Below are positions 1 to 34,247 of a stretch of DNA of 34,247 nt, piece after piece; positions within the stretch are counted from its first letter, which is position 1, and each line of letters starts with the position of its first letter. Where the stretch lies: assembly GCA_019694595.1 (NCBI GenBank), contig JAIBBQ010000054.1, forward strand, positions 1 through 34,247. The letters run 5' to 3'. Origin of the DNA: Myxococcaceae bacterium. Its GTDB lineage: Bacteria > Myxococcota > Myxococcia > Myxococcales > Myxococcaceae. Below the pieces are notes generated by a model. It made no database searches. It was given only the letters and a program-made list of their open reading frames with translations, and was not told the DNA's origin. The translations under genes were made by a program, and so were the position numbers.

Positions 1-849
1 GGCGGCGGCGGGAGCGCAGGAGGCGGGAGCGCCGGCGGGGGACGCGCGGGAGGCGGGAGCGCGGGCGGAGGTCAGCCTGACGGCGGCCGCACCGACGGCG
101 GCACCAGCGACGGCGGCGGCGGCGGCAGCGCGAAGTTCTGCGAGGTCTTCGAGACCTACGCCACCGGCGCGCTGTCCGGCGGCGCCACGCTGGGCCCGTG
201 GAAGGTCAACGTCGCCGACTCCAACGGCACCGTGAGCATCGACGGCACCCACGTGGTGTCCGGCAGCAAGGCGCTCAAGGTGCACATCAACAACGGCGCG
301 TCGTCGGGCGGGCAGCTGCGCACCAAGGCCTCGCCGCTCTTCTCGCCCGCGCGGCCGCAGCTCTACGGCCGCTTCATGATGTACCTGGCGAACGGGGCCG
401 GCACGAGCCAGCACTGGACGATGTTCGGCGCCGCCGGCACCGTGCCCGATGGCCCCACCATGGGCCACCACGCGACCTACCTCTACAGCGCGTTCGCCAG
501 CAGCGCGAAGAACTCCTACGGCGAGGTCTACTACGACGACCAGACCGCCCAGGACTGCTGGCACACCAGCAACACGCTCATGCCGCTCGACAAGTGGACC
601 TGCGTGGCCTTCAGCGTCGATGGCCCCAACAAGGCGTACCGCTTCTGGCTCGACGGCACCTCGATTCCCGGGCTGTCGGTCAACACCACCGGCGACGGCT
701 GCGTGGCCCACCCCGCGGCGACGCCCTGGTACGGGCCCAACTTCGACGAGTTCTACATCGGCGCCCTGAGCTTCCACCCGATGACCGCCTCGCTCGACCT
801 GTGGATCGACGACGTGGTGCTCGACACCAGCCCCGTCGCCTGCCCCTGA
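1..849 (+). CDS. Secreted/lipoprotein-type protein with Gly-Ser linker and probable beta-sandwich domain (5' end missing)
   Basis: The frame is open from the first base to a TGA at 847-849, so the start and any signal peptide lie upstream. The first ~50 residues are a low-complexity linker built on SAGGG-like units followed by DGG repeats, typical of a flexible tether between a lipoprotein anchor and an extracellular domain. A compact domain of about 230 residues follows, starting near KFCEVFE. It contains several Cys residues (KFCEVF, DCWHT, KWTCVAF, GDGC, final VACP) that could form disulfides outside the cytoplasm. Alternating hydrophobic strands and the closing LDLWIDDVVLDTSP segment suggest a ConA-like jelly-roll fold as in LamG or Cip1-like carbohydrate-binding proteins. 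That fold assignment is inference from sequence style; no catalytic motif is recognised. Confidence 0.7.
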   Translation, partial: GGGGSAGGGSAGGGRAGGGSAGGGQPDGGRTDGGTSDGGGGGSAKFCEVFETYATGALSGGATLGPWKVNVADSNGTVSIDGTHVVSGSKALKVHINNGASSGGQLRTKASPLFSPARPQLYGRFMMYLANGAGTSQHWTMFGAAGTVPDGPTMGHHATYLYSAFASSAKNSYGEVYYDDQTAQDCWHTSNTLMPLDKWTCVAFSVDGPNKAYRFWLDGTSIPGLSVNTTGDGCVAHPAATPWYGPNFDEFYIGALSFHPMTASLDLWIDDVVLDTSPVACP

Positions 850-868
850 CGAGGGCGGGCCGTCTTCG

Positions 869-1678
869 ATGCGCTGGCTTCGCTGGTCGGTGGTGCCCGC
901 GCCCCTCGTCGCGCTCGCCCTGCTGCTCCACCTGAACGGGCTGCTGCCCGCAATCGTCCCTGCCGGTTCCGGGCCCGGCGGCTTCTCCCACCTCGCCCAG
1001 GTGCTCTCGGGCGTCGACCGCCACGGGCGCCTGCCGCCCGCGCAGCTCGAGCGCCTGGGCCCGGAGCTCACCGCGCAGCTCGAGGTCCTCGCGTGGGACG
1101 GGCCCACCACCCGGCCCCAGGCCTACGCGAGCGACGACGAGCGCCTGGCGTACTGGCTCAACGCCTACCTCACGCTCGGCCTCGCCCGCGCGCGCAGCCT
1201 GGGCGACGGAGCCTCCGCGGTGAGCCGGCTGCGCTACGAGCTCGGCGAGAGCTGGCCGGTCGACGGCGCGCGCCTCACCCTCGCCACCCTCGAGCGCCGG
1301 CACCTCTCCGCGCTGGGCGACCCGCGCGTCACCTTCGCGCTGGCCTGTGGCCGCGACGACTGCCCGGCGGCCGACGGCGCGCCCTTCGTGGCGGGCACGC
1401 TCGACGCCCAGCTCAACGATGCCGTGCGCCGCTACGTGCGCGTGCCCGCCCACTTCCGGCTGCAGGGCAAGGTGGCGCACGTGTCCGCGCTGCTGAAGGC
1501 CCACGAGCCGGAGCTCGTCGCCGCGCTCCCCGAGCGGCAGGGGAGCCTGCTGCACTTCGTGTGGGCCTTCCTGCCCGACGCGTGCGACGAGGTGCCGGGC
1601 TGCGACACCCGCGGGGCGCTCGACCTCGCCTGCGGTCCACGGCTCGACCGCTGCACCGTGGTGGCCGACGGACGGTGA
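869..1678 (+). CDS. DUF547 domain protein with N-terminal membrane/signal segment
   Basis: 269 residues from an ATG 19 bases after the previous stop. Residues ~6-30 are a hydrophobic helix (signal anchor or signal peptide), so the rest is probably periplasmic. The body matches the DUF547 pattern: a YWLNAYLTL segment (family core is like FWINAYN), then LGDPRVTFALACGRDDCPA (family: acid/His plus Cys-containing core) and a segment ending in LDAQLNDAVRRYV. DUF547 proteins have no firmly established activity; a papain-like fold has been proposed for the family. Two further Cys pairs near the C-terminus (DACDEVPGCD and LACG...RC) could form disulfides. The neighbour upstream is also exported, but the two genes show no functional link I can read. 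Confidence 0.75.
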   Translation: MRWLRWSVVPAPLVALALLLHLNGLLPAIVPAGSGPGGFSHLAQVLSGVDRHGRLPPAQLERLGPELTAQLEVLAWDGPTTRPQAYASDDERLAYWLNAYLTLGLARARSLGDGASAVSRLRYELGESWPVDGARLTLATLERRHLSALGDPRVTFALACGRDDCPAADGAPFVAGTLDAQLNDAVRRYVRVPAHFRLQGKVAHVSALLKAHEPELVAALPERQGSLLHFVWAFLPDACDEVPGCDTRGALDLACGPRLDRCTVVADGR

Positions 1679-1733
1679 GTCCACGCGAAGGCCTGTCGCA
1701 CGGCCCGACGCTGCGCGTACTGTCCTGCCCGCG

Positions 1734-2081
1734 ATGGGTTCCGCCCCCGACCCGCAGCCGCAGCCGACCAGCGCCTTCTTCAGCGCCCTCTCCAGCACGT
1801 TGCTGCTCGGCATCGGCGCGGTGTGCCTGTTCCTCGGCCGCTGCACCAGCGGCTGCACGGACGCCGCGGTGAAGCAGGACCAGCTCGGCACCGCCACCGT
1901 CTTTGCGCCGTTCTTCAACGCCGCCGCCGTGGCGTCGACGGTGGTCGGGGTCGCCGCGCTCGCTGGCGGAGCGCTGACGCTGGTGCTGGCGCTGCGCTTC
2001 CTCACCCGCGGCGGTGCACCTCGAAGCTCGGCATCCGTCACGGACGACGAGCCGCCCGACGTCGGCGGCCCGCCGCCCTGA
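1734..2081 (+). CDS. Small two-helix membrane protein of unknown function
   Basis: 115 residues. Two hydrophobic segments (about residues 18-36 and 60-87) flank a short loop with CTSGC and a KQD-containing polar stretch. The C-terminus is polar and Pro-rich (DDEPPDVGGPPP). This looks like a hairpin inner-membrane protein with both ends in the cytoplasm; topology is inferred. I do not recognise a family. Coding status is supported by consistent G/C at third positions and by a fit between the flanking genes. It ends 27 bases before the convergent lipoprotein gene. Confidence 0.55.
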   Translation: MGSAPDPQPQPTSAFFSALSSTLLLGIGAVCLFLGRCTSGCTDAAVKQDQLGTATVFAPFFNAAAVASTVVGVAALAGGALTLVLALRFLTRGGAPRSSASVTDDEPPDVGGPPP

Positions 2082-2108
2082 GACAGGGCCCCGTCCGGAA
2101 CGGCGCTC

Positions 2109-3047
2109 TCAGTTGCAGCTGTCGTCGTTGCCCGGGTTCACCCGGCAGCCGTTGGCGCAGCTGCGGATGACGCTCACCGACACGCCGTCGGAGCCGCAGC
2201 GGTAGAGCGTGCTCGAGTTGCCGCTCACCACGTCGCCGCCGCAGTACGCGCTGCCCGCCACGCACCGGCAGCTGTCGTCGCGCCCGGGGTTGACGCTGCA
2301 GCCGTGCGAGCAGCTGCGAATCACCGTGGCCGACTTGCCGTCGCTGCCACAGCGGTAGAGCGTGCTCGCGTTGCCCGACACCTTGTCGCCGCCGCAGTAG
2401 CTGCCGCCCGGCACGCAGCTGCCCGAACCAGAGCTCGAGCCGCCCGACGACGGCGGGGCGTTGCCGTTGAGCACCGCGCGCACCGCCGCCTTCTCTTCCG
2501 CGGTGATGGCGCAGTGGGTCTCGTAGCCGTCGCTCGCCAGGCCGTTGTGGCCGCGCAGGAAGGAGTCGATCTGATTGCGCAGCGACGACTTGAGCGACGG
2601 CGTGCCCGCGTACACCATGTGGATGTGGTACCCGAACGACGGCGGCACCCGGTAGAAGGCCGCGAAGCCCTGCATGCGAAGGTTGTGCACGCGCGCACAC
2701 GGCGAGCCCCCCGGGTCGATGTCCGTCGCCGCCGAGTACGTCGCGCCGGGCTCCGGGCAGTGCGTGCCCACCGAGGCCGACGCGTCGCCGAAGGTCTGGA
2801 TGAGCGAGCCGTCGCCCACGCCCGCGCGCAGCATCGCGGCGTGCGCCCCCGAGTACATGCGCGACGGAGAGCTCGAGAAGCCGCAGGTGTACGGCTGCGG
2901 GCAGTAGCAGGTGCGCAGCTCGCTGCTGCTCACCGCCTCCGTGTCGCCCGCTTCCGCGTCGTCGGCGCCGTCGACGATGGGGCCGCAGCCCGACGCCACC
3001 GCAAGCGCACCACACAGGGTTGCCAGGACAGGGTTGAACGCGCGCAT
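2109..3047 (-). CDS. Lipoprotein with possible M15-like peptidase domain and two Cys-rich C-terminal repeats
   Basis: The start was placed at the ATG at 3047-3045 because a GAGGAG ribosome-binding site lies just upstream and because it gives a clean lipoprotein signal: MRAFNPVLATLCGALAVASG then Cys. The 312-residue product has an N-terminal domain with THCPEPGATYSAATDID followed later by GYHIHMVY. The order His, Asp, HxH recalls zinc-ligand spacing of M15/VanX-type D-Ala-D-Ala peptidases, but the match is partial and this is inference. After a Ser/Gly linker come two tandem repeats of ~47 residues, each with YCGGDxVSGNxSTLYRCGSDG, a VIRSC segment and VNPGxDDSC. Six to seven Cys per repeat suggest disulfide-rich surface modules. 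It may bind or cleave cell-wall material; a purely structural role is equally possible. Confidence 0.7.
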   Translation of the reverse strand: MRAFNPVLATLCGALAVASGCGPIVDGADDAEAGDTEAVSSSELRTCYCPQPYTCGFSSSPSRMYSGAHAAMLRAGVGDGSLIQTFGDASASVGTHCPEPGATYSAATDIDPGGSPCARVHNLRMQGFAAFYRVPPSFGYHIHMVYAGTPSLKSSLRNQIDSFLRGHNGLASDGYETHCAITAEEKAAVRAVLNGNAPPSSGGSSSGSGSCVPGGSYCGGDKVSGNASTLYRCGSDGKSATVIRSCSHGCSVNPGRDDSCRCVAGSAYCGGDVVSGNSSTLYRCGSDGVSVSVIRSCANGCRVNPGNDDSCN

Positions 3048-3084
3048 GTCGCTCCTCGATGAGCCCCTTGTGCGGAGGTTCTCG

Positions 3085-3099
3085 TCGGGGATGCCCCGA
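3085..3099. promoter_or_regulatory. Short inverted repeat in a divergent promoter region
   Basis: The 125 bases between the lipoprotein start (3047) and the glycosylase start (3173) hold the perfect inverted repeat TCGGGG-ATG-CCCCGA. It lies about 40 bases upstream of the lipoprotein start. It could be an operator or a small hairpin in the lipoprotein leader. No convincing -35/-10 pair is visible on either strand. Confidence 0.3.
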
Positions 3100-3172
3100 T
3101 GGTTTGCTGCCATTCCTGTAAGCACTCCGGCGTGGAGTCCACCCGCTCCACCACCTTGCGGAACTGCCTGAA

Positions 3173-3769
3173 ATGTCGGCCAATTCAGGGCACCCCATGG
3201 CGCACTGGCGACGCTCGGAGCTCGAAGGGCCGGCGCTGCGCATCGCCCGGCAGCTGCTCGGGCAGGTGCTGGTGGCGCATGGGGCGGGCGAGGTGCGCCG
3301 CGGCCGCATCGTGGAGGTCGAGGCCTACCTCGGGCCGCAGGACCTCGCCTCGCACTCGCGCATGGGGCCGACCGCGCGCAACGCGCCGATGTTCGGGCCG
3401 GCGGGCCACGCCTACGTCTTCCTCGTCTACGGCATGCACCACTGCTTCAACGTCACCACCGGCCGCGGCGCGGCGGTGCTCATCCGCGGGCTCGAGCCGC
3501 TGGGCGCGGTGGCCGCGTGCGACGGGCCGGGGAAGCTCTCGCGGGCGCTCGGCATCACCACCACGGATTCCGGGCTGCCGCTCGACGGGGCGCGCTTCGC
3601 CATCGAGCGCGCGGCCCCCGTGGCGCCGAGGTCGGTCGTCCGCGGGCCGCGGGTCGGCGTGGAGTACGCGGGCGACTGGGCCGAGCGGCCGTACCGGCTC
3701 TTCGTGCGGGGGAGCGCCGGCGTCTCGCGCGGCGATGGCCGACGCGCCCTGCCCGTTCAGCGAGGTTGA
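3173..3769 (+). CDS. mpg: 3-methyladenine DNA glycosylase (AAG/MPG family)
   Basis: Base-excision repair enzyme that flips out alkylated or deaminated purines (3-methyladenine, hypoxanthine) and cleaves the N-glycosidic bond. The 198-residue product carries the family core: ARQLLGQVL near residue 25, EVEAYLGPQDLASHS with Glu50 as the expected general base, ARNAPMFGPAGHAYVFLVYG and GMHHCFNV around residues 69-94, and GPGKLSRALGI. Length is normal for bacterial members. The start could instead be the ATG at 3197 (MAHWRRSEL), which fits the family N-terminus at least as well; neither has a clear ribosome-binding site. Its 3' end overlaps the most upstream start proposed for the following sigma factor by 35 bases. 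Confidence 0.92.
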   Translation: MSANSGHPMAHWRRSELEGPALRIARQLLGQVLVAHGAGEVRRGRIVEVEAYLGPQDLASHSRMGPTARNAPMFGPAGHAYVFLVYGMHHCFNVTTGRGAAVLIRGLEPLGAVAACDGPGKLSRALGITTTDSGLPLDGARFAIERAAPVAPRSVVRGPRVGVEYAGDWAERPYRLFVRGSAGVSRGDGRRALPVQRG

Positions 3770-4403
3770 CGGCCCGCCGCTGCATGCGCAGTGTCGCCTT
3801 CGCGTGGGCTTCGGCGACGGCACGGTGGGTTTCCTGGAGCGTGCCCGCGCGGGCGACCTGTCCGCGTACGAAGGGCTCGTCGCCGAGCACCGCGACGCGG
3901 TCTACGGCCTCGCGCTGCGCTTCACCCGGTCCGAGGCGGACGCCGCCGAGGTGACCCAGGAAGTCTTCCTGCGCGCCTGGCGCGCCCTCGCCGAGCTCCC
4001 CACCGAAGAGCGCTTCGGGGCGTGGGTGCGGCGGGTGGCCGCCAACCAGAGCCTGTCCCGGCTGCGGCACCGCAAGGTGGCCTCGCAGGTCGAGGTACCG
4101 CCCCAGGGGCCCGAGTTCACCGAGCGCGGCACGCTGATCGACGAGGTGCCCGACGGCGCCCGCGACGCGGAAGGGCTCTCGCTCGACGCCGAGCTCGGCC
4201 GGGCCATCGAGCTGGCCTCCGACGCGCTCCCCGAGGCCCACCGCCAGGTCTTCCTCCTGAAGGACGTCGACGGCCTGTCCTACGAGGAGATCAGCGAGAT
4301 CACAGGGGAATCCGTCCCTGCCATCAAGAGCCGCCTCCACCGGGCACGACTGGCCATGCGTGCAGCCATCGACCGTTTCTACCGGGACGGCGACAACATC
4401 TGA
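3735..4403 (+). CDS. ECF-type RNA polymerase sigma factor (RpoE-like)
   Basis: Sigma-70 family factor of the small two-domain type that recruits RNA polymerase to a stress or envelope regulon. Region 2 is seen in AVYGLALRFTRSEADAAEVT then QEVFLRAWRAL; region 4 in LPEAHRQVFLLKDVDGLSYE then EISEITGESVPAIKSRLHRA. The inter-domain linker is acidic. The ATG at 3735 gives 222 residues, but the conserved part begins near FLERARAGDLSAYE, so GTG starts at 3804 or 3825 are equally possible and would remove the overlap with mpg. The gene directly after it encodes a zinc-binding anti-sigma factor, which is the usual partner and predicts that this factor is held inactive until a signal releases it. Confidence 0.92.
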   Translation: MADAPCPFSEVDGPPLHAQCRLRVGFGDGTVGFLERARAGDLSAYEGLVAEHRDAVYGLALRFTRSEADAAEVTQEVFLRAWRALAELPTEERFGAWVRRVAANQSLSRLRHRKVASQVEVPPQGPEFTERGTLIDEVPDGARDAEGLSLDAELGRAIELASDALPEAHRQVFLLKDVDGLSYEEISEITGESVPAIKSRLHRARLAMRAAIDRFYRDGDNI

Positions 4404-4457
4404 TTGAATCGAGGCCTCCTGGTTTGCATGTTTCGGGGGAGACGCGAAACGCCACCC

Positions 4458-4700
4458 ATGCCCGTCGACAGCTGCAAGGACGCCATCGAGTTGTTGCTGG
4501 GCTATCTCGACGGAGAGCTCGGCCCCGACGTGGTGAGCAAGCTCGAGCAGCACTTCGGCGGCTGCGCCCCGTGCGAGGAGTTCCTCAAGGCGTACCGGGC
4601 GACCCCGCAGCTCTGCAAGAAGGCCCTCGCTGCCAAGATGCCCCAGGCGATGGCCGACTCGCTCACCGGCTTCCTCCGCGGCGCGCTCAAGAAGTCGTGA
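4458..4700 (+). CDS. Zinc-binding (ZAS-type) anti-sigma factor
   Basis: 80 residues from the ATG at 4458 (MPVDSCKDAIELLLGYLDGE). An in-frame ATG at 4404 would add 18 residues unlike the family. The HFGGCAPC segment gives the H-x3-C-x2-C zinc motif of ZAS anti-sigma domains, and the YLDGEL segment before it is the usual helix of zf-HC2 proteins. No membrane helix follows, so this is a cytoplasmic anti-sigma factor, perhaps responding to thiol or metal stress as RsrA-type proteins do; the signal itself cannot be read from the sequence. It starts 54 bases after the sigma gene and is probably cotranscribed and cognate to it. Confidence 0.85.
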   Translation: MPVDSCKDAIELLLGYLDGELGPDVVSKLEQHFGGCAPCEEFLKAYRATPQLCKKALAAKMPQAMADSLTGFLRGALKKS

Positions 4701-4759
4701 CGGGCTCGCCCCCGCACCATTGCGCCCGGGCGCTGCGCTGACCTAAGCGCAGGCCGGCC

Positions 4760-5824
4760 GTGGATCCGCTCAACCTGAAGGACCTCGACGTCGACGGGCT
4801 CACCGCCGCGCTGGCGCACCTGTCGCCCACGCGCACCGCGGTGCTCAAGCTCTTCGCCTCGGTCTTCGCCCACGGCGCGCAGACGATGGAAGACGTGCGC
4901 GGTGCGAAGCAGGTCACCGCCGCGGTGCGCGACCACGTGCAGGAGCACGGCACGCTGCCCAGGCTCACCGTGGTGGAGCGCCGCGCGGCCAGCGACGGCT
5001 TCGTGAAGTACCTCTTCGAGTCGCCGCTCGGCGGCCGCTTCGAGGCGGTGCGCATTCCGCTCTTCGAGGAGAAGTACGTGGTGTGCGTCAGCTCCCAGGT
5101 GGGCTGCGCGCTGGCGTGCGACTTCTGCATGACCGGCAAGCTCGGCTTCCAGCGGAACCTCGCCAGCTGGGAAATCGTCGACCAGGTCCTGCGGATCCGC
5201 GCCGAGGCCGACCGGCCGGTGCGCGGAGTGGTCTTCATGGGCATGGGCGAGCCCCTGCTCAACTACGAGAACGCCACCCGCGCCGCGCGCATCCTCTGCC
5301 ACCCGGCGGGGCTCGCCATCTCCGGCCGCGCCATCACCTTCTCCACCGCGGGCTGGGTGCCCGGCATCCGCCGTTTCCTGCGCGAGAACCTCCCCTACCG
5401 GCTCGCGTTCAGCGTCACCTCCGCCATTCCGGAGAAGCGCCTCAAGGTGCTGCCGGTGGAGAAGACCTGGCCGCTGCCCGAGCTCGTCGACTGCATCCGC
5501 GACTACGCCGTCTCCCGCCGCGAGCGGGCGATGGTGGCCTACGTGTGCATCTCGGGCTTCAACATGGGCGAAGAGGACGTCGCCGCGCTGGAGCGCACCT
5601 TCGCCGGCGTGCCGATGAAGCTCGACCTCATCGACGTCACCGACCCCACCGGCGTCTACCAGCCGCCCTCCGCGGTGGAGCTCAAGGCCTTCCGCGACCT
5701 CCTGCAGCGACTCAACGTGCCCATCGCCCGGAGATACTCCGGCGGCAAGGACATCGACGCCGCGTGCGGCACCCTGGCGGGAACCCAGCGCGGTGGACAG
5801 GTGCTCCAGGCTCCGGCGGTCTGA
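4760..5824 (+). CDS. RlmN/Cfr-family radical SAM RNA methyltransferase, divergent
   Basis: 354 residues from a GTG start. Family enzymes methylate C2 of an adenine in 23S rRNA (and tRNA for RlmN) with a radical SAM mechanism and a methyl-Cys intermediate. Visible signatures are CALACDFC (Cys116, 120 and 123, ligating the 4Fe-4S cluster), FEAVRIP with Glu95 in the place of the RlmN general base, SSQVGC, GMGEPLLNYE for SAM binding, and DIDAACGTLAG with Cys336 in the place of the methyl-accepting cysteine. It diverges from classical RlmN in the middle: the usual SLHAPND-like strand reads SVTSAIPEK, and the central VxYV segment reads AYVCISGFNMG. All catalytic cysteines are present, so it should be active, but the RNA target may differ. 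Confidence 0.8.
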   Translation: MDPLNLKDLDVDGLTAALAHLSPTRTAVLKLFASVFAHGAQTMEDVRGAKQVTAAVRDHVQEHGTLPRLTVVERRAASDGFVKYLFESPLGGRFEAVRIPLFEEKYVVCVSSQVGCALACDFCMTGKLGFQRNLASWEIVDQVLRIRAEADRPVRGVVFMGMGEPLLNYENATRAARILCHPAGLAISGRAITFSTAGWVPGIRRFLRENLPYRLAFSVTSAIPEKRLKVLPVEKTWPLPELVDCIRDYAVSRRERAMVAYVCISGFNMGEEDVAALERTFAGVPMKLDLIDVTDPTGVYQPPSAVELKAFRDLLQRLNVPIARRYSGGKDIDAACGTLAGTQRGGQVLQAPAV

Positions 5825-5855
5825 CGGTAAAGCGGTCGAAATTCCGCAGGGTTAC

Positions 5856-5898
5856 ACGCGTCGCTCGAGTGGGGAGAACTTCCCACCGGGTGACGCGT
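5856..5898. terminator. Long imperfect hairpin after the RlmN-like gene
   Basis: The outer arms ACGCGTC (5856-5862) and GACGCGT (5892-5898) and the inner arms GTGGGGA (5869-5875) and TTCCCAC (5880-5886) are complementary. The stretches between them can also pair with two wobbles and one bulged A (5868). The result is a helix of about 19 pairs closed by a GAAC loop. It sits 32 bases after the RlmN-like stop and 11 bases before the next start. It has no T-tract, so it may be a factor-assisted terminator, an RNA-processing or stability element, or a leader regulator. Confidence 0.5.
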
Positions 5899-5908
5899 TC
5901 AAGGGTCC

Positions 5909-6622
5909 ATGCGCGTCACGGCGGTCAGCGTCGGGAAGGTGCTGGGCGGCGCGGTGCTGCTCCTGGGCTCGGCGGTCATCACCGCCGCGAGCCTGGGCTA
6001 CTTCGACCCCGAGGAGCTGGCGCCCTTCGTCATCGAGAAGCTCCCGCTGCCCAACGAGGCGCTGTGGCTGTTCGCGCTCAAGGTGCACGTGGCGGCGGCG
6101 GCCTTCGCGCTGCCGGCGTGCGTCGCGCTGCAGTCCACCTGGGCACTGAAGCGCTTTCCCCGCGCCCACCGCTGGCTGGGCCGCGCGGCGGGCGTGGTGG
6201 TCGTCTTCGCGCTCGCGCCGTCGGGCTTCTACCTGTCGCTCTTCGCCAAGGGCGGGCTGCCCGGCACGGTGGGCTTCATGCTGTCGGGCGCCATCGTGGT
6301 GGCGGCGATGGTGGCGGCGGTGACGACCGCGCGCGCGCGCCGATTCGCCGCCCACCGCCGCTTCACCTGGCACGTGCTGGCGCAGCTCAGCGTGGCGGTG
6401 AGCTCGCGGCTGATGCTCTACGCGCTCGACGCGGTCGACGCCGACCCCGAGCCTGCCTACCTGGTGAGCCTCTGGCTGCCGGTGGTGGGCAGCGCGCTCG
6501 CCGTCGAGCTGTTCCACCGTCGCCTTCGCCCGCTGTCCCTTCCCTGGAGGAACCATGAAGCGCCTGCCGTCTCTCGTGGTGTCGAGCCTCGTCGCGCTGA
6601 GCTCTTCGCTGGCGCTCGCTGA
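5909..6622 (+). CDS. DUF2306-type integral membrane protein
   Basis: 237 residues with about six hydrophobic segments. The segments HVAAAAFALPACVALQ, HRWLGRAAGVVVVFALAPSG and the LFAKGGLPGTVGFML stretch match the style of DUF2306 (predicted membrane protein; His residues near helix ends are conserved). Biochemical function of the family is unknown. The polar last ~25 residues (NHEAPAVSRG onward) read through the ribosome-binding site and start of the next gene, giving a 68-base overlap; that tail is not expected to be conserved. The strong hairpin just upstream means its expression may be separated from the RlmN-like gene. Confidence 0.7.
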   Translation: MRVTAVSVGKVLGGAVLLLGSAVITAASLGYFDPEELAPFVIEKLPLPNEALWLFALKVHVAAAAFALPACVALQSTWALKRFPRAHRWLGRAAGVVVVFALAPSGFYLSLFAKGGLPGTVGFMLSGAIVVAAMVAAVTTARARRFAAHRRFTWHVLAQLSVAVSSRLMLYALDAVDADPEPAYLVSLWLPVVGSALAVELFHRRLRPLSLPWRNHEAPAVSRGVEPRRAELFAGAR

Positions 6623-7058
6623 GGAACCTGCGCAGGCCGCGCCGGCGCCGACCGAGGTGCAGGTGACCGCCAAGGCGGTGCTGGAGCGCGAGCTGCTCAC
6701 GCCGCTTCAGGTGAAGGAGCGCAAGCACAGCCGGCTGTCGCGCTCGCGGCTGCCTCCGCTGGCGCGCCGCGCCCGCATCGTGGACACCGAGGCCCGCACC
6801 GACGCCAAGGGCGCCGCCTTCGTGGCCTTCGCGGTCGACGACCAGCACGGCTACGCGGCGTTCGACGACGGCCCCAGCGAGGCGAGCTGGCGCAAGGACG
6901 TCATCGTCGGCTGCGTGTACCCGGAGCGCGGCGAGGTCTTCGTGCGCATCGGCAACGACTACCGCCCCGGGGGACTGTTGCTGGGCAAGTCGGTGAAGGT
7001 CGCCGACGCGGCGGTGTGCCACGCCGGCAGCGCTCCGGTGGCCAACGCCGCGCCGTGA
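6555..7058 (+). CDS. Exported protein of unknown function
   Basis: 167 residues with a clear signal peptide (MKRLPSLVVSSLVALSSSLA, likely cleaved after ALA). A strong ribosome-binding site, GGAGGAA, lies four bases before the ATG, inside the preceding gene, which supports this start and the 68-base overlap. The mature region has an acidic/basic alternation (KERKHSRLSRSRLPPLARRA), then a compact domain with VAFAVDDQHGYAAF, KDVIVGCVYPERG and a Cys near the end (DAAVCHAG). Two Cys in the mature part could form a disulfide. I do not recognise a family. It is convergent with the redoxin gene, only 10 bases apart. Confidence 0.65.
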   Translation: MKRLPSLVVSSLVALSSSLALAEEPAQAAPAPTEVQVTAKAVLERELLTPLQVKERKHSRLSRSRLPPLARRARIVDTEARTDAKGAAFVAFAVDDQHGYAAFDDGPSEASWRKDVIVGCVYPERGEVFVRIGNDYRPGGLLLGKSVKVADAAVCHAGSAPVANAAP

Positions 7059-7068
7059 GGCGGGCGGC

Positions 7069-7629
7069 TCAGCCCGGGTGCCACTTGATGTTGCAGCCGA
7101 TGCTGGCGCGCTGCTCCGGCGCGGGCGCCTTGCCGGCGAGCACCTGGTCGAGCGCGGCCCCGAGGTCCTTGCCCGTCACCGGCACGCCGTTGCTCGGGCG
7201 GGAGTCGTCGAACTGGCCGCGGTAGGCGAGCGAGCGCCGGGCGTCGAAGAGGAAGAGGTCGGGCGTGCACACCGCCTGGAAGGCCCTGGCCACGTCCTGG
7301 GTCTCGTCGAAGAGGAAGGGGAAGCGCCAGCCTTCCTTCTGCGCCAGTGACTTCATGTGCTCCGGCCCGTCCTGCGGGTGGGTGCGCGTGGAGTTGGCGT
7401 TGATGGCCACCACGGACAGGCCCGAGTCGACCGCCCGGTGCGCCAGCGCGACCAGCTGCTGCCGGATGTGGATGACGTAGGGGCAGTGGTTGCAGATGAA
7501 CATCACCAGCACGCCCTTGGGACCGGTGAGCCCTGAGGATGCGACGGGCTTGCCCGTCACCGCGTCGGGCAGCGTGAAGGGCGGCAGGGCGGTGCCGAGG
7601 GGGAGCATGGTGGAGGGGGTGGCAGCCAT
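7069..7629 (-). CDS. AhpC/TSA-type thioredoxin-like redoxin
   Basis: 186 residues. The fold signature is PLGTALPPFTLPDAVTG followed by GVLVMFICNHCPYV, with a CxxC pair (Cys46, Cys49) at the start of the first helix, then VVAINANS and a PFLFDETQDVARAF segment typical of peroxiredoxin/redoxin proteins. CNHCPY-type proteins form a distinct thioredoxin-like group whose substrates are not well defined; thiol oxidoreductase or peroxidase activity is a family inference. The start was placed at the ATG at 7629 because upstream codons to 7743 encode a basic, Cys-containing stretch unlike the family. No signal peptide is visible from this start, so it is probably cytoplasmic. Confidence 0.82.
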   Translation of the reverse strand: MAATPSTMLPLGTALPPFTLPDAVTGKPVASSGLTGPKGVLVMFICNHCPYVIHIRQQLVALAHRAVDSGLSVVAINANSTRTHPQDGPEHMKSLAQKEGWRFPFLFDETQDVARAFQAVCTPDLFLFDARRSLAYRGQFDDSRPSNGVPVTGKDLGAALDQVLAGKAPAPEQRASIGCNIKWHPG

Positions 7630-7871
7630 GCTCCGGGTGTAGCGCGCAGCCGGGCCTCGCGCATCTCGGCTCGGTGAGCGGCGAATCGGGTCGTCCACGA
7701 CTCCGGGCCTCTCGGTGCAGCAACCTGCATCGCATGACTTCAACGCCTGGCCTCGATCCGACGCCTCCTCACGCTGACCTGTCCGGGAATCGGCAGGAAT
7801 GTCCGAGAAGGCGTCGGCCCCAGACAGCGGGTGACCTCATTGGCGGCAGGGTACTCACGCACTCGGTCGAC
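7630..7871. other. Gene-free stretch before the tandem array, with a spaced direct repeat
   Basis: About 240 bases with no gene I can support. It should hold the redoxin promoter. TGTCCG followed by a GAA-containing word occurs twice, at 7780 and 7800, exactly 20 bases apart, as a regulator dimer site might. GGTGACC (7830-7836) and GGTCACC (7873-7879) form an inverted repeat reaching the first array unit, and GGTACTC (7850-7856) is complementary to GAGTACC (7881-7887) in the array edge. Confidence 0.35.
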
Positions 7872-8415
7872 CCGGTCACCGAGTACCTGGGTCGACCGAG
7901 TACCTGGGTCGACCGAGTACCTGGGTCGACCGAGTACCTGGGTCGACCGAGTACCTGGGTCGACCGGGTGCCTGGGTCGGCCCGGTTCCTGGGTCGTCCC
8001 GGTGCGTACGTCGACCGGGTGCCTGGGTCGACCGGGTGCCTGGGTCGACCGGGTGCGTGGGTCGACCAGGTGCCTGGGTCGACCAGGTGCCTGGGTCGAC
8101 CGGGTGCGTGGGTCGACCGGGTGCGTGGGTCGACCGGGTGCCTGGGTCGACCGGGTGCCTGGGTCGGCCCGGTTCCTGGGTCGTCCCGGTGCGTACGTCG
8201 ACCGGGTGCCTGGGTCGACCGGGGGCCTGGGTCGACCGGGGGCGTGGGTCGACCAGGTGCGTGGGTCGACCAGGTGCCTGGGTCGACCGGGTGCGTGGGT
8301 CGACCGGGTGCGTGGGTCGACCGGGTGCGTGGGTCGACCGAGTGCGTGGGTCGACCATGTGCCTGGGTCGACTGGGTGCCTGGGTCGACCGGGTGCGTGG
8401 GTCGACCGGGTGCGT
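7872..8415. repeat. 17-bp tandem repeat array, about 32 units
   Basis: Thirty-one units of 17 bp run without a single insertion or deletion from 7889 to 8415, preceded by one degenerate unit (7872-7888). The first four full units are identical (GGGTCGACCGAGTACCT); most others are variants of GGGTCGACCGGGTGCCT or end in GCGT. The hexamer GTCGAC is intact in 27 of the 31. Units 5-15 (7957-8143) and 16-26 (8144-8330) form a 187-bp internal duplication: both copies carry the same rare trio (GGGTCGGCC, GGGTCGTCC and ACGTCGACC units) and differ at only a few positions. Because 17 is not a multiple of three and no frame contains a stop, reading frames are open across the array on both strands; this is a by-product and I do not call a gene. 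Confidence 0.95.
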
Positions 8416-8456
8416 GGGTACCAGCGGAAATTGCCGGCCCTGGCGCCTGCTCGACA

Positions 8457-8885
8457 TCAGGGGGGCAGCTGCACGAGGCCGCGGGAGTCGAGCGGCCAGA
8501 ACGGGTTGTGGGCGACCTCCCATGGGTACCCATCCGGATCCGCGAAGTAGCCCGAGTAGCCGCCCCAGAACGTCTCGTGCGCCGCCTTCAAGATGGCGCC
8601 GCCTGCAGTGCGGGCCTCCTCGAGCACTGCATCGACCTCGGCGCGTGAGCCCACGTTGTGCGCCAGGGTGATGCCCCCGAAACCCCGCCCCTCCGCGGGG
8701 AGCTGCGCATCTGCAGCGAGCGCCTCGCGACCGAAGAGCGCGAGCACCACGCCCCCCGCATCGATGAAGGTGACGTGCTCGTTCCCCGCGCTCGACGCGG
8801 GCCACCCGAGGCCCTGAAGGTAGAACTTCCGCGACGCCGCCAGGTCCTTCACGCCCAGCGTCACCACCGTCAGCCTTGGCTTCAC
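8457..8885 (-). CDS. VOC (glyoxalase/bleomycin resistance) family protein
   Basis: 142 residues from a GTG start preceded by a GGAAGAG ribosome-binding site. The vicinal-oxygen-chelate pattern is seen in VVTLGVKDLAASRKFYLQGL near the N-terminus, HVTFIDAGGVVLALF, and the C-terminal YFADPDGYPWEVAHNPFWPL, in which the Glu is the usual metal ligand. Members include lyases, dioxygenases and resistance proteins; the substrate cannot be predicted here. The gene starts 9 bases after the RNase Z stop and is probably cotranscribed with it. Its 3' end lies about 40 bases from the tandem array. Confidence 0.85.
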   Translation of the reverse strand: MKPRLTVVTLGVKDLAASRKFYLQGLGWPASSAGNEHVTFIDAGGVVLALFGREALAADAQLPAEGRGFGGITLAHNVGSRAEVDAVLEEARTAGGAILKAAHETFWGGYSGYFADPDGYPWEVAHNPFWPLDSRGLVQLPP

Positions 8886-8894
8886 GGGCTCTTC

Positions 8895-9818
8895 CTACTC
8901 CCTGACCGGCAGCTCGAAGCTCAGCCCGTCGAACGCCACCTCGCACTGACCGCTGAAGCTCTCCTTCGCCTGCTCGAGCAGCAGCTTGGGGTTGGTGTCG
9001 TGTCGGGACGAGAGGTGCGTCAACACCAGCCGCCGCGCACCGCAGTCGCGGGCCACCCCGCCCGCTTCCCGCGCGGTCGAGTGCCTCGTCTCCAGCGCCC
9101 GCTCCTGCTCGTCGTCGCTGAAGGTCGCCTCGTGCACCAGGAGGTCGCAGCCCTTGGCCGCCTCGATGAGCTGCGCGCAGGGCCGCGTGTCTCCGGAGAT
9201 GACGATCTTCCGGCCGGGCCGCGACGTGCCGAGCACCTCGCCGGGCTGAACCACCGTGCCGCCAGGCAACGTCACCGCCTCACCGCGCTGGAGCCGACCG
9301 AAGTCGGGCCCGGGCGGTACCCCGAGCGACTTCGCCTTCTCGAGGTCGAACCGCCCCGGCCGCATCGGCTCCTCGATGCAGTACCCGAGCGCGGCGACCC
9401 GGTGGTCCACGCGCACCGCCCGCACCTGGTAGCTGCCGCGGTCGAGCACCTCTCCGCCCTTGAGCTCGTGGACCTCAACCGGGAAGGAGAGCTTCTCGAT
9501 GCCCAGGTGAATCGCGTTGTCGAGCAGCTTGCGACCGGGAGGCGGACCGTAGAGCTTGAGCGGCGTCTCCCGGCCTCCCATGCCCAGCGTGCGCAGGAAA
9601 CCGATGATTCCCAGGTAGTGGTCGGCGTGGAAGTGGGTGAAGAACACCGCGTCGACGGCGAAGCCGGTGCCGAAGCGGATCATCTGCCGCTGTGAGCCTT
9701 CGCCACAATCGAACAGCAAGAGGTCGCTGTCGGCCTTCACCGCGAGGCCGGACACGTTGCGGTGCAGCGTGGGCGCAGCCGCCGACGTTCCGAGGAACGT
9801 CAACCGCACGATGGACAT
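8895..9818 (-). CDS. rnz: Ribonuclease Z (tRNA 3'-processing endonuclease)
   Basis: Metallo-beta-lactamase-fold endonuclease that removes 3' trailers from tRNA precursors. The product from ATG 9818 is 307 residues, normal for the short (ElaC-like) form. Motifs: LTFLGTSAAAPTLHRN at the N-terminus, THFHADHYLGI (residues 61-71, the HxHxDH zinc motif), GYCIEE, ISGDTRPC, LLVHEATF and VLTHLSSRHD near the C-terminus, which together complete the two-zinc site. An upstream in-frame ATG at 9872 adds 18 residues absent from the family. It sits upstream of the VOC gene in a likely two-gene unit. Assignment is firm. Confidence 0.95.
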   Translation of the reverse strand: MSIVRLTFLGTSAAAPTLHRNVSGLAVKADSDLLLFDCGEGSQRQMIRFGTGFAVDAVFFTHFHADHYLGIIGFLRTLGMGGRETPLKLYGPPPGRKLLDNAIHLGIEKLSFPVEVHELKGGEVLDRGSYQVRAVRVDHRVAALGYCIEEPMRPGRFDLEKAKSLGVPPGPDFGRLQRGEAVTLPGGTVVQPGEVLGTSRPGRKIVISGDTRPCAQLIEAAKGCDLLVHEATFSDDEQERALETRHSTAREAGGVARDCGARRLVLTHLSSRHDTNPKLLLEQAKESFSGQCEVAFDGLSFELPVRE

Positions 9819-9878
9819 GCCGTTCGCGCTCACGAGGCGCGCCGCCTTAGCACCAAGCCTCGCACTCCACACGCACCA

Positions 9879-9910
9879 CGCCCCCGCTTCCGAGGTCGGA
9901 GGCGAGGGCG
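9879..9910. terminator. Hairpin between hppA and rnz, possible terminator
   Basis: Arms CGCCC (9879-9883) with GGGCG (9906-9910) and CGCTTCCG (9885-9892) with CGGAGGCG (9897-9904) pair with one mismatch and one wobble, leaving a four-base loop. Located just downstream of the pyrophosphatase stop in the direction of transcription. There is no T-tract, so termination is plausible rather than shown. Confidence 0.4.
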
Positions 9911-9948
9911 CGGGGCACTGCGCATGCTCTAGAGACGCAGCTGCGGCG

Positions 9949-12459
<2,511 letters not shown>

Positions 12460-12626
12460 GTTCAGGAGGTCCTTTGGGGCTTGCGAAACGCGCGCGGCGC
12501 ATACCACGGCGCGTCAATAGTCCCAAACCAAGAAAGCGGCGTGCCCCGATCAGCCCCGGAGGCCCCCCCGATTCGTGGCTTGGCTTTGGATCGCGGCGGG
12601 CGAACCGGTTAGGAGAACCCGGAAGG
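12460..12626. promoter_or_regulatory. Divergent promoter region hppA / AarF-type kinase
   Basis: 167 bases separate the two divergent starts. On the kinase side, AGGAG at 12611-12615 and GGAAGG directly before the ATG are candidate ribosome-binding sites, and the palindrome AACCGGTT lies at 12603-12610. A TTGACG word on the minus strand (12517-12512) resembles a -35 box, but no -10 box lies at normal spacing. Nothing else is recognised. Confidence 0.35.
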
Positions 12627-13949
12627 ATGCCTGACGAGCGGTACAAGCCCACCACGGGGCGTTTCGCGCGGTTCACCAAGCTCGCCGGGCTGGGCGCCCG
12701 CCTGTCGACCGAGGTGGTGGGCAAGGGCGTCAAGGCCTTGCGGGGCAAGAGCGAAGGCCTGCTGGGGGCCGGGGCCGCCGAGAAGCTGGTCGCCACGCTG
12801 GGCGACATGAAGGGCCTGGCGATGAAGCTGGGCCAGGCGATGAGCATGGATCCCGATCTGCTCACCCCCGAGGTGCGCAAGGTCGTCTCCCGCTTGCAGA
12901 ACCAGGCGCCCCCCATGCCCTGGTCGACCGTGCGCGAGGTGGTGACCGCCGAGCTCGGCGCGCCCCCGGAGGAATGCTTCGCCTCGTTCGAGCAGACGCC
13001 GCTCGCCTCCGCTTCCCTGGGCCAGGTCCACGGCGCCGTCACCCGGGACGGGCTCGAGGTGGCGGTGAAGGTGCAGTACCCCGGCATCGACGAGGCGCTC
13101 CACTCCGACCTCGACAACCTGGGGAGCATGGCCAAGGTCGTCGGGCGCACCATGGGCCTGTCGGAGATGAAGGCGTACTGGAACGAGCTGCGCGGCGAGC
13201 TGCTCAAGGAGCTCAACTACGTCGAGGAAGGCGAACGCGCCGAGGCCTTCGCGCGCGCTGCAGCGCCGCTGCCGAAGCTCGTGGTGCCCAGGGTCGTCGC
13301 CTCGCTCACCAGCGAGAAGGTGCTCACCCTGGAGCGCCTGCGCGGCCCCACGCTCAAGGAGCTGCTCAACAAGGTCTCCGAGGTGCCACACGACGAGCGC
13401 CTGCGCCTGTCGGGCCTGCTGATCCACGCGCTGTGGGGCCCTTTCCTCGCGAGCGGCGTGATGCACGCCGACCCGCACCCGGGGAACTTCCTCGTGTTGA
13501 GCGACGGGCGGCTCGGGGTGCTCGACTACGGGAGCATCAAGCGGGTGAGCCGCCGCTTCCACGACGCCAACCGCCGCCTGTACCTCTCGCTCCAGGGCCG
13601 CGAGAAGGTCGACGTGTGGGATCTCACCCTGCAGTCGGGCTTCACCGTGGAGCCCGAGCACCTCGAGGAGGCCCGCCGCTTCGTCGACGAGACGGTGCGG
13701 CTCGCCACCCGCCCGGTGATCTCCCGCGACTTCGACTACGGGGAAGGCAGCCTCAACCGCGAGCTGCGAAACCACTTCCTCAAGAGCCCGATGATGCTCA
13801 CCAAGCTGCGCCCGCCGCCGGAAGCCATGATGTTCTTCCGTGCCTTGGGCGGGCTGGTCCAGAACAGCCAGGCGCTCGGCGCCCGGGGCGACTTCCAGGG
13901 CTTCTACGAGGCGCTCTTGCCGCTGGCCGAGAAGCCGCTGCCGCCCTGA
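12627..13949 (+). CDS. AarF/UbiB/ABC1-family atypical kinase
   Basis: 440 residues. The family has a protein-kinase-like fold and supports isoprenoid-quinone biosynthesis or lipid handling; the true substrate is often unknown. Visible motifs: [10 protein letters not shown] (the KxGQ motif that covers the active site in this family), ASASLGQVH (Ala-rich loop in place of the kinase Gly-rich loop), VAVKVQYPG (nucleotide-binding Lys), [21 protein letters not shown] around residue 280 and VLDYGSI near residue 298, where LDFG is usual. The start is chosen at ATG 12627 for its ribosome-binding site and because the upstream open frame is basic and unlike the family. No other quinone gene is nearby. 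Confidence 0.9.
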
Positions 13950-13996
13950 CGGCTTCACGTTTGAAGGGCCCGCGCTTTGGGCTACACACCCGGCCC

Positions 13997-14890
13997 ATGT
14001 CCGAAGATGCCGCGGTCATCGACGAGGTGGTGGAACGGGTTCGCCGCCGCCTCCAGGCCTTCCAGGCCGGCACCGAGCAGCCCTGCACCCCCGCGCCCAA
14101 GAAGGCCGAGTCGGGCGAGGCGTGCGCCGACAGCTGCTTCGCGTGCCCCAACGTCGACAGCTGCGGCACGGTGGGCGCCATCCGCACCGGCGTCTCGCGG
14201 ATCAGCCCCGACCGGATCCGCACGTCTCAGGACATCGCCCCCTTCATCGACCACACCCTGCTCAAGCCCGAGGCCACCAAGGACGAGGTGCTCAAGCTCT
14301 GCGAGGAGGCGAAGAAGTACGGCTTCGCCACCGTCTGCGTGAACTCGAGCAACGTGGGCACCGCGGCGCGCGCGCTGTCGGGCACCAAGGTGCTCCCCAT
14401 CGCGGTGGTCGGCTTCCCCCTGGGCGCCGCGATGCCGTCGGCCAAGGCCTTCGAGACCCGCGAGGCGATTCGCTGCGGCGCCAAGGAAATCGACACCGTC
14501 ATCAACATCGGTGCACTCAAGGCGAAGGACTACGCGCTGGTGCTCAAGGACCTGGCGATGACCGTCGCCGCGGCCGGCCGGGTGCCGGTGAAGGTCATCC
14601 TCGAGACTTCGCAGCTGTCGCTCGAAGAGAAGATCGTCGGCTGCGCGCTGTCCAAGGCGGCGGGCGCGGCCTTCGTGAAGACCTCCACCGGCTTCTCCAC
14701 CGGCGGTGCCACCACCGAGGACGTGGCGCTGATGCGCAAGGTGGTGGGCGAGGACGTGGGCGTGAAGGCCTCGGGCGGCGTGCGCTCGCAGGACGACGCG
14801 ATGAAGATGATCGCCGCCGGCGCCAACCGCCTCGGCGCCTCCGCGTCCATCGCCATCGTCACCGGCGGGACTTCCACCGCCAAGTACTAG
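13997..14890 (+). CDS. deoC: Deoxyribose-phosphate aldolase with Cys-rich N-terminal extension
   Basis: 297 residues. Residues ~76-297 are a full class [54 protein letters not shown] (acid-base Asp), [15 protein letters not shown] with Lys228 as the Schiff-base lysine, and VKASGGVRS with Lys257. It splits 2-deoxyribose-5-phosphate into acetaldehyde and glyceraldehyde-3-phosphate. The N-terminal ~75 residues are not part of the aldolase and hold five cysteines (30, 43, 47, 50 and 56) in the order C-x12-C-x3-C-x2-C-x5-C; a zinc or iron-sulfur site is possible. The frame runs through without interruption, so this is one polypeptide. It is followed after three bases by the DksA-like gene. Confidence 0.93.
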
Positions 14891-14893
14891 CCC

Positions 14894-15286
14894 GTGACGC
14901 CGAAGGACCGCGCCGCGCTGCAGAAGTCCCTGCGCTCGAGCCTGGAAGCGCTGCGCGCCAAGGCGCGCCCGGAGATCGAGAAGAACCGCACCGACGAGGC
15001 GCGCGCCGGCGGCGACGACGACGCCCAGCCCTTCGTCGAGATGGGGCAGGCCATCGCCTCCGCGCGCAACAAGCACGACGCGCAGACGGCCGAGCGCATG
15101 GCGCAGGCGCTCTCGAAGCTGGCCAACGACCCCGACGGCTTCGGCGACTGCGCCGAGTGCGGCGAGCCCATCGCGCTCAAGCGGCTGCAGGCGATGCCCT
15201 GGGCGCAGTACTGCGTCGGCTGCCAGGCGAAGAAAGACGGCCCGCGCGGCGGCCCCACGCGCCGCAAGGTCACCGACTACACGTGA
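14894..15286 (+). CDS. TraR/DksA-type zinc-finger protein
   Basis: 130 residues from a GTG start three bases after the deoC stop. The C-terminal zinc finger is complete: CAEC (Cys86, Cys89) and CVGC (Cys107, Cys110), with GEPIALKRLQAMPWAQY between them as in DksA/TraR proteins. The N-terminal ~75 residues are charged and helical and could form the coiled coil that enters the RNA polymerase secondary channel; the DxxDxA tip motif of true DksA is not obvious (the tip region reads GGDDDAQPF). It could therefore be a DksA-like regulator of stringent-type transcription or a related zinc-finger protein with another partner. Its stop overlaps the next start as GTGA. Confidence 0.85.
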   Translation: MTPKDRAALQKSLRSSLEALRAKARPEIEKNRTDEARAGGDDDAQPFVEMGQAIASARNKHDAQTAERMAQALSKLANDPDGFGDCAECGEPIALKRLQAMPWAQYCVGCQAKKDGPRGGPTRRKVTDYT

Positions 15287-16527
15287 GCCTCGCCGCAGCC
15301 CTGCTGGTCCTCGCTGCCGCGCCCGAGCGCGTGGAGCTCGTCTTCGGCGGCGACGTGATTCCCCACGACGCGGTGAAGGATGCGGCGCGGCTCCACCAGG
15401 GGCTCGACGACGAGCCGCTCACCGGGTGGACGCAGATTCTCGGGCCGCTCGCCGAGACCTTCCGGCGGGCCGACCTCGCGGTGGTGAACCTGGAGACTCC
15501 GCTCACCGACGACAAGCGGGCCCGGACGGCGGAGATGCTCTTCAACGCCCCGTCGGTGCTCGCCCGCGCGCTCAAGGCCTCGGGCGTGGGCCTGGCCACC
15601 TTCGCCAACAACCACTGCCTCGACCAGCACCGGCCCGGCATCGTGGAGACGCGCCGCCACCTCGACGAGGCCGGGCTCCTGTCCACCGGCGCCGACGCCG
15701 ACGAGGCGCGCGCCTGGCAGCCGCTCATCGTCGAGCGCGGCGGGCTGCGCCTGGGCTTCTTCGCCTTCACGCGGTTCCTCAACGACTTCCACAACGCGGC
15801 CGACCCCAGGGCGCCCCACGTGCCGCTGGTGCACTACGACAGCGACCCTGCTTCGGGCGGCATCGACGAGGCGGCGCTGCTGCCCCGGGTCCGCGCCGCG
15901 GCCGCGCAATGCGACGCGCTCATCGTCATTCCGCACTGGGGCGACGAGTACCAGCCGGAGCCCAAGCGGGTGGACCGACTCCTCGCCTGGAAGCTGGTCG
16001 AGGCCGGCGCGGCGGCGGTGGTGGGCCACCACCCGCACGTGGTGCAGCCGATGGAGACGGTGGTCCGCGCCGACGGCTCCGAGGCGGTCGTCGCGTATTC
16101 CCTGGGGAACCTGGTCTCGAACCAGGACTCCGACCGCCCGCGCAGCCCCAAGCGCGACGGCCTGTTGCTGCGCCTGGTGCTGGAGCGCCCCGCGCCCGGC
16201 GCGCCGGTGCGGGTGCAGCACGCGTTGCCGATGCCGGTGTGGACCGACCACGCCGGCACGCTCAAGCGCGACCGCCGGGTGCAGGCGCTGGTGCTCGACG
16301 ACGAGCTCGCCGCGCTCGACGAGCGGCTCCACCGGCTGGAGCCGTACGCGGACAAGGTGAGCGCGGCCGAGAAGATGGTCCTCACCGCCCGCCGCGCGCT
16401 CTTCGTGGAGCGCCGGGCGCAGGTGCTGGAGCGGCTGCCGCTCGAGTTCCACCCGCCGGGCTTCGTGGCCTCGACCTCGCCCCCGCCGGTGACAGCCGCG
16501 TCCCAAGCTGCGACAACTGCCCCGTGA
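15283..16527 (+). CDS. CapA/PgsA-family metallophosphoesterase-fold protein, exported
   Basis: 414 residues from the GTG inside the GTGA overlap. A short hydrophobic N-terminus (SLAAALLVLAAAPE) looks like a signal peptide or anchor. The CapA fold is recognised by VFGGDVIPH, AVVNLETPLT, TFANNHCLDQ, IVIPHWGDEYQPEP, VVGHHPHVVQP and VAYSLGNLVSNQD, which together form the likely metal site. Family members take part in poly-gamma-glutamate synthesis or act as phosphoesterases; without CapB/CapC partners here, capsule synthesis is unlikely and an envelope phosphoesterase role is more plausible (inference). The C-terminal ~60 residues are helical and Ala/Pro-rich. The next gene begins in a second GTGA overlap. 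Confidence 0.85.
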   Translation: MSLAAALLVLAAAPERVELVFGGDVIPHDAVKDAARLHQGLDDEPLTGWTQILGPLAETFRRADLAVVNLETPLTDDKRARTAEMLFNAPSVLARALKASGVGLATFANNHCLDQHRPGIVETRRHLDEAGLLSTGADADEARAWQPLIVERGGLRLGFFAFTRFLNDFHNAADPRAPHVPLVHYDSDPASGGIDEAALLPRVRAAAAQCDALIVIPHWGDEYQPEPKRVDRLLAWKLVEAGAAAVVGHHPHVVQPMETVVRADGSEAVVAYSLGNLVSNQDSDRPRSPKRDGLLLRLVLERPAPGAPVRVQHALPMPVWTDHAGTLKRDRRVQALVLDDELAALDERLHRLEPYADKVSAAEKMVLTARRALFVERRAQVLERLPLEFHPPGFVASTSPPPVTAASQAATTAP

Positions 16528-18302
16528 CCGACGGCATCCCTCCCCTGGTGATGGGCGGCCGCTTCCGGGTGCTGAGTCACCTCGGCGGCGGCGGCATGTC
16601 GGAGGTGTACCTGGGAGAGCAGGTGTCCCTGGGCCGCAAGGTGGCGCTCAAGGTGCTCAAGCGCGACCTCGGCAAGCGCCCGGAGATGGCGGAGCGCTTC
16701 CGCCGCGAGGCGCGGCTGCTCTCGTCGGTCGACCACCCCGCGGTGGTCCGGGTCATCGACTTCGAGTCGTCGCCGGCCGCCACCATCCTCGTGCTGGAGC
16801 TCGCCGAGGGCGAGACGCTGGAGCAGCTGCACAAGCGCGAAGGGGCGCTGGCCCCGCCGCGGGCGATGGCGCTGCTCGCCCAGCTCGCCGAAGGGCTGAG
16901 CGCGATTCACGAGAAGGGCATCGTCCACCGGGACATCAAGCCGCAGAACGTGGTGGTGACGCCGTCGCCCCGCGGCGAGCTCGCCCGGCTGCTCGACTTC
17001 GGCATCGCGCGGCTGATGGAGCTGCCCGACGAGCCGGGGCCCGCGCTCGGCGGCATCAACCTGCGCATCTCGGGGCTCAACCCCATGCTGTCGCACCCCG
17101 GCCAGGTGGTGGGTACGCCGGCCTACGTGGCGCCGGAGCAGGCGACGGGCGGGGTGCTCGACGCGCGCACCGACGTCTACGCCTTCGGGGTGCTGGCCTA
17201 CCGGCTGCTCTCGGCGCAGTTCCCCTTCCCCGGCCCGGGCTCGAAGGAGTTCCTCCAGCAGCACGTGGAGGCGCCGCCGAAGCCGCTGGTGGAAGCCGCC
17301 CCCGCGCTGGAGAAGTCGCCCGAGCTGGTGGCGCTCGTCATGCAGTGCCTCGCCAAGAAGCCCGCCGACCGCCCGGCCGACGGCAAGGCGCTCGCCGCCG
17401 CGCTGTGGACGATGGTGGCCGCCAACCCGATGGAGTCGGCCATCACCACGCCGACGCGGCGGATGCTCTCGTCGCCGTCGGGCTCCACCCCGGTGCCGCC
17501 GCCCAAGCCGTCGGTGCTCGACGGGGTGCTGGCCACCGCGGGCGCGGTCTCGAACAAGAGCGTCCAGGGCGCGAAGGCCACGCTCGCCGCGGCCCAGGGC
17601 CTGAGCCCGCAGTGGCGACGCGCGGTCGGCCTCACCGCGCTGGCGGCGCTGCTGGTGCCCGCGGCGTGGGCCGCGTGGCCGCCGACGGTGGCCCAGCAGG
17701 CCGCCCACCTCATCGAGACCGGCGCGGCGGAGCAGGCGCTGGAGCAGCTCGAGCTGCGCGAGCTCGCCGCCCCGGGCGAGGTGCCGGAGCTGTCGGCGCT
17801 CGAGGTGGCCGCGCTCCACCGGCTCAACCGCCACGACGAGGAACGGGAGCGCCTGCGCAGCCGGCCGTACCAGACGCTGTACGCAGCGCACCCGCTGTTG
17901 CTGGAGGCGCTCGCCGAGGACATGGGCGCGCGCGAGGACGACGAGGAGCTGCGCAACCTCATGGGGCTCTTGCCGCCCGAGGTGCTGGACCCGCCGTTCC
18001 GCCTGCTGGCGAAGGGACCGCGCTCGCGCCGGCAGTGGGGCGCCCTGCGCTACCTCGACCGCAGCGACCGCGCGGGGAACCTGGACCGCGTCGAGCTCTA
18101 CGGCCGCGCGCTCAACGACGACGACTGCCGCATCCGCGCGCGGGCGGCGAGCCGGCTGGGCGAGCTGGGTGACGCCGACGCCATCGACGCGCTGCGCACG
18201 CTGTCGGAGCGCCCGAAGGACGAGCAGCGCGGCGAGAAGCTCAACTGCGGCCAGGACGAGGCCGCCGAGGCCATTCGCCAGCTGCGGCGCGGCAAGCACT
18301 GA
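16524..18302 (+). CDS. Eukaryotic-like Ser/Thr protein kinase with transmembrane helix
   Basis: 592 residues from the overlapping GTG. The kinase domain covers about residues 10-295: GGGGMSEVYLG (Gly-rich loop), VALKVLKRDL (ATP-binding Lys), HRDIKPQN near residue 135 (catalytic loop), LLDFGIARL (DFG), GTPAYVAPEQ (activation segment end) and DVYAFGVLAYRLL. All catalytic residues are present. An activation-loop insert (LGGINLRISGLN region) lengthens the segment between DFG and APE. After a Ser/Pro linker, one membrane helix lies near residues 367-390, followed by a ~200-residue helical outer domain with a HEAT/TPR-like look at its end (RIRARAASRLGELGDADAID). It is the fourth gene of the deoC-dksA-capA run, which suggests a coupled stress or envelope signal. 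Confidence 0.92.
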   Translation: MTDGIPPLVMGGRFRVLSHLGGGGMSEVYLGEQVSLGRKVALKVLKRDLGKRPEMAERFRREARLLSSVDHPAVVRVIDFESSPAATILVLELAEGETLEQLHKREGALAPPRAMALLAQLAEGLSAIHEKGIVHRDIKPQNVVVTPSPRGELARLLDFGIARLMELPDEPGPALGGINLRISGLNPMLSHPGQVVGTPAYVAPEQATGGVLDARTDVYAFGVLAYRLLSAQFPFPGPGSKEFLQQHVEAPPKPLVEAAPALEKSPELVALVMQCLAKKPADRPADGKALAAALWTMVAANPMESAITTPTRRMLSSPSGSTPVPPPKPSVLDGVLATAGAVSNKSVQGAKATLAAAQGLSPQWRRAVGLTALAALLVPAAWAAWPPTVAQQAAHLIETGAAEQALEQLELRELAAPGEVPELSALEVAALHRLNRHDEERERLRSRPYQTLYAAHPLLLEALAEDMGAREDDEELRNLMGLLPPEVLDPPFRLLAKGPRSRRQWGALRYLDRSDRAGNLDRVELYGRALNDDDCRIRARAASRLGELGDADAIDALRTLSERPKDEQRGEKLNCGQDEAAEAIRQLRRGKH

Positions 18303-18341
18303 CGGGCGGCGGCTCCCTCAAAGCGGGAGCGCGCCCGCCCG
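18303..18341. terminator. Two-tier GC hairpin between convergent genes
   Basis: CGGGCGG (18303-18309) pairs with CCGCCCG (18335-18341), and inside it GCTCCC (18312-18317) pairs with GGGAGC (18325-18330). It fills the 52-base gap between the kinase stop and the convergent gene end, so it may serve as a bidirectional terminator. No T-tract is present on either strand. Confidence 0.55.
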
Positions 18342-18354
18342 GACCTCGAGCGCT

Positions 18355-19590
18355 TCAGCGACCCAGCATCGCCGTCACCGCCTCGCGCGCCTGGGCCATC
18401 GAGAGGCGCTCGAGGTGCACCGCGCCCTCGTGCTCGGGGACGCGGGAGACGGCCTTGAACTTCGCCTCCACCGCGCTGCCCGCCGACAGCGACGTCGACA
18501 GCTCGCGCTCGGTGAATCGCTCGCCGCGGAACGACACCTGGGCCTCGAGGCCTGCGAGCACCGAGAGGTCGCCCACGCTCAGCGCGGCCTGCACCTTGGC
18601 GGCCTCGCGCGGGGCGACGGCGAAGGTCAGCTTCCCTTCTGCGCCGTGCCGGGCGAGCGCAGCGCCGCCCTTGGCTTCGGCCTCGAGGTGCACCAGGACC
18701 TCGGGCTTCCCACCTTCGAAGCGCGGCGCGCGCACCTCGTAGGTGGCCTTGGCTTCCACCTCGCCCCCGCCCTTGAGCGGCGCGAAGAGCGCCGCCACGT
18801 TCTCCACCGGGCTGTAGCCGTACGGCGTCTTCGGAGCGCCGAAGCGCGCGAGCGCCTCCGCGCTCACGTGCACCGAGGCCCGGTCGACGAGCCATTCCTT
18901 GCCGCCCTCGTCGCGCTCCACGCGGGTGCTCAGCTCGGCGACGGCGTGCAGCTTCCCTTCGACCTTGAGGGCCGCCCAGCCCGCGTCCTGGTGCGCGCGC
19001 AACTCGCTGCCGCTCGAGACCTCGGCCGCCTGGAGGTGCGCGGCGAGGTACGCGGGGTCGGAGAGCAGCTCGGAAGCGCCGGCGGCGAGCGCGCTCCCGC
19101 CGAAGGCCCCGGCCACTGCGCCCGCCACGCCCGCGCCGGCCAGCCGCTGGAAGAACTGCGAGGTCTCCTGGGTGCCGTGGAACCGCAGCTCCGCGCCGCC
19201 GCGCACCGCGGCCATGGCACCGGCGTGGTGGCCGAGGCCCAGGCCGAGCCGGGAAGCGTCGTCCACGGCCACCACGAAGTCCTCGCCGTCGCGGCGGACC
19301 TGCACCTTCGCGTCGGCGCCGCCGAGGAGCCCGTGGCCCCCCAGCGCCTCGGCCTTGAGCGTGCGCGACTCGCCCTCGTGGAAGCCTTCGAGCCACGCGT
19401 CGAGCCCCGCGCGGCGGGCGAGTGCACCGCCCAGCTGCTGGAAGAGGCCGCCCTGCGCCCGGCCCTGGTACGACTCCACGCGGTCGCCGTCGCGCGCGGG
19501 GCCCACGGTGTCGGTGGAAGAAGCGGTGAGCTCGCCTGCCGGCTCGAGCTCGAGCGCCTGGGTGCTGCGACCGTTGATTCGGGTGTCCAT
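18355..19590 (-). CDS. Large Ala/Gly-rich protein of unknown function
   Basis: 411 residues from an ATG with a GAGGA site about 10 bases upstream. No signal peptide. After a polar N-terminus (MDTRINGRSTQALELEPAGE), there is a helical GFHEGESRTLKAEALGGHGL part, a Gly-zipper-like hydrophobic segment (GVAGAVAGAFGGSALAAGAS, about residues 153-172) and then a series of amphipathic beta-type segments with repeated style (KVEGKLHAVAELSTRVE, VEAKATYEVRAPRF, LVHLEAEAKGG, KLTFAVAPREAAKVQAALSV). The overall look is of a secreted or surface-associated beta-rich protein lacking a classical signal, or an effector-like protein; both are guesses. No family recognised and no homologous neighbour. It stands alone between a hairpin and a divergent promoter. 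Confidence 0.65.
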   Translation of the reverse strand: MDTRINGRSTQALELEPAGELTASSTDTVGPARDGDRVESYQGRAQGGLFQQLGGALARRAGLDAWLEGFHEGESRTLKAEALGGHGLLGGADAKVQVRRDGEDFVVAVDDASRLGLGLGHHAGAMAAVRGGAELRFHGTQETSQFFQRLAGAGVAGAVAGAFGGSALAAGASELLSDPAYLAAHLQAAEVSSGSELRAHQDAGWAALKVEGKLHAVAELSTRVERDEGGKEWLVDRASVHVSAEALARFGAPKTPYGYSPVENVAALFAPLKGGGEVEAKATYEVRAPRFEGGKPEVLVHLEAEAKGGAALARHGAEGKLTFAVAPREAAKVQAALSVGDLSVLAGLEAQVSFRGERFTERELSTSLSAGSAVEAKFKAVSRVPEHEGAVHLERLSMAQAREAVTAMLGR

Positions 19591-19745
19591 GTCTTCACGT
19601 CCTCGTGGGGAATCGGGGGGAACGACCCCGGGGACCTGTGCGAGCGGGCCGCCACCGCAAGTGCTTGATGCCTCAGGGTCCTGGCCGGCGCCGGTGAGGA
19701 GGCCGTTTCGCCCGGCGGACAGGTGCGCTAGCCGCAGGCCCTCGC
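19591..19745. promoter_or_regulatory. Divergent promoter region with 10-bp palindrome
   Basis: 155 bases lie between the 411-residue gene and the DUF3105 gene. The perfect palindrome CCGGCGCCGG is at 19685-19694, about 50 bases before the DUF3105 start, a possible operator. No clear -35/-10 pair is seen. Confidence 0.3.
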
Positions 19746-20300
19746 ATGCGCCTGCTCCTGCCGACCCTCGCCTGCCTCGCCGCCAGTGCCTGCAGCGCCC
19801 GCGCTGGCCAGCAGGACGCAGGGCCTTCGGACAGCGGCATCCAGGTGGTGGTGCTCGACGGTGGGGTGCGGCACGCCGCCCTGCCCCCGGCGAAGCACCT
19901 CGCCTCGTGCAGCGACATGGCGTGCGGCAACGGCCTCGAGCCGCCGATGGGGGGCGACCACTGCCCGATGTGGCTGCCGTGCCGGGCGTACACCGAGGCC
20001 CAGCCGCGCTGTCAGTACCTGCACAACCTGGAGCACGGGCACGCGGTGCTGGCCTGGAACTGTCCCCAGGGCTGCCCGGACCTGGTGGCGCGGCTCACCC
20101 AGGAATTCAACGACCGCCAGGCGGATCCGTCGCTGCGCCGCATCCTGGTGACGCCCGACCCGCAGCTGTCGAAACGCATGGCGGTGATGGTGTGGGGCTG
20201 GGCGTGGGCGGGCGACGACTTCGACGAGGCCGCGGTGCGCGAGGTGCTCTCGCACCAGGACCTCGAGGCGCCCGAGGCCGGGCTGGGGTGCGACAAGTGA
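19746..20300 (+). CDS. DUF3105 domain lipoprotein or exported protein
   Basis: 184 residues. The N-terminus MRLLLPTLACLAASAC looks like a lipoprotein signal with an imperfect lipobox (ASAC), followed by a short Asp/Ser linker. The DUF3105 core is visible: GNGLEPPMGGDHCPMW, then YLHNLEHGHAVLAWNC, with the conserved HNLEHG motif, a VTPDPQLSKRMAVMVWGWAW segment and a helical end. Family function is unknown. Members often have His residues that could bind a metal. Six cysteines in the mature part (CSDMAC, HCPMWLPC, NCPQGC) suggest disulfides. It is translationally coupled by GTGA to the metallophosphoesterase. Confidence 0.75.
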   Translation: MRLLLPTLACLAASACSARAGQQDAGPSDSGIQVVVLDGGVRHAALPPAKHLASCSDMACGNGLEPPMGGDHCPMWLPCRAYTEAQPRCQYLHNLEHGHAVLAWNCPQGCPDLVARLTQEFNDRQADPSLRRILVTPDPQLSKRMAVMVWGWAWAGDDFDEAAVREVLSHQDLEAPEAGLGCDK

Positions 20301-21034
20301 AGCTCTTCGCCATCGGCGACACCCACCTGCCGTCGACCCGCAACAAGGACATGGACCGCTTCGGCTGGTCCGGGCACCCGGGCCCGCTGCAGAAGGCGTG
20401 GGACGAGAAGGTGGGCCCCGATGACGCCATCATCGTGGCCGGCGACATCAGCTGGGCGACCCGCTCCACCGAGGTGCTGGACGACCTGGCCTGGCTCGAC
20501 GCACGCCCGGGCAAGAAGGTGCTGGTGAAGGGCAACCACGACTACTGGTGGCCGGACTCGGGCCCCAAGCGCAAGGCGCTGCTCGAGCCGTTCCGTTCCA
20601 TCGTGGGCGTCATTCACAACTGCGCGGTGGAAGTGGGCCCCTTCCTCATCGCCGGCGCACGGCTGTGGACCACGCCGGAAGCGCCCGAGATGCCGGGCGG
20701 CGAGATGGGCGACGAGGAAGCGAGCACCGACTACGTCACCCGCGAGTCGGGGCGGCTCACCCTGTCGCTCGACGACGCGCGCGCTCGCCACGCGAAGAAC
20801 CCGGCGCTGCGCAAGGTGGCCGCGGTGCACTTCCCGCCGCTGTACGCCAACGCCGCGCCGACGGCCTTCTCCACGCTCCTCGAGGCCTGGAAGCCGGAGG
20901 TCTGCGTCTACGGGCACCTCCACGGACCGGGCATCGGCTGCGGCTTCGTCGGCGAGCGGGAAGCGGTGCGCTACGTGCTGGCGTCGTGCGATGCGGCGGG
21001 CTTCTCGCCGGTGCTCCTGCTCGACGTGCCGTGA
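20297..21034 (+). CDS. Calcineurin-like metallophosphoesterase
   Basis: 245 residues from the GTG of a GTGA overlap. The dimetal phosphoesterase motifs are all present: FAIGDTHLP at residues 4-12, VAGDISWA, VKGNHDYWW, AAVHFPPLY and YGHLHGPG near residue 209. This is a cytoplasmic form with no signal peptide. Similar proteins with the GDTHL...GDISWA...HFPP pattern are widespread; the phosphate ester substrate is unknown. It is the middle gene of a three-gene coupled unit with the DUF3105 protein before it and an alpha/beta hydrolase after it, the latter again through a GTGA overlap. Confidence 0.9.
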   Translation: MKLFAIGDTHLPSTRNKDMDRFGWSGHPGPLQKAWDEKVGPDDAIIVAGDISWATRSTEVLDDLAWLDARPGKKVLVKGNHDYWWPDSGPKRKALLEPFRSIVGVIHNCAVEVGPFLIAGARLWTTPEAPEMPGGEMGDEEASTDYVTRESGRLTLSLDDARARHAKNPALRKVAAVHFPPLYANAAPTAFSTLLEAWKPEVCVYGHLHGPGIGCGFVGEREAVRYVLASCDAAGFSPVLLLDVP

Positions 21035-22011
21035 AGGGCCCCTGGGAACGCCTCACCCTGCCGTGGACGCCCGACGAGGTGTACCGGGTGCCGACGGCCG
21101 ACGGCGCCGCGGTGACGCTGGGCCGCTGGCGGCCGCGGGGCGAGGCCCGCCGGGGGCCGGTGATTCTCTGCCACGGCCTGGGGACCAACCGCTTCGACCT
21201 CGACTTCGACGAGCGGCTGTCGCTGGCGCGCTTCCTCGCGCGCCGCGGCTTCGAGAGCTGGGTGCTGGAGCTGCGTGGACGCGGCCTGTCGGGCCCGCCC
21301 CACGAGGCGAGCTTCGACGACCAGGTGGAAGGCGACGTGGAGGCGGCGCTGCGCACGGTGATTTCCACCGGCGCGGCGAAGGTGGCGTGGGTGGGACACT
21401 CCAAGGGCGGGTTGCTCGCGCTGGCGCACCTCGCGCGCCACCCGGCCGCGCCCATCTCGGCGCTGGTGACGCTGGGCACGCCCTTCAGCTTTCACGGGCA
21501 GCCGGGCCTGAGCCGCTTCATCGAGTGGCTCTCGCCCGCCTTCCGGCGCACGGCGCTGCCGCTCAAGGCGGCGGCGCGGCTGGCGGCGCCGCTCGGCCTG
21601 CCACCGAGTCCGATGAGCCCGTACCTGCTCAACCGCGACAACGTGGATCCGCTGGTGGTGCAGCAGTCGCTCGCCAACGCGGTGGAAGACCTGCTGGGCG
21701 GCGTGGTGCGCCAGTTCGCCCACTGGTCGCGCACCGGCACGCTCACCGCGCTCGACGGCTTCGACTACCGCGCGGGCCTGAAGGACGTGCGGGTGCCGCT
21801 GCTCGCCCTCGCCGGCGCGAAGGACCTGCTGGCGCCGGAAGACGCGGTGCGCGCGGTGCTCGCCCACCACGGCGGGCCCGGCGAGGTGCGCACGCTGGGC
21901 CACGCGACGGGCTTCCGCGGCGACTACGGCCACGGCGACCTCACCATCGGCCGGCACGCGCCCGACGAGGTGTTCCCGGTGGTGGCCGAGTTCCTCGAGC
22001 GGCACGCCTGA
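21031..22011 (+). CDS. Alpha/beta-fold hydrolase
   Basis: 326 residues from a GTG overlapping the preceding stop. The alpha/beta hydrolase pattern is clear: VILCHGLGTNRFDLD (oxyanion loop, residues 45-58), WVLELRGRGLSGPP, and VGHSKGG with Ser124 as nucleophile. The acid is probably the Asp in LAGAKDLLAPEDA near residue 265 and the His is that of DYGHGDL near residue 303. The long lid segment between them (SPAFRRTALPLKAAARLAAP) is hydrophobic, as in lipases and esterases acting on lipid-like substrates. The early segment PWTPDEVYRVPTADGAAVTLGR resembles members near polyhydroxyalkanoate or lipase families. The exact substrate is not predicted. It is convergent with uppP, seven bases apart. Confidence 0.87.
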   Translation: MKGPWERLTLPWTPDEVYRVPTADGAAVTLGRWRPRGEARRGPVILCHGLGTNRFDLDFDERLSLARFLARRGFESWVLELRGRGLSGPPHEASFDDQVEGDVEAALRTVISTGAAKVAWVGHSKGGLLALAHLARHPAAPISALVTLGTPFSFHGQPGLSRFIEWLSPAFRRTALPLKAAARLAAPLGLPPSPMSPYLLNRDNVDPLVVQQSLANAVEDLLGGVVRQFAHWSRTGTLTALDGFDYRAGLKDVRVPLLALAGAKDLLAPEDAVRAVLAHHGGPGEVRTLGHATGFRGDYGHGDLTIGRHAPDEVFPVVAEFLERHA

Positions 22012-22018
22012 GGCGACG

Positions 22019-22840
22019 TCAGGGCTGCAGCACGCCCGCGCCGAGCAAGGCGAAGAGCGCGAGCCCCAGCACCACGCGGTAGACGATGAAGACCAGCGTC
22101 GAGCGGGTGCGCAGGAACTGGAGCAGCCCGTGAATCGCCAGCATGCCGGAGACGAAGCTCACCACCGTGCCGATGACCAGCGCCGAGGTCTCCGGCCGCT
22201 CCGAGGCTTCGAGCAGGTGCTTGAGCTCGAACACTCCGGCGAGGCCGGTGGCCGGAATCGAGAGCAGGAAGGAGTACCGGGCCGCCGCCTCGCGGGTGAG
22301 GCCGACCAGGAGGCCCCCGGTCAACGTGGTGCCCGAGCGCGAGCTGCCCGGAATGAGCGCCAGCGACTGGCACAGGCCGATGACCACGCCGTCCTTCAGC
22401 GTCAGCGACTCCAGCGGGCGATTCTTGGCGGCGACCTTCTCCACCACCGCCAGCACCGCGGCGAGCACGATGAGCGAGCCGGCGATGACCCACAGCGAGC
22501 GCAGCGAGCCTTCGATGTGCTTCTTGAGCAAGAGCCCGCCCAGGCCGATGGGAATGGTGCCCAGGCCGACGAACCAGGCGAGGCGCGAGTCGACGGTGCC
22601 GAAGGGCGCCCTCGCCAGGAGCCCCTGCACGAAGGCCTTGAGGAGCCGGGTGAGGTCCTTGGCGAAGTACACCAGCACCGCGGCCACCGTGCCGAGCTGG
22701 ATGACGGCCGAGTACGCCGCACCCGGGTCGCCCCAGCCGAGCAGCGAGGGGACGATCTTCAGGTGCGCGGTGCTGCTGATGGGGAGGAACTCGGTGATGC
22801 CCTGGACGAGGCCGAGCACCACCGCTTCGAGCACGCTCAT
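22019..22840 (-). CDS. uppP: Undecaprenyl-diphosphatase
   Basis: Integral membrane phosphatase that turns undecaprenyl diphosphate into the monophosphate carrier for peptidoglycan and polysaccharide synthesis; also confers bacitracin resistance. 273 residues from the ATG at 22840, the usual length. Motifs: VLGLVQGITEFLPISSTAHL at the N-terminus (the E/Q-rich motif with Glu) and LIPGSSRSGTTLTGGLLVG, the PGxSRSG phosphate loop. About eight hydrophobic segments. The longer open frame upstream to 23113 is antisense to the PilZ gene's other frame and was rejected as start. It begins 16 bases after the PilZ stop and is likely cotranscribed with metK and the PilZ gene. Confidence 0.95.
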   Translation of the reverse strand: MSVLEAVVLGLVQGITEFLPISSTAHLKIVPSLLGWGDPGAAYSAVIQLGTVAAVLVYFAKDLTRLLKAFVQGLLARAPFGTVDSRLAWFVGLGTIPIGLGGLLLKKHIEGSLRSLWVIAGSLIVLAAVLAVVEKVAAKNRPLESLTLKDGVVIGLCQSLALIPGSSRSGTTLTGGLLVGLTREAAARYSFLLSIPATGLAGVFELKHLLEASERPETSALVIGTVVSFVSGMLAIHGLLQFLRTRSTLVFIVYRVVLGLALFALLGAGVLQP

Positions 22841-22856
22841 CGCCGCCGCAGCGCTT

Positions 22857-23756
22857 TCAGGTCTGGCCCCAGACGTCGCCGCCGAGCTCGGCGCGGCGCA
22901 GCTCCCACGCGGCGAGCACGTCGATGGTCCGGTCGAGCCAGTCGGAGGTGACGGTGGTGCCGCGGGCCGCCGAGTACTCCTCGAGGAAGACCTTGAGGCG
23001 CGGCGCCAGGAAGTGCGTCGCCAGCACCACCTCGCTGCCGTCGAGGTACTCCGCGAAGCGCACCGCGAAGCCGCTCTGGCCTTCGAGCGTCTCCACGCGC
23101 ACCACGGGGCCACGAGCGCGGACCTCGCGGCCCTCGTCGCCCAGGGTGAGCGTCACCTCGAGCTCGGTGCCGAGCTTGAGGAAGAAGGTGCTCTGGAAGA
23201 AGACGCCGCCGACGCTGATGTTGTCGGTGGGGAGCGTGGCCTCGAACGACCGGCCCGGGTGGCCGACCAGCGCGAGCCGCGCGTGGACCTTGAGCTCGGA
23301 GCGCGGGTAGCGCCGCCTGGAGACGCCGCTCTTGGCGTCGGCCTTGGGCGGCTCGACGAGCCGCCGCGCGGGGGCCTTCACCGAGGTCGCGCTCTTCACC
23401 TCGGCGGCGCTGGGCGCGGGCGCCGCGGGAGCCTTCGCTGCGGGAGCGGCAGGCTTGGCGGCGGGCTTCACCGCCGGCGTGCCGCGCACCGGCACCACGG
23501 GCAAGGGCTTCGCCTTGAGCACCGCGGTGGCCGCCGGGCGGACGCCGGCCGCGTGTCCGGGCGACGCCGAGCGCGCCCCCGCGAGCAGCGCGGCGCGCAC
23601 CTTGGCGGCCTTGCTGGATTCGACGCCGGCGCCCTTGGCGAGCGCGGCGACGAGTGGATCCTTCACTGGAACGGCGGCCGGCATGGCCAGACGGGTTCCC
23701 AGCCCGCGGGCGCGGGCCGAGAGGCTCGTCGGGGCTGGCTTCTTTCCGTTCGCCAC
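22857..23756 (-). CDS. PilZ domain protein with long Ala/Pro/Lys-rich N-terminus
   Basis: 299 residues. The first ~140 residues are low complexity and basic (AVKPAAKPAAPAAKAPAAP), probably disordered. A PilZ domain follows: RRRYPR at 147-152 supplies the RxxxR motif and DNISVGG at 178-184 the D/NxSxxG motif, so binding of cyclic di-GMP is predicted. A C-terminal helical segment (LKVFLEEYSAARGTTVTSDW) of about 60 residues has no recognised match. The start is a GTG at 23756 with no clear ribosome-binding site; the ATG at 23684 is an alternative. It lies 11 bases after metK and 16 before uppP, linking c-di-GMP sensing to envelope metabolism by position only. Confidence 0.85.
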   Translation of the reverse strand: MANGKKPAPTSLSARARGLGTRLAMPAAVPVKDPLVAALAKGAGVESSKAAKVRAALLAGARSASPGHAAGVRPAATAVLKAKPLPVVPVRGTPAVKPAAKPAAPAAKAPAAPAPSAAEVKSATSVKAPARRLVEPPKADAKSGVSRRRYPRSELKVHARLALVGHPGRSFEATLPTDNISVGGVFFQSTFFLKLGTELEVTLTLGDEGREVRARGPVVRVETLEGQSGFAVRFAEYLDGSEVVLATHFLAPRLKVFLEEYSAARGTTVTSDWLDRTIDVLAAWELRRAELGGDVWGQT

Positions 23757-23767
23757 GGAAGAAACCG

Positions 23768-24943
23768 TCAGACCGCCTTGAGCCGCGACTGACCGACCGC
23801 GTCGCGCAGCGCGTCCTTCTTGTCGGTGCGCTCCCAGGTGAACTCCTTCTCGGAGCGGCCGAAGTGACCGTACGCGGCGGTGCGCTGGTAGATGGGGCGC
23901 AGCAGGTCGAGGTGCTCGATGATGGCGCGCGGCTTGAGGCCGAAGACCTCGCGCACGGCGGCGACGATCTTCTTTTCCGGCACGGTGGCGGTGCCGAAGG
24001 TCTCGACCAGCACGCTCACGGGCTCGGCGACACCGATGGCGTAGCTGACCTGCACCTCGCAGCGGCGCGCGAGGCCCGCGGCGACGACGTTCTTGGCGAC
24101 GTAGCGGCCCATGTACGCGGCCGAGCGGTCGACCTTCGACGGATCCTTGCCGGAGAAGGCGCCGCCGCCGTGACGGCCCATGCCGCCGTAGGTGTCGACG
24201 ATGATCTTGCGGCCGGTGACGCCGGAGTCGCCCATGGGGCCGCCGATGACGAAGCGGCCGGTGGGGTTGATGAAGAACTTGGTCTTCTTGTCGAGGAGCT
24301 TGCTGGGCAGCGCCTTGTGGATCACGTCCGACATGATGGCGTCGTGGATCTTCTTGTTGCTCGCCTCCTCGGCGTGCTGGGTCGACACCACCACCGCGTC
24401 GATGCGCGCCGGGCGGCCGTTCTTGTACTCCACGGTCACCTGGCTCTTGCCGTCAGGGCGGATCCACGGGTGCTGCTTGCGGCGCGCGTTGGCGAGCTGC
24501 TTGGTGAGCAGGTGCGCGTAGTGAATCGGCGCCGGCATCAGCTCGGGCGTCTCGTCGCAGGCGTAGCCGAACATCATTCCCTGGTCGCCGGCGCCCTGCT
24601 CCTTGTTCTTCTTCTCGTCGACGCCGCGGGCGATGTCCTGCGACTGGCCTTCGATGGCCACCATCACGCCGCAGGTGTTGCCGTCGTAGCCCATCGCGCT
24701 GTCGGTGTAGCCAATGCGGCAGATGGTGCTGCGGACGATCTTGGGGATGTCCACCCACGCGTTGGTGGTGACCTCACCGGCGACGATGGCCAGACCGGTC
24801 TTCACCAGGGTCTCGACGGCGACGCGCGCGTACGGGTCCTTGGCGACGAGCGCGTCGACCACGCCGTCGGAGATCTGATCCGCGATCTTGTCCGGGTGAC
24901 CTTCGGTGACGGACTCGGAAGTGAAGAGATAGTCCTGCGGCAT
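23768..24943 (-). CDS. metK: S-adenosylmethionine synthetase
   Basis: Makes SAM from methionine and ATP. 391 residues from the ATG at 24943, which is preceded by AAGGAAAG. Signature segments: [20 protein letters not shown] at the N-terminus (GHPDK), [12 protein letters not shown] (hexapeptide-type motif), [20 protein letters not shown] (the GGGAFSxKD motif), [10 protein letters not shown] and YGHFGR near the C-terminus. Assignment is certain. The frame upstream to 26014 is open but noncoding on that strand, overlapping mlaC and the glutathione transferase. The gene leads a likely metK-PilZ-uppP operon. Confidence 0.97.
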
Positions 24944-25001
24944 GGTCGTCGCTTTCCTTCGAAGGGGCGCGCGGTCGGCACGATGGTCGAAAGGCGCGCG
25001 A

Positions 25002-25044
25002 GTTTGACCCCGGCTCATTGCACCGCACCTGCGCACTGTCAAAC
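25002..25044. promoter_or_regulatory. Inverted repeat and TTGACA box between metK and mlaC
   Basis: GTTTGAC (25002-25008) and GTCAAAC (25038-25044) form a perfect 7-bp inverted repeat with 29 bases between, inside the 177-base gap between divergent metK and mlaC. On the minus strand, TTGACA (25042-25037) is a perfect -35 box for metK. The best -10 at 16 bases spacing is CAATGA (25020-25015), which is weak. On the plus strand, TTGACC (25004-25009) could serve mlaC. No SAM riboswitch is recognised. Confidence 0.4.
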
Positions 25045-25120
25045 GACTCTGAATTGCTGCCTCCGGCCGCCGTCGTTGGTAGGAGCGATGCCGACCCACC
25101 CCTCTCGCCGGAGCTTCCCG

Positions 25121-25693
25121 ATGACCCGCCTGCTCGCGCTCGTCTGCCTCGCCACCGCCCCGCTGGCCTTCGCCACCCCGAAGGACGACGTCTCGAAGCC
25201 GCTGAAGACGGTGGTGAACTCGGTCCGCTACGGCAAGGACGTGCTGGCCCTGAAGAACTTCGCCGGCGAGGCGCAGGGCAAGGAGCTGTGCCTCGACGCC
25301 TGGGACAAGGCGAGCGCGGATCAGAAGAAGACGTTCATCGAGCAGTTCCAGCTGCTCTTCGCGCGCATCGCCTTCCCCAAGATTCGCAAGAACTTCGAGA
25401 ACCTCGACACCGTGCTCTACGACGAGCCCACCGTCGAAGGGGACACCGCGGCCATCGCCTCGACCATCCTCATCAACCACCCGCTCAAGAAGCAGGAGCT
25501 CAAGGTGAAGTACCGCCTGCTCAAGTCGGGCAAGGACTGGAAGGTCATCGACGTCTCGGTGCTGGGCGACTCGATGCTCCAGGGCATCCGCGACGACCAG
25601 GTGCAGCCGCTCATCAAGGAGAGCGGCTTCGACGGCCTGCTCAAGGCGATGAAGGCCAAGAACGACGAGCTCAAGGACGTGGTGGTGAAGTAA
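25121..25693 (+). CDS. MlaC/Ttg2D-family periplasmic phospholipid-binding protein
   Basis: Periplasmic carrier that moves phospholipids between outer and inner membranes for the Mla ABC transporter. 190 residues from the ATG at 25121, with GGAG seven bases upstream and a clear signal peptide ([18 protein letters not shown], cut before TPK). An in-frame ATG at 25088 adds 11 residues; its AGGAG lies only two bases away. The MlaC pattern is seen in [37 protein letters not shown], and [20 protein letters not shown] with SMLQGIRD. No MlaA, B, D or E gene is in the window, so it is an orphan here. Its last 23 bases overlap the convergent glutathione transferase gene. Confidence 0.88.
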
Positions 25694-26327
25694 TCGGCCC
25701 GGCCGGTCGCTCCAGGGCGTGCCAGGCCCGGGCACTCGGTCGGTCCCAGGTCGCCGCGGCGTAGTCGGCCAGCGCACGAGGCACTTCGTCGCCGTTGAGC
25801 ACCAGCCGCTGCAGCGCGAGCGCCAGGTCGGCGTCGGCGATGCACCAGGCGCCGAAGAGAGAGCGCGCGCCGGGGGCGAGGCGGCCCGCGGCGTAGGCGA
25901 GCAGCGCGTCGGCGTCGGCCCGCGCGGCATCGGACAGCGGCGCGGTGACGCGCGCGCCCCAGAGCGAGCGCGACGGCCGCTCCGCGCGCAGCGCTTCGAA
26001 GCCGGTGCGCACATACCCTTGCACCTCGCGGCACTCGCCGCGCCGGGCGAGGTCCTCGGGGAAGAGGCGCGGGTGGCCCGGGTACGGGAAGTTCTCCGCG
26101 GCGTACTCGGCGATGGCCACCGACTCCGCGAGCCAGTACTCGCCCCGCTGCAGCGCGGGGATGCGGCCGGTGCGCGCGCCGAAGCCGGGCCGCCGGTGCT
26201 CGCCGCGCTCGAGCGAGAGCCCGCGCAGGGTGAAGGGCAGCTCCTTCTCGGTGAGCGCGATGAAGGCCGAGAAGGCCCAGGGACTGTCGAAGGTGTCGTC
26301 GACCCACAGCGTCAGCGGTTCGCTCAT
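25671..26327 (-). CDS. Glutathione S-transferase, YfcF-like
   Basis: 218 residues from the ATG at 26327, preceded by GAGGAA. The thioredoxin-like N-terminal domain reads [20 protein letters not shown] and contains SPWAFSA in place of the catalytic Ser/Cys helix start; [20 protein letters not shown] is the glutathione-binding cis-Pro and ES segment. The helical C-terminal domain has [20 protein letters not shown] followed by [17 protein letters not shown], closely like E. coli YfcF. YfcF has glutathione transferase and peroxidase activity against organic peroxides; that is family knowledge. It is the last gene of a four-gene minus-strand unit, 25 bases after DUF2252. Confidence 0.88.
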
Positions 26328-26352
26328 GTGCGAGTTCCTCGAGAAGAGTCCG

Positions 26353-27453
26353 TCAGCCGACGGCAGCGCAGAAGTGCAGGAACACCTCGTGGTGCAGCCC
26401 GGCGAGGTGGCGGGCGAGCTCGAGCAGCGCGCGCCGCTCGGCCGCCGAGAAGCGCCGGGCGTGCGTGGCGGTGCGCGCGTGGACCTGCCCGGCCAGGAAG
26501 CCGAGGTGGTGAATCGCGCTCCGCTGCTCCGCACCTCGCAGGGTCTGCGCTTCGAGCTTGGCCTCTCCCGGCATCAGCGCGCGCGCCACCATCGAGCGCC
26601 CCAGCACCTGCACCGCGCCGAGGCCGAACGGCGGCGCCGGCAGCGCGGAGCGGAGCGCGGCGACCACCTCGGCGGCGCCGCGCGGGCATGCCTTCACGTC
26701 GAAGAGCCAGAGCGCGCCCCGCCGGCCCTCGGCGAGCACCACCAGCCGGGTGAGGCCCAGGGAGCCGGTGCCGGCCACGCGCCACGCCGCGTCGAGGAAC
26801 TCGAGCCTTCCGAGCGTGCGGCGCTCCTCGTCGGTCAACCGGGAGACGTGGCCCGGCATCGCCTCCAGCACGGCGCGGCGCAGGGCGGCGGGGGCCTTCG
26901 GCGTCTTGGGGCCCCGGCGGATGGCGCGGGCCTCGGGGTCGATGAGCTTCTCGAAGGTGCGCGACCCGTCTTCCGCGTCCTGCACGGCGGCGACGAGGAG
27001 CGACGGCGGACTCTGGCGCTTGCCGGACACGGCCTTCTGGTGGCCGTCGAGCGCCGCCTCGGCGAGAGACTGCACCTCGCGCCCGTCGACGCCCAGGCTC
27101 TCGCGCGCCAGCAGCACGCTGGTGAGCAGCCGCAGCACGTCGTGCGCCACCGGGCCCGAGCGCGTCTCGTCGAAGTCGTTGACGTGCAGGAGGAAGCGGC
27201 CCGGCTCGAGCCCCAGCACGCCGAAGTTCTCGAGGTGGAGGTCGCCCACCAGCGTGGCGGTGAACGACGGCGGCACCGCGCAGCTGCGCAGCGCACCGTC
27301 GAAGACGGGGAGCGCCCCGCGGAGGAAGGCGAAGGGCGAGGCGGCCATGCGCGCCCACTTCCGCTCGAGCAGCTCCGGCCGGGCGCGGCAGCGGGCCCGG
27401 TCCAGCGCCACCTGTCGCGCGGCGAGGGCCTGGGCGGAGGCCTTCGCGCTCAC
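26353..27453 (-). CDS. DUF2252 family protein
   Basis: 366 residues from a GTG that overlaps the preceding stop (GTGA). The family pattern is clear: KWARMAASPFAFLRG near residue 32, TLVGDLHLENFG near residue 67 and HVNDFDETRSGPVAHDVLRL near residue 90. The H-x-E-N and DFDE arrangement recalls the catalytic and metal-binding loops of aminoglycoside phosphotransferase-like kinases, so a kinase-like fold is often suspected; activity is unproven. A C-terminal helical part includes LWLFDVKACPRGAAEV (a VK strand) and HARTATHARRF. Members are common in actinobacteria and myxobacteria. Here it sits between the SDR and the glutathione transferase in one operon. Confidence 0.85.
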   Translation of the reverse strand: MSAKASAQALAARQVALDRARCRARPELLERKWARMAASPFAFLRGALPVFDGALRSCAVPPSFTATLVGDLHLENFGVLGLEPGRFLLHVNDFDETRSGPVAHDVLRLLTSVLLARESLGVDGREVQSLAEAALDGHQKAVSGKRQSPPSLLVAAVQDAEDGSRTFEKLIDPEARAIRRGPKTPKAPAALRRAVLEAMPGHVSRLTDEERRTLGRLEFLDAAWRVAGTGSLGLTRLVVLAEGRRGALWLFDVKACPRGAAEVVAALRSALPAPPFGLGAVQVLGRSMVARALMPGEAKLEAQTLRGAEQRSAIHHLGFLAGQVHARTATHARRFSAAERRALLELARHLAGLHHEVFLHFCAAVG

Positions 27454-28364
27454 TGGCCGAGCGCCCGGAAGCGCCGCAGCGTCTCCACCTCGTCGACGAG
27501 GAACTCGAAGCCGGTGGCCTTCTTGAAGGCGGTGGCGTCCACCACCACGGGGAACTTGAGGTGCTCGAGCGCGCCGCGCGGCAGCGACGGGAAGCCGAAG
27601 CGGCCGACGAGGAGCTTGAGCAGCGGCTCGGGCACGCTGACCGCGGTGCGCCCGGTGCCTTCGATGATGGTGGACAGGGGCAGCGGCGCGGGGCCGGCGA
27701 CGTTGAAGATGCCCTGCGGGCGCTTCTCGACCGCGAGCACGATGGCCTTGGCGGCGTCGGACTCGTCGAGGAACTGGAAGAGCGGGTCGTACCCGAGCAC
27801 CAGCGGCGCGCGGTGGCCGCGCAGGAAGCTGGCGAGGGTGCCCTGGCGCGAGGGCCCGAGCGTGTAGCAGAGCCGCAGCACGCTGGTGGTGTGGGGGCCG
27901 CGCCAGAGCGTGGTGCCGGCGTAGAGGTCGGCGGCGACGAGGTCGGCAAGCTCGGGGAAGGTGCCCAGCGACTGCGGCGGCTCTTCCTCCCGGTGGTAGA
28001 GCGCGAGGTCGGCGGCGGCGCCGTAGTACGTGTGGCGGCCGACGAAGACGACGTGCTTGGCCCCGTAGGCGTGGGCGTGCTCGAAGACGGCGCGGGTGCC
28101 GCCCAGGTTCATGCGGGTGCGCTCTTCGCCGGCCATCACCAGCGAGGTGACGGTGGCCATGTGCACCACCACGTCGGGGCGGAAGCGGCGGAAGACGTCT
28201 TCCGCGGCGCGCTTGCGCAGGTCGACCGCGTGGAGCGCGAGGCGCGGCGGCGCGCCCGGCCAGCTGCGGCGGTCGATGCCGGCGACCTGGTGGCCGTCGG
28301 CGAGGAGCAGCTCCACCACCTGGCGGGCGAGCCCCGAGGCGGCGCCGGCGACGAGGACCTTCAC
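27450..28364 (-). CDS. NAD-dependent epimerase/dehydratase-like SDR protein
   Basis: 304 residues from the GTG of a GTGA overlap. The N-terminal Rossmann motif is VLVAGAASGLARQVVELLLA, a slightly altered GxxGxxG, followed by an acidic end of strand two (GIDRRSW) suited to NAD(P). VVVHMATVTS and the NLGGTRAVFEHA helix are typical of extended SDR enzymes. The usual active-site YxxxK is not seen: after HTYYGAAADLALYHREE the matching helix reads ADLVAADLYAGTTLW, without Lys. It may be a binding or atypical member. It is cotranscribed with the acyltransferase and DUF2252, a context that suggests sterol-like or lipid-linked chemistry (inference). Confidence 0.85.
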   Translation of the reverse strand: MKVLVAGAASGLARQVVELLLADGHQVAGIDRRSWPGAPPRLALHAVDLRKRAAEDVFRRFRPDVVVHMATVTSLVMAGEERTRMNLGGTRAVFEHAHAYGAKHVVFVGRHTYYGAAADLALYHREEEPPQSLGTFPELADLVAADLYAGTTLWRGPHTTSVLRLCYTLGPSRQGTLASFLRGHRAPLVLGYDPLFQFLDESDAAKAIVLAVEKRPQGIFNVAGPAPLPLSTIIEGTGRTAVSVPEPLLKLLVGRFGFPSLPRGALEHLKFPVVVDATAFKKATGFEFLVDEVETLRRFRALGQ

Positions 28365-29185
28365 CGCGCGTCCTTCCGGTGCTTGGCCTCGTGGCGCTCG
28401 CGGCGGCCGTTCTCGATGAGCATGGCGATGCGGCGCTTCACCTGCTCGACGTAGCCGCCGATGACGCTGTCTTCCTCGGCGCCGGTGCCTTCGAAGTGCA
28501 TCGGCTCGCCGTAGTGCACCTCGAGGTTCACCGGCAGCGGCAGCGACACCAGGTACGGCGTGACGGGGATGTAGGGGACGCCCAAGAGCTTCCCCAGCGC
28601 CACCGCGTTGAAGATGGTGGGAATGGCCGCGCCGCCACCGAGGAAGCCGAAGGGGATGATGGGGCTCTTCGTCTTGAGCGCGAGGCGCATGAAGCCGGTG
28701 CCGAAGTCCACCAGCGAGTAGCGCTCGGTGTAGAGCTTGGCGGTGCCGCGGGCGCCTTCGGGGAAGACCATGAGGAGCCGCTCGTCGTGGAGCAGCGCCT
28801 CGGCGTGCTCCGGCAGGCCGGTGAGCTGCCCGGTGCGCGACGACCAGGTGGACGAGACGGGCAGCGCGTTGAGGAACTTCTCCGCCATGCCCTGGGCGAG
28901 GCGGGGCGGGTTCAGGTCGAAGAACATCGAGGCCAGCACCATGGCCCCGTCGATGGCCACGCCCCCGGAGTGGTTGCCGACCAGCATGCCGCGGCCCTTG
29001 GGGGGCACGTGCTCGAGGCCGAAGGCCTTCACCCGGAAGTAGTAGCGGTAGAGCGAGCCCAGGGCGGTGAAGAAGACCTTGAGGTGCTTCTTCGAGACGC
29101 CCCAGCGGTCGATGCCCAGGCCGTTGAAGCCCAGCTCCAGGGCGGCCACCCGCTCGTCGACGTCGAGACCCAGCATGCGATGCAT
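28361..29185 (-). CDS. PlsC-like phospholipid/glycerol acyltransferase
   Basis: 274 residues from the ATG at 29185. The family motifs are [19 protein letters not shown] (NHSGG...D, the longer-spaced form of the HX4D motif found in one bacterial subfamily), then [12 protein letters not shown] (FPEGxRG, binding the acceptor phosphate) and [14 protein letters not shown]. It should transfer an acyl chain to a lysophospholipid or related alcohol at the inner membrane. An N-terminal amphipathic part ([16 protein letters not shown]) precedes the domain. Its stop overlaps the SDR start as GTGA. A 12-bp palindrome lies five bases upstream of its start. Confidence 0.88.
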
Positions 29186-29189
29186 TGTG

Positions 29190-29201
29190 GGCGGATCCGC
29201 C
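29190..29201. promoter_or_regulatory. 12-bp perfect palindrome in short divergent promoter
   Basis: GGCGGATCCGCC lies in the 47-base gap between the divergent acyltransferase (start 29185) and PilZ-like (start 29233) genes. Its closeness to the acyltransferase start suggests an operator for a dimeric regulator or a leader hairpin. No regulator gene is adjacent. Random occurrence in GC-rich DNA is not excluded. Confidence 0.35.
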
Positions 29202-29232
29202 GCGGGTGGGAATGATTAGAGTGCGGCCGGAC

Positions 29233-29595
29233 ATGAGTGACTCCGAGCACGACGACCGGCGCAAGCACCAGCGCACGCCCCTGGCGATGCTGGTGCAGTT
29301 CCGGTTCAACACCTTCGAAGACTTCCTCGCGGAGTACTCGCTCAACATCTCGCCGGGTGGCATGTTCATCCGCACCGACGAGCCGCGCGAGGAAGGGTCC
29401 ATCATCTACCTCCAGTTCTCGCTCAAGGACGGCTCGCGCCTCATCGAGGGCATGGGGAAGGTGGTGCGGGTCAACCCGCCCGGCAGCCAGGTTGCCGGCA
29501 TGGGCGTCGAGTTCCTCAACTTCGACGACGAGTCGATGGCCCTCATCGAGGAGATCTGCCTCGCCAAGGGCACCGTCGGGCAGCCGAAGAACTGA
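29233..29595 (+). CDS. Small PilZ-like protein (TIGR02266-type)
   Basis: 120 residues from the ATG at 29233. The sequence is of the short PilZ-like kind found as many paralogues in Myxococcus (TIGR02266): RRKHQRTPLAMLVQFRF at residues 9-25, SLNISPGGMFIRTDEPREEG around 36-55, FSLKDGSRLIEGMGKVVRVN and GMGVEFLNFDDESMALIEEI. RxxxR (Arg10, Arg14) and NxSxxG (Asn38, Ser40, Gly43) are both kept, so cyclic di-GMP binding is possible; many TIGR02266 members have not been tested. Its stop is two bases before the start of the large lipoprotein gene, implying cotranscription. Confidence 0.85.
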   Translation: MSDSEHDDRRKHQRTPLAMLVQFRFNTFEDFLAEYSLNISPGGMFIRTDEPREEGSIIYLQFSLKDGSRLIEGMGKVVRVNPPGSQVAGMGVEFLNFDDESMALIEEICLAKGTVGQPKN

Positions 29596-29597
29596 CC

Positions 29598-31991
29598 ATG
29601 CGGCGCGCCCTCACCCTCCTCGGCCTCTCGCTCGCGGCGTGCAGCGTGGCCCCGGGCCGGGTGTCGGTGACGGGCGACTGTCCGGGCGCGGCGGTGGTGT
29701 CGGACGACACCACCGTGTACCGCTGCGACGGCGTCTGCCCGCTGCCGAGCCGTGCGACCGCGGTACACGGCGAGGCCCCCGCGAGGTGCGCCTTCGCCGG
29801 CTTCGACGGCGCCTGCACCGGCTCGGGCCCCTGCACGGTGGGCCCCGACAGCCCCGGGCTCTCGGCGGCCTTCGTGGCCTCGAAGACGCTGCGCTTCACC
29901 TTCGCCGGCCGCCCGCAAGACAACGCGGTGCTCTCGGTGGACGGCCTCGAGGACGCCACCTGCAGCCGCGGCTGTGAGCGGCAGGTGCAGCCGGGGGCCA
30001 CGGTGCGCATCGCGCCGGTGGGGGTGCCGCTGGCGACCTTCGCCTGGGGCGGCGCGTGCGCCACGGCCGCGGCGGAGTGCACCTTCACCGTCGCGGGCGA
30101 CACCGACGCCTCGCTCACCATGGGCGACCGCACCACCAAGGTGCTCACGCTCGACCGCACTGGCGAAGGCGCGGTGCACGTCGCGCCGCTGGACCTCACC
30201 TGCGCCGACCCACACTGCACCATCGGCGTGGAGCCCGGCACCGAGCTCACGCTGACCGCGCTCCCCGCGGCCGGTCACGCCTTCCGCGGCTGGTCGCTGC
30301 CCGACTGCCCGGACGCGGTCTGCCGCTTCGTCGTGCGCCAGGACACCACCGTGGCGAGCCGCTTCGTCGCCCAGCGCGACCTGTCGCTGTCCTTCACCGG
30401 GAACGGGGTGGTGGACTTCGGATCCCTGGCCGAGGCGTGTGACGGCGGGTGCACCCGGAGCTTCGACGACGGCACGCTGGTCGGCCTGCGCGCGACACCC
30501 GCGGAGGACTCCCGCCTCCTGGGCTTCAGCTTCGACTGCTCGGGCTTCCGGTGCGGGCTGACCATGAGCCAGGCGCGCAGCGTCGGCGTGGAGTTCAAGC
30601 GCGCGTACGGACCGCTGGAGAGCCTGCCCGAGGGCGTGGCCCTGAAGGACGTGGCGGTGGCGGACGACGACGGGGCGCTGGTGGTGGCGGGCTTCGTGAC
30701 CTCCACGGTGAGCCTGCGTGGCGTCACGGTTCCCCTCGTCCCTTCCGATGCGCCGCTCGACCTGGTGGTGGCGCGGCTGACGCCCGACGGCGGCGTGGCG
30801 TGGCTCACCCGGAGCCAGGGCCCCGACGGGGGCGGCGGCGGCCTCGAGCAGAAGGTGGTGCTGCGGCGCTCAGGGGACGTGGTGGTCTCCACCTCGCTCT
30901 CCGGCACGCTGTCCTTGCCCGGGCAACCGCCCATCTCCGCGGCCCCGATGGTCTCGACCTTCGCGCTGGTGGAGCTCGACGTGAGCGGCCAGGTGACGGC
31001 GAGCCTGTCGGCGGCGGGGCAGCAGCTCGAGCTGCGCTCGCTCCAGCGCACCGCGAGCGACACCGTGCTCGTCACGCTGGGCGTCTCCGGCACCGCGACC
31101 GTCGGGAGCGCGGTGCTCCAGGGGCCCGATGCGGGGTTCGACACGTTCCTGGTGGAGCTCGGCCCGCGGCTGGCGGTGCTGCGCTCCCAGCGGCTGGCCG
31201 CAGGTGCCGGGACTGCGTGGGGCGCGGTCTTCCCGGCGAGCGACGGAGGCTTCCTCGCGGTGGCTCGCTTCTCGGCGGTCGCCGACTTCGGATGTGGCTC
31301 GAGCCTCGACGCAGGCGTGCCGCTCGTGGGGGCGCTGTTCCTCGCGCAGCTGGACGACGGGCTGCAGTGCCTGCGCAGCCGCGGCGTCATCGCTGGACCC
31401 GCCACCGTCTTCTCCCCTCCGCGCTCCGCCATCGAGCTCCCGGGGGGCCGCTGGGTGGTGGGCACGACCCTCGCGCAGGGCAGCACCCAGGTGCTCGACA
31501 GCCAGGTCGACTCCACCGGACTGACGACGACCCTCTTCGCCTTCGACGACCTCGACCACCTGCTGTGGACCCAGAGCATCGACCTTCACCCGATGCTGAG
31601 TGCCGACTTCGCCGGCCCCCTGGCCTACGCCTACGACGCGCCGAGCGGGCTGCTGTACGCCACGACGGCGATGGTGGGCGGCCGCATCGGCTTCCCTGCG
31701 CAGCCAGCGCTGGATGGGCGGTGCCCCGACTCGACCGCCATGAGGTCCCAGACGGGGGTGGTCGCGGTGCGCGGGAGCGACGGCGCGCCGGCGTGGGCCA
31801 CCTGCTGGGGCTCGACGCTGCTCTACACGTTCGCGGGGTCCCACCCCTACGCGCTGCGCGCGACGCCGACCGGGGTGCTCGCGCTCGTCGACGCCCAGTG
31901 GAACACCCGCATCGGTGGGCGCGTGGTGTGGCCCGCGGCCGCGCCGGGCGACGAGTTCAACCACACGGCCCTGGTGTGGCTGACGCCGTGA
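29598..31991 (+). CDS. Large lipoprotein with Cys-rich InlB-like repeats and beta-propeller-like C-terminus
   Basis: 797 residues. MRRALTLLGLSLAAC ends in a good lipobox (LAAC). Three repeats of 60-70 residues follow (about 110-330), each with a pair of Cys and the pattern pGt-v-l-A-p-g-f-W...C...C-f-v, e.g. VEPGTELTLTALPAAGHAFR then GWSLPDCPDAVCRF; this resembles divergent InlB B-repeats. The C-terminal ~450 residues have repeated beta segments such as LDLVVARLTPDGGVAWLTR, FALVELDVSGQVTASLSA and TTLFAFDDLDHLLWTQ, as in SBBP-type or delta-60-type propeller proteins. A surface-exposed recognition or structural role is probable; no enzyme motif is seen. It follows the PilZ-like gene by two bases and precedes two permeases by 14. 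Confidence 0.85.
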   Translation: MRRALTLLGLSLAACSVAPGRVSVTGDCPGAAVVSDDTTVYRCDGVCPLPSRATAVHGEAPARCAFAGFDGACTGSGPCTVGPDSPGLSAAFVASKTLRFTFAGRPQDNAVLSVDGLEDATCSRGCERQVQPGATVRIAPVGVPLATFAWGGACATAAAECTFTVAGDTDASLTMGDRTTKVLTLDRTGEGAVHVAPLDLTCADPHCTIGVEPGTELTLTALPAAGHAFRGWSLPDCPDAVCRFVVRQDTTVASRFVAQRDLSLSFTGNGVVDFGSLAEACDGGCTRSFDDGTLVGLRATPAEDSRLLGFSFDCSGFRCGLTMSQARSVGVEFKRAYGPLESLPEGVALKDVAVADDDGALVVAGFVTSTVSLRGVTVPLVPSDAPLDLVVARLTPDGGVAWLTRSQGPDGGGGGLEQKVVLRRSGDVVVSTSLSGTLSLPGQPPISAAPMVSTFALVELDVSGQVTASLSAAGQQLELRSLQRTASDTVLVTLGVSGTATVGSAVLQGPDAGFDTFLVELGPRLAVLRSQRLAAGAGTAWGAVFPASDGGFLAVARFSAVADFGCGSSLDAGVPLVGALFLAQLDDGLQCLRSRGVIAGPATVFSPPRSAIELPGGRWVVGTTLAQGSTQVLDSQVDSTGLTTTLFAFDDLDHLLWTQSIDLHPMLSADFAGPLAYAYDAPSGLLYATTAMVGGRIGFPAQPALDGRCPDSTAMRSQTGVVAVRGSDGAPAWATCWGSTLLYTFAGSHPYALRATPTGVLALVDAQWNTRIGGRVVWPAAAPGDEFNHTALVWLTP

Positions 31992-32005
31992 GCGACGCGC
32001 GCTGA

Positions 32006-33244
32006 ATGGGCCTCCTCTCGCTCGCGCTGCGCAACGTCACCCGCAACCGCCGGCGCACGGTGATGGCGGTGGTGGCGGTCGGCCTGGGCGTGGCGACGCT
32101 GGTGGCGATGCGGGCCTTCATCGCCGGGCAGCAGGAGCTCTTCCTGCGAGGGCTGGTGCAGGGCCAGGTGGGCGCGCTGCAGATTCACCGCTCGGGCTAC
32201 GTCGACAGCATCGAGCGGCTGCCCCTGACGCTCGACCTGGAAGACGGCCCGGCGCTGCGGCAGAAGCTGCGCGCGGTGCGCGGGGTGACGGCGGTCGCCG
32301 GGCGCATCACCTTCGGGGCGATGCTGTCCACCGCGGGCGACGGCAAGACGGCGGTGCTGATGCTCACCGCGCTGGAGCCGAAGGAAGAGCGGGTGGTGTG
32401 CCCGCAGCGCTTCGCGTGGGTGGGCCAGGGCCGCGTCTTCGAGGACGACGCCGCGCGCGAGGCGTGGCTCAACGCCGACCTGGCGCGCAGCCTGGGCCTC
32501 ACCACCGCGCCGCAGCCCGACGAGGCGCAGTGGCCGGTGCTCCTGGCGAACGACCGCGACGGGCTCCTCAACGGCGAGGCGGTGGCGCTCACCGCGACGC
32601 TCCTGTCCACGCTCCCGGGCGACCGGCGCATGGGCTTCGTGCCGCTGGGGCTGGCGCAGCGGCTCCTGCGCATGGAAGGCCGGGTCACCGAGCTCGCGGT
32701 GGGCGTCGAGTCCTACGAGGACGTGCCGCGGGTGAAGCGCGAGCTCGAGGCGGCCCTGGGGCCCGGCTACGAGGTGCACACCTGGAAGGAGCTGCTCCCC
32801 TTCCTCGAAGGCCTGCTGGCGACGATGGACCTGACCTTCGGCTTCGCCATCGTGCTGCTGCTGGTGGTGGTGCTGCTCGGCCTGCTCAACGCGATGCTCA
32901 CCAACGTGCTGGAGCGGCGACGGGAAATCGGCACCCTGCTCGCCATCGGCATGCGCCGGGGCGCCCTGGTGCGGCTCTTCGTGCTGGAAGGCGCGGTCAC
33001 CGGCGCGCTGGGCGGGCTGCTCGGGGTGACGCTGGGCGCCGCCGCGGTGCTGGTGATGCACACCCGCGGGGTGAGCGTGCCGATTCCGGGCAGCGAGCTG
33101 CCGGCGATGATGTTCCCCCGCCTGGAGCCCGTGGTGCTGGCCATCGCCTTCGCGGTGGCGGCCGTGGGCGCGGCGGTGGCGACGCTGTGGCCGGCGGTGC
33201 GCGCGAGCCGGCTCAAGCCCATCGAGGCGCTGAGCGCGACATGA
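32006..33244 (+). CDS. FtsX/LolC-type ABC transporter permease
   Basis: 412 residues with the MacB/LolC topology: one helix at ~18-40, a large periplasmic domain (~41-270), and three helices near 275-300, 325-350 and 375-398. Conserved segments are LALRNVTRNRRRTVMAVVAV at the N-terminus, NAMLTNVLERRREIGTLLAI with GMRRGALVRLFVLEGAVTG (the coupling helix contacting the ATPase), and LWPAVRASRLKPIEALSA at the C-terminus. Such permeases move lipoproteins, antibiotics or peptides, or transmit force to periplasmic partners; no ATP-binding gene is in the window, so it probably lies downstream. No ribosome-binding site is obvious at this ATG. Confidence 0.9.
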   Translation: MGLLSLALRNVTRNRRRTVMAVVAVGLGVATLVAMRAFIAGQQELFLRGLVQGQVGALQIHRSGYVDSIERLPLTLDLEDGPALRQKLRAVRGVTAVAGRITFGAMLSTAGDGKTAVLMLTALEPKEERVVCPQRFAWVGQGRVFEDDAAREAWLNADLARSLGLTTAPQPDEAQWPVLLANDRDGLLNGEAVALTATLLSTLPGDRRMGFVPLGLAQRLLRMEGRVTELAVGVESYEDVPRVKRELEAALGPGYEVHTWKELLPFLEGLLATMDLTFGFAIVLLLVVVLLGLLNAMLTNVLERRREIGTLLAIGMRRGALVRLFVLEGAVTGALGGLLGVTLGAAAVLVMHTRGVSVPIPGSELPAMMFPRLEPVVLAIAFAVAAVGAAVATLWPAVRASRLKPIEALSAT

Positions 33245-34247
33245 GGGTGCTCCTGTCGCTCGCGGTGCGGAACGTGGTGCGCAACGCGCGGCGCAGCGTG
33301 GTCACCCTGTGCGCCATCGCGCTCGGCGTGCTGGTGGTGGTGGTGCTCAAGGGCGGCGCCGACGGCTTCATCTCCCTGGTGGTGGCGAGCGTGGTGGACG
33401 GGCGCACCGGGGCGCTCCAGGTGCACCGCGCCGGCTACTTCGAGGAGCGCGAGGCGCTGCCGCTCCACTTCTCGATGCCGCGCAGCGCGGCGCTGGAAGG
33501 CGCCATCCTCTCCGTGCCGGGGGTGAAGGGCCTCTCGCCCCGCATCCACTTCGCGGGCCTGCTGTCGGACGGGGCGAGCCAGGCGAACGTGGTGGGCACC
33601 GCCATCGACCCGGCGCTGGAGCGGCGCGCCTGCCCCAACTGGGGCAAGGACCTGATGCCCGGGAGCGTGGACCTCTCGAGCGACGACCGCGGCAAGGCGC
33701 TGCTCGGGGTGGCGCTCGCCGCGAGCCTGCACGCCACGCCCGGCGGCGCGGCCCACCTGACCTTGAGCGCCTCGAGCCCCGGCGGGCGGATGAACGCGCT
33801 CGACCTGGAGGTGAAGGGCGTCACCGAGACGATGCTGCGCTTCGAGAACAAGCGGCAGCTCACCGTGCCGCTCGGGTTCGCGCAGGAGCTGCTCGGCCTC
33901 GAAGGACAGGTCACCGAGTACGCGGTGGCGCTGGAGGACCTGGGCGCGCTCGACCAGGTGGCGGCGGCGCTGCGGCAGCGTCTGGGGCCGGAGTACGAGG
34001 TGCAGACCTGGCGGCAGGCGCAGCCGTACATGTTCGGCGTGGTGCGCCGGCAGGAAGGCGTGGTGCTCATCGCCGGCGTCATCTTCTTCCTCGCCATCGC
34101 CACCGGCATCGCCAACGCGATGGCCACCAGCGTGCTCGAGCGGGTGCGCGAGGTGGGCACGATGCTGGCGTTCGGCATGCGGCGGCGCACCATCCTCGCG
34201 CTGTTCGTGCTCGAGGCGCTGACCATCGGCGCGGCGGCGGGCGTGGT
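33241..34247 (+). CDS. Second FtsX/LolC-type ABC permease, 3' end beyond the window
   Basis: The ATG overlaps the previous stop as ATGA and the frame stays open to the last base, giving at least 335 residues. It is a paralogue of the preceding permease: LAVRNVVRNARRSVVTLCAI matches its N-terminus, GALQVHRAGYFEEREALPLH matches GALQIHRSGYVDSIERLPLT, and NAMATSVLERVREVGTMLAF with GMRRRTILALFVLEA matches its coupling region. The last one or two helices are missing here. The pair probably forms a heterodimeric exporter like LolC-LolE, with an ATPase expected downstream. Confidence 0.9.
   Translation, partial: MRVLLSLAVRNVVRNARRSVVTLCAIALGVLVVVVLKGGADGFISLVVASVVDGRTGALQVHRAGYFEEREALPLHFSMPRSAALEGAILSVPGVKGLSPRIHFAGLLSDGASQANVVGTAIDPALERRACPNWGKDLMPGSVDLSSDDRGKALLGVALAASLHATPGGAAHLTLSASSPGGRMNALDLEVKGVTETMLRFENKRQLTVPLGFAQELLGLEGQVTEYAVALEDLGALDQVAAALRQRLGPEYEVQTWRQAQPYMFGVVRRQEGVVLIAGVIFFLAIATGIANAMATSVLERVREVGTMLAFGMRRRTILALFVLEALTIGAAAGV

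What the first reader, a model, noticed from the sequence alone, without database searches (positions are those of the whole stretch)
7872..8415. 17-bp tandem array with perfect register and an 11-unit internal duplication
About 32 units of 17 bp run with no indel. GTCGAC is intact in 27 of 31 full units, usually within the 8-bp palindrome GGTCGACC. Units 5-15 and 16-26 share three rare variant units in the same order, so a 187-bp block was duplicated and then drifted slightly. The leftmost four units are identical, consistent with recent growth at that end. A regular array of palindromes between the redoxin and VOC genes could be a protein-binding array, a methylation target, a recombination hot spot or a contingency locus. 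Strict unit length with base-level drift suggests that unit length itself is kept.
Basis: seen in the sequence. Interest (0 to 1): 0.6.

Follow-up and report, generated by a model that had tools for sequence, protein, structure and literature searches.

The report
Dispersed intergenic 17-bp tandem repeat family
The array is one of at least 16 copies of a palindrome-rich tandem repeat scattered between genes in this one genome, mostly just past the ends of genes; it resembles known bacterial interspersed repeats and is probably not a special control site for its two neighbours.

Summary
Window 7874-8419 holds 32 head-to-tail 17-bp units (90% matches, no indels), with an 11-unit (187-bp) internal duplication (4 differences; 7 of 2000 unit shuffles reach the signal at any lag) and four identical units at the left. 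The same assembly (7.28 Mb, 394 contigs) holds at least 15 further arrays of the same unit family, 3 to about 22 units long, all judged intergenic by a simple ORF screen where testable. They share inverted ends at a fixed distance (GTAC-N10-GGTCGAC). Two subfamilies carry copied flanking sequence: a head in six copies, including this one, and GTACTTTGCCCTCGGGG in four. One end usually lies 8-90 bp past a gene's stop codon (VOC, SecA, thiolase). None of 144 other genomes of the order, nor plasmids, phages or viral contigs, has the unit. No RAYT/Y1 transposase was found. Strict unit length fails at two other loci. Best reading: a lineage-specific interspersed repeat (like STAR or MIRU) whose arrays grow by slippage, possibly acting weakly as 3'-end RNA hairpins. 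Ordinary in kind; I found no description of this sequence.

The parts
7874..8419 (.). 17-bp tandem array, 32 units, consensus GGTCGACC-GGGTGCSTG
   Evidence: TRF; unit list
7958..8144 (.). first copy of the 11-unit (187-bp) internal duplication
   Evidence: 4 mismatches to 8145-8331
8145..8331 (.). second copy of the 11-unit duplication
7890..7957 (.). four identical leftmost units GGTCGACCGAGTACCTG
7798..7849 (+). subfamily A head, sequence outside the array shared with five other array loci (TGTCCGAGAA...GGCGGCAG)
   Evidence: copies at C59, C146, C287, C58, C48
7850..7880 (+). left inverted end GGTACTCACGCACTCGGTCGACCCGGTCACC, includes a half-unit phase shift
   Evidence: pair I2, 84% complementary to 8392-8422; GTAC-N10-GGTCGAC
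8392..8422 (+). right inverted end GGTGCGTGGGTCGACCGGGTGCGTGGGTACC
   Evidence: one search shows the same end at C58 and C155
8457..8885 (-). VOC/glyoxalase-family gene; its stop codon lies 34 bp from the GGTACC end
   Evidence: Pfam Glyoxalase E 5e-18
7069..7743 (-). AhpC/TSA-redoxin gene whose 5' end faces the head (start could also be the ATG at about 7631)
   Evidence: Pfam AhpC-TSA E 3e-16

Best explanation
The array is one copy of a lineage-specific interspersed repeat: a non-coding intergenic element made of tandem 17-bp units. Each unit is a palindrome (GGTCGACC) plus a 9-bp spacer, and the array is closed by inverted GTAC ends. Copies were spread in this genome by an unidentified route (transposition in trans or recombination between repeats). 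At each site the array lengthens and shortens by slippage or unequal recombination, which explains the 187-bp duplication and the identical end units. The elements sit mainly just past gene stop codons, where they are tolerated and probably act weakly, if at all, as transcribed 3' hairpins. Shown here: dispersal, shared ends and heads, intergenic location usually near a gene 3' end, within-array similarity of units, absence from the other genera tested. Inferred: the copying route, the slippage, and any RNA-level effect.
For: At least 16 array loci in G000, variable length. Fixed GTAC-N10-GGTCGAC ends with 39 matches, most of them at arrays, against 7 for the reversed-pattern control. Copied heads of 77-94% identity at six loci and GTACTTTGCCCTCGGGG, with at most one mismatch, at four. 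Units are more alike within arrays than between (1.29 v 1.72 differences; 0 of 2000 permutations). No other genome of the order has the unit: 1 of 145, own only, and 1 of 60 with a second pattern. Genes whose 3' ends face arrays are real by Pfam: VOC, LysM/SLT, M23 peptidase, FMN oxidoreductase, CNNM/CorC, SecA, TruB, thiolase. Strong folding on both strands, RNA z -4.8 and -7.6. The smallest copy is a terminator-like hairpin followed by TTTTT, 9 bp past a thiolase stop.
Against: No target-site duplication or empty site was shown and no mobilising enzyme was found (Y1_Tnp absent; other transposases not searched). No second genome of the genus is held, so array length change between strains was not seen. 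The 3'-end preference was not calibrated against the genome's own intergenic regions, and several flanking ORFs lack a Pfam match. Strong folding partly follows from the repeat itself.
Confidence: 0.72

Rival explanations
1. The arrays are functional 3'-end RNA elements: transcription terminators or mRNA 3' stabilisers built from an expandable hairpin, selected at gene ends.
For: One end usually lies 8-90 bp after a stop codon. The C392 copy folds as CGCCGGUAC...GUACCGGCG followed by U5. RNA folding z is -4.8 to -7.6 in the window.
Against: Most copies, including this one, lack a T-run after the closing stem. Array orientation relative to the gene differs between subfamilies. Lengths of 3 to 32 units are not what a terminator needs.
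Confidence: 0.17
2. The palindromes are binding sites for a dedicated DNA-binding protein (nucleoid organiser, partition-like or methylase-linked), and the dispersed arrays act as its clusters.
For: GTCGAC is kept in most units while the spacer varies. Arrays are dispersed over 14 or more contigs.
Against: 17 bp is not a whole number of helical turns. Unit counts differ widely, and some copies alternate GTCGACC with GTGACC. The core-conservation count is conditioned on finding GTCG.C. Absent from every other genus tested.
Confidence: 0.07
3. The elements are non-autonomous transposons (MITE-like) with terminal inverted repeats, still mobilised by a transposase in this genome. This overlaps with the best explanation, of which it would be the copying route.
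For: Inverted ends GGTACYCANGCAC / GTGCNTGNGTACC at a fixed distance and copied heads outside the array.
Against: No target-site duplication seen by eye, one end fixed only in some copies, and no RAYT; other transposases were not searched.
Confidence: 0.2

Closest known systems
STAR elements of Staphylococcus (PMC3532100)
   Same: Short GC-rich direct repeats dispersed in intergenic regions, locations differ between species, loci expand and contract, function and spread unknown
   Different: STAR repeats are 14 bp with spacers of 40 bp or more; here 17-bp units are head to tail, palindromic, with inverted GTAC ends; no sequence relation
MIRU / VNTR loci of Mycobacterium (from general knowledge)
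   Same: Interspersed intergenic tandem arrays of one unit family with different copy numbers per locus
   Different: MIRU units are several times longer; strain variation is known there but not tested here
REP / BIME elements (from general knowledge)
   Same: Palindromic, extragenic, at gene 3' ends, clustered
   Different: REPs are linked to RAYT Y1 transposases; none found in this genome; no REP-type GTAG motif sought

Membership tests
Interspersed intergenic tandem repeat (VNTR-type) family | same unit at many loci of one genome | tested here: met
   16 or more loci
Interspersed intergenic tandem repeat (VNTR-type) family | intergenic location | tested here: met
   ORF and GC3 screen of 16 loci; one locus at a contig end (C287a) unclear
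Interspersed intergenic tandem repeat (VNTR-type) family | copy number differs between strains at one locus | not testable with these tools
   no second genome of the genus held; only differences between loci seen
STAR element | 14-bp consensus T(G/A/T)TGTTG(G/T)GGCCC(C/A) with spacers of 40 bp or more | tested here: not met
   unit is 17 bp, GGTCGACCGGGTGCGTG, without such spacers; definition
REP/RAYT system | Y1 tyrosine transposase (PF01797) in the genome | tested here: not met
   0 matches in G000, control genomes ring
MITE | terminal inverted repeats | tested here: met
MITE | target-site duplication and empty sites | tested here: inconclusive
   no duplication seen by eye in flanks; no congener for empty sites
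CRISPR array | repeats separated by unique spacers | tested here: not met
   spacer positions are nearly invariant between units

The most novel reading that the evidence does not exclude
A satellite-like bacterial element that moves as a hairpin-ended tandem array into sites just past gene stop codons and there acts as an expandable terminator or 3' UTR, so that array length tunes expression of neighbouring genes.
Probability: 0.1. Interest if true: 0.6.

Novelty: new member of a known kind. Interest (0 to 1): 0.27.

Why it matters
It shows that the array is a genome-wide family and not a single regulatory site, which changes what to test. The family has fixed inverted ends and a frequent 3'-of-gene position without a RAYT transposase, so it is a small, clean case for asking how interspersed repeats spread in bacteria. 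It could also serve as a multi-locus typing marker for this lineage.

Tried and rejected
Protein-coding reading: ORFs cross the array in several frames, but 17 is not a multiple of 3 and the GC3 screen does not pick them. Known RNA family: only microRNA models far below their gathering scores. Mobile DNA: no match in plasmids, phages or viral contigs. Wide scan for GTCGACC at 17-bp spacing: 57 stretches in the genome collection, mostly short and with unrelated spacers. The nearest (Polyangiaceae MAG OFTM3, 14 of 17 alike, and a Vicinamibacteria MAG) look like single arrays and not dispersed families. Tandem arrays in sampled relatives: few, none shared between loci, but only 20-160 kb of each was sampled. 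RAYT-driven spread: no Y1_Tnp.

Full report
What was checked. The array is present as described. Tandem Repeats Finder gives 7874-8419, period 17, 32.2 copies, no indels. Thirty full units from 7890 fall into 13 types. The 11-unit lag has the highest identity of lags 1-15 (0.913; shuffles 0.861, sd 0.013; 7 of 2000 reach it at any lag), and blocks 7958-8144 and 8145-8331 differ at 4 of 187 bases. The four leftmost units are identical. One more palindrome at 7865 is out of register by half a unit.

The array is not alone. A two-unit pattern hits 122 places in the same genome (56 + 66) and none with the reversed-pattern control. Three-unit hits group into 14 arrays. Head and end searches add C380 and a second C392 array, giving at least 16 loci plus one single-unit remnant beside C97. 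Lengths range from 3 to 32 units; three arrays are cut by contig ends, so some counts are minima and the assembly may have collapsed others.

Anatomy of the family. Most arrays begin or end, and several do both, with GTAC at exactly 10 bases from the first or last GGTCGAC, in inverted orientation. Six copies, this one included, share a head outside the array (TGTCCGAGAA ... CTCGTTGGCGGCAGGGTACTCAGGCAC) with 77-94% identity. Four others share GTACTTTGCCCTCGGGG at one end. Because sequence outside the tandem part was copied too, independent expansion at each site cannot explain the family. In C380 and C179 the array breaks into 8- and 9-bp half-units (GTGACCGG, GTCGACCGG), so the 17-bp unit looks like a dimer of degenerate palindromes, and strict length is not kept family-wide (the dimer reading is inference).

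Where the copies sit. A screen of ORFs by length and third-position GC places the arrays between genes. In most, one array end lies 8-90 bp past a stop codon; eight of the facing genes have Pfam matches, including VOC, SecA, TruB and thiolase. No array was found between two divergent genes where both neighbours could be called; at C97 the left neighbour was called by eye from an ORF ending at 2044. This bias is not calibrated against all intergenic regions. Neighbour identity has no common theme.

Distribution. None of 144 other genomes of the order, none of 59 relatives with a second pattern, and no plasmid, phage or viral contig carries the unit. Only one genome of the genus is held, so the family may be species- or genus-wide. 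Other 17-bp arrays with GTCGACC exist widely but with unrelated spacers.

Structure and mechanism. Neighbouring palindromes can pair into 8-bp stems with 9-nt loops. Folding is stronger than shuffles in RNA on both strands (z -4.8, -7.6) and in DNA (z -4.0). The smallest copy forms one long hairpin followed by UUUUU, 9 bp after a thiolase stop, as an intrinsic terminator would, but most copies lack the T-run. Units are more alike within than between arrays, as expected from slippage or unequal recombination at each locus. The spreading route is open: no Y1/RAYT transposase was found in this 99%-complete genome, and no target duplication or empty site could be shown.

Comparison. It works like STAR elements (PMC3532100), which are dispersed intergenic direct repeats of unknown function that expand and contract, and like MIRU loci (general knowledge); it is not a STAR element by sequence. 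It is REP-like in position and palindromy, but the RAYT feature was tested and not met. Literature searches found no description of this unit, within an open-access library only.

Verdict. A true feature, wrongly seen as local. It is a new sequence family of a known kind, with modest interest for its fixed inverted ends and 3'-of-gene position.

Noticed in passing
L096:1432-1524: Smallest copy of the family: the array is enclosed in a perfect 9-bp GC-rich stem followed by TTTTT, 9 bp past a thiolase stop codon, as in an intrinsic terminator.
   Followed up: partly
window 2115-2417: Two-copy 153-bp tandem repeat, 80% matches, unrelated to the array.
   Followed up: no
L140:13-175: Polyangiaceae MAG OFTM3 has one 17-bp array, GTCGACCCGCGCACCGC, 14 of 17 alike to this unit, at a contig end; not dispersed in that genome.
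   Followed up: partly
L073, L068, L071: Three arrays of the family run into contig ends, so the draft assembly breaks at them and copy numbers are minima.
   Followed up: no
L065:2298-2322: A single-unit remnant with the inverted head end lies about 70 bp beyond the C97 array.
   Followed up: no
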